A stretch of 64,000 nucleotides of DNA. It comes from Psychrobacter sp. ANT_WB68. GTDB taxonomy: Bacteria > Pseudomonadota > Gammaproteobacteria > Pseudomonadales > Moraxellaceae. The stretch is taken from assembly GCF_008369115.1 (NCBI RefSeq), contig NZ_VOAZ01000003.1:496001-560000 (forward strand). Reading direction: 5' to 3'. The translations under genes were made by a program, and so were the position numbers. Of this stretch, positions 1 to 64,000 are shown one piece after another (the first letter of the stretch is position 1; the number at the start of each line of letters is the position of its first letter). The notes below the pieces were generated by a model. It was not told the origin of the DNA. It saw only the letters and a program-made list of their open reading frames with translations, and did not search any database.

Positions 1-130
1 TTTTGTCCCAGCGATTAGCGATTTTTGTGCCAAAGACCGCATGCATATGGCGCAGTATCGAGAGCAGGCATTTGAAGCCTTGCCCTTTAATATTGATAAT
101 ATGCCTACATTTGATAGTACTAATGTTTGA
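1..130 (+). CDS. 3' end of an unrecognised gene (partial)
   Basis: The reading frame that starts at base 2 is open from the window edge to a TGA at 128-130 and gives 42 C-terminal residues ending in PTFDSTNV. It precedes ubiC by 89 bp on the same strand. I see no domain or motif in so short a tail and cannot name the product. It could also be a chance open frame, although its codon choice resembles the neighbouring genes. Confidence 0.45.
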   Translation, partial: FVPAISDFCAKDRMHMAQYREQAFEALPFNIDNMPTFDSTNV

Positions 131-219
131 TAGCACTGATTAATATTCGATATATCGTTTTTTTAGCAATTGCCTATGTAATAGCTTTTTACTTAACCTT
201 TTCCTATCAGCCGTAAACT

Positions 220-720
220 ATGAACCGTAATCTTTCTTGTTCTAACCCGCTATCTGCTCCCATTGAGCTATTAGATTTTCTCAATACTGAAGGTTCGCTC
301 ACTGCCATGCTTGAGGTAAAAGCAGGGCAACCGTTACGCGTCGAGCGTAGCTTTGAGGGTTATCGGTTATTGTCCCTAGCTCAAAAAAAACAATTAAGGG
401 TACAAGGCGCGGCGCTGAGTCGCCCGCTCTTGGCGTGGGTACGCGAGGCACAGTTATATGGCAATGATGTAAAGCCATGGGTGCAAGCGCAAAGTATTTT
501 TCCTTTAGCGAGTTTGAAGGGGCAGGCACGCCGTTTACAGCAGCTAAAAAGTACGCCGATTGGCTATGTGTTATTTAAGCGCAGTCGTACCTTGCCCAAT
601 CAGCGTTTTATCCAACAAACCGCAGATGGTTGGCAACGGCAGACACTTTATGATTGGTATGGTCGTAACATACTTATCAGTGAAACTTTTTTGGCGGCGT
701 TTTTATCTAAGGACTGTTAA
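220..720 (+). CDS. ubiC: Chorismate--pyruvate lyase
   Basis: Probably converts chorismate to 4-hydroxybenzoate plus pyruvate, the first committed step of ubiquinone synthesis, in the cytoplasm. At 166 aa it matches the usual UbiC length of about 165. It carries the family blocks LLAWVREAQLYG, WVQAQSIFPLASL and ISETFL. Arg75 and Glu155 fall where the E. coli enzyme has its substrate-binding Arg76 and Glu155. ubiA, often the partner gene, is not adjacent here; glyA follows after 309 bp. No clear Shine-Dalgarno is seen before the ATG at 220. Confidence 0.9.
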   Translation: MNRNLSCSNPLSAPIELLDFLNTEGSLTAMLEVKAGQPLRVERSFEGYRLLSLAQKKQLRVQGAALSRPLLAWVREAQLYGNDVKPWVQAQSIFPLASLKGQARRLQQLKSTPIGYVLFKRSRTLPNQRFIQQTADGWQRQTLYDWYGRNILISETFLAAFLSKDC

Positions 721-1029
721 ATAATTGCCATAAAGGCTCAGATGCAAAATCAGTAAGTCATTTATTTTATTGCGCATTTATTTCTCTGATAGCATCATTT
801 AAATCCTTGAGCTTAAGGCGAGGTTTTTTTGCGCTCACAGCACAAATTTTCATGTTACACTTAATCTTTAGCGATGATATCGATGCCTTTATAGTTCGAG
901 TCTATCGCCAATCTGGACAAGTTAATAACAGGTTCATTGCCTTTGCTTGCCCATTTTCACCTCCTTTTATTACTCGCCTCTTTTCAATGAGCACTACCAT
1001 TAACGATAGCCACTACCTAGGACATCACT
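721..1029 (+). other. ubiC-glyA intergenic region
   Basis: This 309-bp gap lies between two genes on the same strand. An open frame at 807-1037 crosses it and runs into glyA, but its product is not recognisable and it has no good ribosome site, so I treat it as non-coding. It presumably carries the glyA promoter. I do not recognise a riboswitch or a terminator hairpin in it. Confidence 0.5.
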
Positions 1030-2286
1030 ATGTTTAAAGATATTTCTATCAAAGAATTTGATCCAGTACTTGCTGAAGCCATGGCCGCTGAAAGCGTTCG
1101 TCAAGAAAACCACATTGAGCTTATCGCTTCAGAAAACTACTGCTCACAAGCAGTGATGGAAGCACAAGGCACCGACCTGACCAACAAATACGCTGAAGGT
1201 TATCCTGGCAAGCGTTATTATGGTGGCTGTGAGCATGTTGACGTCGTTGAGCAATTGGCCATCGACCGTGCAAAAGAATTGTTTGGTGCAGAATATGTGA
1301 ACGTACAACCGCATTCTGGTAGCCAAGCAAACTCTGCTGTTTTCTTAGCATTATTAGAAGCCAATGATACCGTCCTTGGCATGAGCTTAGATGCGGGTGG
1401 TCATTTGACCCATGGCGCACATATCAACTTCTCAGGTCTGAACTACAACGCGGTACAGTATGGCTTGGTTGAAGAAACGGGTCTTATCGATTATGACGAA
1501 GTTGAGCGTTTGGCAAAAGAGCACAAGCCTAAAATGATTATCGCGGGTTTCTCAGCCTATTCACAAGTAGTAGATTGGGCACGTTTCCGCGAAATCGCTG
1601 ACGAAGTGGGTGCTTATTTACTAGTCGATATGGCTCATGTAGCTGGTCTGGTCGCTGCTGGCGTTTATCCAAGCCCAGTACCATTTGCGGATGTGGTGAC
1701 TACCACAACGCATAAAACCTTACGTGGCCCACGCTCAGGTATGATTCTTGCTCGTGATGAGAAGCTTGCCAAAAAATTAAACTCAGCGGTATTCCCAGGT
1801 AACCAAGGTGGTCCACTGATGCATGTTATCGCTGCCAAAGCGGTATCATTCAAAGAAGCATTAGAAGATGACTTTAAGACTTATCAGCAGCAAGTGGTCA
1901 AAAATGCCCAAGCGATGGCGAAAGTTATCATCGACCGTGGCTATGAAATCATCTCTGGTGGTACTGAAAACCACTTGATGCTCATCAGCTTGGTTAAGCA
2001 AGAAATGACGGGTAAAGAAGCCGATAAATGGTTGGGTGATGCGCACATTACGGTCAATAAAAACGCCGTTCCAAATGATCCGAAATCTCCATTTGTGACC
2101 TCTGGTATTCGTATCGGTACGCCAGCGATTACCACGCGCGGCTTCAATGAGGCGCAAGCGGGTGAGTTGGCAGGTTGGATTTGTGACGTGCTGGACAGCC
2201 GTGGTGATGAAAAGGTTACCGCTGAAGTACGTGGTAAAGTGGAAGCTATCTGTAAAGAGCTTCCTGTCTATGCTAAAAATCAGTAA
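1030..2286 (+). CDS. glyA: Serine hydroxymethyltransferase
   Basis: PLP enzyme that interconverts serine plus tetrahydrofolate with glycine plus 5,10-methylene-tetrahydrofolate, the main source of one-carbon units. The 418 aa length equals the bacterial norm. The PLP-binding lysine sits in [14 protein letters not shown] at Lys229, the same number as in E. coli GlyA. The N-terminal [11 protein letters not shown] and [11 protein letters not shown] blocks are typical. An AGGA at about 1019-1022 precedes the ATG. The gene stands alone, ends at a bidirectional terminator and converges on gltS. Confidence 0.97.
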
Positions 2287-2320
2287 TTTCTGATTAGTTG
2301 GCTTTATAAGTTAGATATAA

Positions 2321-2353
2321 AAAAACCGCTTAGCTTTTGCTAGGCGGTTTTTT
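2321..2353. terminator. Bidirectional intrinsic terminator between glyA and gltS
   Basis: The arms are AAACCGCTTAGC and GCTAGGCGGTTT, with one G-U pair and a TTTT loop. The hairpin is flanked by an A run on the left and a T run on the right, so it can end transcription from both convergent genes. Confidence 0.85.
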
Positions 2354-2396
2354 ATTTCATAAATTATTTTTAATCTAACAACATTGCATCAATAGC

Positions 2397-3668
2397 TTAA
2401 AACGGTATCTTCGTAAATATCTGCAAGATAGTCGCGTTAACAATATCGACAAAGAAAGCACCAACCATCGGTACAATCAAAAATGCTTTAGGTGATGGTA
2501 AATAGCGATCGGTCACTGCCTGCATATTGGCAATAGCCGTTGGCGTTGCGCCCATACCGAAACCCGAATGTCCGGCTGCCAATACCGCCGCATCATAATC
2601 TTTGCCCATAATTCTAAAGGTGACAAAATAAGCATAACCAATCATGACGGCAGTTTGTACGAGTAAGATTATTAAGACCGGTCCTGCTAAATCTGTCAAT
2701 TCCCACAGTTTCAATGACAACAATGCCATGGCTAAAAATAGGCTTAACGAAGCATTACCAATCACATCGATAGCACGGTCGAACATATCAAAATTGAACA
2801 CCATGGTTAACGCATTACGGATAATAACGCCGCCTGCTAATGCCCAAACGAAGGTGGGCAGCTCAAATGCGGTGCCCTGTGCAACGATGGTCATCAAATC
2901 GGCAAATGCTAAAGCGCCTGCAAACAATGCCAAACTTTCGATAGTAGACGAGGCGGTAATTAGACGAATGTTATCAGGCTTCTCAAACATCTCTTCATGT
3001 CTATGATCGTCATCTTCGGTATGCTTGGTACTGTATAACGACTGCTTACCAGCTAATTTTTCTACCTCGCTTGGATTTGGATTGACAGGTGTTGGTTTAA
3101 GTCCCATTTTATTGATCAATCGACGTGCAACAGGACCACCAACCAAGCCACCTGCAACCAAACCATAAGTAGCAACGGCAATACCGAGGGTGGTGGCACC
3201 AACCACACCATACTGTTCTTCTAACACAACACCCCATGCACCCGCTGTACCATGCCCGCCTGTTAGAGCGATTGAACCTGTGACCAAGCCGAGCAAAGGA
3301 TCAAGACCAAGCGCGCTTGCCATTGCTACGCCAACCACATCCTGCAAGATAATAAAAACGGATACGACAATGGTAAAAATGAGTAACGGTGAACCACCAG
3401 CTTTCAGGCGTCCAAAATCGGCACTCAGACCAATGGATGCAAAAAACATCAGCATGGTCGCAGTTTGTAACGCTTGATTGAAGCTAAAGGTATGACCCCA
3501 TATTAAATTAAGAGCATATACAATCGCAGCAGCAACCAGACCGCCTGCGACAGGCTCCGGAATATTAAAGTCTTCTAAGAACTTGATCTTCTTTACCAAG
3601 AAGCGTCCAAGCAAAAGTACCAGCGTGGCTAATATCAGGGTGTAATAGCCGTTTAGGGTGATTTCCAT
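2397..3668 (-). CDS. gltS: Sodium/glutamate symporter
   Basis: Inner-membrane Na+-coupled glutamate carrier (ESS family). The 423 aa form hydrophobic segments throughout. GltS blocks are visible, including the N-terminal EPVAGGLVAA, a GGHGTAGAWG motif in the first half and GHSGFGMGATPTAIANM in the second half, the inverted-repeat reentrant-loop signatures of the family. A charged, His/Asp-rich loop at about residues 215-232 separates the halves and makes the protein about 20 aa longer than E. coli GltS. An AAGGATTAAC ribosome site precedes the ATG. The window also encodes a separate ABC glutamate importer (gltIJKL). Confidence 0.93.
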   Translation of the reverse strand: MEITLNGYYTLILATLVLLLGRFLVKKIKFLEDFNIPEPVAGGLVAAAIVYALNLIWGHTFSFNQALQTATMLMFFASIGLSADFGRLKAGGSPLLIFTIVVSVFIILQDVVGVAMASALGLDPLLGLVTGSIALTGGHGTAGAWGVVLEEQYGVVGATTLGIAVATYGLVAGGLVGGPVARRLINKMGLKPTPVNPNPSEVEKLAGKQSLYSTKHTEDDDHRHEEMFEKPDNIRLITASSTIESLALFAGALAFADLMTIVAQGTAFELPTFVWALAGGVIIRNALTMVFNFDMFDRAIDVIGNASLSLFLAMALLSLKLWELTDLAGPVLIILLVQTAVMIGYAYFVTFRIMGKDYDAAVLAAGHSGFGMGATPTAIANMQAVTDRYLPSPKAFLIVPMVGAFFVDIVNATILQIFTKIPF

Positions 3669-3705
3669 ATGTTAATCCTTTATATAAATATAAATATAAA
3701 TTAAC

Positions 3706-3743
3706 CTGAATTCGGGATAAATCTGTTTTTATCTCGAATTCAG
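3706..3743 (-). terminator. Hairpin between the barstar gene and gltS
   Basis: Arms CTGAATTCGGGATAAA and TTTATCTCGAATTCAG pair over 16 bp with one mismatch and a 6-nt loop. There is no clean T tract on the minus strand, so this may be a Rho-assisted end, an RNA-stabilising hairpin or an operator for gltS rather than a classical terminator. Confidence 0.5.
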
Positions 3744-3752
3744 ATTCTTATC

Positions 3753-4136
3753 TTATGGGCGACTCAAAGAATCGTCGGACGCCACAACAATCCATAATTT
3801 CGGTTTGCCAAAATCTTTATAAGCGTCCTCAATGATGCTCTTAAAGACATTAAAGTCCTCAGTGTTGATTTTTTCTACCTTATTTAAGTAAAGCGTGAAA
3901 TCTGTGATATCACTATCGGTTAAACAGTCCCAAGCGCTGTCCCAATTATGGGCAAAATAGCTCGGAAAATTGGCGGCTTTTGCTAAGCTGGTCAGTAGCG
4001 TTTCTTTATCTAAAACATCGCCAATTGGAATGTTAATCGCTTGCTCAGGAATGCCGTCCACAAAGGCTTTATTTTCCTGCTCAATGTCGTTTTGATTGAT
4101 GCTGTTTTGATTAACATAGTAAATAGCTTGGCTCAT
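3753..4136 (-). CDS. Barstar-family ribonuclease inhibitor
   Basis: A 127-aa protein with the barstar core FPSYFAHNWDSAWDCLTD at residues 57-74. Aligned to Bacillus barstar, Tyr60, Asn64, Asp66, Trp69 and Asp70 occupy the places of Tyr29, Asn33, Asp35, Trp38 and Asp39; Tyr29 and the two Asp residues plug the barnase active site. No signal peptide is visible, so it should be cytoplasmic. It starts 1 bp after the stop of the upstream ribonuclease gene and is almost certainly cotranscribed with it. By family knowledge it would bind and block that RNase. The first 35 residues are not recognisable as barstar. Confidence 0.88.
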   Translation of the reverse strand: MSQAIYYVNQNSINQNDIEQENKAFVDGIPEQAINIPIGDVLDKETLLTSLAKAANFPSYFAHNWDSAWDCLTDSDITDFTLYLNKVEKINTEDFNVFKSIIEDAYKDFGKPKLWIVVASDDSLSRP

Positions 4137-4137
4137 A

Positions 4138-4905
4138 CTAGTTTACCTCTAACGGTCGAAAGCTATCGTAATGGTCGACGGTCAAATAATAGACGGTTGG
4201 TGGATGACCGCCTGTCACAATACGCCGTGCGCCTCGATCAGAAATCCCCGGCGTAGGTACGGTATATTCCCGATAATAGCCTTGCGACTGGGCAGGTAGC
4301 TTGCCTTCACGATTATAGAAAGTCGTGCCATCTTTATTCGGATAGGGGAACGGCCCGCCTTGCTGAATAAGCGCCAGTGTCTGATCTATTTGTGCATCAC
4401 CCGTGATAGCTGCTGCACTGGAGCTAGTGGTTTTAGATGCCGTCTGTGATATAGGCGTTGTTTGCATGCCATCTGCAAACAAACTGGATTTTAAATCCCC
4501 AAAGAGGTAAACCGCGATGGCAATAATGGCGATTAAACTCAATAAGGTAGAGAAACTGCTTTTCTTGTTTTGGCTGCCACGAGTATTTTTCTGCTGATTG
4601 TTTTTCTGATAAGCGTTTCGATTATTTTTATGCTGAGTCTTATCTACATTGCGATGCGCTGAATTTGTCACTGAATTTGATGCTGAAGTTGCTAAAATAC
4701 TTAATTCATCAGAGGTAACTTCAGTCGCGCGCAATTGATTTTTTTCATTACGCTGACTATTAAAATAGACGCGTTGACCTTCGTTGATAGGTTGCGCCAA
4801 GCGCACGGTGCTGATATGAAAGAAGACATCTTCACTTTGATTGTCTACCTCGATAAAGCCGTAGCCTTTATCGGCATTCCAGTGTTTAATTTTGCCGCTT
4901 TGCAT
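4138..4905 (-). CDS. Cold-shock domain / transmembrane / guanyl-specific ribonuclease fusion
   Basis: The 255 aa hold three parts. Residues 1-66 are a cold-shock domain with RNP1 KGYGFIEV (13-20) and RNP2 DVFFHIS (26-32). Residues 67-117 form a polar Asn/Gln/Lys-rich linker. Residues about 118-138 are one hydrophobic helix. Residues about 168-255 match the RNase Sa/barnase family along their length, including GPFPYPNKDG, NREGKLP, YYREYTVPTPG and the final DHYDSF. The RNase Sa catalytic set Glu54, Arg65, Arg69, His85 corresponds to Glu213, Arg224, Arg228 and His245, all present, so an active enzyme that cleaves after guanosine is likely. Topology is inferred: nucleic-acid-binding domain in the cytoplasm, RNase outside. 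The barstar gene follows directly. Confidence 0.88.
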   Translation of the reverse strand: MQSGKIKHWNADKGYGFIEVDNQSEDVFFHISTVRLAQPINEGQRVYFNSQRNEKNQLRATEVTSDELSILATSASNSVTNSAHRNVDKTQHKNNRNAYQKNNQQKNTRGSQNKKSSFSTLLSLIAIIAIAVYLFGDLKSSLFADGMQTTPISQTASKTTSSSAAAITGDAQIDQTLALIQQGGPFPYPNKDGTTFYNREGKLPAQSQGYYREYTVPTPGISDRGARRIVTGGHPPTVYYLTVDHYDSFRPLEVN

Positions 4906-4973
4906 GGGCGCGCTATCCTATCGATGGTTTTTATTCAGCAAAATAATTTTTATATAACATATTTATCAATAAT

Positions 4974-5005
4974 AAAAAACGCCAGCAATGAAGCTGACGT
5001 TTTTT
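4974..5005 (-). terminator. Intrinsic terminator after proA
   Basis: Arms AAAAAACGCCAGC and GCTGACGTTTTTT pair with one mismatch around a 6-nt loop. On the minus strand the hairpin ends in a T run, which fits the end of the proA transcript before the ribonuclease gene. Confidence 0.8.
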
Positions 5006-5070
5006 ATTGATTATACTTGAGTTGGGTAATAAATTATAGTGAGGAAATAATACGCTAGGCAGGTATTGAG

Positions 5071-6372
5071 CTAGGTGCGCGTTTCGCCATGACCGTAAAC
5101 GATCCATTTTTGTGAGGTCAAACCTTCGAGTCCAACCGGTCCGCGCGCATGGATTTTATCGGTTGAAATACCGATTTCAGCACCAAGTCCATATTCAAAC
5201 CCATCAGCAAAACGGCTAGAGGCGTTAATCATGACGCTGGCCGAATCGACTTCGCGGATAAAGCGTTGCGATTTGGTGTAATTGTCGGTAATGATAACGT
5301 CAGTGTGATGGCTGCCATGGGTATTGATATGCTCAATCGCTTCATCGATACCTGATACTACTTTAATGGCTAGAATAGGCGCGAGATATTCAGTATCCCA
5401 ATCATCGCTGGTCGCTGCCGACAGATGACCTTTGAGGGTAGCATTGTCATTTAAAATAGCCTGTGATTTCTCATCAAGGCGCAGTTGCATGGCATCGTCG
5501 GCTTTGACGATGGCTTCAGCAACTTTTGGTAATAGCTCATTGGCGATTGATTCATCGACCAATAGCGTCTCCATAGTATTACAGGTGCCATAGCGATGAG
5601 TTTTGGCATTGACGCTAACTTTAATAGCAATATCGGCATCGGCATCGCTATCGATAAAGGTATGACAATTACCGTCTAAATGCTTAATAACGGGTACGCG
5701 TGCATCACGGCTAATGCGTTCAATCAAGCCTTTACCGCCGCGTGGCACGATAACATCGACATAGTCAGTCATGGTAATCAGCTCGCCAACGGCAGCGCGG
5801 TCGGTGGTCTCTAGCACTTGGACACTATGCTCAGACATATCGACTTTCTTTAAACCTTTTAAGATGCATTTAGCAATCGCTTGATTGGATTCAAATGCTT
5901 CCGAGCCACCACGTAGAATAATAGCGTTCCCTGACTTTAGCGCCAAGGAAGCGGCTTCTAAGGTCACGTTAGGACGTGACTCATAAATCATACCGACCAC
6001 ACCGAGTGGCACGCGCATTTTACCTAAATGAATACCTGATGGCTGATAGGTCATATCTGTGACTTCACCGATAGGATCGGGTAGCGCCGCGACGTCTTTT
6101 AAACCTTGCAGCATACCATCGAAACGTGCGTCGTTTAGTTCTAGGCGATCTAATAAGGCGGCGTCTAAGTTATTTTTTTTACCCTTATCCATATCGACTT
6201 TATTGGCAGCTAAAATATCTGCTTTGGCGCTTTTTAACTCATCATAGATAGCCATCAACGCTGAGTTCTTTTTGCCCGTATTGGCCGCCGCAAGTGCTCG
6301 TGATGCGGCGCGTGCTTGCTGACCAACGGTTTGCATGTAAGTAGTAATATCTGCGGTATTCGATTGACTCAT
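5071..6372 (-). CDS. proA: Gamma-glutamyl phosphate reductase
   Basis: Second enzyme of proline synthesis: reduces gamma-glutamyl phosphate to glutamate semialdehyde with NADPH. The 433 aa are close to the family norm of about 420. The aldehyde-dehydrogenase-type catalytic cysteine is Cys264 in [14 protein letters not shown], and the C-terminal [20 protein letters not shown] and [16 protein letters not shown] blocks are diagnostic. proB is not adjacent, unlike in E. coli. An AAGGAAGAG-like ribosome site lies just before the ATG. Confidence 0.96.
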
Positions 6373-6888
6373 AAATTCTCTTCCTTATATTTATAAATAA
6401 AGGGTTGTAGACCAGTAATCATGAATCTTAAGCGTTATAAAATATTTATGCATAAAGAAAAGCAGTAGAACTGCCAATTATCATCACTAATCTACAAAAA
6501 TATGTTTTTTCAGAATCTGAAAATGCTCTGCTATTTAACATAGAGGAGATGAAGACCATAGTAAAGTCGATTTTGTGAACAAAGACCGTTTATCAAGCAC
6601 TGCAGAGTTTTTTAGCGTTGTTTTCGATTATCTTTTATAAACATTTGGTTTTATGTTTTTACTATTATTTGGTTTTTATCAATAAGAATAGGAATAGTAC
6701 TTTAAAATAAAAGATGAGCAGCTAGAACTCAGTGTGCTGTTACGTATTTTTAACAGAACTGCGCTGTAATTGCTAAGGTAATGATTATAAGTCGTGCGTA
6801 TAGTGGGCGCTAAGATATTAGCTCACCACGCTATTAATAAGATGAATAGCAGTGACTAGTAGGATAAATACTCATGATGGAGAATAAA
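6373..6888. other. AT-rich intergenic region between divergent proA and the small lipoprotein gene
   Basis: About 515 bp without a convincing gene. It separates two divergent transcription units and should carry both promoters. I see T-rich tracts but no tRNA, no strong terminator and no clear repeat. A small RNA cannot be excluded by eye. Confidence 0.4.
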
Positions 6889-7218
6889 ATGGCTATTGAA
6901 AAGAATGCGTATAAAAACTGGTTAACGATTGGCTTAGTGGCAGCGGCATTAAGTATCAGCGCCTGCGGTAAAAAAGACGAGGCACCGATGGATGTCGAAC
7001 CAACAGCTGATGCGCAGACAGCGGTAGAAGATGAAGCAACGGGCGTCGCAACTGCAGGCAGCACTGATGATGTCGCAATTGCCAGTGCGAATGGCAGCAG
7101 CAACAACACCAACCAAGGTATGGCAGTCGGTGAAAATGATGATGTTGCAGTAGCAACTGCCGATGATGCGGAAGTACTCGATGGTACTGAAAGCGAAGAA
7201 CATGTTTCCACTTACTAG
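6889..7218 (+). CDS. Small acidic lipoprotein of unknown function
   Basis: From the ATG at 6889, which has a GGAG seven bases upstream, the product is 109 aa; an in-frame ATG at 6874 would add five residues. A short basic N-terminus, a hydrophobic stretch and the lipobox ISAC at Cys26 mark a lipoprotein signal. The mature chain is short, almost free of aromatic residues and rich in Asp, Glu, Ala, Thr and Val, so it is probably disordered. It resembles no family I know. A strong hairpin follows. Confidence 0.65.
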   Translation: MAIEKNAYKNWLTIGLVAAALSISACGKKDEAPMDVEPTADAQTAVEDEATGVATAGSTDDVAIASANGSSNNTNQGMAVGENDDVAVATADDAEVLDGTESEEHVSTY

Positions 7219-7288
7219 TCTTGCTAAGTTCTGACTGACTTCGATTGATTAAGTCAGCAGATAAAACAGCGCTAACGGTGTTAAGATG

Positions 7289-7335
7289 ATAAAATGAGGC
7301 CCATAACTGACGGTGCGTTATGGGCCTCATTTTAT
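7289..7335 (+). terminator. Strong 19-bp perfect hairpin after the small lipoprotein gene
   Basis: The arms at 7289-7307 and 7317-7335 are perfect inverted copies with a 9-nt loop. The stem is GC-rich in its middle (GAGGCCCATAAC) and ends in TTTTAT, consistent with a terminator. It is longer than the other terminators in this window. Confidence 0.75.
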
Positions 7336-7620
7336 GAAGGGTATTGTAGTGTCAAAACCTAATGGGCAAAAGAAACTGGGTTTGCCTTTTTCTTGCATTA
7401 TAGGCGACAATATCGCGCCTTTATTGAACCCCTCATAATGTTATCAAAACGATGCTATTAAAACAGCGCTATTAAAGTAATCCTCGATAGTGCCTTTAGC
7501 TTCGAATGACTCATATTGATCTGGCTACTATCGATACTGTTATTATTGATACAGTGGCTCTTTAGAGAGCTTTTTGATAGCGCACTTTTTTACTCATATT
7601 TATTGGAAGTCTGCTAAACC
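7336..7620 (+). other. Upstream region of the polar amino-acid ABC importer
   Basis: Non-coding stretch that presumably carries the promoter of the ATPase gene. A short dyad ACTGT-N10-ACAGT lies near 7537-7556, too short to call an operator with confidence. Nothing else is recognisable. Confidence 0.35.
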
Positions 7621-8418
7621 ATGCCTGATACTGCAAAGAATTCGACTCGGCCTATCGCCTTAGATTTACAAGACGTCCATAAAAGCTATGGCTCATTAGA
7701 CGTGCTAAAAGGGGTGTCTCTCACCGCCTATGATGGCGACGTTATCTCTATTTTAGGCTCATCCGGCTCCGGTAAGTCGACCTTGCTACGCTGTATTAAT
7801 CTGCTAGAAAAGCCCAATCAGGGTCGTATCATCATTGGTAATGATGAGCTGATGCTAAAACCTAATAAGTCAGGCGAATTGCAAGCGGCAGATATCAAGC
7901 AGCTCGAAAGCTTACGTGCGCGCGTGGGTTTTGTTTTCCAAAACTTTAACTTGTGGCCGCACAAGACCATTTTGCAAAATATTATTGAAGGACCAACGCA
8001 GGTTCTGAAAATCAAAAAAGACCAAGCCATTAGCGATGCAGAAAAACTGCTCGATAAAGTCGGTTTGCTCGATAAAAAAGACGCGTATCCAGAAAATTTA
8101 TCCGGCGGTCAGCGTCAGCGTGTTGCTATTGCACGCGCGCTTGCGATGAAGCCACAAGTACTATTGTTTGATGAGCCGACTTCTGCTTTGGACCCTGAGC
8201 TGGTCAATGAGGTGCTAGCCGTTATGCGCGAGCTGGCAGAAGAAGGGCGTACCATGTTGATTGTAACCCATGAGATGCGTTTTGCGCGTGAAGTGTCGAG
8301 CAAAGTGGTATTTTTACATCAAGGCGTTATTGAAGAGATTGGTACGCCTGAGCAGGTTTTTGATAATCCAAAATCTGAGCGTGTTAAAGACTTTATGGCA
8401 GCACACCGCCAAAACTAA
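7621..8418 (+). CDS. Polar amino-acid ABC transporter ATPase (HisP/AotP type)
   Basis: ATP-hydrolysing subunit of an amino-acid importer, on the cytoplasmic face. The 265 aa hold Walker [10 protein letters not shown] (46-54), the Q-loop in [10 protein letters not shown], the signature LSGGQ (160-164), Walker [13 protein letters not shown] (180-191) and the H-loop His217. The insertion between Walker A and the Q-loop and the NFNLWPH block are typical of HisP-like proteins. It heads a locus of three binding proteins and two permeases, which makes a histidine/arginine/ornithine-type substrate likely; the exact ligand cannot be read from the sequence. Confidence 0.9.
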
Positions 8419-8703
8419 AACACAGTTTTCAATTGCTTCAATTTTAATGGTTTTTAAACGATTAAAACGCCAAAATTGCTTGTTAGTAATCTTCTTAGAG
8501 CGTTTATTACTCAATAATCACAGTCGGTATGCAAAACGTTTGTTTTTGATATTTGAGTCAGGTATTATCAAAAGGTTTACAGGCAGTTGCTAGTAACGGC
8601 TGCTTGTGTCTTCTGTTAATTAAATTGCGTATCTGGCAGGGACGTCAGAGAACAAAATATCAGAACCCTATATTAAAAAAACCTATCAGAATTTAAGGAA
8701 TGT

Positions 8704-9504
8704 ATGATGTCGAATTCTCGCCTATTGTGGTCATCGATGACCGTCACCGCCGCGCTTATGCTTGGTGCTTGTAGTCAGCCTGCTAACGAAGCCACCGATA
8801 CCAACACTGATGCCCCTGCTGCAGAAACGGCTGGGAAGACCATTCGTATCGCCACCGAGGGCGCTTACCCTCCTTTTAACTATACTAATGCCGATGGCAG
8901 CTTGGCGGGTTTCGATATCGATGTTGCCAATGCACTATGTGCGCAGATGCAAGCCAAATGTGAGATTGTCGCCCAAGATTGGGACGGTATTATTCCAGGC
9001 TTATTGGCGCAAAAATATGACGCCGTCATCGCTGGTATGTCTATCACGGCTGAGCGTCAAGAGAAAGTTGATTTTAGCGAACCCTACTTTGCCAATACCA
9101 TGGTTTGGCTAACCGATACCAAAAGCGGCTTTGATCCTAAATCAATCAAAAGCTTAACTTTGGGCGGTCAACGTTCAACGACACCTGGTGCGTATTTACA
9201 AGACAATTATGAAGGCAAAGACGGTAACACCGTCAAGCTCTATGATAATTATGACAATGCTTATTTAGACCTAAAATCTGGTCGAAGTGATGCGGTGCTT
9301 GCTGAAAAAGTCTCCGCCAAATCATGGTTAGCGGACAACCCAGAAGGTTTCGGTATCGTAGGCGAAGAGATTGATAATGACGATAATATTGCCATTGCTG
9401 TGCGTAAAGGCGATCCAATCAAAGACAACTTTAACAAAGCGCTGAGCGAAATCCGTAGCAACGGTGAGCTTGCCCGTCTTGAACAGGAAAATTTCGGTCA
9501 ATAA
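8704..9504 (+). CDS. Amino-acid-binding lipoprotein 1 (HisJ/AotJ family)
   Basis: Periplasmic receptor anchored by lipid. Signal and lipobox LGAC end at Cys23 (Cys22 if translation starts at the second ATG, 8707, which is better spaced from AAGGA at 8695). The mature domain starts IRIATEGAYPPFNY and shows the HisJ-family pattern: a Cys-x6-Cys pair (LCAQMQAKC), DWDGIIPGLLAQKYD and SITAERQEKVDFSEPYF. The DWDG form is more like the arginine/ornithine receptors than HisJ itself. It is one of three tandem paralogues and is the shortest, with no C-terminal tail. Confidence 0.88.
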   Translation: MMSNSRLLWSSMTVTAALMLGACSQPANEATDTNTDAPAAETAGKTIRIATEGAYPPFNYTNADGSLAGFDIDVANALCAQMQAKCEIVAQDWDGIIPGLLAQKYDAVIAGMSITAERQEKVDFSEPYFANTMVWLTDTKSGFDPKSIKSLTLGGQRSTTPGAYLQDNYEGKDGNTVKLYDNYDNAYLDLKSGRSDAVLAEKVSAKSWLADNPEGFGIVGEEIDNDDNIAIAVRKGDPIKDNFNKALSEIRSNGELARLEQENFGQ

Positions 9505-9631
9505 TTTGCTTGATATGCTCTGGGAAGAGTCTTTAATGATTAGACTGCTTCGAGAAGCGTTGATTGACGAATAACTGACGAACACACTGCGGATTAATAC
9601 ACGGCTGGTAAATATATTAAGGAATAACCTT

Positions 9632-10570
9632 ATGATCACTTCAATGACATCATCAATGAGCAAAAAAGCATTGTGGCTTGCACCACTGAGTGCAGCGATG
9701 CTTATGCTTACTGCTTGTAATAACAGCTCGGCACCAGTTGAAAGTACTGAAACAGCTGCCGCTACTGAGGCGCCTTTAAATATCAAAATCGCCACAGAAT
9801 CAAGCTATAAACCTTTTAGTTATACTGATGCTGATGGCAAATTAATCGGCTATGAGATTGAGCTGGTTGACGCTCTATGTGCGCAAATGAAAGCTGACTG
9901 TGAAGTTATCTCGCAAGACTGGGATGGTTTGATTCCAGGACTGAATGCGCAGAAGTTTGATGCGGCCATCGCGGGTATGTCAATCACCCCTGAGCGTCAA
10001 GAAGTCGTAGAATTTAGCGACCCATACTTTCATACTGGCATCATCCTAATTGGTAAAAAAGGCGATGACATCAGTGTAGACTCTCTCAAAGGTCAGCCGA
10101 TCGCGTCACAGCGCTCAACGGTTGCCTCACAATATCTGCAAGAAAAACATGCCGATTCTGACATCAAACTTTATGACACCCAAGACAATGCTTACCTAGA
10201 CCTAACTTCAGGTCGTGTCCGTGCCATGATGTCTGATAAAGTAACGGGTATCGACTGGCTAAAAACTGAAGCCGGTAAAGGCTACGAAGTCAAAGGACAG
10301 GAAATCAGCACCAGTGAGGATGCCATGGGTATTGCCTTCCGTAAAGGTGATCCGTTAGTCGCTAAGTTTAATAAAGCTTTGGCTGAACTAAAAGACAATG
10401 GCACTTATGATCAACTTACCGGTAGCTATTTTGGTACCAGTTCAACGGCTGCGGCGCAAAAAGCAGTGGCGACTGACGGTGTCAAAGAAGTGGTGGTCGT
10501 TGATGAAGGTAATGTCGATGCCAATGCTGTTATCGCCAAAGAAGAACAAGCAGAAGCGGCGACTAAATAA
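9632..10570 (+). CDS. Amino-acid-binding lipoprotein 2 (HisJ/AotJ family)
   Basis: Paralogue of the preceding gene. AAGGA about eight bases before the ATG at 9632 supports this start. The lipobox LTAC ends at Cys29. The ligand-binding domain keeps YKPFSYTDADGK, the Cys-x6-Cys pair, DWDGLIPGLNAQKFD and SITPERQEVVEFSDPYF. Unlike paralogue 1 it has a tail of about 40 residues rich in Ala, Val, Glu and Asp beyond the family's usual end (DQLTGSYFG), of unknown role. Sequence divergence from paralogues 1 and 3 suggests a different ligand preference. Confidence 0.88.
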   Translation: MITSMTSSMSKKALWLAPLSAAMLMLTACNNSSAPVESTETAAATEAPLNIKIATESSYKPFSYTDADGKLIGYEIELVDALCAQMKADCEVISQDWDGLIPGLNAQKFDAAIAGMSITPERQEVVEFSDPYFHTGIILIGKKGDDISVDSLKGQPIASQRSTVASQYLQEKHADSDIKLYDTQDNAYLDLTSGRVRAMMSDKVTGIDWLKTEAGKGYEVKGQEISTSEDAMGIAFRKGDPLVAKFNKALAELKDNGTYDQLTGSYFGTSSTAAAQKAVATDGVKEVVVVDEGNVDANAVIAKEEQAEAATK

Positions 10571-10614
10571 TAGAGCTTTTAACAAAGGTCTATTAGGTAA
10601 GAGCTGGTTTTAAT

Positions 10615-10642
10615 AAAGCACGTTTTAACTAAAGCGTGCTTT
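10615..10642 (+). terminator. Hairpin between binding-protein genes 2 and 3
   Basis: Arms AAAGCACG and CGTGCTTT are perfect with a 12-nt loop. No T run follows (ATCCCG), so it may be a weak terminator or an mRNA-stabilising hairpin that adjusts relative levels within the locus. Confidence 0.5.
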
Positions 10643-10687
10643 ATCCCGTTTATAGTATTTTACTCTGTAATAACATCAAGGATGATT

Positions 10688-11638
10688 ATGAGCAACCATC
10701 TTGTCCCAGCCTGCATGACTACTACGTCTGCTATCATTTCGTCACCTAGCAAGCGTTTCTCAAATCCGAAGACAAAGACGATGCTAGCCCTAGCTGCGCT
10801 GTTGGCTTTGGCGGGTTGCAGCAATGGTCAAAACGAGACTAATGAAAACGTTAGCTCAGATGCCACCAACACCAAGGAAGCGACTGAAAATAATACCGCT
10901 GCGGCTGATGATAATGTACTGCGTATCGGTACCGAAGGGGCTTATGCACCCTTTAACTATACCAATGCTGATGGGACATTGGGCGGCTTCGATGTTGAAA
11001 TAGCCAATGCAATCTGCGCCGATATGCAGATGACCTGTGAAATCATAGCGCAAGATTGGGACGGCATTATTCCTGGTCTCAAGGCTGGTAAATACGATGC
11101 CATCGTCGCGGCGATGTCAGTGACGCCTGAGCGTGCAAAACAAGTTGCTTTTACCGATCCGTACTTTAGTAACGCTTTGGTGTTTTTAGCCAAAAAAGAC
11201 AGCAGCTTTGATCCAGCCAATAGCAGCGATATTAATGCACATTCTATTGCGGCGCAGCGCTCGACCATCTCTTCACAGTGGTTAGAAAATGCTTATCCAA
11301 AAGCCAATATGAAGCTCTATGATACCTTGAGTAATGCGTTTTTAGATTTAGGTGCAGGTCGCGTCGATGCCATGATATCTGACAAACTACCGGCGTTAGA
11401 GTGGCTTGGCTCACCGTCAGGTAGCGAGTACGTGCTAAAAGGCGATGAGATTGATATAAATGACAATTTTGCGATAGCTGTGCGTCCTAATGATGCAGCA
11501 CTGCAAGCAAAAATTAATAAATCATTGGCCACTCTAAAGTCCAATGGTACTTATGATAAAATCAATCAAAAGTATTTTGCTGTACCAGCAAGCGCGACGC
11601 CAACAGAAGCACCAGCGGTAGAGAGCGCAGTACAGTAA
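10688..11638 (+). CDS. Amino-acid-binding lipoprotein 3 (HisJ/AotJ family)
   Basis: Third tandem receptor. The ATG at 10688 is best spaced from the CAAGG at 10677-10681; an in-frame ATG at 10682 overlaps that site. The N-terminus before the signal is long (about 30 residues), and the lipobox LAGC lies near residue 43. The core keeps YAPFNYTNADGT, the Cys-x6-Cys pair, DWDGIIPGLKAGKYD and SVTPERAKQVAFTDPYF. A short Ala/Pro/Thr tail ends the protein. A terminator and 485 bp separate it from the permease genes. Confidence 0.87.
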   Translation: MSNHLVPACMTTTSAIISSPSKRFSNPKTKTMLALAALLALAGCSNGQNETNENVSSDATNTKEATENNTAAADDNVLRIGTEGAYAPFNYTNADGTLGGFDVEIANAICADMQMTCEIIAQDWDGIIPGLKAGKYDAIVAAMSVTPERAKQVAFTDPYFSNALVFLAKKDSSFDPANSSDINAHSIAAQRSTISSQWLENAYPKANMKLYDTLSNAFLDLGAGRVDAMISDKLPALEWLGSPSGSEYVLKGDEIDINDNFAIAVRPNDAALQAKINKSLATLKSNGTYDKINQKYFAVPASATPTEAPAVESAVQ

Positions 11639-11748
11639 CGGCTCAGTATTATTCTTGCACAGAATTATCACTGTATTCACAACTGGATGAATCGCTTCTT
11701 AATAACTTATTAAATAGTGTCTTAATAAGCATGAGGGTATTTGAGCAT

Positions 11749-11781
11749 AAAGACATTGCCATAATAGTGATGTCTTTTTTT
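11749..11781 (+). terminator. Intrinsic terminator after binding-protein gene 3
   Basis: Arms AAAGACAT and ATGTCTTT with a 13-nt loop, followed by seven T residues in total. It suggests that the receptors and the permeases are transcribed separately. Confidence 0.75.
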
Positions 11782-12123
11782 GCTTTTTATAGCAAATCAT
11801 TAAGTTCTAAGTGGGATTAACGGTCAACTTTTATCAAATCTTACTGATTTATTTGATATTTATGCTGATAAGCATCTATTTAGACAGCGCTTTTACATGT
11901 CAGTATTAACATAGCTGGTGACGAATATGATAAAATCAGCGCTCATTTCTACTGTGTCAATTACCGCCGCAATAATCGTATTTATCTGACGTCACTCTGT
12001 GACGTAAAAGGCCAAGCTCTATTTGGTCTAGCAGACGATTATCAGCAGCGCTCAGCTATTGATGCTGATTCTTTTAACTCATATTTTGCAACTTGCTAAT
12101 ATAAAGAGACTGAGTGGATAATT
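11782..12123 (+). other. Upstream region of the permease pair
   Basis: Non-coding region between the receptor genes and the permeases. It holds a compact perfect dyad at 11989-12005, ACGTCAC-TCT-GTGACGT, about 120 bp before the permease start, a plausible operator for an unidentified regulator. No gene is seen. Confidence 0.4.
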
Positions 12124-12858
12124 GTGTTTGATTTACAAGGATTTGGCGCGCTATTACTAAGCGGCGCAACCGTCACCATAAAACTTGCCATGACCAGTTT
12201 GGTCATCGGAATGGCGTTAGGTTTGCTCGGTGCCACAGCAAAGCTGTCTAATATCTGGCTGCTGCGTAAGCTTGCGACGGTTTATACCGCCACGATGCGC
12301 GGTATTCCTGAGCTGCTCTTGGTACTCTTTATCTATTATGGCGGCTCTATCGTGCTGATGAGCATCCTCAAAAAGTTTGGCTATAACGACTATGTCGAGA
12401 TTAGCGCTTTTTGGGGCGGTGTGATGGCATTGTCTATTGCTTTTGGCGCTTATGCGACTGAAATTTTTCGCATGTCGATTCAAGAGATTCCAGTAGGGCA
12501 GCGCGAGGCCGCGCAAGCGATAGGGATGCGTCCTTTTCAGACCTTTTATCGTATTACGTTGCCGCAAGTGTGGCAAATTGCGCTGCCAGGTCTGGGCAAT
12601 CTGTTTTTGGTATTACTCAAAGACACGGCATTGGTCTCGGTCGTGGGTCTCAAAGACATCATGTATCAGTCCTCGCGTGCGGCGCAGTCGACACAGCAGC
12701 CATTTACCTTTTATATGGCAGCGGCGATTATTTATTTGGGTCTGACCATGTTGATTACCGGCTTTATGATGTGGCTTGAGTGGCGTGCTAATCCGGCAGC
12801 ACGTTATGCCAAAAAGCTGAGCCGTCAAACAACCCACCGTCAATCGACCATAGGGTAG
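12124..12858 (+). CDS. Polar amino-acid ABC transporter permease (HisQ/AotQ type)
   Basis: Inner-membrane subunit, 244 aa, with several hydrophobic helices. The cytoplasmic EAA loop reads GQREAAQAIGMRPFQTFYRITLPQ, which docks with the ATPase. The N-terminus GFGALLLSGATVTIKLAMTSLVIGMALGLLGA is typical of HisQ-like proteins. The start is a GTG at 12124. The second permease follows after 12 bp, so the two should form a heterodimer, served by the single ATPase upstream. Confidence 0.9.
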   Translation: MFDLQGFGALLLSGATVTIKLAMTSLVIGMALGLLGATAKLSNIWLLRKLATVYTATMRGIPELLLVLFIYYGGSIVLMSILKKFGYNDYVEISAFWGGVMALSIAFGAYATEIFRMSIQEIPVGQREAAQAIGMRPFQTFYRITLPQVWQIALPGLGNLFLVLLKDTALVSVVGLKDIMYQSSRAAQSTQQPFTFYMAAAIIYLGLTMLITGFMMWLEWRANPAARYAKKLSRQTTHRQSTIG

Positions 12859-12870
12859 AGGAGAGATACT

Positions 12871-13596
12871 ATGGATTGGAATTGGCAGGTCATTTTTGAC
12901 CATATCCCTGATTTACTTAATGGCGCGGTATTGACCGTACAGCTAGTCGTTTTCTCGGGTATTATCGGGCTGTTTTTTGGTTTAATTTTGGCGTTATTGC
13001 GGTTATCTAAAAATTGGCTAGTACAAGTCTTACCGTTTTTATATATCTTCTTTTTCCGTGGCACGCCGCTCTTGGTACAGATATTCCTGATTTATTATGG
13101 CCTTGGGCAGTTTGAAGCGGTACGTAACTCGTTCTTGTGGGAGCCGGTCCTTAGCCAAGCGTATTGGTGTGCCATCATTGCCTTTACCCTTAATACCAGT
13201 GCGTATTTGGCAGAGATTATTCGCGGTGCTATCCAAAATATCCCTGTGGGCGAGCTTGAAGCCGCCGATGCAATTGGGATGTCAAAATGGCAGAAGCTGA
13301 CCCGTATTACTTTACCGCGTGCCTTTGGTATCGTGATTCCCGCTTACAGTAACGAAGTTATTTTTATGCTCAAAGGTAGTGCGCTGGCATCAACCATTGC
13401 TTTGATGGATATCACTGGCGTCGCCCGTACCATTAGTGCGCGCACCTATACCTTGATGGAATTGTTCTTTGCCGCCGGTGTGGTTTACCTATTGCTATCG
13501 TGGGTTATCTTATTTAGCTTTAGATTGTTCGAAAAACGCATGAATCGCCATGCCAGTTATGTACCACCAGATGTCGTCACCAATACGATTCCTTAG
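12871..13596 (+). CDS. Polar amino-acid ABC transporter permease (HisM/AotM type)
   Basis: Second membrane subunit, 241 aa. The EAA loop is GELEAADAIGMSKWQKLTRITLPRAF. The block FFRGTPLLVQIFLIYYGLGQFE is characteristic of HisM/ArtM-like permeases. GGAGAGAT just before the ATG gives a good ribosome site, 12 bp after the first permease. The C-terminal 20 residues are polar and probably cytoplasmic. Confidence 0.9.
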   Translation: MDWNWQVIFDHIPDLLNGAVLTVQLVVFSGIIGLFFGLILALLRLSKNWLVQVLPFLYIFFFRGTPLLVQIFLIYYGLGQFEAVRNSFLWEPVLSQAYWCAIIAFTLNTSAYLAEIIRGAIQNIPVGELEAADAIGMSKWQKLTRITLPRAFGIVIPAYSNEVIFMLKGSALASTIALMDITGVARTISARTYTLMELFFAAGVVYLLLSWVILFSFRLFEKRMNRHASYVPPDVVTNTIP

Positions 13597-13663
13597 TTGT
13601 ATTGATAGTGAATATAAAGTAAAAATCTAGCCATAATTTTATAAATTGCCGTGAGAATCTAAT

Positions 13664-14377
13664 ATGAGCCAATCACCACATATGTCTTTAGCTGAGGCGA
13701 TTGCTGCGGGCGTTAATGATAATAGTGTTAATGATGCCAATGAGCGTTTACGTGCGTCTATCGGTAAGGTGGTCTGCGTCGGTCGTAACTACGCAGCGCA
13801 TGCTGAAGAATTAGGCAATGAAGTACCTAAAGCACCGATATTATTTATGAAGCCTGCCTCTTCGGTGGTATCTATCCATCATGGCGTTGTACGTCCAAAT
13901 CCATCGCTATATGGCGAGACCCATTATGAAGCTGAGCTGTGTGTGCAATTAGCCGCAGACTTATCAGCGGCAACGATTGAAGAAGCTAAGCAAGCCATTG
14001 GTGGCGTGACGTTAGGATTGGATTTGACCTTGCGTGAGCTGCAAACTGAGTTGAAAGAAAAAGGTCATCCATGGGAGCGTGCTAAGTGCTTTGATGGCGC
14101 TTGTGTGCTTGGCGATTGGCTTGACCCGCAAGCATTCGGCGATTTTAAAAATGTGCATTATCAGCTGAATATTAATAACGAGCTAAAGCAAGATGGTGAT
14201 AGCGCTTTAATGCTATTTCCTGTTTATGAGTTATTGGTAAATATCAGCCATGCCTTTAGCTTGCAAGCAGGTGATGTGATTATGACCGGTACGCCAAGCG
14301 GCGTTGGTATATTACAAGCAGGTGACCAATTAACCCTAGCACTGGGTGCGCATGAATGGCATGCAGAGGTTAAGTAA
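13664..14377 (+). CDS. Fumarylacetoacetate hydrolase family protein (YcgM/FAHD1-like)
   Basis: The 237 aa match the short FAH fold: GKVVCVGRNYAAHAEELGNEVPKAPILFMKPASS at the N-terminus, metal ligands in YEAELCVQL, and the closing GDVIMTGTPSGVG. Relatives cleave acylpyruvates or decarboxylate oxaloacetate; the substrate here is not deducible. A 20-residue polar extension precedes the conserved core. The gene is monocistronic and ends at a perfect terminator. Confidence 0.85.
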   Translation: MSQSPHMSLAEAIAAGVNDNSVNDANERLRASIGKVVCVGRNYAAHAEELGNEVPKAPILFMKPASSVVSIHHGVVRPNPSLYGETHYEAELCVQLAADLSAATIEEAKQAIGGVTLGLDLTLRELQTELKEKGHPWERAKCFDGACVLGDWLDPQAFGDFKNVHYQLNINNELKQDGDSALMLFPVYELLVNISHAFSLQAGDVIMTGTPSGVGILQAGDQLTLALGAHEWHAEVK

Positions 14378-14435
14378 GCTGTTTATTAGCGGTGAATAAC
14401 AAAAATTGTTCATGATAAAATTTCTAATCCCTATC

Positions 14436-14464
14436 AAAACCCCAAATGATATTTGGGGTTTTTT
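14436..14464 (+). terminator. Intrinsic terminator after the FAH-family gene
   Basis: Perfect stem AAAACCCCAAAT / ATTTGGGGTTTT with a 3-nt loop, followed by a T run. Confidence 0.9.
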
Positions 14465-14660
14465 ATTTTAAACTTTAAGTGTGAGCATTACATATTTTTG
14501 CTTAATAAAAACTGCAGAAAAGCACTGTAAACAATATATATATATGCGCTTGTAACCGCTCTGACAATAAAGATACGGGACAGTTAAATCAATCTCTTCT
14601 GTTTATGGCATTTACAGGCTAGTATGTAAAACTTCCTTAATTGCTTGATGTATCAAAATT

Positions 14661-16130
14661 ATGCTCAATCCAAAACCTTTCGACAGTATTCATGATTTAT
14701 TTGCCACAACTCATCCTTCACCTGATAGTGAAGCGGGTGCTGATGAAGCTTTTCAAGGCGATGTCTATGAAGAGCTGGCGAAACTTGAATATATTTATGT
14801 CGATGAGATGAGCGCAGAGACTGTAGATAACAGCTATAGCAAACCGCATCAGCCTATCTCTTTGGTTGATTTCTTTGAAGGCTTGGCTCAGCTTGCAACC
14901 ATGGGCGTGGTGGAAGTCACTGATATTGTAGAAGCTATCCATCGTGAGATTTTATTGCGGCCTTTAGGGCGGTTTAATCAAGGCAGTCTTGAGCGATGGC
15001 AGCGCGGTATTACCGGAAGAATTTACGGTACGGTACGTCAGGCAATGCAACTGGTGGGCAATAATCTCGCCTCAGGGTTGCGGCTTTACAACACTGTTTT
15101 AAAGCCCAAAAAAGTACAACCCTTACCAAGAAACTTACGCCGCCTGGTTAATATCCTAAATGGCGTCATGGGCGATCACCTTATCACCCATCATAATCCA
15201 TTAGCAGTGTCGATGGTGCTGTACGATAAAGATAACTTTGTGCAAAGTGGCGCACTGTCAGGAAGGGTGATTGTTTTATGCCATGGTCTTTGTATGAGTC
15301 ACTTGAGCTGGCAGATATCTGAAGAGGGTAATCTGGCTGAAAAGCTCAGCAGCAGCCTGCCAAACACGACGGTTTTGTATTTAAACTACAATACCGGCCG
15401 ACGTATCTCTAATAATGGCCGTAACTTTGCAAAAGTCTTGCAAGATTTGGTCGAAAGTAATCCAGATATCACCCAGCTTGATTTAATCGGTCATAGTATG
15501 GGCGGTTTGGTGAGCCGTAGCGCGCTGTTTTATGGCAAAGAACAGGGTTTTAGCTGGGTTCAACGTGTGGGCAATCTTATCACTTTAGGCTCGCCGCACC
15601 ATGGTGCCAGCTTGGAGCAAATTGGCAATTTTGTGCAAGATAAAATCGCTAAGCTGCCTTTTGCAGGTTCGCTGGCAAAGCTGGGTGATTTGCGTAGTGC
15701 GGGTATTATTGACTTACGTTATGGCAGTATTCGCGATGCGGACTGGAAATCAGCCGAAGGTCGCAGTGTGCTGCCCGCAGAGTTCCGCCATCCGACGCGC
15801 TTGCCTTTACATGTCAATACGTATTTGATCGCGGCAGCTTTGGTCGAAGTTCATTATAAATCTAAGACCACAAGCTTGCTCGGTGACGGACTGGTGTCAG
15901 TAGAATCAGCGCTGGGCGAATATACTGAAGAGCATACTTTACATGTGCCAGAAGGTCATAAGGCGATTTTTTATGGTGTCAATCATATGAACCTAATTTC
16001 TAACCATAGAGTGCACCAGCAAATCATTACTTGGTTATCAGCCAATAGCCAAGGTGATGCGCATGAAGCGAAGTATGCGCTTAATGATCGTATCTACTCT
16101 TATCCAGAAATTGATGAAGTTGCGTATTAA
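14661..16130 (+). CDS. Alpha/beta-hydrolase, PGAP1/lipase-like
   Basis: A 489-aa protein. Residues about 1-190 have no recognisable domain. From about 205 an alpha/beta-hydrolase fold starts with VIVLCHGLCMSHLSW (oxyanion region), then the nucleophile elbow LIGHSMGGLVSRSA with Ser279, and LITLGSPHHGASLEQIGN, the block shared by PGAP1-like esterases and triacylglycerol lipases. A late GVNHMNLI gives a probable catalytic histidine. No signal peptide is evident, so it is probably an intracellular ester or lipid hydrolase. The ribosome site is weak. Confidence 0.8.
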   Translation: MLNPKPFDSIHDLFATTHPSPDSEAGADEAFQGDVYEELAKLEYIYVDEMSAETVDNSYSKPHQPISLVDFFEGLAQLATMGVVEVTDIVEAIHREILLRPLGRFNQGSLERWQRGITGRIYGTVRQAMQLVGNNLASGLRLYNTVLKPKKVQPLPRNLRRLVNILNGVMGDHLITHHNPLAVSMVLYDKDNFVQSGALSGRVIVLCHGLCMSHLSWQISEEGNLAEKLSSSLPNTTVLYLNYNTGRRISNNGRNFAKVLQDLVESNPDITQLDLIGHSMGGLVSRSALFYGKEQGFSWVQRVGNLITLGSPHHGASLEQIGNFVQDKIAKLPFAGSLAKLGDLRSAGIIDLRYGSIRDADWKSAEGRSVLPAEFRHPTRLPLHVNTYLIAAALVEVHYKSKTTSLLGDGLVSVESALGEYTEEHTLHVPEGHKAIFYGVNHMNLISNHRVHQQIITWLSANSQGDAHEAKYALNDRIYSYPEIDEVAY

Positions 16131-16190
16131 GCATTCTTGAAATCATTAATATCATGTTTAATAAGTGTAGAGCAATAAGCGTAGAATGAT

Positions 16191-16224
16191 AAAAACCCTC
16201 AAGCATAACACTTAAGGGTTTTTT
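16191..16224. terminator. Bidirectional terminator between the hydrolase and hslO
   Basis: Arms AAAAACCCTCAAG and CTTAAGGGTTTTT with one mismatch that is G-U in one direction. It is flanked by A and T runs and lies between convergent genes. Confidence 0.85.
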
Positions 16225-16276
16225 GACTTAATCGGAATCAAATACGTACAATCAATCAAATAAATAAAATTACAGC

Positions 16277-17257
16277 CTACTCAGAAAAAATCGTGGCTAC
16301 ATCGTCTTTATTAAATTTATAGATTTCACCGCAGAACCCGCAATCCATCTCAAAAGTACCACCTTGCTCTTCGATGATATCTAAGATTTCCGTTTCACCG
16401 ATTTGCTCGATAGCCATTTCACACTTCTCGCGTGAGCATGTGCAGCCAAATGATAAAGACACAGGATCAGGGGCAACGACGTTTTCTTCATGATATAAGC
16501 GATAAAGAATCTCATTGGTATCTAGCGTGGTCAACTCTTCCGCTTTCACCGTGCGCGTTAATACGCTTAAGCGCGTCCACAAGTCATCATCGATACCAGC
16601 GTCTTGGTTTTGCTCGACTTCATAAGTTTCTTGAGCCGTACGAGGTAGCATTTGTACCAAGATACCACCCGCTTGCAAACCGTCAGATGCCAAGTTAATC
16701 AGCGTTGGAATCTGTGCCGATTGTTTTTGATAATGGGCTAAGCAGTCAGCCAAATTGTCGTGGCTACGTTCAACGATACCTTGATACGGCTCGCCGCCAT
16801 CAGGCTGGATATTGATAAATAATACCCCTTGACCGGCAGCACCCAACTCCGCAAAGGCTTCTTTAGCATGGGTCATCTGTTCCCATGCCTGAGCTTGCTC
16901 GTCAGTATCGCCTTTCCAGCTGGCAAGCGCACGGATGATACCGTCTTGGTCACATTCTGCCATCGCCCAATTCAGTAAGCTGTCACTATCTGCTGACTGC
17001 AACTGTATCGATAAACGACCATTGATTTTAACGGTACTGATAAGCAAACTTGCTGCTGTCAGCATCTCACCCAATAAGCGCTTAATTGCTTCAGGGTAGG
17101 GCTTTTGCGCAATCGTCGTCGCATAGCTGCGTGATAGGCGCACCACATCACCGCGCACCGGTGAATCTTCGATAAAAAAGCGTTGGCGCACGTCGTTATC
17201 ATGGTGGTGAACAACCGCTTGGCTCTCAGTATTTGGGGCTTGAATATCTTGTGTCAT
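16277..17257 (-). CDS. hslO: Redox-regulated chaperone Hsp33
   Basis: Cytoplasmic holdase activated by oxidative unfolding. The 326 aa end in the zinc-binding switch: Cys272 and Cys274 (GCTCSREKC) plus Cys306 and Cys309 (DCGFCGEIY), the family's CxC...CxxC. The N-terminal block VRGDVVRLSRSY and EAIKRLLGEMLTAASLL are also typical. It is about 30 aa longer than E. coli Hsp33, mostly from a 20-residue N-terminal extension with His-His-His. No operon partner. Confidence 0.95.
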   Translation of the reverse strand: MTQDIQAPNTESQAVVHHHDNDVRQRFFIEDSPVRGDVVRLSRSYATTIAQKPYPEAIKRLLGEMLTAASLLISTVKINGRLSIQLQSADSDSLLNWAMAECDQDGIIRALASWKGDTDEQAQAWEQMTHAKEAFAELGAAGQGVLFINIQPDGGEPYQGIVERSHDNLADCLAHYQKQSAQIPTLINLASDGLQAGGILVQMLPRTAQETYEVEQNQDAGIDDDLWTRLSVLTRTVKAEELTTLDTNEILYRLYHEENVVAPDPVSLSFGCTCSREKCEMAIEQIGETEILDIIEEQGGTFEMDCGFCGEIYKFNKDDVATIFSE

Positions 17258-17642
17258 AGGTCATAGGTAGTATTAAGAAGTTGTTAGCTTTATGGGGATT
17301 GATCGCGATTTATCAATCATAGCTGTTAAATTGCTTGCTGAATTTAAGTTATTTATTAAGCATAGATGCTCTTATGAAGCGTCTAAATAGCGGTAAGCAT
17401 TCTATATACTCATGTCTGTTTTATTGACTATTCATCAATATTAAAAGCTTAAATATTTTAAAAGTTAGCCTCATTAAAAAAAGTTTACCCCCACTGCTCG
17501 AATTGTTGTACAGTAACATTAAGTTGCACAGTAATAAATAACAGCAACAGCACGGATGCATGGCGATAAAGGTCATTAATGGCTTAAACAGCGCCAAAGT
17601 CCCCTCTCAATTTTGTGATAATGTGATAAAAGGATGTATCTC
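17258..17642. promoter_or_regulatory. Divergent hslO / gltI upstream region with a direct repeat
   Basis: About 385 non-coding bases between divergent genes. TTGTACAGTAA at 17506-17516 and TTGCACAGTAA at 17524-17534 are direct repeats (10 of 11 identical) spaced 18 bp apart, a geometry suited to a tandem regulator site upstream of gltI. The regulator is unknown. Confidence 0.4.
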
Positions 17643-18626
17643 ATGACCTACTTAATCTCTAAACCGTTGACTTTGGTTGCCTTTATGGCGTTGGGCTTAG
17701 CGGGCTGTAATAATAGCAATCAGACCAGCACTGAAGCGCCGCCAGCAGATGGGGCGGCTACGACAGAAAAGGCTGCGAATGCCAACGGTACGCTACAAAA
17801 AATCAAAGAGTCAGGCACTATCGTGGTCGGTCACCGTGATTCTTCTATTCCATTCTCTTATATCGCTGATGACCCAAATCAGCCGATTGGCTATGCCCAT
17901 GATTTAGAGATGAAAGTGGTTGACGCGGTAAAAGAAAAGCTGAATATGCCGGATCTAAAAATTCGCTATAACCTTATTACTTCGCAAACTCGTATTCCTC
18001 TGGTGCAAAACGGTACGGTCGACTTTGAGTGTGGCTCAACCACCAACAACGAAGAGCGCCAAAAACAAGTGGCCTTCTCAAACGGCTTCTTTGAAATCGG
18101 TACGCGCCTATTGACCAAAAAAGACTCTGGTATTAAAGGTTTTGAAGACTTAAAAGGTAAAACCTTGGTCACCACTGCGGGCACGACCTCAGAACGTTAT
18201 ATTCGTGAATACAACGATGATAAGAAAATGAACATCAATATCATCTCAGCAAAAGACCATGGCGAAGCCTTCTTGATGCTAGAAAATGGCCGTGCTGATG
18301 CCTTTATGATGGATGACGTCCTACTTGCTGGCGAAAAAGCCAAAGCAAAAAATCCTGATGACTGGGTTATCGTTGGTGAGCCACAATCCTTTGAGATTTA
18401 TGGTTGTATGATGCGTAAAGATGATCCTGAATTCAAAGCGGTGGTCGATGAAGCATTAGCCAATGTCTTTAAATCAGGTGAGATCAATAGCATTTATGAC
18501 AAATGGTTTATGAATCCTATTCCACCAAAAAATGTCAATCTGAAATTTGAGATGTCTGATAACTTAAAAGCCTTGATTGCCAATCCACATGATAGCGATC
18601 AGCCAAAAGTAGCGACTGCACAGTAA
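17643..18626 (+). CDS. gltI: Glutamate/aspartate ABC transporter binding lipoprotein
   Basis: Matches E. coli GltI through most of its length, for example IVVGHRDSSIPFSY, ITSQTRIPLVQNGTVDFECG, TTNNEERQKQ, LLTKKDSG, DAFMMDDVLLAGEKAKAK and WFMNPIPPKN. Unlike E. coli GltI, the signal ends in a lipobox (LAGC, near Cys22), so this receptor is a lipoprotein. I chose the ATG at 17643, with AAGGA at 17629-17633; an ATG at 17634 overlaps that site. It heads gltIJKL. Confidence 0.93.
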   Translation: MTYLISKPLTLVAFMALGLAGCNNSNQTSTEAPPADGAATTEKAANANGTLQKIKESGTIVVGHRDSSIPFSYIADDPNQPIGYAHDLEMKVVDAVKEKLNMPDLKIRYNLITSQTRIPLVQNGTVDFECGSTTNNEERQKQVAFSNGFFEIGTRLLTKKDSGIKGFEDLKGKTLVTTAGTTSERYIREYNDDKKMNINIISAKDHGEAFLMLENGRADAFMMDDVLLAGEKAKAKNPDDWVIVGEPQSFEIYGCMMRKDDPEFKAVVDEALANVFKSGEINSIYDKWFMNPIPPKNVNLKFEMSDNLKALIANPHDSDQPKVATAQ

Positions 18627-18721
18627 TCATTGTCCCTCAATATAGCTTGCTGACGCGCTCAGATTGATCTTAATGTCAATCTGGCGCGTCGGCTTTTCAA
18701 TCGCTGCTTGGAGAGACAATC

Positions 18722-19468
18722 ATGAATTATAGCTGGAACTGGGGTGTGCTCTTTGAGCAGACCGGTATCGGTAACGAGCTTTATATCCATTGGATGATTA
18801 CGGGTCTTGGCTGGCTGTTATTGATTGGCAGCATCGCGTGGGCTATCGCTATGGTCGTGGGTACCATTTTTGGTATTATGCGTACCTTGCCTAATAAGGC
18901 TGCTCGTAGCATTGGCACCGCCTATGTGACGTTCTTTCGCAATATTCCACTTCTCGTGCAATTATTCTTTTGGTTTTATATTGCCCCTGGTTGGCTGACG
19001 CCCGCGATACAGGATTGGTGGTATAAGGACTTATCTCCCAACACCTCAGCCATGCTGTCAGCAAGTATTGGTTTAGGGTTATTTACCGCGGCGCGTATCG
19101 TCGAACAAGTACGTACTGGTATCGAGTCACTTCCTGAAGGACAAATAAACGCCGCCTACGCGCTCGGCTTTAGTATCCCGCAAGCGTATAAAGAAGTGCT
19201 ATTGCCGCAAGCCTTTCGAGTTATTTTGCCACCGCTGAGCTCGGAGCTGACCAACTGCTTTAAAAACGCCTCAGTGGCGTCTTTAGTAGGGGTAATGGAG
19301 CTGATTAGTCAGACCAAAACCATCAGTGAATATACCCAAAACAGTCTCGAGATTTATACTTATGCGACCATTATTTATCTGGTCTTTAATCTGTCTCTGA
19401 TTGCTATCATGGGGTTAATTGAACGTAAACTGCGTGTACCTGGGCTAATTGCGGGAGGTCAGAAATGA
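18722..19468 (+). CDS. gltJ: Glutamate/aspartate ABC transporter permease
   Basis: 248-aa inner-membrane subunit with the long first periplasmic part typical of GltJ (NYSWNWGVLFEQ, then WMITGLGWLLLIGSIAWAIAMVVG). The EAA-loop equivalent is GQINAAYALGFSIPQAYKEVLLPQAF. GGAGAGACA precedes the ATG. Its last codons overlap gltK by 4 bp, implying translational coupling. Confidence 0.93.
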   Translation: MNYSWNWGVLFEQTGIGNELYIHWMITGLGWLLLIGSIAWAIAMVVGTIFGIMRTLPNKAARSIGTAYVTFFRNIPLLVQLFFWFYIAPGWLTPAIQDWWYKDLSPNTSAMLSASIGLGLFTAARIVEQVRTGIESLPEGQINAAYALGFSIPQAYKEVLLPQAFRVILPPLSSELTNCFKNASVASLVGVMELISQTKTISEYTQNSLEIYTYATIIYLVFNLSLIAIMGLIERKLRVPGLIAGGQK

Positions 19469-20136
19469 GCATGATGACCGAATTGGCAACCGCTTATCCT
19501 GGATTGATGGGTGGGATGCTGACCACTTTAAAAGTATTGTTTTTGGCTATTTTGGGCGGCATCAGTTTAGGGACGGTACTGGCCTTGATGCGCTTATCTG
19601 GTATCAAAGCACTTGAGATACCGGCAAAGCTATACGTCAATTATTTCCGTTCAGTACCGTTGCTATTGGTGCTGCTATGGTTTTATTTCGCCGTACCGAT
19701 GATTTATTTTTGGATAGCTGGTAAATATCTACAGCTAGATACCGCTTTTACCTCGTGTGTCGTCGCTTTTATGATGTTTGAAGCAGCATACTTTTCAGAG
19801 GTGGTACGGGCTGGTATTCAATCTATCGGCAGTGGGCAGGTTAATGCCGCCAAAGCGCTTGGGATGACTTACGGCCAAACAATGCGCTTGATTATCTTGC
19901 CGCAAGCCTTTCGCAAAATGCTACCGCTGATTTTGCAGCAATGTATTATTTTATTCCAAGATACGACGTTGGTTTTTGCTATTGGTTTGACGGATTTTTT
20001 CCGCGCCGCCTACGTCCGTGGTGAGCTGATGGGCTTATTAACGCCTTATATTTTGGGCGCTGGTGCTATTTACTTTATCATCAGCTTAAGTGCCTCTGTA
20101 GGCGTGCAGCAACTGCAAAAACGCTTAAGGTTTTAA
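19465..20136 (+). CDS. gltK: Glutamate/aspartate ABC transporter permease
   Basis: 223-aa partner of GltJ. It shows YFRSVPLLLVLLWFYFAVP and the EAA loop GQVNAAKALGMTYGQTMRLIILPQAF. The start overlaps the gltJ stop (ATGA). A gap of about 80 bp separates it from gltL. Confidence 0.93.
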   Translation: MSMMTELATAYPGLMGGMLTTLKVLFLAILGGISLGTVLALMRLSGIKALEIPAKLYVNYFRSVPLLLVLLWFYFAVPMIYFWIAGKYLQLDTAFTSCVVAFMMFEAAYFSEVVRAGIQSIGSGQVNAAKALGMTYGQTMRLIILPQAFRKMLPLILQQCIILFQDTTLVFAIGLTDFFRAAYVRGELMGLLTPYILGAGAIYFIISLSASVGVQQLQKRLRF

Positions 20137-20220
20137 TAGCTTTTATGAAATCGGTATCGAAAATTGCATAAGAAGAGCTTTATTTAATAATTGTGAAAGT
20201 AATGTAGTTAGGAGCCAGTG

Positions 20221-21039
20221 ATGAATGAGCCAGTAATGAATAATGCTGACACGTATATAAATAAATTTGGCGGACTGGTCACCGACAATGGTCATGCGAG
20301 CGATGAGATAGTCATCAAGATGAGCAGCGTCAGCAAATGGTATGGCGACTTTCAGGTGCTAAATGACTGTACCGCCCATGTGCACAAGGGTGATGTGGTG
20401 GTGGTCTGTGGTCCATCGGGTAGTGGTAAGTCAACCTTGATAAAAACGGTCAATGGACTTGAGCCTTTTCAAAAAGGTGATATTATGGTCAACGGTATCT
20501 CTGTGGGGGCGCCAAAGACCAATTTACCCAAACTGCGCAGTAGTGTCGGTATGGTATTCCAGCATTTTGAATTGTTTCCACATCTGACTATTATAGATAA
20601 TCTGACAGTGGCGCAAATTAAGGTGTTGGGTCGTAAAGAAAGCGAGGCCAAACAAAAAGCCATGGCGTATCTCGACCGCGTCGGGCTGACGGTACAAGCG
20701 GCAAAATATCCAGCTGAGCTATCCGGCGGGCAGCAGCAGCGCGTTGCGATTGCCCGTGCACTAGCGATGGATCCGGTGGCGATGCTGTTTGATGAGCCAA
20801 CCTCGGCACTTGACCCGGAGATGATTCAAGAAGTGCTTGACGTGATGGTTGAGCTAACTCGTGATGGTATGACCATGATGTGCGTAACCCATGAGATGGG
20901 TTTTGCCAGTCAGGTCGCGAATCGGATTATCTTTATGGATGAAGGTCATATAGTCGAAAACTGTAGCAAAGATGAGTTTTTTGAAGGCGCGAAAAGTGAT
21001 CGCGCGCAGATGTTCTTATCAAAGATTCTCAATCATTAA
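20221..21039 (+). CDS. gltL: Glutamate/aspartate ABC transporter ATPase
   Basis: About 272 aa with Walker A GPSGSGKST, Q-loop VFQHFELFPHLT, signature [19 protein letters not shown], Walker [15 protein letters not shown] and VTHEMGF. An unconserved N-terminal extension of about 25 residues precedes the first ATPase strand. GGAG at 20211-20214 fits the ATG at 20221; a GTG at 20218 is also in frame. Completes the importer. Confidence 0.93.
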   Translation: MNEPVMNNADTYINKFGGLVTDNGHASDEIVIKMSSVSKWYGDFQVLNDCTAHVHKGDVVVVCGPSGSGKSTLIKTVNGLEPFQKGDIMVNGISVGAPKTNLPKLRSSVGMVFQHFELFPHLTIIDNLTVAQIKVLGRKESEAKQKAMAYLDRVGLTVQAAKYPAELSGGQQQRVAIARALAMDPVAMLFDEPTSALDPEMIQEVLDVMVELTRDGMTMMCVTHEMGFASQVANRIIFMDEGHIVENCSKDEFFEGAKSDRAQMFLSKILNH

Positions 21040-21068
21040 AATCCAATACTGTTTTTCAATTATTTGTT

Positions 21069-21097
21069 AAAGCGTCTATTAATAGACGCTTTTTTTA
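21069..21097 (+). terminator. Intrinsic terminator after gltL
   Basis: Perfect 12-bp dyad AAAGCGTCTATT / AATAGACGCTTT with effectively a tight loop, followed by T residues to 21096. Confidence 0.9.
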
Positions 21098-21192
21098 TTG
21101 TAAGCCACTACGTGAGTGAATACCTGTTTACTGATACAATGGCAGTCACTATCATAAAAATAAAATAATCTCTCATCTATCATGGAGTCAGT

Positions 21193-22425
21193 ATGAGCCC
21201 AAAAACTATGCTTTCATCGACAACAGCAGAATCTAAAGGTATCGTTATCATCGGTGCAGGTTTAGCAGGCTGGCACGTCATTGATGCGATTCGTGCAAAG
21301 GATAAAGACATTCCGATTACCTTGATCACTTCTGATAATGGCGATCGTTATCATAAACCCATGCTAACGATGGCGATTAGCCAACAGAAAAATGCAGCGG
21401 ATTTGGTACGGGCGACTGGTAGCGATGCTGCAAAGGCTGCAAATATTAACTTGCTTGCCGATACGCAAGTGACCGATATTGACCCTACTAGCCAAACCGT
21501 ACAGCTTATCTCGGCGCTGCGCTCAGATCCGGTTTATACCAATTACGCTACTATCGGCTATGACAAGCTGGTACTGGCGATGGGCGCCCATCCTATCTTT
21601 CCAAAAAGTTTGCCACAAGACTTGGTCTGGCATGTCAATCATATTGAGCGTTTTGGACAATTACAAGAGAAGCTGGCAACCGGCAGTCAGCACATTGCCA
21701 TCGTTGGTGCCGGAATGGTTGGGACAGAAATCGCCGAAGACTTATTAAAAGCTGGTCATCAAGTGACACTAATTGATTTGAATGACGCGCCGTTATCACA
21801 GATGCTACCGCCACAAGCTACTGCTCGTATTGCCAAAGCAGTGCAGTCGCAGGGCATTAACTTTTTAGGCGGTTATCAAGTATCTGATGTCACCCGTAAT
21901 AGTGAGGGTAAGCTGCAAGTTAGTTATGAAGCAGTCGCCTCAGCCACCGACAGTGATACTGCTCAGCAACCCGAAACATTAATTGTTGACCATGTGATTG
22001 CTAGTGCTGGTTTGACCGTTGATGATAAATTACCAACCGCAGCTGGGGTTGAGTTCAATCGCCGCACCGGTATCGTGGTGGATGCGCCAACGCTGCGTAC
22101 CAATACCGACAATATCTATGCGATTGGCGACTGTATGTCTATCAATGGCGTTGCTTGCCGTTATGTCGCGCCATTACGTGCGCAAGCCGCCACCATTGCT
22201 GATGACATCTTGGGTTTAGAGCACGGCGGTTATGATCATAAGCCACCGATGATTCGCTTAAAAAACAAAGCGATATCGGTAATGGCGACGGGCGTGCCAC
22301 AAGCGTCTGGTAATTGGCAGGTAAAGACTGAAACTGATGAGGAGCTCATCATGGATTTACTCGATGATAATAATGAAGTTAGCGCAACAGTCACTATTAA
22401 AGCGCCTGTCATCCCTAACGTTTAA
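21193..22425 (+). CDS. rubB: Rubredoxin-NAD(+) reductase-like FAD flavoprotein
   Basis: A 410-aa pyridine-nucleotide-disulfide-reductase-fold protein. An FAD-binding GAGLAGWHVIDAIR lies near residues 20-33, an NAD-binding GAGMVGTEIAEDL near 175, and the second FAD contact NIYAIGDCMSINGV near 310. GAGLAGW...RYHKPMLTMAISQ is characteristic of rubredoxin reductases of Acinetobacter and Pseudomonas, which feed electrons via rubredoxin to alkane hydroxylases or to oxidative-stress enzymes. No rubredoxin or alkB gene lies nearby, so the partner is unknown. Preceded by ATGGAG and followed by a terminator. Confidence 0.75.
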   Translation: MSPKTMLSSTTAESKGIVIIGAGLAGWHVIDAIRAKDKDIPITLITSDNGDRYHKPMLTMAISQQKNAADLVRATGSDAAKAANINLLADTQVTDIDPTSQTVQLISALRSDPVYTNYATIGYDKLVLAMGAHPIFPKSLPQDLVWHVNHIERFGQLQEKLATGSQHIAIVGAGMVGTEIAEDLLKAGHQVTLIDLNDAPLSQMLPPQATARIAKAVQSQGINFLGGYQVSDVTRNSEGKLQVSYEAVASATDSDTAQQPETLIVDHVIASAGLTVDDKLPTAAGVEFNRRTGIVVDAPTLRTNTDNIYAIGDCMSINGVACRYVAPLRAQAATIADDILGLEHGGYDHKPPMIRLKNKAISVMATGVPQASGNWQVKTETDEELIMDLLDDNNEVSATVTIKAPVIPNV

Positions 22426-22448
22426 TGATTAAAAAAACTCTAAGCCAT

Positions 22449-22488
22449 AGCCAGTGCTGCCATTCTAATACAGTGCTGGCTTTTTTTT
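22449..22488 (+). terminator. Terminator after the flavoprotein gene
   Basis: AGCCAG (22449-22454) pairs with CTGGCT (22476-22481), with partial internal pairing between, followed by eight T residues. Confidence 0.7.
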
Positions 22489-22552
22489 ATTGATATCTAC
22501 CGCATCTCTTTTATCGATTTTAGACTTAAGAACGCTTCAGTCTGATATTATC

Positions 22553-22567
22553 GATACATATCGTATT
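22553..22567. promoter_or_regulatory. Candidate operator, copy 1, upstream of the first acyl-CoA ligase
   Basis: GATACATATCGTATT contains an ATAC/GTAT dyad. A 14-of-15 copy lies at 24674-24688 in front of the second ligase. It is the best candidate for a shared regulator site; the regulator is not in the window. The function is inferred from the dyad and its duplication only. Confidence 0.45.
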
Positions 22568-22737
22568 GTTATTGATATTCTTTAATTTAAAGCACCGTAT
22601 CATTGGTTAAAACTTAGTTTAGTTTAATCAGAATCTGCGGTGATAAATCTATAGCGATAAAGAGTATTCATTAAAAAGTATTCAAGGAAAAATATCGCAT
22701 TTAATTTGGTAGCCTATTTTTATAGCACTGCTAAAAA

Positions 22738-22765
22738 CCCTAAACCCTAAACCCTAAACCGTAAA
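22738..22765 (+). repeat. Telomere-like heptamer repeat (CCCTAAA)3 plus CCGTAAA
   Basis: Three exact CCCTAAA units followed by a variant unit lie immediately before the ribosome site of the first ligase gene. The array lies within the probable 5' untranslated region. The second ligase leader has no such array, so this expansion arose after the duplication or was lost from the other copy. Confidence 0.85.
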
Positions 22766-22780
22766 ACGAAAGGACTCGTT

Positions 22781-24538
22781 ATGACTCAGCTTACTGATTT
22801 TGACAGTATTCTTAATAATGTTCCAAAAGTTGATGTAGGTGCGCGCTCGGCAAATGCGCCACTCAGCCAAAGCCATGATAAAGGACTTGATGTGCAGTTG
22901 ATTGAGGCGACCATTGGGGATTTTTTTGATGCGATTGTTGATAAATATCCTGAGCGTGAAGCCTTGGTTTCCCGCCATCAAAATATCCGCTGGACTTATC
23001 GTGACTTACAGGGAAAAGTTAATCAGTTGGCCAGTAGCATTATTGAGATGGGACTTGAGATAGGCGATCGTATCGCTATTTGGTCGCATAACAATGCTGA
23101 ATGGCTGCTGATGCAATTAGCGACAGCGAAAATCGGTGTAATCCTAGTTAATATCAATCCTGCTTATCGTACCTTTGAGCTGCAATATGCACTGAATAAA
23201 CTGGGCTGTTCGGCATTGGTATTGATGCGTCATTTTAAAAGCAGCGACTATACACAGATGATTCGTGAGCTGTGTCCTGAGATTTATCATAAGAATTATC
23301 AGCAACTTGATTTGGTCGAGATTCCGACGATTGAGCGCATCATTTGGATTGATGAGCCAGACAGTGATGAAAATTTTAATTTTATGCAAAAATTTTCGGA
23401 TTGGATGGCGGAAGGTGATGCCAATGATCCACGCGTCGCAGAGCGCCAAGCCCAGCTTAAGAATACTGATGCTATTAGTGTGCAGTTTACCAGTGGCACA
23501 ACAGGGACACCGAAAGGCGCCACCTTAAGCCATCGTAATATCTTGAATAATGGCTATTTTCTTGGCGAAGGCATGAAGTTAACCTGTGATGATAGGCTGT
23601 GTATTCCATTACCGCTGTATCACTGCTTTGGCATGGTGGGTGGTAATCTCGCCATTTTAACTCATGGTGGCTGTGCGGTTTATCCTAATGATGGTTTTGA
23701 TCCGCTAACGGTATTGCAGACGGTCGAAGAGGAGAAATGTACCGCTTTGCTTGGCGTACCGACGATGTTTATCGCGGAGCTCGATCATCCAGACTTCGAT
23801 AGCTTTGATTTGTCCAGCTTGCGCACCGGTATCATGGGCGGCTCTAGCTGTCCGATTGAGGTCATGCGCCGTGTGATGGATAAGATGCACATGAAGGAAG
23901 TTACCATTGCTTATGGCATGACTGAGACCAGTCCAGCTTCTTGTCAGACCAGCTCGCAAACGCCACTTGAAAAGAGAGTCTCTACCGTAGGAATGGTACT
24001 GCCAGGTCTTGAGGTCAAAATCGTTGACACTGAAACGGGTCAAGTCGTGCCGATTGGAGAGATAGGCGAATTACATACGTATGGCTATGCGGTGATGAAA
24101 GGCTATTGGGGCAGCCGCTTTAAAACCCGTGCGGCAATCACTGATGGCTGGATGCATACCGGTGATTTGGCAACGATGGATGAAGATGGCTATATTACTG
24201 TGGTTGGGCGTAGTAAAGATATGATCATTCGTGGCGGCGAAAATATCTATCCAGTAGAAGTCGAAAACTATCTCTATCGCCATCCAAAAATTCGCGATGT
24301 ACAAATAGTTGGCGTTCCTGATCAAAAGTATGGCGAAGTATTGGCGGCGTGGATTATTGCAAAAGAGATAGATAGCTTAAGTGAAGAAGAGATAAGACAG
24401 TTTTGTCGTGAACATATTGCTCATTATAAAGTGCCGACCTATTTCCGCTTCGTGACTGAATATCCAATGACCGTCACCGGAAAAATTCAGAAATATAAAA
24501 TAGTTGAGCAAATGGTGGAGGAATTGGGTCTAGGATAA
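22781..24538 (+). CDS. AMP-binding acyl-CoA ligase, copy 1
   Basis: 585-aa adenylate-forming enzyme. It holds the P-loop-like [18 protein letters not shown]5 YGMTETSP, the hinge region [17 protein letters not shown] followed by [19 protein letters not shown], and the A10 lysine in TGKIQKYKI. The family activates fatty or short branched acids to CoA esters. Placed before a leucine/isovalerate cluster, it may activate isovalerate or a related acid; this is inference. It is a close paralogue of the next gene. AAAGGA lies six to eight bases before the ATG. Confidence 0.9.
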
Positions 24539-24557
24539 CTTGAAACTATTAATCACT

Positions 24558-24602
24558 GGAAAAGCCAGCTTTTTACTATTATGGTATAAGGCTGGCTTTT
24601 CC
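24558..24602 (+). terminator. Hairpin between the two ligase genes
   Basis: GGAAAAGCCAGC and GCTGGCTTTTCC pair perfectly over 12 bp around a loop of about 21 nt. TTTT lies within the stem end, without a longer T run. It probably separates the two ligase transcripts. Confidence 0.65.
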
Positions 24603-24673
24603 GATTTAAGTCATATAAAAGACTCGTCATCTAGCAATCAATGATAAATTGATTTTATATCTTCTTTTTAAAT

Positions 24674-24688
24674 GATACATATTGTATT
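24674..24688. promoter_or_regulatory. Candidate operator, copy 2, upstream of the second acyl-CoA ligase
   Basis: GATACATATTGTATT differs from the site at 22553-22567 at one base. Together with a shared leader next to the start codon it shows that the promoter region was duplicated with the gene. Confidence 0.45.
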
Positions 24689-24816
24689 ACTATTATTGAC
24701 AGCTTTCGATTTAAGGCGGTATAGTAGTTAACGCCAGTCAAGACCTGTTCAAGGAAGAATGAAGAGGTCATAGGCGACCAATAAGCACCATAAAAAGTAA
24801 AACGAAAGGACTCGTT

Positions 24817-26571
24817 ATGACGCAAAATATTGATTTCAATACTATCTTAGCTAATATTCCTAGCATCAATATGGGTGCACGCTCGGCAAATGCGCCACTC
24901 ACCCAAAGCTATGATAAAGGTCCTGATGTGCCGCTGATAGAAGCGACCATTGGTGACTTTTTTGATGCTATCGTCTCTAAATATCCTGAACGCGAAGCAC
25001 TGGTTGTACGTCACCAAAATATCCGCTGGACTTATCGTGAGCTACAGCAGCAAGTCAATCAGCTGGCAAGCAGTATGATTGAGATGGGACTTGAGATTGG
25101 CGATCGTATCGGTATCTGGTCGCACAACAATGCTGAATGGCTGCTGATGCAATTAGCCACCGCGAAAGCCGGCGTTATCCTAGTCAATATCAATCCTGCC
25201 TATCGTACCTTTGAGCTACAATATGCGTTGAATAAATTGGGCTGTTCAGCATTGGTATTGATGCGCCATTTCAAAAGCAGCGACTATGCGAGTCTGATTC
25301 GCGAGCTGTGCCCTGAGATTTATCATAAAGATTATACTCAGCTTGATTTGGTCGAGATTCCGACGATTGAGCGCATTATTTGGATTGATGAGCCAAACTC
25401 TGATGAAGAGTTTAATTATATGCAGAAGTTTTCGGCTTGGATGGCTGAAGGTGATGCCAACGATCCGCGTGTTGCAGAGCGCCAAGCCCAGCTCAGAAAC
25501 ACGGATGCTATCAATGTACAGTTCACTAGTGGCACAACCGGTACGCCAAAAGGTGCCACCTTAAGCCACCGCAATATCCTGAATAACGGCTATTTTATTG
25601 GTGAGGCTATGAATCTCACTGAAGAAGATAGGCTGTGCATTCCGGTACCTTTGTATCATTGCTTCGGTATGGTACTTGGTAACTTGGCGATTCTTACACA
25701 TGGCGGTTGTATCGTCTATCCGAACGATGGTTTTGAGCCTTTGTCAGTATTAAAAGCAGTCGAAGAAGAAAAATGTACGGGGCTACATGGCGTTCCAACG
25801 ATGTTTATCGCTGAGCTTGACCATCCTGAATTTAAAAATTTCGATTTATCCACTTTGCGTACTGGCATTATGGCAGGCTCTAGCTGTCCGATTGAGGTCA
25901 TGCGTCGCGTCATCGATGAGATGCACATGAAGGAAGTGACCATTGCTTATGGCATGACCGAAACCAGTCCCGTATCTTGCCAGACCAATGAGCATACGCC
26001 ACTTGATAAGCAAGTCTCGACCGTAGGACTCGTGCAGCCAGCGCTTGAAGTCAAAGTCATCGATACCGAAACAGGTGAGATTGTACCGTTAGGTGAGACT
26101 GGTGAGTTACTGACTCGTGGTTACTCAGTAATGAAAGGCTATTGGGGTAGCCGCTTTAAAACGCGTGAGGCCATTCAAGATGGCTGGATGCATACTGGTG
26201 ATTTGGCGACCATGGACGAAGATGGCTATGTCAAAGTCGTTGGTCGTAGTAAAGATATGGTCATCCGCGGTGGTGAAAACATCTATCCAGTAGAAGTCGA
26301 GAATTATCTCTATCGCCATCCGAAAATTCGTGATGTACAAATCGTTGGCATCCCAGATAAGCGTTATGGCGAAGTATTGGCTGCTTGGATTATTCCTAAA
26401 GAAGAGGGCTGCTTAACGGAAGAAGAAGTACGCCAATTCTGTAGTGAGCATATCGCCCATTATAAAGTGCCGACCTATTATCGCTTTGTGACTGAGTACC
26501 CGATGACCATCACTGGTAAAATTCAGAAATATAAAATTATTGAACAGATGAAAGAAGAATTGGGTCTATAA
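24817..26571 (+). CDS. AMP-binding acyl-CoA ligase, copy 2
   Basis: 584-aa paralogue of the gene just upstream; most residues are identical, including all adenylation motifs ([52 protein letters not shown]). Differences cluster in short patches, for example around the acyl-binding region (GHGG versus MVLGNLAIL and LLGV versus LHGV), so substrate range may differ slightly. The 25 bases around the start (24797-24821) are identical to those of copy 1. liuB follows after 126 bp with no clear terminator, so readthrough into the liu genes is possible. Confidence 0.9.
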
Positions 26572-26697
26572 AAACTTGAGCTGTTTTATTTCTTATTTTA
26601 CTAATGACTTATATTAGTAAAGACTAAAATAACCAGCAGCTAGAATAACTCTTATAAAAAAACTACTCGCATTGACGCATTAAAGAAAAGGGATATC

Positions 26698-28308
26698 ATG
26701 AGCGCTATCATAACCAGTAAACTGAGTCCAAACGCGGCTGAATTTCAGCAAAACAGTGCCGCTATGCAAGCGGTGGTCGACGACTTATATGTGCACTTGC
26801 GTAAAGTCGTCCAAGGCGGTTCAGAGCGTGCGCGAGCTAAGCATTTAGCGCGTGGCAAACTCTTGCCTCGTGAGCGTGTCGAGCGTTTGCTTGATGTTGG
26901 GACACCATTCTTAGAAGTGGCGCCGATGGCGGCGCATGATATGTATGGCGAAGATATTCCAGCGGCCGGCGTGATTGCTGGTATTGGTCGCATTAACGGC
27001 ACTGAGTGTATGATTGTCTGTAATGATGCCACCGTAAAAGGCGGTACTTATTATCCAATGACGGTCAAGAAACATCTACGTGCACAAGAAATTGCGCAAG
27101 AAAATAACCTGCCTTGTGTGTATTTGGTGGACTCGGGTGGCGCTAACTTACCTAACCAAGACGACGTATTTCCTGATAAAGAGCACTTTGGGCGCATCTT
27201 TTTTAATCAGGCCAATATGAGTGCGGCGGGTATTCCACAGATTGCCGTGGTCATGGGCAGCTGTACGGCTGGCGGTGCTTATGTACCGGCGATGAGTGAC
27301 GAATCTATCATCGTTAAAGACCAAGGAACCATCTTTTTAGGTGGTCCGCCATTGGTAAAAGCGGCGACCGGCGAAGAAGTTACGGCCGAGGACTTGGGCG
27401 GCGGCGATGTGCATACGCGTCTGTCAGGCGTGGTTGATCACTTGGCGCAAAACGATACCCATGCGTTATCGATTGCCCGTAATATCGTCAGTCATCTAAA
27501 CCGTCCTGCGAAGCAAGTGCCGAATCAAATTAAACCACGTCCACCACGCTATGATGCCAAAGAGCTATATGGCGTCATTCCAACAGATAAGCGCAAGCCC
27601 TTTGATATCAAAGAAATCATCGCCCGTATCGTCGATGACAGTGCTTTTGATGAATTTAAAGCACGTTTTGGCACGACGCTGGTGTGTGGTTTCGCGCATA
27701 TCGAAGGTATGCCAGTTGGTATTATCGCCAACAATGGCATCTTATTTAGTGAATCGGCGCAAAAAGGCACGCACTTTATTGAGCTATGCTGTAAGCGTAA
27801 AATCCCGTTGGTATTCTTGCAGAATATCACTGGCTTTATGGTTGGCCGTAAATACGAAAATGAAGGTATTGCTCGTCATGGTGCCAAGATGGTCATGGCG
27901 GTGGCTAATGCCAAAGTACCAAAATTTACCGTTATTGTCGGCGGCTCATTCGGTGCTGGCAACTACGGCATGTGTGGCCGTGCTTATAGCCCACGCTTCT
28001 TATGGATGTGGCCAAATGCGCGTATCTCTGTGATGGGCGGTGAGCAAGCAGCCTCTGTATTGGCAACGGTTAAGCGTGACAACTTCGACCGCAAAGGTGA
28101 GGAATGGAGTAGCGAGGACGAAGCGGCATTTAAAGCCCCGATTCTCGATATGTATGAAAAGCAAGGTCATCCATATTATGCCACTGCTAGACTGTGGGAT
28201 GACGGCGTAATTGATCCTGCTGATACCCGTAATGTATTAGCATTAGGGCTGAGCGCTGCCTATAACGCACCGATTGAAGAGACAACCTTTGGTGTCTTTA
28301 GAATGTAG
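26698..28308 (+). CDS. liuB: Methylcrotonyl-CoA carboxylase, carboxyltransferase (beta) subunit
   Basis: 536 aa with two crotonase-like halves. Signature stretches include [80 protein letters not shown] and [38 protein letters not shown]. It transfers CO2 from carboxybiotin on the LiuD subunit to 3-methylcrotonyl-CoA in leucine breakdown. AAAGGGAT just before the ATG gives the ribosome site. First gene of the liu block here. Confidence 0.95.
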
Positions 28309-28369
28309 CATTAAATGGTATATCGTCAGTCATTTAGCGCTCATAAATACATAAAAAATAGAGAAAGTT

Positions 28370-29176
28370 ATGCAACAAACTTTGAATAATTATAAAAGCC
28401 TACTGGTTAACATTGAGCAGCATATCGCGACGGTAACTTTAAACCGTCCTGAGATACGTAATGCCTTTAATGATGAAATGATTGCCGAGCTGACGGATGC
28501 ATTTGATAAGCTTGGCGCTGATGATGATGTACGTGTTATCGTCTTAGCGGCTGCGGGTAAGGCATTTTGTGCCGGTGCGGATCTTAATTGGATGCGTACG
28601 ATGGCAGATTATAGCTATGAAGAAAATTTAGCCGATGCTGATAAACTCGCGCAAATGCTCAAGACCATTTATGAGTGCCCTAAGCCAACGGTTGCCGCTA
28701 TCCAAGGTGACGTCTATGCAGGCGGCATGGGCTTGGTGGCCGTTTGTGATGTGGCCATTGCGGTTAAAATCGCCAACTTCTGCCTCAGTGAAGTGCGTTT
28801 GGGATTGGCGCCAGCGACCATCAGCCCTTATGTCATACGCGCATTAGGTGCTAGAGCCTCGCAGCGTTATTTCTTAAGCGCAGAAGTATTTGATGCCAAA
28901 AAGGCGCGGCAGTTAGGTTTTATTCATGAGCGCGTCAGTGAGGAATCACTTGATGAGGCAGTTGCTCTATTCTGCGCTACAGTGGTCAAAAACAGCCCAG
29001 ATGCGGTTAAGACCTGCAAACGTTTATTACATGAAGTCGCGGGCGCACCGATTACCGATGAGCTAATTGCTGACACCGTCAAAGGTATTGCTGATATTCG
29101 TTCATCACAGCAAGGCAAAGAAGGTGTGCAAGCATTTTTACAGAAGCGCAAGCCTGATTGGCTGACAGCAGATTAA
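28370..29176 (+). CDS. liuC: Methylglutaconyl-CoA hydratase (enoyl-CoA hydratase family)
   Basis: 268-aa crotonase-fold enzyme. The oxyanion-hole blocks are GKAFCAGADLNWMR and GDVYAGGMGLVAVCDVAIA. LNRPEIRNAFNDEMI at the N-terminus is typical. Its place between the two carboxylase subunits supports hydration of 3-methylglutaconyl-CoA to HMG-CoA. It lies 61 bp after liuB. Confidence 0.9.
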   Translation: MQQTLNNYKSLLVNIEQHIATVTLNRPEIRNAFNDEMIAELTDAFDKLGADDDVRVIVLAAAGKAFCAGADLNWMRTMADYSYEENLADADKLAQMLKTIYECPKPTVAAIQGDVYAGGMGLVAVCDVAIAVKIANFCLSEVRLGLAPATISPYVIRALGARASQRYFLSAEVFDAKKARQLGFIHERVSEESLDEAVALFCATVVKNSPDAVKTCKRLLHEVAGAPITDELIADTVKGIADIRSSQQGKEGVQAFLQKRKPDWLTAD

Positions 29177-29320
29177 TAGTAAAAGAGGCTTTCGGCAAAT
29201 TGATGATAAATTAACAATAAATACTATTTAATTTAAACCAGTCGTATGTGAACATCAGCATATATTTTTATTATTTATCAATGTAAAAAACGATAAAAAT
29301 GACAAGACACAGGGATAGTT

Positions 29321-31423
29321 ATGTTTTCTAAAATTCTAATCGCCAACCGTGGTGAAATTGCCTGCCGAGTTGCCGCGACTGCCAAGCGTTTGGGCGTAAG
29401 TACCGTTGCTGTTTATTCTGATGCTGACCGTGAGGCTAAGCATGTCGCTGTCTGTGATGAGGCTGTTTATTTGGGTGGTTCGGCGCCTAAAGACAGCTAC
29501 CTCAAGGGCGATGCTATCATTGCGATTGCCAAAGCAACTGGCGCACAAGCGATTCATCCAGGTTATGGTTTTTTAAGTGAAAATGCGGATTTTGCGCAAG
29601 CTTGCCAAGATGCTGGTTTGGTATTTATTGGTCCATCGGCTGACGCTATTCGCGCCATGGGTGGAAAATCTGAGTCCAAACGTCTGATGGAAGCGGCTGG
29701 CGTGCCACTGATACCCGGCTATCACGGTGAAAACCAAGAAGCAGAATTCTTACAGCAGCAAGCAGACAGCATCGGCTATCCCGTATTGATTAAAGCCAGT
29801 GCTGGCGGTGGTGGTAAAGGCATGCGTATCGTTGAACAGAGCAGCGATTTTATTGACCTACTAGACTCATGTCGCCGTGAAGCGATTACCAGTTTTGGTA
29901 ATGATCAAGTACTGATTGAAAAGTACGCCCTAAAACCACGCCATATCGAAATCCAAGTATTTGGTGATACCCATGGCAATTATGTGCATTTGTTTGAGCG
30001 AGATTGCTCGGTACAGCGTCGCCATCAAAAAGTATTAGAAGAAGCGCCAGCACCGGGTGTTGACGCGGCGATGCGTGAAGCAATGGGAACCGCTGCCATT
30101 GAAGCCGCGCGTGCGGTCAATTATTTTGGTGCAGGCACGGTCGAGTTTATCGTTGAGCAACGCGCGGGCGCCATGCATTTCTATTTTATGGAGATGAATA
30201 CCCGTCTGCAAGTTGAGCATCCGGTTAGTGAAGCCATCTCTGGGGTAGATTTGGTTGAATGGCAGCTACTAGTAGCGGCAGGTTTGCCTTTGCCGAAAAA
30301 ACAAGAGGAGCTAGCGATTAACGGTCATGCGATTGAAGCACGTATCTGTGCTGAAAATCCTGACAATGAATTTCTGCCAGCGACGGGTACTTTATTCACT
30401 TATCAAAAACCTGAACACAGCACCTTCAATGTTGCAGATGTGCGTATCGACGATGGCGTACGCGAAGGCGATGTCATTAGTCCGTTCTATGACTCGATGA
30501 TTGCAAAGCTTATCGTTCATGCGCCCACGCGCGAGCAAGCATTGTCCAAACTTGACCGTGCACTCGCTCAAACGCGCATCGTCGGTCTGCCAAATAACGT
30601 CGCATTTTTGCGCTACATTATAAATACCAAGTCTTTTAGTCAGGCCAATCTTGATACGGCGTTGATAGAACGTGAGGCGGACGAGCTATTTAATCAGCAT
30701 CCACTTGATTTGTCGACGCTTTCGGTGACTGCTATTACGCAGCAGCTTGCCAGTGAAGCGACAATGCAAGGGTCAGATCCGTTTAGTAAGCCGACAGGTT
30801 TCCGTGCTTATAGCGACTACACAAGATCGTTTGGCTTGGTTTATGATGAGCAACCTTACACTGCTCGTATTAGTCATTGGCACAATGCAAGTTGTTCTGA
30901 CGGCAAAAAAGGTGCTGAAAATCTGAGTAGCTTTACGCTGGTCATTGAAAAAGAAATCGCTAACACTCAAGATAACAGCAATGCTAATGTAGCCGCCCAA
31001 ACAGCAAGGGTTTATGAAGGGCAAGTGAGTTATGCTAGTAGTGACGCACACAATCATACGTTATGGTTAGATGAGGCACGTATTAGCACCCAAAGCTGGG
31101 TACATAATGAGACCGTCTATGTGTTCACCGATAGCGGTCGTGACGAAATTACGCTGATCGATATCATGGCGCACGTTGGCGAAGAGAGTGCGGCGGTTGG
31201 CAGCTTGAAATCACCAATGCCAGGTCAGGTCGTTGCGTTTAAAGTTGCCGTTGGCGATAGCGTGAAAAAAGGCGAGCCACTTGCGGTTATCGAAGCAATG
31301 AAAATCGAACATACCATTACCGCCCCGACGGATGGTGTGGTGGCAGAATTGTTATTTGGCGCCGGTGACTTGGTTGCCGATGGCGATGAGCTATTGCGTA
31401 TTGACAGTGCAGATAATAAGTAA
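29321..31423 (+). CDS. liuD: Methylcrotonyl-CoA carboxylase, biotin-containing (alpha) subunit
   Basis: 700 aa. Biotin carboxylase domain from the first residues (FSKILIANRGEIACRVAATAKRLG), with the ATP-grasp loop KASAGGGGKGMRIVE and EMNTRLQVEHPVSEAISGVDLVEWQL. A divergent linker follows at about 460-615. The biotinyl domain at the C-terminus carries the acceptor Lys661 in EAMKIEHTI. Biotin must be attached by BirA, whose gene lies 3 kb downstream. The gene starts 144 bp after liuC and is followed 5 bp later by the first possible liuE start codon. Confidence 0.95.
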   Translation: MFSKILIANRGEIACRVAATAKRLGVSTVAVYSDADREAKHVAVCDEAVYLGGSAPKDSYLKGDAIIAIAKATGAQAIHPGYGFLSENADFAQACQDAGLVFIGPSADAIRAMGGKSESKRLMEAAGVPLIPGYHGENQEAEFLQQQADSIGYPVLIKASAGGGGKGMRIVEQSSDFIDLLDSCRREAITSFGNDQVLIEKYALKPRHIEIQVFGDTHGNYVHLFERDCSVQRRHQKVLEEAPAPGVDAAMREAMGTAAIEAARAVNYFGAGTVEFIVEQRAGAMHFYFMEMNTRLQVEHPVSEAISGVDLVEWQLLVAAGLPLPKKQEELAINGHAIEARICAENPDNEFLPATGTLFTYQKPEHSTFNVADVRIDDGVREGDVISPFYDSMIAKLIVHAPTREQALSKLDRALAQTRIVGLPNNVAFLRYIINTKSFSQANLDTALIEREADELFNQHPLDLSTLSVTAITQQLASEATMQGSDPFSKPTGFRAYSDYTRSFGLVYDEQPYTARISHWHNASCSDGKKGAENLSSFTLVIEKEIANTQDNSNANVAAQTARVYEGQVSYASSDAHNHTLWLDEARISTQSWVHNETVYVFTDSGRDEITLIDIMAHVGEESAAVGSLKSPMPGQVVAFKVAVGDSVKKGEPLAVIEAMKIEHTITAPTDGVVAELLFGAGDLVADGDELLRIDSADNK

Positions 31424-31437
31424 AAAGGATGATAAGC

Positions 31438-32358
31438 ATGAATCACTCGTACCCAGAACACGTCACCATCGTCGATGTCAGTCCACGTGATGGCTTGCAA
31501 AATGAAGCCATGACGGTACCAACGGCGGTTAAGCAAAGGCTTATCGATGATTTAATCGCAGCAGGTGTCAAAAAGCTTGAGGCGACTAGCTTTGTATCGC
31601 CAAAATGGGTGCCACAAATGGGTGATAATCGTGCGCTGCTAGAAGCATTGGCGCCCACACGCCATGCGGACGTTTGCTATTCGGTATTAGTGCCCAATAT
31701 GCGCGGTTTTGAAAATGCCATCATGCATCGTCCTGATGAAATCGTTATCTTTGGCTCTGCCAGTGAAACTTTTAGCCAAAAGAATATCAACTGTAGTATC
31801 GATGAAAGTATTGAGCGTTTCGCGCCTGTTGCTGCCGCTGCAAAATCACAAGGTATCAAAGTGCGAGGTGTTATCTCTTGCACGGTCGGTTGCCCCTATG
31901 AAGGCGAGATTGACCCAAGCCAAGTGGCTTATGTCACCAAGCGTTTGGTTGAAATAGGTTCAGAGCAGATTGGCATTGCCGATACCATTGGCGTAGGTAC
32001 GCCGCTCAAGGTACAGCGCGCGTTGCAAGCCGCACTGGAGTACGCTGATATCAGCATGCTATCAGGACATTTTCATGATACTTATGGTCAAGCAGTCAGT
32101 AATACCTTAGCCGCCTTACAAATGGGGGTCAGTGAATTTGATACCTCAGTGGCGGGGCTTGGTGGTTGTCCATACGCCAAAGGTGCAACAGGTAATGTCG
32201 CCACCGAAGACGTCGTCTATATGCTGCATGGTATGGGCATCAACACAGGCATTGATTTAGATAAGCTGGTCATAGCTGGCGAGCGTATTAGTGAATTTCT
32301 AGGTCGTCGCAATGGTTCAAGCGTGGCTCATGCGTTAATTAATAAGCGTCAGGCTTAA
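31438..32358 (+). CDS. liuE: Hydroxymethylglutaryl-CoA lyase
   Basis: Cleaves HMG-CoA to acetyl-CoA and acetoacetate, the last step of leucine degradation. About 306 aa from the ATG at 31438, which is well spaced from AAAAGG; an in-frame ATG at 31429 lies within that site. TIVDVSPRDGLQNE at the N-terminus, SGHFHDTYGQA, and the active-site loop GLGGCPYAKGATGN (Cys about 244) are diagnostic. Confidence 0.95.
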   Translation: MNHSYPEHVTIVDVSPRDGLQNEAMTVPTAVKQRLIDDLIAAGVKKLEATSFVSPKWVPQMGDNRALLEALAPTRHADVCYSVLVPNMRGFENAIMHRPDEIVIFGSASETFSQKNINCSIDESIERFAPVAAAAKSQGIKVRGVISCTVGCPYEGEIDPSQVAYVTKRLVEIGSEQIGIADTIGVGTPLKVQRALQAALEYADISMLSGHFHDTYGQAVSNTLAALQMGVSEFDTSVAGLGGCPYAKGATGNVATEDVVYMLHGMGINTGIDLDKLVIAGERISEFLGRRNGSSVAHALINKRQA

Positions 32359-32423
32359 CTAATACTGCTTGAAAAAACAAATTAAAATTCAAGATTTAAA
32401 ACATCAAAATACAAGGAATGGTT

Positions 32424-33611
32424 ATGAGTTTACCTGGATTGAATTTTCAGCTTGGCGAAGATATCGACGCCTTACGTGATATGGTGCAGCAGTTTGCTGC
32501 CAAAGAAATCGCTCCGCGTGCGGCCGAGATTGACAGTAGCGATGAGTTTCCAATGGATTTGTGGCAAAAGATGGGCCACATTGGTTTACATGGCATCACC
32601 GTTCCCGAAGAGTACGGTGGTTCTGATATGGGTTACGTCGCACACATGGTCGCGATGGAAGAGATTAGTCGCGCCTCTGCCTCTGTAGCGCTGAGCTATG
32701 GTGCGCATTCAAATCTGTGTATCAACCAAATTAAACGTAACGGCAGTGAAGCTCAAAAACAAAAATATCTGCCAAAATTAATCAGCGGTGAATTTATCGG
32801 TGCACTCGCCATGAGTGAAACTGGCGCTGGCTCAGATGTGGTCAGTATGAAGCTGAAAGCCGAAGAGAAAGACGGTCATTATGTGCTAAATGGTAGCAAA
32901 ATGTGGATTACCAACGGTCCTGATGCTGACGTGATGGTGGTTTATGCTAAGACTAATCCAGAGCTTGGCGCTAAAGGCATGACCGCTTTTATCGTTGAAA
33001 AAGGCATGGAAGGCTTTGGCACGGCGCAAAAGCTCGACAAACTTGGCATGCGTGGTAGTCATACTGGTGAGATGACCTTTAACAATGTTGAAGTACCCAA
33101 AGAAAATATCTTAGGCGGCCTAAATGAAGGCGTTAAGGTATTGATGAGTGGTCTTGATTATGAGCGTGCGGTATTGGCAGCTGGTCCTATCGGTATCATG
33201 CAGGCGGTAATGGACAATGTCGTCCCTTATATCCATGACCGTAAGCAGTTTGGGCAAGCAATTGGTGAGTTCCAGCTCATTCAAGGTAAAGTCGCAGATA
33301 TGTATACCATCCTGCAAGCAGGGCGCAGCTTCTTATATACCGTTGGTAAAAATCTCGATATGTTAGATAAACGCGGTGCCGGTCATAGTAGAGAAGTGCG
33401 TAAAGATTGCGCCAGTGTCATTTTATGGTGTGCTGAAAAAGCCACTTGGATGGCAGGCGAGGGCATTCAAATCTTTGGTGGTAATGGCTATACCAATGAG
33501 TATCCGCTTGGTCGCTATTGGCGTGATGCCAAGCTGTATGAAATCGGCGCAGGTACCAGTGAAATTCGCCGGATGTTGGTTGGTCGCGAACTGTTTAACG
33601 AGACGAAATAG
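32424..33611 (+). CDS. liuA: Isovaleryl-CoA dehydrogenase
   Basis: FAD enzyme oxidising isovaleryl-CoA to 3-methylcrotonyl-CoA, passing electrons to ETF. About 395 aa from the ATG at 32424 (AAGGA at 32413-32417); an ATG at 32418 is also in frame. Acyl-CoA-dehydrogenase blocks [49 protein letters not shown] and [34 protein letters not shown] are clear. The Glu in [18 protein letters not shown] sits where IVD keeps its catalytic base, which separates it from short-chain dehydrogenases. It is last in the block, unlike the Pseudomonas order liuRABCDE. Confidence 0.93.
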
Positions 33612-33650
33612 AAAATATTTAGGTAAAAGTATTTAGGTATTAGTTATAAC

Positions 33651-33686
33651 AAAAAAGCAGTACGTTTTAAGCGTACTGCTTTTTTT
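33651..33686. terminator. Bidirectional terminator between liuA and coaX
   Basis: Perfect 14-bp dyad AAAAAAGCAGTACG / CGTACTGCTTTTTT with a 7-nt loop, between convergent genes. Confidence 0.92.
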
Positions 33687-33715
33687 TGGTTCTATTTTAT
33701 GAAAATTTTCAGGAA

Positions 33716-34444
33716 TTATGCCTGCTTACTATGGTCAAAATAGCGTGCCAGACCATTTAATAATAAATCATCACGGATACGCACTGGGCGATTGACGTGT
33801 TGGGCGATAATAGCTGCATCGCCACCGGTCATAATGACTTCAAAGTTGGGATGGCGATGGCTAATCTCATTTACCGCGCCAACGATAGATAGTAATATGC
33901 CGCGATGTACCGCATCTTGCGTGGTGATACCTTGGCTAACACTATCAAAGGTACCGTTAGAGATGGTGATTTGCTTGGTGCCAGAAAATAATGACTCACG
34001 TTGTAGATAGATGCTGGGAAAAATATAACCGCCCAAATGCTCAGCGTGGTCAATCAAATCAATGGTGACTGCTGTACCGCAACCTATCACACATTGACGT
34101 TTGGTTTTATCCACCGCGCCCAGCATCTGCAGCCAACGATCACAGCCGAGCTGCTCGTCATTATAAGCACTTTTCATCAGCGGATAATTGGCATCGACAT
34201 GGACAAATTCAAATGGGATGTTAAGGCGACTTAAAGTCTCTGAAACCTTAGCATTGAGATCATCGCCTAGCACTGATGAGATACCAATAAAGTCAGGCGC
34301 ATAACGCTCAAAGCGATCGGTCAAACCCATAAGTAATTCGGCCGGCGCTTGCAAATGTTGCTTGGCATCATGTGCGACTATCTGTCCGATATCGTCGGTC
34401 AGCCAGTATTTGAGACGGGTGTTTCCCAGATCTAACCAGAGCAT
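33716..34444 (-). CDS. coaX: Type III pantothenate kinase
   Basis: Phosphorylates pantothenate, the first step of CoA synthesis. 242 aa of the ASKHA fold: MLWLDLGNTRLKYWL (phosphate loop), GCDRWLQMLGA, CVIGCGTAVTIDLI, GGYIFPS and VIMTGGDA. It follows birA by 38 bp on the same strand, a common pairing in gammaproteobacteria. Confidence 0.93.
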   Translation of the reverse strand: MLWLDLGNTRLKYWLTDDIGQIVAHDAKQHLQAPAELLMGLTDRFERYAPDFIGISSVLGDDLNAKVSETLSRLNIPFEFVHVDANYPLMKSAYNDEQLGCDRWLQMLGAVDKTKRQCVIGCGTAVTIDLIDHAEHLGGYIFPSIYLQRESLFSGTKQITISNGTFDSVSQGITTQDAVHRGILLSIVGAVNEISHRHPNFEVIMTGGDAAIIAQHVNRPVRIRDDLLLNGLARYFDHSKQA

Positions 34445-34482
34445 AAAAAATCCCTTTATATAGTGCCCGTTGGGTCTTTAAT

Positions 34483-35433
34483 TTAAGCCTTATTAATAAC
34501 GTCAATGCGTCCGGTAAAAAGCGCAGAAATCTTACCGTTATCTTGACGCAATTGCAAACATCCGTTTGTATCAATACTGCAGGCGTCTCCGGTGACCACA
34601 TGCGCCTTATCATCATGGTCTTGAGTGACCTGTAATCGCAGACCTGCTAGTGCATCCATCGTTGCAAACTCTTGCAAAAAGCCATCCAGATAATAGGTAT
34701 GTCCGGTCGGCTTCTCTATATCAAAGTGCTCAAAGCGCGTCATCGCTGCTAGTAATGACTCACTAATTTGCTGATAAAGCGTTTGTAAGGTCGGTAGGCT
34801 GTTAGTATTATCTGATTCCAGCATACCGTAAATATCTTGTAAGCTGATCGCTTGATAACTCATGCCTTCGCAAGTTTCTGCCGTCAGCTTTGGAGTGGCT
34901 TGTACATTGAGTCCAACCCCCATCACCACACCAACCAATTTTCCTGCCTTCCATACCGGTTCAATTAAAATACCAGCAAGCTTATTAAATTGAATAATTT
35001 GCGTATCCAGTTCAGCGTCATCTGATTTAGGTGGGTTTTGATAAAAGCCCAAGTCATTGGCCCATTTTACGCCAATAGGCGTTAAACCTTGTACGCGTAA
35101 TTGCTTATTTAAGGTTTGGATAACAGGCATTTTTGCCAGTTCAACGCCGATAACTAAGGACAACAAACCGCTAATCGGCATATGCACTGGATGATATAAC
35201 GACAGATACACATTGCCGCGCGGTGATTGCCATGAACGACCTCGCTGCCCCCGTCCTGCGCTTTGAGACTCAGCCGTTAATAGATGCAATTCCGTGGCGT
35301 TCAGCGTACCATTCTGTACCGCTTCTATCAGCTCGCTATTGGTAGAAGCGCTGCTAGTGACGTGACGATGAGTAAGCTCAGATAAATGGACAGAGGGATT
35401 GGTTGGTGACGGCATAGATATAGATAACGGCAT
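34483..35433 (-). CDS. birA: Biotin--[acetyl-CoA-carboxylase] ligase, without DNA-binding domain
   Basis: Attaches biotin to carrier lysines such as those of AccB and LiuD. The 316 aa begin directly with the ligase fold (VTSSASTNSELIEA), then SAGRGQRGRSWQSPRGNVYLSLYHP (biotinoyl-AMP loop), VKWANDLG, KLAGILIE and GVGLNV. No N-terminal winged helix is present, so unlike E. coli BirA it should not repress bio genes. A low-complexity N-terminus of about 25 residues offers alternative ATG starts. Confidence 0.92.
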   Translation of the reverse strand: MPLSISMPSPTNPSVHLSELTHRHVTSSASTNSELIEAVQNGTLNATELHLLTAESQSAGRGQRGRSWQSPRGNVYLSLYHPVHMPISGLLSLVIGVELAKMPVIQTLNKQLRVQGLTPIGVKWANDLGFYQNPPKSDDAELDTQIIQFNKLAGILIEPVWKAGKLVGVVMGVGLNVQATPKLTAETCEGMSYQAISLQDIYGMLESDNTNSLPTLQTLYQQISESLLAAMTRFEHFDIEKPTGHTYYLDGFLQEFATMDALAGLRLQVTQDHDDKAHVVTGDACSIDTNGCLQLRQDNGKISALFTGRIDVINKA

Positions 35434-35609
35434 AAATTTAGTCGCTGTGGTTCATATAATGTTTGATAGAGTCTTTGGCATCGCTTTTGATATACTAACG
35501 CGATTGTTAAGAATGATAGCCATCGGCAACATTGTCACGACTTGGATACTAATGACGTGAAGGCGTTAGTTATTATCATATAAAAACAGCCATAATAAAA
35601 GGTAGCGCT

Positions 35610-36416
35610 ATGATGTTGTATGTGTGGTTTGTCATTGCAGGGGCATTTGCTGGAGTTAGCGCAGGTCTATTTGGCGTAGGCGGTGGCATGATTATCGTGC
35701 CTGCTTTGGTATGGATTTTTACTGCCTATCATTTTCCACCAGAAGTGGTGACTCATCTGGCAATCGGTACCTCACTTGCGACCATCGTAGTAACTTCTAT
35801 TAGCTCCTTGACTGCGCATAATAAGCGCGGCGGTGTACGTTGGGAAGTGTGGCGCAAAATGGCATTGGGCTTAGTTATCGGTAGTCTGGTCGGTGCTGGT
35901 ATTGCAGATATGATTGATGGCAAAGTATTACAAGCCATCATCGGTGTGGGCGCGTTATTGGTCGCATTAAAAATGCTGTTCTTTTCTAACAAAGAGCAGT
36001 TGGGCAAGCCATTACCGTCAGCTGGCGTACAGTTTGGCGCGGGTACGGGTATTGGTATGGCGTCGTCTATTTTTGGGATTGGGGGTGGCAGTTTAACTGT
36101 ACCGTTTTTAAATTGGGCAGGACTACCGATGAAGCAAGCGGTTGGCACTTCAGCAGCTTGTGGCTTGCCGATTGCATTGGCTGGCGCGGCAGGCTTTGCA
36201 TGGTTTGGTCAAGACGTGGTCAATCTACCCGAGGGCACAATAGGCTTTGTCCATATTACGGGTTTCTTATTTATTTCCGTCGCTAGCTTCGCGATGGCAA
36301 AAGTGGGTGCCAAGCTTGCTCATGTATTGCCTGCGCTAACACTTAAGCGTGCCTTTGGGGTGTTGCTATTATTTGCAGGTGGGCAGCTGTTGTTAAGTGG
36401 GATTGGGGTATTGTAA
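35610..36416 (+). CDS. TauE/SafE family permease (sulfite/organosulfonate exporter-like)
   Basis: 268-aa membrane protein with the two family repeats: AGLFGVGGGMIIVPALVW near residues 18-36 and SSIFGIGGGSLTVPFLNWAGLPMKQAVGTSAACGLPIALAG near 150-190. Substrates in the family include sulfite, taurine products and others; none can be assigned here. An AAAGGTAGCGCT stretch precedes the ATG. Confidence 0.88.
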   Translation: MMLYVWFVIAGAFAGVSAGLFGVGGGMIIVPALVWIFTAYHFPPEVVTHLAIGTSLATIVVTSISSLTAHNKRGGVRWEVWRKMALGLVIGSLVGAGIADMIDGKVLQAIIGVGALLVALKMLFFSNKEQLGKPLPSAGVQFGAGTGIGMASSIFGIGGGSLTVPFLNWAGLPMKQAVGTSAACGLPIALAGAAGFAWFGQDVVNLPEGTIGFVHITGFLFISVASFAMAKVGAKLAHVLPALTLKRAFGVLLLFAGGQLLLSGIGVL

Positions 36417-36463
36417 ATTCTTGACAATTATTTTAAATAAATTACCCAATGAGTAATTGATAA

Positions 36464-36952
36464 ATGGAATTATTTTTTCAAAGTGAAAGTTTTATTGTTG
36501 CTCTAATTGCTTCAGGTTCAGCATTATTTGGTGTTTTGGTCAGTCAGGGTATTGGTTTCTGGAAGCTGAAGTCTGAACACAAGTATGAGCGACAAATTTT
36601 CCTAAGACAAAAGTATGAAGATTTAGTGTTTAGGCTTATTGATTTTTCAATGATCTTAAAATCATTAGATTTGAACGCACAGCAGCAGGAAATAATGCAA
36701 GTCAATATTAATGAGTTTATCGAGAAAGGCGGACAAATAGAGGTGATTACTGTGCTTTACTTCCCTAAATTAGTTGATGAATGCAAGAGGTTTTTAGAAG
36801 TAGCACATCAGTTGTTCGTATCACAATATGATCGGCATCATAACCTTATAAATAATAATGCAGATAACTTAGATTTGCTTAAAATAAAATTCGATGAAAG
36901 ATATGATGAATTGTATAGTGAGATTCAAAAATATAAGTCAGACTATACTTAA
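36464..36952 (+). CDS. AT-rich hypothetical membrane-anchored protein
   Basis: 162 aa with one N-terminal hydrophobic helix (about residues 9-33, FIVALIASGSALFGVLVSQGIGFW) followed by a charged, mostly helical cytoplasmic part, possibly a coiled coil. No domain is recognised. The gene is visibly richer in A and T than its neighbours and has a poor ribosome site, which suggests recent acquisition. It stands between a permease and smc without an obvious partner. Confidence 0.6.
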   Translation: MELFFQSESFIVALIASGSALFGVLVSQGIGFWKLKSEHKYERQIFLRQKYEDLVFRLIDFSMILKSLDLNAQQQEIMQVNINEFIEKGGQIEVITVLYFPKLVDECKRFLEVAHQLFVSQYDRHHNLINNNADNLDLLKIKFDERYDELYSEIQKYKSDYT

Positions 36953-37029
36953 CAACCCACAAACCCTAAAAATCCTCGACAATTTCAGGTAGAATAGCCG
37001 CCTGTTTTTGCTAAGTTTATTGATCCTTC

Positions 37030-40000
37030 ATGCGCCTAAAATCTCTCAAGCTGGCAGGCTTTAAATCCTTTGCCAATCCTACGACTTTTACCTTCCGTCA
37101 TGGTATCACCGCCATTGTCGGGCCAAACGGCTGTGGCAAATCTAATGTGATTGATGCTATTCGTTGGGTGTTGGGTGAAACCTCTGCTAAGCAGCTGCGT
37201 GGTGGGGCGATGAGTGATGTCATCTTTGCTGGCACGCAAGATAAAGCCGCCAAAAGTGTCGCCAGCGTCGAGCTGACTTTTGAGCATACCCAAGACGAGC
37301 AGAATGGCATTCGCCATGAGTTTAACCTTTATCAAGAGCTGTCCGTCCGCCGTCAGGTAAATTTGGAGGGACGCTCGGATTACTTTATCAATGGCACGCG
37401 TTGTCGTCGCCGTGATGTGGTTGATGTATTCTTGGGTACTGGGCTTGGCGCGCGCAGTTATGCAGTCATTGAGCAAGGTATGATTGGGCGGATTGTCGAA
37501 TCCAGCCCGCTGCAGTTGCGTGAATTTATCGAAGAAGCAGCGGGGGTTTCGCGCTATCAAGCGCGCCGCGAAGAAACGCAAAAAAAGCTTGAGAAGACCC
37601 AAGATAATTTAGCACGCCTGCACGATATGCAAAGCGAGCTGGTCAGCCAACAAAAACGCTTATCTAAACAAGCAGCCAGTGCTGAGCGTTACGAAGAACT
37701 GGCATTAACGCTTGCTGATATCAAACAACAGCTGGCCATTCAGCAACTGTATCAAGCCAAGCATACCCAGCAGCAGCAAAAAATCGCCCATGAGCATAGC
37801 GCCGCCGAAGTCACCACACTGCAAGCTCGTTATGAAGGTTTGAAAGCTAAGCAAGATAAACTTGCTACTCATATCAATCAAGAGCAGTGGCTCAAAGACG
37901 ATGCTCAAAGCAGCCATTATCAGCAGCAGCTAAGCTATCAACAAGCTGAGCATGAGCTTAGCGATGCCAAATCACAGCTGACTACTATTGAACAGCAATT
38001 AACTGGGTTAGAACAGCAGCGCGAACAAGCAGTCGATGAGATTGAGCGGTTACGAGCTGAGCAAGCTGAGCAGCGGAATATATTAGAAGAATTGCGTCCG
38101 CAGCTGATTGAACTTAGTAACAAACGTGAATCGCACAAACGTAATGAGCAACCATTGCAGCACGCCTACCATGACGCGCAAAATCAGCTGTCCCGTTTGC
38201 AAGACAATGCGCGCATGCTTGAGCAACAGCAAGCGATTAATAGCCAAGCGCAAAAGCGTCATCAGCAAAGCTATGATAAATGGCAACGCCGTCAGAAAAA
38301 TTGGCAGGATTTATGGCAGCAATTACAACAATCACTATCATCAGTTAAGATTACTGATGGACGCGAGAAAATTGATGCGAACAACTTACAGCAGACCTTA
38401 GAGACACAGGTTGCTGAGCTAAATAGACAGCTGGAGCAAATTGAGCGCCAACAAGATAGTATCGATGAGCGACTGTCTGAACTTCAACCGCAAGCGCATG
38501 AGTTACAGCATCGCTTAAACACGCAGCAGCGTGAATTAAGCGAGAATGAAAAGCGCCACGCCGTATTGGCAAGTGAGTACGATACGCTGCACAAGATATT
38601 GCATCCTAAACCTACGCCAAAACCTCAACAGCTTACTCATACAAAAACTGTCGAAGCAAAAACTGCATTAGAAAATGAAGTAGCTAGCGACTATAACGAA
38701 TTAGTCATCACGACCTTGCGTGAGCAGATTGAGCTAAGCGCGAAAGGGCAACAGCATGCGCAGCTGCTCGATAGCGTATTGGCGTTGTGGTTGGATAGCC
38801 ACGTATTAATATCAAATCAAACCAACCAGTCAAACATGCAGAACGCTAATGGCGATTCTCAAAAAGCAACCTTATGGCAAGTGCTTGAGCATGATTTAGC
38901 TGATGTGTTTACTTATCAAGCTGTGCAAAATGAGCAGGTTAATAGAAAAGGCAAGTCGCTAATAGAAACAGGTCATAGCTTGTGGTTATCTACTAAGCAA
39001 AATGAGACAAATACAGAGCCATTTATCGGCAATTTGCCAGCTACTTTAACTGATAAAGTACTACCGTTATCACAGCTGATTACGCAGCCCGCATTAGTGC
39101 TTTGGCAGCACTGTTATTTATATATTGCGCAGCCTGAGACAGATAATAAGCAAACGTTAGAAGCGTTGGCTGAGATTTTAAAAGCATTGCCGCCATCCGG
39201 CATTTTGCTAACGTCTGATGGCTGGCTCATCAGTCGTCAGGGTACGATGAATCTAAGTAAGTTTGCTAACGCGCAAGATGGTCAAAACAATAGTAATAGT
39301 CAATTCTTGACTCAGCGTTTACAGCAGCGCAGCCGTCTGCAAGCGTTAGAAGATCTGCTTGATGAGTTTGAAACCAAGATACAAGCCCAGCAAAAGGCTA
39401 TAGCGAAAAATCAGCAAAACTATGATGCATTGACAGTCAGCTTAGAGGAAACGCGCGCACAAGCTGAGCAATTAACCCGCGATAAACATAAATGTCAGCA
39501 GCAGCTTACCACGCAGCGCGCCAACGTTGAGCGCGTGCAAGCAGATAGCCAACGCCTCAATGCAGACAAAGTAGCTCTTGAGCTAGAAAAAACAGAGTTG
39601 GCACAAGAACAGCAAACGATCAATGACGAGCAGAACGGTATCCAAAGCGAGATAGCAGCGCTAACGCCACAAATCGCCAATGCGCGAGCGACAACTCAGC
39701 AATTACAAGCGGAACGCAGTGAGCTCACCCGTACGCGTCAGGCAGACGATGACGCTTGGCAAGCCTTGCAGCTTCGTATTCAACAAAGCGAGATGCGTTT
39801 AGAGCATAGTGTTAGTAGCCTTACGCGAGCGAGCGAGCAATACGATAAGTCGCTGCAAAGTGCGCAGAGTTTAAAGGCGCGTTATGAGCAGCAGCAAAGT
39901 AAGCTGCCCGCACTGCAAGCTGCATTGCAAAACGCGCAAACCGTACGCGATGAGCAACAGGTAATATTAACGACGCGCGAAACCGCATTAACGGTGCTTA

Positions 40001-40974
40001 AACAAGATTATAGTCAGCAGCAGGTCGAGTTAGATACTTTGCAAAATACTTTGCAAAATCAACAAAGTGAGCTTGCACGTCTCGCCACCGATTTGGCTCT
40101 AAGCATGGCACGGCTAGACGATGCTAGCAGCCATGCGCAAGAAGCGCTAGATGCTTACTATAATATGAGCCATAAATGTAAATCGCAATCGGACATATCA
40201 CAGCACCCGCAGCAAATGATGAGTGTCTCAAATTTATTAGCGGATTTTATTGCTCATGATCGCCGTGTGCGTCCAGATAAAATCGCTGAGCTTGAGTCCG
40301 AACGTACGAAACTTGAGCAGCAATTAGGTAAAATTGGCGCAGTTAATCTTGCCGCCGTGGCAGAATTGGCTGAGGTCAATGAACGTCTAGAGCCACTCGC
40401 ACAGCAGACAGCAGATATTGCCGCCAGTATGCAGACGTTGACGGAGGCAATTGCATCGATTGATGAGACTACTAAGACTTTATTTATGCAGACGCTCGAT
40501 GCGGTCAATAACGAGCTTGCCAATTTATTTGCCAAAGTTTTTGGCGGTGGGCAAGCAAGCTTAACGCTAAATACTGATGATATGCCTGCTAATGCACTAA
40601 AATCAGAACAGTGGCGGGCAGGGCTAACATTGATGGCACAGCCAAAAGGCAAGCGTAATAGCCGCTTGGCCGTACTTTCAGGCGGTGAAAAAACCCTGAC
40701 CGCGCTGAGTTTGATTTTTGCGATATTTAAGCAGCACCCCGCACCGTTTTGTGTGCTTGATGAAGTCGACGCGCCACTTGATGATGCCAACGTTGCCCGC
40801 TTTACCAGTCTGATTCATGAATTGGCAGATGATTTACAGTTTATCTTTATCAGTCATAATAAGTTAACGATGCAGATTGCTGATGAGTTGAAAGGCGTCA
40901 CCATGCCAAGCGCAGGTATTTCTACTTTGGTCAGCGTCTCGCTCGATGAAGCTGCGCGTTACCTTTCTGATTAA
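37030..40974 (+). CDS. smc: Chromosome partition protein SMC
   Basis: Condensin ATPase that organises the chromosome. 1314 aa: head with Walker A GPNGCGKSN (31-39), long coiled coils rich in Gln, Glu and Ala from about 170, a hinge-like non-coil region at about 540-770, the second coil, then the ABC signature LSGGEK (1216-1221) and Walker B FCVLDEVD (1240-1247, Glu1245 catalytic). It is longer than the 1150-1190 aa usual for bacterial SMC. The hinge region contains polar low-complexity stretches. scpA/scpB are not adjacent. zipA and ligA follow. Confidence 0.94.
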   Translation: MRLKSLKLAGFKSFANPTTFTFRHGITAIVGPNGCGKSNVIDAIRWVLGETSAKQLRGGAMSDVIFAGTQDKAAKSVASVELTFEHTQDEQNGIRHEFNLYQELSVRRQVNLEGRSDYFINGTRCRRRDVVDVFLGTGLGARSYAVIEQGMIGRIVESSPLQLREFIEEAAGVSRYQARREETQKKLEKTQDNLARLHDMQSELVSQQKRLSKQAASAERYEELALTLADIKQQLAIQQLYQAKHTQQQQKIAHEHSAAEVTTLQARYEGLKAKQDKLATHINQEQWLKDDAQSSHYQQQLSYQQAEHELSDAKSQLTTIEQQLTGLEQQREQAVDEIERLRAEQAEQRNILEELRPQLIELSNKRESHKRNEQPLQHAYHDAQNQLSRLQDNARMLEQQQAINSQAQKRHQQSYDKWQRRQKNWQDLWQQLQQSLSSVKITDGREKIDANNLQQTLETQVAELNRQLEQIERQQDSIDERLSELQPQAHELQHRLNTQQRELSENEKRHAVLASEYDTLHKILHPKPTPKPQQLTHTKTVEAKTALENEVASDYNELVITTLREQIELSAKGQQHAQLLDSVLALWLDSHVLISNQTNQSNMQNANGDSQKATLWQVLEHDLADVFTYQAVQNEQVNRKGKSLIETGHSLWLSTKQNETNTEPFIGNLPATLTDKVLPLSQLITQPALVLWQHCYLYIAQPETDNKQTLEALAEILKALPPSGILLTSDGWLISRQGTMNLSKFANAQDGQNNSNSQFLTQRLQQRSRLQALEDLLDEFETKIQAQQKAIAKNQQNYDALTVSLEETRAQAEQLTRDKHKCQQQLTTQRANVERVQADSQRLNADKVALELEKTELAQEQQTINDEQNGIQSEIAALTPQIANARATTQQLQAERSELTRTRQADDDAWQALQLRIQQSEMRLEHSVSSLTRASEQYDKSLQSAQSLKARYEQQQSKLPALQAALQNAQTVRDEQQVILTTRETALTVLKQDYSQQQVELDTLQNTLQNQQSELARLATDLALSMARLDDASSHAQEALDAYYNMSHKCKSQSDISQHPQQMMSVSNLLADFIAHDRRVRPDKIAELESERTKLEQQLGKIGAVNLAAVAELAEVNERLEPLAQQTADIAASMQTLTEAIASIDETTKTLFMQTLDAVNNELANLFAKVFGGGQASLTLNTDDMPANALKSEQWRAGLTLMAQPKGKRNSRLAVLSGGEKTLTALSLIFAIFKQHPAPFCVLDEVDAPLDDANVARFTSLIHELADDLQFIFISHNKLTMQIADELKGVTMPSAGISTLVSVSLDEAARYLSD

Positions 40975-41179
40975 GAGCAGCGCACAGTAGCAAAATAATT
41001 AATAACTGCAAGCGATAGTCGGTGGTATAGTTAGGGCTGAGGTTATAAGGTCACGCAAGTGTGTCAGCTTCACGGTAAACGATGACTATATGGTGACGAT
41101 ATTAATCAGCCATGCTAGACTATTGCCATTTATTCCCTCTTATGTATTCCCTTTTGTCATATATTAGGATGTATTTCTC

Positions 41180-42196
41180 ATGACCGCTATCCAGTTTATA
41201 TTGATCGCCATTGCCGCATTTATCGTGCTCGCAGGGCTAATTATGGTCATGCGTAGCTTTAAGCGTCGCAAAACTGCTGAGGCTGCCGCGGTCAATTATG
41301 ATAAAAACGGTATTCCAATCATACCGCGCCACGAGCGCAATATCGTTGATCAGCCAAACTTAGATGACACCGTCGCGGGCGAGACCACCATAGCGCCTGA
41401 TCGCAGCTATCTAAATGCGGTCGTTGAAGATGCGCCTTTGAGCCAATCTCATACCAACGTCGATGCGCAGCTAACGGCTGAGCGCCATGATGTTAATGAC
41501 GATAATAGTGGCATGATAGATGACGGCGACTATACGCGCTGGCAAGCTGAGCAGCAGCACGCCGATGACAGCGAGTTTGTATCTACCGCAGAACATATGA
41601 ATATCGAGCAAGAGCCAGATGCGTTTTCGAGCTTGGTCTCAGCAACCGATAGTCTGATGCCAGTGATTGATACCGCAGACGAGCCAAGCTTTGATAATAA
41701 TAGTCCGATACTCGATCAGCATCTCTCAGAGCCGGTTGATGACGCACAAAACGCTCCATTGATCAATGCCAAAGACAATATCAATATCACCATCTTGCCG
41801 CATCAATATCGTGACCGTCCAGCCGCGATTATCCGTGGTCGTGACTTGTTGGCCTTAATTGATAAATACGGCTTGCGCTATGGCGCGATGAATATGTTCC
41901 ATCGCTATGAGCAAAAAGACGGTACGGGCATGCTGTGGTTCAGTATGATGGGCATCACTGATAGCGGTATCGCGCCTTTTGACCCGCATAGTGTGGCGAC
42001 CAATACTTATAACGGCGTGGTGGTATTCTTATCCTTGCCGCACCCACAAGCGCTGCGCAGTTTCGATAGTATGATGAGCATTGCATATATGATGGCAAGC
42101 GATTTGGACGCCATTATGCTCGATGAAGAGAACGAACCAATTACCCCTGAGTATAAACAACAGCTGCGTAATCAAGTGCGCGATTATGAAGGGTAA
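41180..42196 (+). CDS. zipA: Cell division protein ZipA
   Basis: Membrane anchor of FtsZ at the division ring. 338 aa: an N-terminal helix (about 4-24), a basic stretch (RSFKRRKTAE), an acidic disordered linker to about 190, and the C-terminal FtsZ-binding domain from ITILPHQYRDRPAAIIRGRDLLALIDKYGLRYGAMNMFHR onward. AGGATG lies well placed before the ATG. Its location between smc and ligA is standard in gammaproteobacteria. Confidence 0.93.
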   Translation: MTAIQFILIAIAAFIVLAGLIMVMRSFKRRKTAEAAAVNYDKNGIPIIPRHERNIVDQPNLDDTVAGETTIAPDRSYLNAVVEDAPLSQSHTNVDAQLTAERHDVNDDNSGMIDDGDYTRWQAEQQHADDSEFVSTAEHMNIEQEPDAFSSLVSATDSLMPVIDTADEPSFDNNSPILDQHLSEPVDDAQNAPLINAKDNINITILPHQYRDRPAAIIRGRDLLALIDKYGLRYGAMNMFHRYEQKDGTGMLWFSMMGITDSGIAPFDPHSVATNTYNGVVVFLSLPHPQALRSFDSMMSIAYMMASDLDAIMLDEENEPITPEYKQQLRNQVRDYEG

Positions 42197-42239
42197 AGTC
42201 TAAATAGACAAACAGTTAAAATTATCTCTAAAGCATTCT

Positions 42240-42275
42240 AAAGGCAAATAGCGATTGACGTTATTTGCCTTTTTT
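42240..42275 (+). terminator. Intrinsic terminator after zipA
   Basis: AAAGGCAAATA (42240-42250) pairs perfectly with TATTTGCCTTT (42262-42272), 11-nt loop, followed by a T run. It implies that ligA has its own promoter. Confidence 0.88.
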
Positions 42276-42322
42276 AGTTTTCGGTTGGTGAGTGTTCATT
42301 AGACGGATTTTCTACAAAATGA

Positions 42323-44464
<2,142 letters not shown>

Positions 44465-44811
44465 GGAAAGTCCTTGCCATTAAAAGAGCAAAGAGACAGA
44501 AAAGAAAAAGCATGGCCTCAGCATCGCTTGCTTTAATAGTGGGCAAATATGCGGGTCGTGAGCCGTCTTTCTTTAATGTTTCACTCGGCGCTCGTCCCTC
44601 GCGCAAAAAATTTCGCATATAAAAGTGTAGGGTGCGTCCAGCGCACCATTCAAGAGACGGATTTTGAATTTATATATTATTTAATAAGTAATTCAATGTG
44701 GAGTGTTTTCTATAAATAAGTTTTTTAATCTGTTATTACGTGTTTATGCGCTGGGCGCACCCTACAACTAGTAGCGTGTGCCATATAAATCAAAACACAC
44801 GCTATCAACTT
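44465..44811. other. ligA-lipoprotein intergenic region
   Basis: About 347 bp between convergent genes. It contains the MITE-like inverted repeat described separately (44626-44766). An open frame on the minus strand at 44397-44618 overlaps ligA and is not convincing. No clear terminator for ligA is seen. Confidence 0.5.
44626..44766. mobile_element. MITE-like element with 20-bp terminal inverted repeats
   Basis: The left end 44626-44645 and right end 44747-44766 match as inverted repeats at 19 of 20 positions, both with TGTAGGGTGCG at the outer edge. The 141-bp element has an AT-rich interior with no gene. Each end is itself partly palindromic (GGTGCG-N5-CGCACC on the left). I see no clear target duplication. 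Ends of this type occur as dispersed palindromic repeats in many proteobacteria; whether this one is mobile is inference. Confidence 0.55.
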
Positions 44812-45345
44812 CTACTCCTGCACCTCTCCATGTCCCTTCACATCACCTTTCTTACCATCTGGCTGAATGACGATAGGTAACACCAATCCTTTAGCAAAGT
44901 CATCAGACAGCACATAATCATAGCTGCCAGCAGCGATATCGGGCGTGGTATGAATGATCAGTTTCATCTCTTTATTATCGGTCAGTTCATGTGAGACATA
45001 GCTTTCACTGAGTTGATCCAAGGCTTTTGATAGTGCCTCATTACTTGCCATGCTCACAGTTAGGTTATGCTGAGCAGTAGCATTATCTACCTTAAAGTAC
45101 TCAGCATAATCACGAACATTTTGGCTATCAAGTGCAAATGGATATTTATAATTGGCGGGGTCAGCAGGTTCTTCACCGCTATCCATGACTGACCAATCTA
45201 TCGTATTTGCTACCGCTGAGTCCGTCGTTGATACCGCCGTATCAGTGTTTTTATTAGCAGTAGTATCCGTACTATTATCGCAGCCTGAAAGCGCCCATAT
45301 ACTGGCAGTTGCGATGATGAGCATAGTTATAAGACGCTTTGGCAT
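44812..45345 (-). CDS. Lipoprotein of unknown function
   Basis: About 177 aa from the ATG at 45345, preceded by GAGGATATCTCG; a longer frame starts at 45372. The signal MPKRLITMLIIATASIWALSGC is a clear lipobox (LSGC). A Thr/Asp/Ala-rich linker is followed by a compact domain (DWSVMDSGEEPADP to the end) with no recognised family. The last residues are polar. Probably periplasmic. Confidence 0.7.
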   Translation of the reverse strand: MPKRLITMLIIATASIWALSGCDNSTDTTANKNTDTAVSTTDSAVANTIDWSVMDSGEEPADPANYKYPFALDSQNVRDYAEYFKVDNATAQHNLTVSMASNEALSKALDQLSESYVSHELTDNKEMKLIIHTTPDIAAGSYDYVLSDDFAKGLVLPIVIQPDGKKGDVKGHGEVQE

Positions 45346-45510
45346 CGAGATATCCTCTTTATGATGAGTCATAAGACATTTTTATAGATGGACTATTTTG
45401 ACAGCTTTCTGTGCGCTTCTCTAGCGAAATACAGAACAGGGCTGTTTCTTATGTTAGCAATTCAACTAATAAGGCGCGTTTTCTATAAGGCGCTACAACA
45501 GAGCAAGCAT

Positions 45511-45541
45511 AAAAAAAACAGCCATCTTTCGATGACTGTTT
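45511..45541 (-). terminator. Terminator after the MliC-like lipoprotein gene
   Basis: AAACAGCCATC and GATGACTGTTT pair with one mismatch around TTTC. On the minus strand it is followed by an eight-T run. Confidence 0.85.
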
Positions 45542-45580
45542 AATAGGTACTATGCGCTATCTGTTGCGTCTATCTGCTGC

Positions 45581-45988
45581 TTAGATTTGGCAGTTTACTT
45601 GGTATTCTTTACCATTTGCCCATTTCATCGCAAAGATACCTTTGTCGCCTTTCATGTGCCATGCATAGACCACTTCTGGATTTGACTCATTCACATAGCT
45701 TGCTGTATCACCTTGCACGCCACCATTTAGGATAATTGGCTGGTTTGCCCAGTTTACTTTAGGTAATGTGGCATCTAGCATCACTTGTTTTTTATTGATT
45801 GACTGTTTTGCTCGGATGGTGCTGCCATCAGTACAGGTATAAGGTGCTGGTGCCATACGGTCATAAGCGGCGTCAGTCACGTTTTCTGATGCAGGGGTTT
45901 TGTTTGGCGTTGTAGGTGCAGTAGTCGCACACGCGCTGAGTAGAGCAAGGGCAGGTAACGCAACAGCAACTTTAGTTAGGATATTCAT
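45581..45988 (-). CDS. Lipoprotein resembling MliC-type lysozyme inhibitors
   Basis: 135 aa from the ATG at 45988 with GGAGAAAGCC before it; an upstream extension to 46069 lacks a ribosome site. The lipobox is LSAC. The mature part starts YTCTDGSTIRAK and ends with AFAMKWANGKEY-like strands and a final Cys-Gln-Ile, the beta-barrel pattern with paired cysteines of membrane-bound inhibitors of c-type lysozyme. The match is by pattern, not strong. If correct it would protect peptidoglycan from host or predator lysozyme. Confidence 0.55.
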   Translation of the reverse strand: MNILTKVAVALPALALLSACATTAPTTPNKTPASENVTDAAYDRMAPAPYTCTDGSTIRAKQSINKKQVMLDATLPKVNWANQPIILNGGVQGDTASYVNESNPEVVYAWHMKGDKGIFAMKWANGKEYQVNCQI

Positions 45989-46343
45989 GGCTTTCTCCAA
46001 AATTATATGATTTATAATGTGTTTTTTTAACGATATGTTTTTTAACGATGCGTGCAGCATATAGCGCATATGTTAACGAAAACCCTTTCTGGATAATGTT
46101 AGAAATTGTTTGTTACATGTTCACTAAGTTACTAAAACACTGATTAATGTAACGATATACTTAAAAGATTTTGTAAAATAACTAAGCCTAAGTAAGTTAA
46201 ATAACAAGCATCAAAGTAGTCAGCCAATTTAATAAATCAGACATAATAAAGCGCCTATCGACTGATGAGCCGATAGGCGCTTTGGTTTGAGCTTAATTAA
46301 TCAGTTTGAACTGGTTTAATAGCGATAGTTAACAGCCACTAAG
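45989..46343. other. Intergenic region with the ygiQ terminator
   Basis: Contains the promoter region of the MliC-like gene and the terminator at 46248-46283. Otherwise AT-rich with nothing recognisable. Confidence 0.5.
46248..46283 (-). terminator. Intrinsic terminator after the YgiQ-family gene
   Basis: Perfect 13-bp stem AAAGCGCCTATCG / CGATAGGCGCTTT with a 10-nt loop; the T run on the minus strand is short (TTTATT). Confidence 0.75.
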
Positions 46344-48776
46344 CTATTTGGTCTTACGAGGTGGTAAGCCAGTATGTTGGGTTTGGAAGTTGCCTTTACT
46401 GACTCTTTTGCTGTTTTTGCTCGAGGTATTTTTTACAGCGCTAGGACTATTATTGCTGCGTTTCACTGAGTCATTACCCAAACGGCTGTTCTTTTTACGC
46501 GCCGATTGGTAGCTGTCTTGCACCGCATCGCGACCTTCTAGACTGGCATTAAATGGCGGAATTAAGCAGCCACGATTTTTACCAATCAAGTCACCGCGTC
46601 CCATGTCTTGCAGTGCTTTACGTAATAGTACCCAGTTTTTTGGGTCATGATAGCGTAAGAAAGCTTTGTGCAATTTGCGCTGCTTACCAGATTTGACGAT
46701 ATCCATATCACCTTCGTCACGGCTGATTTTATGCAGTGGATCTTTATGGGTATGATACATAGTGGTCGCGGTCGCCATCGGGCTTGGATAAAACGCCTGT
46801 ACTTGGTCAGCGCGGTAGCCATTACTTTTTAGCCATAGGGCCAGATTCATCATATCTTCATCTTTGGTACCTGGATGGGCAGCGATAAAGTAAGGAATTA
46901 GATATTGTTCTTTGCCCGCTTCTTGGCTGTACTGCTCAAACATGGCTTTAAATTTGTCATAATTGCCCATACCAGGTTTCATCATTTTTGATAAAACGTT
47001 TTCTTCTGAATGCTCAGGGGCAATCTTTAGATAGCCACCAACATGATGGGTCACCAATTCCTTGACGTATTCAGGATCTTTAATCGCCAAATCATAACGT
47101 AGACCTGAAGCAATAAGGATTTTCTTTACGCCTTTGATATCACGTGCTTTACGATACAGCTGGGTCAAGTTACTGTGATCGGTAATCAGGTTTTCGCAAA
47201 CATCAGGATAGACACACGATGGTTTGCGGCAGTTCTTTTCAATCGTTTCGTCTTTACAGTTCAGACGATACATATTGGCGGTCGGACCACCAAGGTCAGA
47301 GATGACACCGGTAAAGTTCGGCGCAGTATCACGAATCGCTTCGACTTCACGTAAAATAGAGTCTTCTGAGCGGTTTTGGATAATGCGTCCTTCGTGCTCG
47401 GTAATCGAGCAAAAAGTACAACCGCCAAAACAGCCACGCATAATATTGACCGAAAATTTAATCATGTCGTAAGCAGGGATACGTGCATCGCCATAACTTG
47501 GATGCGGCAGACGCGCGTACGGTAAGTCAAACACATAATCCATCTCTTCCGTCGATAACGGAATCGGTGGCGGATTGAGCCAAACGTCAATCGAGGTATG
47601 TGAATTACCAGCACCGCTACTATGACGCTGTACTAAAGCGCGGGCATTACCCGGATTGGTCTCAAGGTGCAAGATACGGCTGGCATGCGCATAAAGTACA
47701 GGGTCGGATTTGACATGTTCGTAATCGGGTAGACGAATGACCGTTTGCTCGCGTGGTGGCATTTTAATTTTATGCTTACGGGCAGTCATCGGTTTATCAA
47801 AGCCGCGCATTTGTACCACTTGCGTTTCTTCATCGACTTGATCAGCATTCAAGATTTTATTGGTCACTGGCTCAGATACGAAGCCTGGATATTGTGAAGC
47901 CATTCCTGACAGTGCTTGCCCAACAGGTGAGTCAGATGGCTTTTCCTGTTCAATTTTGCAGCTGTCAACGTCTTCAGTCATGACATATGGATTGATAATT
48001 GGATCGACACGACCAACGGTATCGACGTCATTACTGGCAACCTCGGTCATGCCCGCTTGCCAATGACGGCGCGTCGGCGTGAGCAAGTACGCTGTACCGC
48101 GCAAGCTGCTCATTTGCTCAAAGCTATAGCCTTTAGATAGACCATGTACCACATCGACGATGGCGCGCTCAGCATTACCATATAATAAAACATCGGCACG
48201 GGCATCCATCAAGATGCTGCGACGGACTTTATCCGACCAATAATCATAATGCGCGATACGGCGTAAGCTGCCTTCGATACCACCTAAAATAATAGGCACA
48301 TCAGGATAAGCTTCGCGGCAGCGCTGGCTATAAACGATAGCAGCGCGGTCAGGACGTTTGTCAGCCACGTTACCCGGCGAGTAAGCGTCATCACTACGGA
48401 TTTTACGATCAGCGGTATAGCGGTTAATCATGCTGTCCATGTTGCCAGCGGTCACGCCATAAGCATAGACTGGCTTACCAAGCTCCATAAACGCATTTTT
48501 ACTCTTCCAATCTGGCTGCGCAATGATACCGACGCGAAAGCCTTGCGCCTCTAGCAAGCGTCCAATAATCGCCATACCAAAGCTTGGATGATCGACATAA
48601 GCATCGCCTGAGATAATGATAACGTCACAGGCATCCCAGCCAAGCTCATCCATCTCTTTGCGGCTCATCGGCAAATAAGGCGCGGGCTCGTAGCAGCTCG
48701 CCCAATGTTTGTCATAGTCATAAAGGGGTTTGGTGCCTTGTTTAAAGGCGGTGCGGGCGATGGTATCGGCAGACAT
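46344..48776 (-). CDS. YgiQ-family radical SAM protein
   Basis: 810 aa. The N-terminal domain ([44 protein letters not shown]) is typical of YgiQ. The radical SAM cluster is Cys449, Cys453, Cys456 in [11 protein letters not shown] second cysteine group lies in [13 protein letters not shown], and a basic Ser/Asn-rich tail of about 70 residues ends the protein. The biochemical role of the family is not established. The gene is monocistronic. Confidence 0.93.
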
Positions 48777-48808
48777 GAGCGGACCTGTTAATTAGAAAAT
48801 GGTACTAA

Positions 48809-48848
48809 AAATAAGCCGTTATCATTCTTAATTAATAACGGCTTATTT
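48809..48848 (-). terminator. Perfect 14-bp hairpin just upstream of the YgiQ gene
   Basis: AAATAAGCCGTTAT (48809-48822) and ATAACGGCTTATTT (48835-48848) are perfect inverted copies. On the minus strand a TTTTTAG tail follows. It lies only 32 bp before the ygiQ start codon, so it is either the terminator of the upstream lipoprotein gene or part of the ygiQ leader. Confidence 0.6.
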
Positions 48849-48996
48849 AAAAGCGCTCATTTTAACATGAATTGCACTCATGATGTGATAAACGATTAGC
48901 GATAAGTTATTGATAGCGTAAGATAATCTGTATACAAACAGGTTTGTTAAAAATAAGAAACATCTATTTGCTTACGCAGTTTTTAAGTCAAAAAAC

Positions 48997-49755
48997 TCAT
49001 TGTTCTAATAGTTGAAATGGGAACGTCACTACGTCAAAAGCAAGGGCAAAGGGCAGTAAGACCAGCTTTTGCGCGGTATTAGCGCCGCTACGAGCGACTT
49101 GTTTCTGCTGACCTTGCGTATAAAAACTCACCATATAAGGTTTCGTCAAAGCGCGGTAATTAGATTGAATTAAGCTTAAATTACTGACTTGTGGATAGAT
49201 AGCACCTTTGACAGGAACGCTAAAGCAAAAGCGCTGGGCATTGATACGTAGGTCGCTGGCTGAAGTGCAGTCGCGCCCGTTGTTTTGCAAAAAGAACTGA
49301 TAGTCAGAGCGTTGAAACTCATCTTTTAGTTTGGCATAAGACAGCTTCATTTCGCCCTGAAAATAGCCATCATTATTGGGTACAGAAAAGCTCATGTCGT
49401 TATCGACGTGGATATTTTTTGGCGTCAGGTTACTTAATAAGCTAATCATTTCTGTCCCGCCTTGGGTCAGCACATAGCTGTTTTTTTCACCGACGATAAC
49501 CATGGTCGCATTTGGCGTTTTTGGTAATGCTTGTGCAGGACGACCAAAAGCTACAATTTGGTCTTCAGACAAGACTTGCTTGGTAGTCGTGGTGCTGACA
49601 TGATTGTCACTTTCTAACAATGAACTGGTTGCGCAACCCGAACTGGCAAGCAATGCCGCAAGCGCTGTGCCTGTTAATAAAGTTTTTGGCTTTAATAACT
49701 TCAATAGTATCTGAGTATTCTTGTTTGTGTCGATATACTCTATTTCTTTACCCAT
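48997..49755 (-). CDS. Lipoprotein of unknown function
   Basis: 252 aa with a long N-terminus, hydrophobic segment LLTGTALAALLASSGC (lipobox near Cys42), then VAFGRPAQALPKTPNATMVIVGEKNSYVLTQGGTEMI. The end is hydrophobic (LVLLPFALAFDVVTFPFQLLEQ), an unusual feature of a lipoprotein and reminiscent of a C-terminal membrane-associated helix. AAGGAAGCC precedes the ATG. Family not recognised. Confidence 0.7.
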   Translation of the reverse strand: MGKEIEYIDTNKNTQILLKLLKPKTLLTGTALAALLASSGCATSSLLESDNHVSTTTTKQVLSEDQIVAFGRPAQALPKTPNATMVIVGEKNSYVLTQGGTEMISLLSNLTPKNIHVDNDMSFSVPNNDGYFQGEMKLSYAKLKDEFQRSDYQFFLQNNGRDCTSASDLRINAQRFCFSVPVKGAIYPQVSNLSLIQSNYRALTKPYMVSFYTQGQQKQVARSGANTAQKLVLLPFALAFDVVTFPFQLLEQ

Positions 49756-49896
49756 AATCAGGCTTCCTTGTCTGCTATACGATGGATTGTTGATCTGTCA
49801 TTTAATGCCAAACTGCCGTTGATATCGTACATGGTTTAGAGGCAACTTATCCACTCATAATTGATAATGAAAATTGAATTGCCATTATAGTTGTCG

Positions 49897-50364
49897 TTAA
49901 TCTAGGATAATCTTGGTGCCACTCTTAGTAAAGTTCATCACAAACTGGCTTTTAAAGCTGCGCACATTATTCTCGTAGGTCAGCAGATTGCGGGTAAATT
50001 CATGGTAGTCGTTCATGTTTTTGGCATTGACCATCAACATAAAATCCGCATCTCCCGACACTTCATAACAGCTCATCACGCGTGGCTGATCGTGCATTAA
50101 GCGCTCAAACCTGTGCTGCATCGACGTATTCGAGCGCGACATCTCTATCATCACCACCGCTGTAAGCCCGTAACCGACCTTATTTGGATCAACGATAGCG
50201 ACTTGTTTGGTAATTATCCCACTATCCGTTAATGCTTGAATGCGGCGCTGGGCAGTAGCGATAGAGACATGCACACGTTCTGCCACCGTTTTTAATGGCA
50301 AGGCCGTATCGTCTTGTAGTAAGTTTAAAATCGCTTTATCGGTCGCATCTAAAGTTTGGCTCAC
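49897..50364 (-). CDS. Lrp/AsnC family transcriptional regulator
   Basis: 155 aa. N-terminal winged helix (LDATDKAILNLLQDDTALPLKTVAERVHVSIATAQRRIQALTDSGII) and C-terminal RAM ligand-binding domain (VMIEMSRSN, VMSCYEVSGDADFMLMVNAKNM). Such proteins often sense an amino acid. Divergent from a RarD-like transporter 230 bp away, which it may regulate. Confidence 0.9.
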   Translation of the reverse strand: MSQTLDATDKAILNLLQDDTALPLKTVAERVHVSIATAQRRIQALTDSGIITKQVAIVDPNKVGYGLTAVVMIEMSRSNTSMQHRFERLMHDQPRVMSCYEVSGDADFMLMVNAKNMNDYHEFTRNLLTYENNVRSFKSQFVMNFTKSGTKIILD

Positions 50365-50602
50365 AGCATCTCATTCCTAAAAAAATAGTTACCGTGCATT
50401 TTATTATAAATATTATTGCTATAAATTTAATTATGAGAAAAAATTTGTATTTTAAGGAAAAAATAGATAAATTTTTTCTTATTTATTTCTATCTAGAAAT
50501 AATTTCTTATTATATGTCCGTAAAATACACCGTACTAATCGAAGCTGGTTAGCAAAATAGAAACAGCTGGTTTATCTCATATTTATATTTACGGTGCTTA
50601 TT
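50365..50602. promoter_or_regulatory. AT-rich divergent promoter region between the Lrp-family gene and the transporter
   Basis: The stretch is strongly A/T-rich around 50430-50530, as Lrp-type binding regions often are. No single operator can be picked by eye. An open frame at 50295-50552 lies across it and into the regulator gene on the other strand and is not credible. Confidence 0.45.
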
Positions 50603-51625
50603 ATGCTTATCTCAACGCTATCTAATGTCTTTACTAGTACGCTAGCAAGCGTGGTTTCACGTTTATCATTGACTGCGGTATGGACGGCGGGTAGCGCACA
50701 GCAACGTAGACTAATCATGGGTGTGGGTTTTGCAATATTATCAAACCTCTTATTTGGTGTGATTTACGTGTATAGCAGTTTTTTAGCACCGCTATCAGGT
50801 ACGCAGGTATTTATCTGGCGCATGCTAGCAATGTGGGCAGCATTGGTGGGGTATTTGCTTATCAGCGGACGTTTGGGGTTACATATTGGTGAATTAAAAG
50901 CATTGAAAACGGTCAAGCAGTGGGCTTGGTTATTATTGCCTACACCGATATTTTTAAGTCAGTTTTGGCTGTTTATGTGGGCACCGGTAAATGGGCAAGG
51001 CGTACAAACGGCAATGGGTTATTTTCTGTTTCCACTGATGATGGTGGTATTTGGCTGTGTATTATTTGGTGAAAAATTAAGTCGCCTGCAATGGTTAGCC
51101 GTTGCTTTTGCTGCTGTTGGCGTAGGCAGTGAAATTGTACGTACGCAAAGCGTCTCTTGGGCGACACTATGGATCTGCGGGACCTATCCTATTTATTATA
51201 TTTTACGTCGCCTACAAGGGATTGGCGCGGTGACGGGTTTGTTGGTCGATTTGACCATCTTTGCACCGTTTGCTTTGGCGTATTTATTTTTTATTGCACC
51301 GAGTAGTTTAAGCTTGGTTAGCGGTTCAGGATTTTTTATCATGATGCTAATAGGTTTGGGTATCTTAAGTGTATTGGCCATGAAAACTAACGTCGACGCC
51401 AGTCAGATGCTGCCAGTAAATGTTTACGGTATGATGAGCTATATAGAGCCGGCGTTATTATTTATCTTGGCAATCACCGTATTGGGCAATCCTTTTGAAT
51501 CCGCGATGATTTATAGCTATGGCTTGATTTGGCTCGGGATTGCTTGTTTAATTTTGCATGGTGTTCGTCAACTGTGCCAAGTGCATGAAAAGTCGAGAAT
51601 GAGAAAAATTTCTCACGCGGCTTAA
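50603..51625 (+). CDS. RarD/EamA-type drug-metabolite transporter
   Basis: About 340 aa with ten hydrophobic segments. The RarD pattern is visible: GVIYVYSSFLAPLSGTQVFIWRM, FLSQFWLFMWAPVNGQGVQTAMGYFLFPLMMVVFGCVLFGEKLSRLQWLAVAFAAVGVG. Probably an exporter of amino acids or related metabolites, consistent with a divergent Lrp-type regulator; substrate unknown. ATG at 50603 chosen over GTG at 50594; neither has a strong ribosome site. Confidence 0.85.
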   Translation: MLISTLSNVFTSTLASVVSRLSLTAVWTAGSAQQRRLIMGVGFAILSNLLFGVIYVYSSFLAPLSGTQVFIWRMLAMWAALVGYLLISGRLGLHIGELKALKTVKQWAWLLLPTPIFLSQFWLFMWAPVNGQGVQTAMGYFLFPLMMVVFGCVLFGEKLSRLQWLAVAFAAVGVGSEIVRTQSVSWATLWICGTYPIYYILRRLQGIGAVTGLLVDLTIFAPFALAYLFFIAPSSLSLVSGSGFFIMMLIGLGILSVLAMKTNVDASQMLPVNVYGMMSYIEPALLFILAITVLGNPFESAMIYSYGLIWLGIACLILHGVRQLCQVHEKSRMRKISHAA

Positions 51626-51655
51626 GAGCTTATAAAGGCGGTGAGTGAAGCAAAT

Positions 51656-51696
51656 AAAAAAGGACGACTCAGCATTATGTTGAATCGTCCTTTTTT
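51656..51696. terminator. Bidirectional terminator between the transporter and smpB
   Basis: AAAAAAGGACGA pairs with TCGTCCTTTTTT (51685-51696), between convergent genes. Confidence 0.88.
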
Positions 51697-51743
51697 ATCG
51701 CTAAAAATAATTAATTTAAGACAGTAGTATTAAACCAATAAAT

Positions 51744-52217
51744 TTAGTCGGCATTTTTAAAGCCACGCTGCTTATCACGTTCCCAATCACGGTCTTTAAG
51801 CGTTTTGCGTTTATCATGCTGTTTTTTACCTACTGCTAAAGCAATCTGGCATTTTACCAGCGAGTTTTTCCAGTAGCAGGATAATGGCACGCAAGCATAG
51901 CCTTTTTGATTAACCGCACCCATTAACTTTTCAATTTCGCGGCGATTAAGCAATAGCTTACGCGTACGGATACTATCAGGACTGACATGTGTTGAGCTTG
52001 AGAGCAGCGGCTGAATATGCGCGCCAAATAAAAATGCCTCATTATTACGGAAGATAATATAAGCTTCCGTAATAGTCATTTTGCCCGCACGAATGGCCTT
52101 AACTTCCCAACCTTGTAACGATAGACCTGCTTCAAACGTCTCTTCAATAAAATACTCGTGACGAGCCTTTTTATTGGCACAGATTTGATTGTCAGGTTTT
52201 TTTGATTTTTTTGACAT
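51744..52217 (-). CDS. smpB: SsrA-binding protein SmpB
   Basis: Partner of tmRNA in rescue of stalled ribosomes. 157 aa: [33 protein letters not shown], then the beta-barrel and the basic tail [25 protein letters not shown] that enters the decoding site. No tmRNA gene is found next to it. A good GGAGAAATT precedes the ATG. Confidence 0.96.
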
Positions 52218-53040
<823 letters not shown>

Positions 53041-53127
53041 TATTAAGCTGAGTACTTAGTAATTTGAGTGTTTACTAGGTTTAATGTTAAATATTGGCAG
53101 AATATACAATATTGAGTTTGATAGTAA

Positions 53128-53427
<300 letters not shown>

Positions 53428-53430
53428 AAT

Positions 53431-54768
53431 ATGACAATATCCAACCCCTCACCGAGTAATCTCTCAACAAACGACTTCGACCAGCAACACCTTTGGCATC
53501 CATATGCCAGTTTGCCGCCCACCTATCCAAATATTGTTATTGACCATGCCGAAGGTATTTATATATTTACTGAAGATGGCACGCGCCTGATTGATGGGAT
53601 GTCGTCATGGTGGGCGAGTGTGCATGGTTATAATCATCCCAAACTAAATGCGGCGATGATTGAACAGTTGGGTAAGATGGCGCATGTGATGTTTGGTGGG
53701 TTAACCCATCAACCAGCGATAAACTTAGGTAAAAAGCTGCTATCTATTGTGCCTGCTGGACTTGATGCGATATTTTATGCCGATAGCGGTAGCATTGCCG
53801 TCGAAGTGGCCCTAAAAATGGCGCTGCAATATCAGATTGCTGCTGAGCATCCGGCTAAGCAGCAATTTGCCTCGACACAGTCAGGCTATTATGGTGATAC
53901 CTGGCATGCGATGAGCGTCTGCGATCCGCTTGCTGGCATGCATAGTCTCTATGGTAAGCAATTACCCTTGCAGCATTTCATCGCTGCACCGCCGTTAGGG
54001 TTTGAGCGTGAGCTAACACAAAATGAGCGTGATGAGTTAATAGCGTTTTTTGCTAAACATAGCCATCAACTTGCCGGTTTTATCATTGAACCCATTATTC
54101 AAGGCGCAGGTGGTATGCGTTTTTATAGCCCCGAGTATCTGCAACTGTTACGTCAGCTGTGTGATGAGCATGAAGTGCTGCTCATTGCTGATGAAATCGC
54201 TACTGGCTTTGGTCGTAGCGGCAAATTATTTGCTTGCGAGCATGCCAATATTAGCCCTGATATTATGACCATTGGTAAAGGGCTGACAGGTGGCTATATG
54301 ACCTTTGCCGCGACCTTATGTACACGCAAGGTTGCCAATACCATTCATGACAGTGCTTATCCGGCGCTCATGCATGGTCCGACTTTTATGGGCAATCCGC
54401 TGGCGTGCGCGGTTGCTTGTGCATCGATTGATTTAATTCTGTCCTACGATATCGAAGTCCGCACAGCAAATATGCACGCAGTGATGGAGCAACAGCTCTC
54501 ACCTGCTGAGAAGTTAAAAGGCGTTGCTGCGGTGCGTTGTTTGGGCGCGGTTGCCGTGATTGAGTTAGAAACTAACGTTGATATGCCGACCTTTCAAACG
54601 TTGCTCATTGACAATGGTATTTGGGTCAGACCCTTTGGTAAGTTGGTCTATATCATGCCACCTTATGTGATTACAGATGATGAACTGGTGACGTTGTGTC
54701 AGTCACTACTAACCGTTGTTACTTCTTATTTGGGTCAAATTTCTACGACCAACAGAGTTTCACTATGA
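53431..54768 (+). CDS. bioA: Adenosylmethionine--8-amino-7-oxononanoate aminotransferase
   Basis: Biotin synthesis: makes 7,8-diaminopelargonate with S-adenosylmethionine as amino donor. 445 aa, class III aminotransferase. HLWHPYASLPP at the N-terminus is a BioA mark; SSWWASVHGYNHP and HVMFGGLTHQPA follow; PLP lysine is Lys283 in TIGKGLTGGYM. ATGA overlap with bioD indicates coupling. Confidence 0.95.
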   Translation: MTISNPSPSNLSTNDFDQQHLWHPYASLPPTYPNIVIDHAEGIYIFTEDGTRLIDGMSSWWASVHGYNHPKLNAAMIEQLGKMAHVMFGGLTHQPAINLGKKLLSIVPAGLDAIFYADSGSIAVEVALKMALQYQIAAEHPAKQQFASTQSGYYGDTWHAMSVCDPLAGMHSLYGKQLPLQHFIAAPPLGFERELTQNERDELIAFFAKHSHQLAGFIIEPIIQGAGGMRFYSPEYLQLLRQLCDEHEVLLIADEIATGFGRSGKLFACEHANISPDIMTIGKGLTGGYMTFAATLCTRKVANTIHDSAYPALMHGPTFMGNPLACAVACASIDLILSYDIEVRTANMHAVMEQQLSPAEKLKGVAAVRCLGAVAVIELETNVDMPTFQTLLIDNGIWVRPFGKLVYIMPPYVITDDELVTLCQSLLTVVTSYLGQISTTNRVSL

Positions 54769-55484
54769 GTGTGCTATTTATTTCAGGCATTGATACCGAT
54801 ATTGGCAAAACGTACGCCACCGGCATGATGGCAAAAGCACTGATGCAGCAAGGTATTAACGTCATCACTCAAAAGCTGGTACAAACAGGTGTTAGTGTCA
54901 ATTCAGATAGTAGGGAGATGAATATTGCCGATGATATTGTCACTCATCGTCAATTGATGGAAATTGCCCTACAGCCTTGCGATATTGATAGCACTACTTG
55001 CCCGTATTGTTATGAAAAGCCTGCGTCGCCGCATTTGGCAGTGAAACTTGCCAACACCGTTTTAGACCCTGAAATAATCACCAAGTCTACGCAGCAATTG
55101 CAAGAAAACTACGATGTGGTGCTGTTAGAAGGCGCAGGCGGATTGTTAGTACCCATAACCGAGCAGCTATTGACCTTAGATTATATTGTGACTCAAGGAT
55201 ATCCGATCATTTTAGTCACATCAGGTCGGCTCGGTAGTATTAATCATACCTTGCTTAGCTTGGAAGCAATCCGAGCGCGCGGTTTAACGATGCATAGCGT
55301 AATTTATAATCATATTCATGATACTGCTGATAATACCGATACTGAGATTGCTAATAGCACGATTGATTATTTAAAAAACTATCTGGCGCAAAACTATCCA
55401 AATGCCAATTGGTTACAGCTGCCATGCCAAGATAAAGACCAGAAAAATGACAATGATTTAATATTGCCGCTGAACTTTATTTAG
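54765..55484 (+). CDS. bioD: Dethiobiotin synthetase
   Basis: Closes the ureido ring of dethiobiotin using CO2 and ATP. 239 aa from the ATG at 54765, which overlaps the bioA stop; the frame runs open further upstream but inside bioA. The N-terminal P-loop is SGIDTDIGKTYATG, and EGAGGLLVPI is the second marker. bioB, bioF and bioC are not in the window. Confidence 0.93.
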   Translation: MSVLFISGIDTDIGKTYATGMMAKALMQQGINVITQKLVQTGVSVNSDSREMNIADDIVTHRQLMEIALQPCDIDSTTCPYCYEKPASPHLAVKLANTVLDPEIITKSTQQLQENYDVVLLEGAGGLLVPITEQLLTLDYIVTQGYPIILVTSGRLGSINHTLLSLEAIRARGLTMHSVIYNHIHDTADNTDTEIANSTIDYLKNYLAQNYPNANWLQLPCQDKDQKNDNDLILPLNFI

Positions 55485-55557
55485 ATCATGATTCAAATCA
55501 TTTGGTAAAAAAGTTAAATAAGCACAAAAGATATTCCTAGACAGCCATTATTTTTGC

Positions 55558-55563
55558 TATACT
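55558..55563 (+). promoter_or_regulatory. -10 box of rnpB
   Basis: TATACT about 7 bp before the predicted 5' end of RNase P RNA. A matching -35 is not clear (CTAGACA lies 14 bp upstream). Confidence 0.5.
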
Positions 55564-55569
55564 AGCGCG

Positions 55570-55934
<365 letters not shown>

Positions 55935-56029
55935 TTTTTTTATTGTTCGTTTTTATCGTTAGTATTATGCATATTTTCCATTAATTTGAATAAAATTCCT
56001 ATTTTTTGCAAATAAACGATAATTAGGGG

Positions 56030-56058
56030 TTGACGATAGTCATCTCTATCGGTATTAT
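56030..56058 (+). promoter_or_regulatory. Sigma-70 type promoter of the tRNA-Met gene
   Basis: TTGACG (56030-56035) and TATTAT (56053-56058) are spaced by 17 bp, ending about 14 bp before the tRNA. Confidence 0.75.
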
Positions 56059-56072
56059 ACCGAGCCTTAAAT

Positions 56073-56149
56073 GGCGATGTAGCTCAGCTGGTTAGAGCGC
56101 ATGACTCATAATCGTGAGGTCAAGAGTTCAAGTCTCTTCATCGCCACCA
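56073..56149 (+). tRNA. tRNA-Met (CAT), elongator type
   Basis: 77-nt cloverleaf: acceptor GGCGATG / CATCGCC, D arm GCTC...GAGC, anticodon loop CTCATAA with CAT at 56107-56109, T arm AAGAG-TTCAAGT-CTCTT, discriminator A and encoded CCA. A 5' G paired to the 3' C of the acceptor argues against the initiator tRNA, which has an unpaired first base. A CAT anticodon modified to read AUA (tRNA-Ile2) cannot be ruled out by eye. Confidence 0.93.
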
Positions 56150-56180
56150 TTTATTGTAAGACTAGCAGTATTAAAAAATG

Positions 56181-56208
56181 CCAATCATTCTATGATTGGT
56201 TTTTTTTT
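56181..56208 (+). terminator. Terminator after tRNA-Met
   Basis: CCAATCA / TGATTGG stem, 5-nt loop, followed by nine T residues. Confidence 0.88.
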
Positions 56209-56398
56209 GCTTAAAATAAATGACTCACCAGCTTGTGATATAGCTGTAGACATATAGCTTCTTGTGAGATCGGGTTTGAATTACTTACTGATTTCTTGCT
56301 AAATCATAGGTTTATCTGTTTAGACACAGATTACTTGTTGTAACTTATGTCGCGCTTACTTATCATAGGGGCTGTTTTCGGTAAAGTCGTGTAACACC

Positions 56399-57211
56399 AT
56401 GTCTGTACAATTACCTCCTTATCGTCCTATCAAGCACCGCAGTGGCCTTAAAGTCATGGGTGCAGCATTCCATGCTTTGCTGATGCGTGAGCTGCAAACC
56501 CGTTTCGGTGGCTATCGCTTGGGATATCTTTGGGCGCCGTTAGAAATCATTTTTCAAGTCGCTATTTATTTAATAATATTTGGCGCTATTATGACGCGTG
56601 TACTGCCAGGAATGGATTATATGCTGTTTTTGGTCGCAGGTTTAGTACCGTTTCGCATGATGAGTACGATAGCAACACGATCGTTAGGAGCTGTTGAGGC
56701 TAATCAAGGTCTACTAATGTATCGTTCAGTACGGCACATTGATGTCATTATTGCCCGCTCATTTCTAGAGCTAGTGATTTACTTTTTTACCTTTGTACTG
56801 TTGTTAGTTATACTTGCTTTTATTGGCATTCCCATCAGTTTTGCGCAATTACATATAGTGATATTTTGCTGGCTGACTTTGTTTTTATTTGGTTTTGGCC
56901 TCGCCATGATAATGATGGTTGTTGGTTATTATGGTGGTGAGATTAGCAAAATAATTAGTTTGATTTTTACTATTTTATATTTTGTATCTGGGATTATGTA
57001 TTCTATTCATATTATTCCTGAGCCATACTTTAGTTATTTGTTATATATTCCATTTGTCCATAATATTGAGCTAATGAGAAATGCTCTATCTCCTACTTAT
57101 CCTGCGTATCATATTGATATAGGATATTTTTTAAAGTGGACAGTAGGTATTAATTTTTTAGGTTTATTGATGTATAAAGCGGTCGAGAAAGACCTTATCC
57201 GCTCAAAGTAA
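56399..57211 (+). CDS. kpsM: Capsular polysaccharide ABC exporter, permease
   Basis: 270-aa ABC-2 type inner-membrane protein with about six hydrophobic helices and LLMRELQTRFGGYRLGYLWAPLEIIFQ near the N-terminus, matching KpsM/CtrC/BexB. With KpsT it moves lipid-linked capsule across the inner membrane. First gene of a colinear kpsMTEDCS set; the region upstream of it (56209-56398) holds no gene. Confidence 0.92.
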   Translation: MSVQLPPYRPIKHRSGLKVMGAAFHALLMRELQTRFGGYRLGYLWAPLEIIFQVAIYLIIFGAIMTRVLPGMDYMLFLVAGLVPFRMMSTIATRSLGAVEANQGLLMYRSVRHIDVIIARSFLELVIYFFTFVLLLVILAFIGIPISFAQLHIVIFCWLTLFLFGFGLAMIMMVVGYYGGEISKIISLIFTILYFVSGIMYSIHIIPEPYFSYLLYIPFVHNIELMRNALSPTYPAYHIDIGYFLKWTVGINFLGLLMYKAVEKDLIRSK

Positions 57212-57225
57212 TGACAGGTAAATGA

Positions 57226-57897
57226 ATGATTGAAGTTAAAAACGTTTCTAAGTCATTTATGACCAAGAAAGGTCGGCACTATCTATTTAAAGATCTAAAC
57301 CTGACCATTGGTGATAAACAAAGTGTGGGTCTGCTCGGTCGTAATGGTGCGGGTAAGTCAACCTTGCTACGTATTATATGTGGACTTGATGAGCCAGATC
57401 ATGGTGAAATTATCACTGATTCGACTATTTCGTGGCCTGTTGGCGTCGCAGGTGGTTTCCAAGGTAGCCTGACCGGTCGTCAAAACGTTCGTTTTGTTTG
57501 CCGTCTTTATTCAAGCGGTCCTTACATCGACGAAAAAATTCGTTTTGTCGAGGAGTTTGCGGATATTGGCAGTTATTTCGATATGCCCGTTAAAAGCTAT
57601 TCGTCTGGTATGAAAGCACGTCTAACTTTTGGATTAAGCTTGGCCTTTGATTTTGACTATTATATGCTCGATGAAGCCGGCGCCGTTGGTGATGCGGCTT
57701 TTCGTAAGCGTAGTGAAGAGATACTAGCAGCACGCCGTGCACAAGCGGGATTCCTGATAGTGTCGCATAATATCGGTGATATTAAGCGTAATTGCGATAT
57801 TGGTATTGTATTAATGGATCAAACAGCACACGTCTTTGACGATACAACAGAAGCGATTGAGGTTTATGAAAAGCATATCCACAAAGCAAAAAAGTAA
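57226..57897 (+). CDS. kpsT: Capsular polysaccharide ABC exporter, ATPase
   Basis: 223 aa. Walker A LGRNGAGKST, the short helical domain VAGGFQGSLTGRQNVRFV and signature YSSGMKARLTFGLSLAFDFD with Walker B YYMLDEAGAVGD, where the usual DEP has become DEA as in KpsT relatives. Its last 32 bp overlap the likely start of kpsE. Confidence 0.92.
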   Translation: MIEVKNVSKSFMTKKGRHYLFKDLNLTIGDKQSVGLLGRNGAGKSTLLRIICGLDEPDHGEIITDSTISWPVGVAGGFQGSLTGRQNVRFVCRLYSSGPYIDEKIRFVEEFADIGSYFDMPVKSYSSGMKARLTFGLSLAFDFDYYMLDEAGAVGDAAFRKRSEEILAARRAQAGFLIVSHNIGDIKRNCDIGIVLMDQTAHVFDDTTEAIEVYEKHIHKAKK

Positions 57898-58981
57898 TAT
57901 AATTAACTTATCGCTGTTTATCGGCTTGGTGATTCTGCCTTGGGTGTTAGTGATATATTATGTCATGACAATTGCTCATCCGCGCTTTGTCTCGACTGCT
58001 GACGTGGTAGTGAAGCAAGTCAGTGATACCAGTGTGCCTTCTGGTGGTGGCCTATCGGCTTTGTTAGGTGTGAACAGCACCAGTAAAGAAGATGCTACCT
58101 ATCTGACAGAATATATTCTATCTAATGATATGGTAAAGCGCCTTGATAATAAGTTCAAGTTCCGCGAAGCCTATCACGTCGATGGCTCAGATCCGATCAA
58201 TGAGATTGCTCCTGACGCCACACAAGAAGAATTACTTGAGTATTTTAAAAAGCGTGTGCATATCAATCTTGATGAGCAAAGTTATGTATTGTCAGTATCG
58301 ACAGAAGCTTTTGATTCAAAATATGCTTTTGAGCTCAATAAAACGATCTTGAATGAATCTGAGAAATTCGTCAATCGGATCTCACAGGAAGTCGCGCGTG
58401 ATCAGTTGGCATTTGCAGAGACGCAGTTAGATGAGTCGCAAGAGCGCTTAAACGATGCAAAAGAACAATTGTTAAAGTATCAAAACGAAAATGAAGTTTA
58501 TGATCCGCAATCCAATGCTCAAATTGTTAATCAGCTCATTGGCAGTTTGCAAGCACAATTAAGCTCGTTACGTACCGAAGAGAGGCAATTACTCAGCTAT
58601 CTCAATCCAGATGCACCGCAAGTGGTGTCATTAAGAAGTCAGATTAAAGCGGTTGAAGAGCAAATCACTCAAGAGCAAACCAAGCTAACGTCACCGAATA
58701 CCACTAAACTGAACCGTCAAGCAGTACAGTTTGAGACCATTAAAGCGGATGTCGATTTCGCAACTGAGTTATATAAATTGTCGTTAACATCACTTGAAAA
58801 AGCGCGCTTAGAGGCTTTCAAAAAGATGAAAAACCTAATTGTCATCTCAACGCCTTATGAGGCTGAAGAAGCAACCTATCCACGCCGGGCTTATATTATT
58901 TGGACCTCGTTGGCTTTGCTTTTGATGCTTTATGGATTTGTGCGCCTAGTGATGGCGGTTGTCCGTGATCATCGTAGCTAG
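57866..58981 (+). CDS. kpsE: Capsule export inner-membrane/periplasmic adaptor
   Basis: 371 aa from the ATG at 57866, with TGAGG before it and a 32-bp overlap with kpsT; a further ATG at 57836 is less likely. One helix at each end (about 13-37 and about 341-361) flanks a periplasmic coiled-coil region (QLAFAETQLDESQERLNDAKEQLLKYQNENE), the polysaccharide co-polymerase layout of KpsE/CtrB. It links the ABC exporter with KpsD. Confidence 0.9.
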   Translation: MKSISTKQKSNIINLSLFIGLVILPWVLVIYYVMTIAHPRFVSTADVVVKQVSDTSVPSGGGLSALLGVNSTSKEDATYLTEYILSNDMVKRLDNKFKFREAYHVDGSDPINEIAPDATQEELLEYFKKRVHINLDEQSYVLSVSTEAFDSKYAFELNKTILNESEKFVNRISQEVARDQLAFAETQLDESQERLNDAKEQLLKYQNENEVYDPQSNAQIVNQLIGSLQAQLSSLRTEERQLLSYLNPDAPQVVSLRSQIKAVEEQITQEQTKLTSPNTTKLNRQAVQFETIKADVDFATELYKLSLTSLEKARLEAFKKMKNLIVISTPYEAEEATYPRRAYIIWTSLALLLMLYGFVRLVMAVVRDHRS

Positions 58982-59036
58982 TTTTAACAAACCTGATATT
59001 AGTAATGATCGATAGATCAGCAAAGGAATACCACAC

Positions 59037-60818
59037 ATGAATATGAAACCACGTCCTATCGTGACCGTGATACAAGCGATAAGTTTGGCAATGGCGGCAA
59101 GCAGTGTGTCCGCTCTAGCAGCAGGCAGTTATGCTGATCAAATATCAGGATCTAGCTTTGGCACCAACAACAATAGCATGAGTCAAGATCAGAATCGCAA
59201 TAACATCAATGTCTCAACGCAGGCATTTTCAGGCGGTGTGCCTGCACAGGCGACTACGCAGGAAGCGGTTAATGCGGCAAGTTTGCCAAGTCAATCAGTA
59301 ATCAATACTACGCGCCCTTATCAAGATATCAACACTAAAGATATGATGTTTGGTGAGCAGTTGTTTCGCGGCGCCTTTTCGACCACTTCTGGCTCTACCT
59401 TTAATGACAGCTACGTGATTAATCCTGGTGATAATGTTCAAGTACGGATGTGGGGTGCCTATCAGTATGCGGCTACCATGACCGTTGATCCACAAGGCAA
59501 TATTTTCTTGCCAAATGTCGGTCCAGTACGTATCTCTGGTGTGCAAAACGGCAGTCTACAAAATGTAGTGAAAAGCGCTGTCAGTCGTGTTTATCGCTCA
59601 AATGTTGGCGTTTACGCCTCTTTAGAACAAGCCCAACCCGTGAAAGTATTTGTTACTGGTTTTGTCAAGCAGCCTGGTTATTATGGTGGTCTGGCAGCAG
59701 ACTCAGTATTGTCTTATTTAGATCGAGCAGGCGGCGTTGACCCCACTCGTGGTAGTTATATTGATATTCAGATCAAGCGTAATGGTCAAATGTTACAGCA
59801 AGTCAATTTATATGACTTTTTACTAGCTGGGAAATTGCAGGCATTCTCCTTTCGTGACGGCGATGTAATTACCGTTGCACCGCAGAAAAAGACATTTGAA
59901 GTGGGCGGCCAAGTTCAGAACGAATACATTTTTGAGTTTGATGTCAATGATTTGACCATTGGTGATGTCTTGCAAGTGGCCAATCCCGCAGCCAATGCCA
60001 CTAACATTAGCATTACTCGTAGTGCAGGACGCGCGCAAACTGCTGAGTATTACTCACTTGCCGAAGCACAAAATGTTCCCGTCTATAATGGGGATAAGAT
60101 GGTCGTCACCTCAGACCGCTATGCTGGTACGATAGCGGTACAAGTCAAAGGTGCGCATACAGGGAATGGCGCGATGGTTGTACCTTATGGTGCTCGACTT
60201 AAAGATATCGTGCCACAATTACAACCGAGTCCACTGGCAAATCTGACTCATTTGACTATCTATCGTGAATCCGTTGCTGAGCAACAAAAACGCATGATTA
60301 ATGAGTCGCTTGATCGTCTAGAGGAATTGACACTTGCTAGCCAGTCTACGACTCGTGAAGAGGCAGCACTACGTCAAGATGATGCTAATTTGGTGAAACA
60401 GTTTGTCGCCAAAGCACGTAACGTTAAGACGACTGGTCGAATTGTCGTTGTACCAAATTCATGGCAAGATATTATTTTACAGCAAGGCGATATCATTGAG
60501 ATTCCAGCCCAAACATCGGTAATTACGGTTAATGGTCAGGTACGAGCACAAGGTGCGCTTACCTTTAATCCTGATTATACTGTTAGTGATTATATCGCCA
60601 ATTCAGGAGGCTTCTCTGATAATGCTGATGTCAAAGAAATCTTGGTCATTCATCAAAATGGTGCCAGTGAAGTGGTCAATACCGCGTATCGTATCCAACA
60701 GGGCGATGAGATTATGGTGCTGCCAAAAGTCAAAACTAAGCGGGTAGAAATTGCCCGTGGTTTATCACAAATCCTTTATCAACTGGCTATCGCGGCTAAA
60801 GTAGTACTAGATCTTTAA
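59037..60818 (+). CDS. kpsD: Capsule export outer-membrane/periplasmic protein
   Basis: 593 aa with a signal peptide (cleavage likely after ALA near residue 28). No lipobox, as in KpsD and unlike Wza. The poly-export domain SYVINPGDNVQVRMWGAYQYAATMTVDPQGNIFLPNVGPVRISGV and several SLBB repeats (VFVTGFVKQPGYY, ITVNGQVRAQGALTF) follow. AAAGGAATA supports the start. It should form the outer-membrane exit for the capsule. Confidence 0.9.
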   Translation: MNMKPRPIVTVIQAISLAMAASSVSALAAGSYADQISGSSFGTNNNSMSQDQNRNNINVSTQAFSGGVPAQATTQEAVNAASLPSQSVINTTRPYQDINTKDMMFGEQLFRGAFSTTSGSTFNDSYVINPGDNVQVRMWGAYQYAATMTVDPQGNIFLPNVGPVRISGVQNGSLQNVVKSAVSRVYRSNVGVYASLEQAQPVKVFVTGFVKQPGYYGGLAADSVLSYLDRAGGVDPTRGSYIDIQIKRNGQMLQQVNLYDFLLAGKLQAFSFRDGDVITVAPQKKTFEVGGQVQNEYIFEFDVNDLTIGDVLQVANPAANATNISITRSAGRAQTAEYYSLAEAQNVPVYNGDKMVVTSDRYAGTIAVQVKGAHTGNGAMVVPYGARLKDIVPQLQPSPLANLTHLTIYRESVAEQQKRMINESLDRLEELTLASQSTTREEAALRQDDANLVKQFVAKARNVKTTGRIVVVPNSWQDIILQQGDIIEIPAQTSVITVNGQVRAQGALTFNPDYTVSDYIANSGGFSDNADVKEILVIHQNGASEVVNTAYRIQQGDEIMVLPKVKTKRVEIARGLSQILYQLAIAAKVVLDL

Positions 60819-60869
60819 CGGGAAATAGTGGCTAGATTGATGAATCAGTAATGAACAAAGGTGTCAAAA

Positions 60870-63344
60870 ATGGTAAACAGCGTCGCAGATGAATTCAAGG
60901 GGTCAGTCGCCTCCACCTCTGATAATGCGCTATGTTTGCCATCAGCACAACGCCCATCACCAAAAATTCTAGCAGTGATTGGCAAGGGCATGCGCCAGAA
61001 CAATGCGTTGCTATCTCAAATACTACAAGCGGATATTCAGCGCTGGTATCCGTGGTCAGGTTTACAACAACGTTTGCATTCAGGCTTTAAGACGCCCGAT
61101 GCTTTTATTGGTTGGGGAAAGAAGCAAAGCTATCAAAGAGCCAATAAGGCGGCTAAGCGTCAAAAGCTTGAGACCTTAAGTGTCGAAGACGGCTTTTTGC
61201 GTTCTTTAGACTCAGGTATTAGTAGCCGTCATGGTCTGAGTGTGGTCGTTGATGATGTGGGTATTTATTTTGATTTAACACAAAGCTCATACCTTGAGCA
61301 ATTGATAATTTCACGGGCTAAAAATAACGCTGCTATTAGTGAGCACTATCTATTTAAAGAGCGTGCCCAACAGTTAATGGCACGTCTTTGTGACCAAAAA
61401 CTCAGTAAATATAATACAGTGATGGATTGCCCATCATTGGATGAACTGATTAATAAAGAGAATAATCACGCTGCAAGAACTCCTCTTAAATCACACGTTT
61501 TATTAATTGACCAAGTCACAGGTGATGCCTCTATCAAAGGCGCAGGCGCTAATAAACGTCAGTTTAAACGGATGTTAAAATCTGCTTGCCGTAATCACCC
61601 TAATGCCTATATTTGGATCAAAGCGCATCCTGCTGCAAAGTTAGGATACCTTACTGCTCTAAAATTACCTAAAAATGTCCGAGTATTAACCCAAGTACTT
61701 AATCCAATTGTACTGCTAGAACAAGTCAGCGATGTTTATACGGTCAGCTCGCATATGGGTTTTGAAGCCTTGATGCTCGGTAAAACGGTGCATTGCTTTG
61801 GGGTTAATTGGTATAGTGGTTGGGGGCTCACCGATGACAGTGGAGCACCAAAAGGCTTACTTAAAACCGTTCAACAGCGTCGTCAAAAACTTGCCACTAA
61901 ATGGCTAAAGACTAGAAAAAAATCAACTTCACCATGGTTTCCTCACTCACTTGGTAATAAAACGGCTGCTACACTAGAGACTTTGTTCTATAGTGCTTAT
62001 ATCGATTACAGTCATTACGTCGATCCAGCAACGAAGCAAGCATGCGAGATAGATACCGCTATTGAATGGCTAATGACCAATCGTCATTGGCAGTCTCAAC
62101 TTGCAGGCGCTTTAACAGTCTATGAGTTCAGTCGTTGGAAGCTGCCTTTTGTTAAAGCCTTCCTTGATTTTCCGCGTACCACATTATTCATCAAACCAAA
62201 GCCCCGTCTTAAAAACTTACTCCATCCTGCTCATTTCCGAGTGAATTATCAGCAGCCCTTATTAGTATGGGGTTTAGCAAAGCGTCAACATGTACAAAAG
62301 AAACTACAAGACAAGCTATTTAAGCAACATTCAGAGATGCCAGCTGTTTATTGTATGGAGGACGGTTTTATCCGCTCGAATGGCTTAGGTGCCACATTAT
62401 TAGCACCATTGTCGGTGGTGATAGATGAGCAAGGCATCTACTATGATGCGACTCAACCTTCGGATCTAGAGACTTTATTACGCAACTGTGAGGCGTTAAG
62501 TTCAGAGCAAAGTCTGCGGGTACAAAAACTTAAAGATAAGCTGCTTACTCAGAGAGTGAGTAAGTACAATGTTGGTGCTGATAATAGATGTCACTTATGG
62601 ATGCATGAAGCAAAGCTATCTGGTAAGCCACGCATACTGATCGTTGGACAAGTTGAAGATGATTTATCGGTACAGTATTGCGGTTCAAATATTAAGAAAA
62701 ATAGTGACCTGATTGAACGTGTACGACAGGATAATCCTGATGCTTATTTAATTTATAAACCACATCCAGATGTTGAAGCAGGGCTACGAGCAGGTAAGGT
62801 TGATGCAAATTGCTTGAAACAAGTAAATGCAGTTGCTTATGATACGGCGATGCCTGATTGCCTAGAATGTGTCGATGCAGTACATACGATCAGCTCATTG
62901 ACCGGTTTTGAGGCATTACTGCGTGGCTTAGAAGTGATTTGTTACGGCTTACCATTTTACGCAGGCTGGAGTCTAACGACCGATATTGATGCACAGCTAT
63001 CGCCGAAATCTGAATACTTGATGAGACGCAAACGAGGCGCTGCATTATCGCTCGAGCAGTTAATATATTGCACCCTAATCCGCTATCCTTTGTATCGCTT
63101 ACCAGATGGCTATGGTCTAGCGCAAGTAGAGCAAGTGATTGATTATTTGTATCCCCCAACAGATAAAGACATTAATGACCCTTATGTGAAGCTACAAAAG
63201 CTAACTGTTGCTACAGATAGAAACTTAGCCGTGAAGCAAGGCTCACTATTGCCGTTATCGACCCAGTTAAAACGCCGAGCTACGACGCGTTTTATGCAGC
63301 AACGCCATCAATGGCAACAACTTTTGCATAAAAAGTCTCTTTAG
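60870..63344 (+). CDS. kpsC: Capsule lipid-linker beta-Kdo transferase
   Basis: About 824 aa from the ATG at 60870 (AAAGG seven bases earlier); a GTG at 60861 is in frame. Two homologous halves each show an EDGF[LI]RS block (SVEDGFLRSLDSG and CMEDGFIRSNGLG), a DDLSVQYCG- or TGDASIKGAG-like loop, a KPHP/KAHPA loop, a SS..GFEAL block and an YSGWG/YAGWS block. This duplicated layout is that of KpsC, which adds Kdo residues to the lysophosphatidylglycerol anchor. Confidence 0.92.
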   Translation: MVNSVADEFKGSVASTSDNALCLPSAQRPSPKILAVIGKGMRQNNALLSQILQADIQRWYPWSGLQQRLHSGFKTPDAFIGWGKKQSYQRANKAAKRQKLETLSVEDGFLRSLDSGISSRHGLSVVVDDVGIYFDLTQSSYLEQLIISRAKNNAAISEHYLFKERAQQLMARLCDQKLSKYNTVMDCPSLDELINKENNHAARTPLKSHVLLIDQVTGDASIKGAGANKRQFKRMLKSACRNHPNAYIWIKAHPAAKLGYLTALKLPKNVRVLTQVLNPIVLLEQVSDVYTVSSHMGFEALMLGKTVHCFGVNWYSGWGLTDDSGAPKGLLKTVQQRRQKLATKWLKTRKKSTSPWFPHSLGNKTAATLETLFYSAYIDYSHYVDPATKQACEIDTAIEWLMTNRHWQSQLAGALTVYEFSRWKLPFVKAFLDFPRTTLFIKPKPRLKNLLHPAHFRVNYQQPLLVWGLAKRQHVQKKLQDKLFKQHSEMPAVYCMEDGFIRSNGLGATLLAPLSVVIDEQGIYYDATQPSDLETLLRNCEALSSEQSLRVQKLKDKLLTQRVSKYNVGADNRCHLWMHEAKLSGKPRILIVGQVEDDLSVQYCGSNIKKNSDLIERVRQDNPDAYLIYKPHPDVEAGLRAGKVDANCLKQVNAVAYDTAMPDCLECVDAVHTISSLTGFEALLRGLEVICYGLPFYAGWSLTTDIDAQLSPKSEYLMRRKRGAALSLEQLIYCTLIRYPLYRLPDGYGLAQVEQVIDYLYPPTDKDINDPYVKLQKLTVATDRNLAVKQGSLLPLSTQLKRRATTRFMQQRHQWQQLLHKKSL

Positions 63345-63487
63345 TATTCTTTAAATGACTAGTCGACATCCTCTGCGACAATTCTACTTTTTTTAGGTAT
63401 AATTACTTGTCATTTATGATATTTTCTTAGTTTTACTATTTCTCTCAGTTTTGTCTTCTTTCCTTTAACTAATGGTAATCCAATACT

Positions 63488-64000
63488 ATGGCAGCTTCGA
63501 TGTCTTATTTGCTTACTCATCGACACGTCTTGCTGCTACAAGGAAAGATGGGCGGATACTTCAATCGCTTTTCAAAATTCTTACAAACGCAAGACATTAA
63601 AGTCAGTAAGATTAACTTTAATGCAGGTGATGCATTTTTTTACCATGAGCCCAACTCTCATGACTATACGGGGACTTTGGCGCAGTTTTCACCTTGGCTA
63701 CAAGCTTTTATTGCAGAACATAATATCGATGCGATTGTTTGTTTTGGTGATTGTCGCCCGCATCATACCCAGGCTGCTTGTATCAGTGATAATCTTGGTA
63801 TATCATTTTTTGTGTTTGAAGAAGGGTATTTGCGCCCTGATTATATTACTCTGCAAGAACATGGTATCAATGGTTATTCGCGCTTAAATATTGCCGATAT
63901 CAAAGCGCTTAACAAAGCTAATGACCAGCCTTTATATACCCATAACCGCTTTTATCGCTTGAGCATAGCAGCTATCGTTTATTACATCATTACTTGGCTG
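63488..64000 (+). CDS. kpsS: Capsule beta-Kdo transferase, partial
   Basis: The frame from the ATG at 63488 is open to the window edge (171 codons). It starts a KpsS-like fold: RHVLLLQGKMGGYFNRFSKFL, KINFNAGDAFFY, VCFGDCRPHHTQAACISDNLG and FVFEEGYLRPDYITLQEHG. KpsS adds the first Kdo of the capsule linker; KpsC extends it. It follows kpsC by 143 bp. The C-terminal half lies outside the window. Confidence 0.9.
   Translation, partial: MAASMSYLLTHRHVLLLQGKMGGYFNRFSKFLQTQDIKVSKINFNAGDAFFYHEPNSHDYTGTLAQFSPWLQAFIAEHNIDAIVCFGDCRPHHTQAACISDNLGISFFVFEEGYLRPDYITLQEHGINGYSRLNIADIKALNKANDQPLYTHNRFYRLSIAAIVYYIITWL

What the first reader, a model, noticed from the sequence alone, without database searches (positions are those of the whole stretch)
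3753..4905. Cold-shock domain fused through a membrane helix to an active-looking guanyl-specific RNase, with a dedicated barstar
Seen: in one 255-aa protein an intact CSD (RNP1 13-20, RNP2 26-32), a single hydrophobic helix (118-138) and an RNase Sa-like domain with Glu213, Arg224, Arg228, His245; 1 bp later a barstar homologue retaining the interface Tyr and Asp residues. Known: RNase Sa/barnase enzymes are secreted and barstar protects the producer. Inference: a membrane-tethered nuclease whose cytoplasmic CSD binds RNA, or whose RNase domain is released or delivered outward, with the inhibitor guarding the cytoplasm. It could act in cold-dependent RNA turnover, in competition between cells, or in defence by self-poisoning. 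I do not recall a characterised protein of this layout.
Basis: partly seen in the sequence, partly recalled or inferred. Interest (0 to 1): 0.8.

Follow-up and report, generated by a model that had tools for sequence, protein, structure and literature searches.

The report
Membrane-tethered cold-shock RNase with barstar guard
Most Psychrobacter species sampled carry a single protein that joins a cold-shock domain, a predicted membrane anchor and an RNase domain with its whole catalytic set, beside a gene for the likely RNase inhibitor barstar; the RNase is predicted to face outward into the cell envelope while the cold-shock part likely binds RNA inside, which would make it a new twist on the familiar secreted RNase with an internal bodyguard.

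Summary
Window 4138-4905 (-) encodes a 255-aa CSD - basic linker - hydrophobic helix - RNase Sa protein; a barstar gene (3753-4136, -) starts 1 bp after its stop. In the genus, 83 of 105 genomes have an RNase Sa domain and all 83 have barstar just downstream (one of the 83 is a different, 1469-aa frame). All 236 distinct fusions counted keep the four catalytic residues; 235 of 236 have more K/R before the helix than after it. CSD and RNase are under strong purifying selection, linker and spacer are not. The fusion also occurs in Cardiobacteriaceae and nests in a proteobacterial family of exported RNase Sa + barstar pairs. Best reading: a periplasm-facing, membrane-tethered RNase with a cytoplasmic CSD head and a barstar guard. 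Natural variants weigh against a toxin-antitoxin or a tightly coupled sensor: one Cardiobacteriaceae genome keeps the fusion with no barstar found; one Psychrobacter keeps anchor, RNase and barstar without the CSD; 5 of 22 empty sites hold relics (one weak). What the CSD does is inferred, not shown. New variant of a known kind; moderate interest.

The parts
4138..4905 (-). CSD-TM-RNase Sa gene, 255 aa, ATG start, TAG stop
   Evidence: 95% identical relative P0001
4708..4905 (-). cold-shock domain, residues 1-66 (RNP1-type KGYGFI 13-18, RNP2-type VFFHIS 27-32)
   Evidence: PF00313 52.7 bits; F28, F29, H30 invariant in 236 of 236, F17 in 235; CSD fold
4555..4707 (-). basic, Asn/Lys-rich, probably disordered linker, residues 67-117
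   Evidence: pLDDT mostly under 50; median dN/dS 0.49 for residues 67-115
4492..4554 (-). hydrophobic membrane helix / signal anchor, residues 118-138
   Evidence: best 19-residue window starts at 118; 8 K/R in the 30 residues before and 2 in the 30 after; modelled with low confidence
4405..4491 (-). variable Ser/Thr-rich spacer, residues 139-167, predicted periplasmic
   Evidence: median dN/dS 0.54
4141..4404 (-). RNase Sa (guanyl-specific RNase) domain, residues 168-255, with E200, E213, R224, R228, H245
   Evidence: PF00545 75.8 bits, 1mgr E 9.9e-24, fold 1pyl TM 0.81 by target length, dN/dS 0.049
3753..4136 (-). barstar homologue, 127 aa, starts 1 bp after the RNase stop
   Evidence: PF01337 50.3 bits; fold matches to barstars, best E 1.1e-3; Y60, D66, D70 aligned with barstar 29, 35, 39

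Best explanation
The gene pair encodes a protein with a cold-shock domain, one hydrophobic helix and an RNase Sa domain, predicted to sit in the inner membrane with the RNase in the periplasm and the cold-shock head in the cytoplasm, plus a barstar that likely blocks any RNase that folds before export. Shown here: the domains, the conserved catalytic set, the charge asymmetry around the helix, the selection pattern, the gene order, and membership of the RNase domain in a family whose other members mostly carry export-type N-termini. Inferred: the RNase cuts RNA that reaches the periplasm (from lysed neighbours or extracellular matrix), as a tethered counterpart of secreted RNases. Inferred and weaker: the CSD binds RNA or single-stranded DNA at the inner face of the membrane, most likely messenger RNA being translated there (its own or other U-rich membrane-protein mRNA, as E. 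coli CspE/CspC do), and so ties synthesis of a dangerous enzyme to its point of export. The RNase-anchor unit is the core; CSD and barstar are each missing in single natural cases.
For: Barstar directly downstream on the same strand in 83 of 83 Psychrobacter genomes with an RNase Sa domain. All of E213, R224, R228, H245 kept in 236 of 236 distinct fusions; hydrophobic helix in 236 of 236; more K/R on its N side in 235 of 236 (the set is mostly Psychrobacter). Median dN/dS 0.080 (CSD), 0.049 (RNase), 0.13 (helix) against 0.49 and 0.54 for linker and spacer, 46 sequences; saturated pairs dropped and median dS above 1, so rough. Of 94 CSD-less relatives 88 have a hydrophobic export-type N-terminus, 19 of them with a lipobox-like motif (L141 doubtful; simple hydropathy and pattern rules, no signal-peptide predictor), and barstar lies downstream in 91 of 95 loci. 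RNase tree: fusions fall in one clade with support 99/94 that also holds 4 CSD-less rows; a single CSD clade is not rejected, p-AU 0.43. CSPs bind U-rich membrane-protein mRNAs in E. coli (PMC4520561, abstract read).
Against: No experiment shows topology, RNase activity, inhibition or RNA binding. AlphaFold2 models the helix with low confidence. Cardiobacteriaceae genome G718 keeps the fusion with no barstar beside it or found elsewhere (best match E 0.13, below cut-off, with a stop inside), and Halomonas locus L149 shows no adjacent barstar, so the guard is not always needed. G007 lacks the CSD but kept anchor, RNase and barstar, and three more genomes have the CSD cut off or frame-broken while the RNase frame stays open. 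23 of 105 genus genomes lack the RNase at this locus. No cold link was tested; no Rfam element lies at the locus and promoter-like sites are fewer than in shuffles.
Confidence: 0.6

Rival explanations
1. A toxin-antitoxin or abortive-infection pair: the RNase domain stays in the cytoplasm, barstar is the antitoxin, and the CSD senses foreign or cold-damaged RNA and frees the toxin.
For: The genes are tightly packed (barstar start assigned at +1 or -32 from the RNase stop in the 57 loci L006-L035 and L039-L065, first start codon by script), and barstar is present in 83 of 83. In relic locus L193 the barstar remnant is longer than the RNase remnant, and L194, L198 and L199 gave barstar remnants only.
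Against: Basic linker before the helix in 235 of 236 and export-type N-termini in 88 of 94 relatives put the RNase outside; G718 keeps an intact RNase with no barstar found in the genome; the locus is a stable chromosomal site and no plasmid or phage record held most of the query; PADLOC gives only a cold-shock-domain profile, CSD_V.
Confidence: 0.12
2. A competition effector: the RNase domain is clipped from the anchor and delivered to rival cells, barstar giving self-immunity.
For: RNase Sa domains also sit in long frames of the kind seen in polymorphic toxins (G072 1469 aa; G148 2144 aa).
Against: Pfam finds no delivery domain in the fusion; the RNase domain is highly conserved (mean identity to the window 0.89) and kept at one site in many species, unlike diversifying toxin tips (the last point is recalled knowledge).
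Confidence: 0.1
3. The CSD has no RNA role in this protein; it is a retained fusion that only serves as a soluble N-terminal domain of a signal anchor.
For: In-frame loss in G007 with the rest kept; CSD-less relatives in Halomonas and in a sister genus nest near the fusions; CSD cut off or frame-broken with the RNase frame open in G046, G098 and G075.
Against: Median dN/dS 0.080 over the CSD, and the nucleic-acid face is 233-236 of 236 conserved at G14, Y15, F17, F28, F29, H30; a CSD before a membrane helix recurs with an excalibur domain in a distant genome (L225).
Confidence: 0.18

Closest known systems
Secreted RNase Sa / barnase with barstar (PF00545 + PF01337)
   Same: Same RNase fold and catalytic set, barstar partner directly downstream, RNase predicted to leave the cytoplasm
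   Different: The signal peptide is replaced by a CSD, basic linker and a helix that looks uncleaved (by eye); no cysteine in the last 90 residues, which span the RNase domain, in 236 of 236
Lipoprotein-type RNase Sa + barstar pairs, mainly Thauera/Azoarcus
   Same: Cell-envelope RNase Sa with barstar downstream
   Different: Tethered by a lipobox-like signal instead of a CSD-helix
CSD - membrane proteins with DUF1294 (own genome L005) or excalibur (L225)
   Same: N-terminal CSD followed by one or more membrane helices
   Different: Their C-terminal part is DUF1294 or a small excalibur domain, not an RNase
CspA/CspE cold-shock proteins
   Same: CSD fold and nucleic-acid face
   Different: Free proteins of about 70 aa; NCBIfam cut-offs for CspA/C/D/E are not reached

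Membership tests
RNase Sa / guanyl-specific RNase (PF00545) | profile match over cut-off and catalytic Glu, two Arg, His | tested here: met
   75.8 bits, cut-off 24; 236 of 236 keep the residues
RNase Sa / guanyl-specific RNase (PF00545) | guanyl-specific RNase activity | not testable with these tools
   no bench data
Barstar (PF01337) | profile match and fold | tested here: met
   50.3 bits, cut-off 23.4; the first 29 fold hits are barstar or barnase-barstar chains by title and length, best E 1.1e-3
Barstar (PF01337) | binds and inhibits its RNase | not testable with these tools
   only aligned Tyr/Asp positions
Cold-shock domain (PF00313) | profile match with RNP-type aromatic face | tested here: met
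   52.7 bits, cut-off 27; conservation
Exported RNase-barstar pair | export signal before the RNase | tested here: met
   hydrophobic helix with basic N side; by hydropathy and charge only; a cleavable signal peptide was not tested
Exported RNase-barstar pair | barstar gene beside the RNase gene | tested here: met
   window and 83 of 83 in the genus; exceptions elsewhere: none found in G718, none adjacent in L149, L110, L173 and L175, the last at a contig end
Type II toxin-antitoxin | toxin does not persist without its antitoxin | tested here: not met
   in a relative, G718: intact RNase fusion, no barstar found
Anti-phage defence system | match to described defence families or defence neighbours | tested here: not met
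   only the CSD_V profile, 36.5 bits, over the CSD; neighbours are gltS and proA

The most novel reading that the evidence does not exclude
A transmembrane RNA-coupled nuclease: RNA bound by the cytoplasmic cold-shock head sets how much of a periplasmic RNase is made, exported or released from barstar, so that one protein links the cell's internal RNA state, for example at low temperature, to destruction of RNA in its envelope.
Probability: 0.2. Interest if true: 0.78.

Novelty: new variant of a known kind. Interest (0 to 1): 0.52.

Why it matters
Secreted RNase-barstar pairs are textbook material, mostly from Gram-positives (recalled). Here the pair is a common chromosomal trait of one proteobacterial genus, one RNase Sa domain per positive genome, in which the export signal has been rebuilt as an RNA-binding-type head plus anchor, kept under strong selection. 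The natural losses (of the CSD, of barstar, of the whole pair) make three questions directly testable in laboratory strains: why a cytoplasmic nucleic-acid-binding domain is tied to an extracytoplasmic RNase, when an exported RNase needs its inhibitor, and whether CSD-membrane proteins (with RNase, excalibur, DUF1294) form a membrane-bound RNA-handling class.

Tried and rejected
Cold-shock regulation of the locus: no Rfam element, and only 2 promoter-like sites against 4.4 expected from shuffles, so nothing is claimed. A broad hunt for CSD-helix relatives by protein search returned 1 hit from 14 candidates; replaced by a CSD scan of 58 class genomes and reading 20 chosen long frames, not every long frame listed: one CSD-helix-excalibur (Pfam), two DUF1294 fusions (L224 by Pfam, L237 by eye), one CSD-helix with a short tail, three helix-first proteins, one plain CSD behind an unrelated open stretch, twelve ribosome-hibernation-type proteins (the last three groups by eye). 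Mobile origin: no plasmid or phage record held 80% of the query in one place; the 500-bp GC windows over the pair (0.38-0.46) lie within the range of its flanks (0.35-0.48). Three independent fusions: the tree needs 3 label changes, but one CSD clade is not rejected, so a single fusion is the simpler reading. Structure of the RNase-barstar complex was not modelled. Literature: ten searches in all. Searches returned nothing; one unrelated listing each; one search listed a cold-adapted Psychrobacter RNase R, a different enzyme; none of the titles listed is on such a protein. One search (RNase Sa active site) found nothing, so residue roles are recalled. Only the abstract and outline of PMC4520561 were read; all other papers were seen as search listings.

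Full report
What is there. On the - strand, 4138-4905 encodes 255 aa and 3753-4136 encodes 127 aa, one base apart. Pfam finds a CSD at 3-64, an RNase Sa-type domain at 160-251, and barstar in the second protein, all above cut-off. The RNase aligns to Streptomyces RNase Sa3, Sa2 and Sa, with Glu200, Glu213, Arg224, Arg228 and His245 on Sa positions 41, 54, 65, 69 and 85; their roles in guanine binding and catalysis are recalled. Barstar aligns only weakly by single sequence (E 0.03); the first 29 fold hits of its model are barstar or barnase-barstar chains, judged by title and length, with the best E at 1.1e-3 and none at 0.001 or below. The full-length model has confident CSD and RNase folds and a low-confidence middle. 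Neighbours are gltS and proA.

Where it occurs. G000 is the window's genome. Named proteins 84-85% identical to the window's are Psychrobacter, and one source already calls such a protein 'guanyl-specific ribonuclease Sa/cold shock CspA family protein'. In the genus 83 of 105 genomes carry an RNase Sa domain and the same 83 carry barstar; each of the 83 has a barstar match downstream on the same strand, 71-216 bp from the RNase match. One of them, G072, is a 1469-aa frame and not this protein. Of the remaining 82, 76 are judged intact: 49 read directly and 27 inferred from open frames of 247-296 aa. The other six: G095 runs into a contig end; G046 has a stop between CSD and RNase; G098 and G075 have a frame break in the CSD; G087 shows only the CSD and the end of the RNase, in different frames; G007 lacks the CSD. 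In the wider family (348 genomes, the 105 included) only two more hits appear, G148 (2144-aa frame) and G337, a short CSD-less RNase with barstar. In the class (369 genomes) 15 have the RNase; beyond the window one is a CSD fusion, L103, with barstar next to it. Both genomes held of its genus have the fusion; the second, L241, encodes P0122, named Cardiobacteriaceae bacterium TAE3-ERU3. One database protein, P0123, carries two RNase domains, the second with Gln in place of the catalytic Glu (read by eye).

Is it kept. I collected 249 fusion sequences (12 CSD-less proteins removed first), 237 of them distinct; the tandem P0123 was set aside, leaving 236. The set is the top of two searches plus the loci and is mostly Psychrobacter. 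All 236 keep E200, E213, R224, R228 and H245; F28, F29, H30 are invariant and F17 and Y15 are 235 of 236; all have a strongly hydrophobic helix; 235 of 236 have more Lys/Arg in the 30 residues before it than after, means 6.9 and 1.4. Median pairwise dN/dS in 46 Psychrobacter fusions: CSD 0.080, helix 0.133, RNase 0.049, linker 0.49, spacer 0.54, barstar core 0.10. Saturated pairs were left out (571 of the CSD, 275 of the RNase and 809 of the barstar-core comparisons), as were pairs with hardly any synonymous change, and median dS is near or above 1, so the values are rough; the contrast between domains and linkers is the point.

Which way it faces. The basic linker before the helix predicts N-in/C-out (positive-inside rule, recalled). 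An independent line: among 94 CSD-less relatives from 95 loci, 88 have a hydrophobic export-type N-terminus, 19 of these with a lipobox-like motif, mainly Thauera/Azoarcus (L141 doubtful). This rests on a hydropathy rule and a pattern, not on a signal-peptide predictor; the six exceptions are a fragment, a contig-start frame, a weak match and three noisy stop-to-stop frames. Barstar lies downstream in 91 of the 95 loci; missing in L110, L149, L173 and L175, the last with only 98 bp of contig left. The relatives are therefore best read as exported RNases guarded inside by barstar, and the fusion as one of them with a rebuilt export signal.

Natural experiments. (a) G718 (L241) keeps the fusion with all catalytic residues but has a DNA-polymerase-Y-like gene (named by eye) on the opposite strand downstream, and no barstar was found in a genome rated 100% complete (best match E 0.13, below cut-off, with a stop inside). 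Halomonas L149 also has no barstar beside its CSD-less RNase. (b) G007 (L248) reads MQSGK and then directly the linker: 166 aa of anchor plus RNase, followed by barstar, Pfam finding no CSD. (c) Of 23 genus genomes without the RNase at this locus, 22 proA loci could be read (G062 runs off its contig). In 15 gltS is found downstream of proA within the locus, in L200 and L201 behind another gene; in 7 it is not. Five of the 22 gave remnants of RNase and/or barstar: L193, L194, L198 and L199 firmly (best E 1e-17 to 2e-7), L196 weakly (17 residues, E 0.006), against a mean of 0.2 loci in five shuffles and 0 in the reversed sequence. So at least four species lost a pair they once had; the order proA - pair - gltS in many other species suggests that the site is ancestral in much of the genus.

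Origin. In a tree of 129 RNase domains (89 columns; many forks unresolved) the fusions fall in one clade of 39 rows, support 99/94, together with three Halomonas rows and G337 that lack the CSD; the label needs three changes. In a quick tree of 51 of these rows, holding all 35 fusion rows together is not rejected, p-AU 0.43. One fusion is the simplest reading; among losses of the CSD only that in G007 is clear. CSD before a membrane helix is itself recurrent: the window's own genome has a CSD-DUF1294 protein (L005), and a distant genome has CSD-helix-excalibur (L225).

How it works. Best supported: a periplasm-facing RNase tied to the inner membrane, barstar catching enzyme that folds before export. 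Shown: domains, conservation, charge pattern, gene order, a family of relatives with export-type N-termini. Inferred: enzyme activity, topology, inhibition, substrate (RNA arriving in the periplasm). Least certain is the CSD. [quoted passage not shown] coli bind U-rich and membrane-protein mRNAs (PMC4520561, abstract), so an inner-face CSD could hold mRNA where export happens. G007 shows that the CSD can be done without, and the strong selection on it elsewhere says it is not idle. A toxin-antitoxin reading is disfavoured by (a) and by the predicted topology; a defence reading has no support beyond a cold-shock-domain profile.

Novelty. Each part belongs to a known family and the operon logic is known. 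The combination is recorded by automatic annotation, but none of the searches named in Tried and rejected listed a paper on it. I rate it a new variant of a known kind.

Noticed in passing
L248 (G007) about 1206-1379: A roughly 175-bp stretch between proA and the CSD-less RNase gene has inverted ends (TAGGGCGTGTCCTCA ... TGAGGACGCGCCCTA, one mismatch), like a small transposable element inserted upstream (by eye).
   Followed up: no
G072:C1:3104741-3105270: RNase Sa domain in a 1469-aa frame followed by a weak barstar match (21.7 bits, below cut-off), perhaps a polymorphic toxin and its immunity gene; the proA locus of the same genome (L196) holds a weak RNase relic.
   Followed up: partly
L036, L037, L038 and places in G079, G104, G084, G077, G063, G078: Nine further barstar matches in nine Psychrobacter genomes that are not next to an RNase Sa domain; partners unknown.
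   Followed up: no
P0123: 385-aa fusion with CSD, helix and two RNase Sa domains, the second with Gln for the catalytic Glu.
   Followed up: partly
L052 1453-1902 and other barstars: The first ~30 residues of Psychrobacter barstars are Asn/Gln-rich, vary in length (NQN/INQN units) and evolve faster than the core (dN/dS 0.34 against 0.10).
   Followed up: no
G056:C1:2098805-2100407: Three cold-shock-domain matches with nearly equal scores in tandem within 1.6 kb; sequences not compared.
   Followed up: no
window 3706-3743: 16-pair inverted repeat between barstar and gltS, terminator-like.
   Followed up: no
L225 295-846: CSD, basic linker, membrane helix and an excalibur calcium-binding domain in a distant gammaproteobacterium: same layout, different outer domain.
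   Followed up: partly
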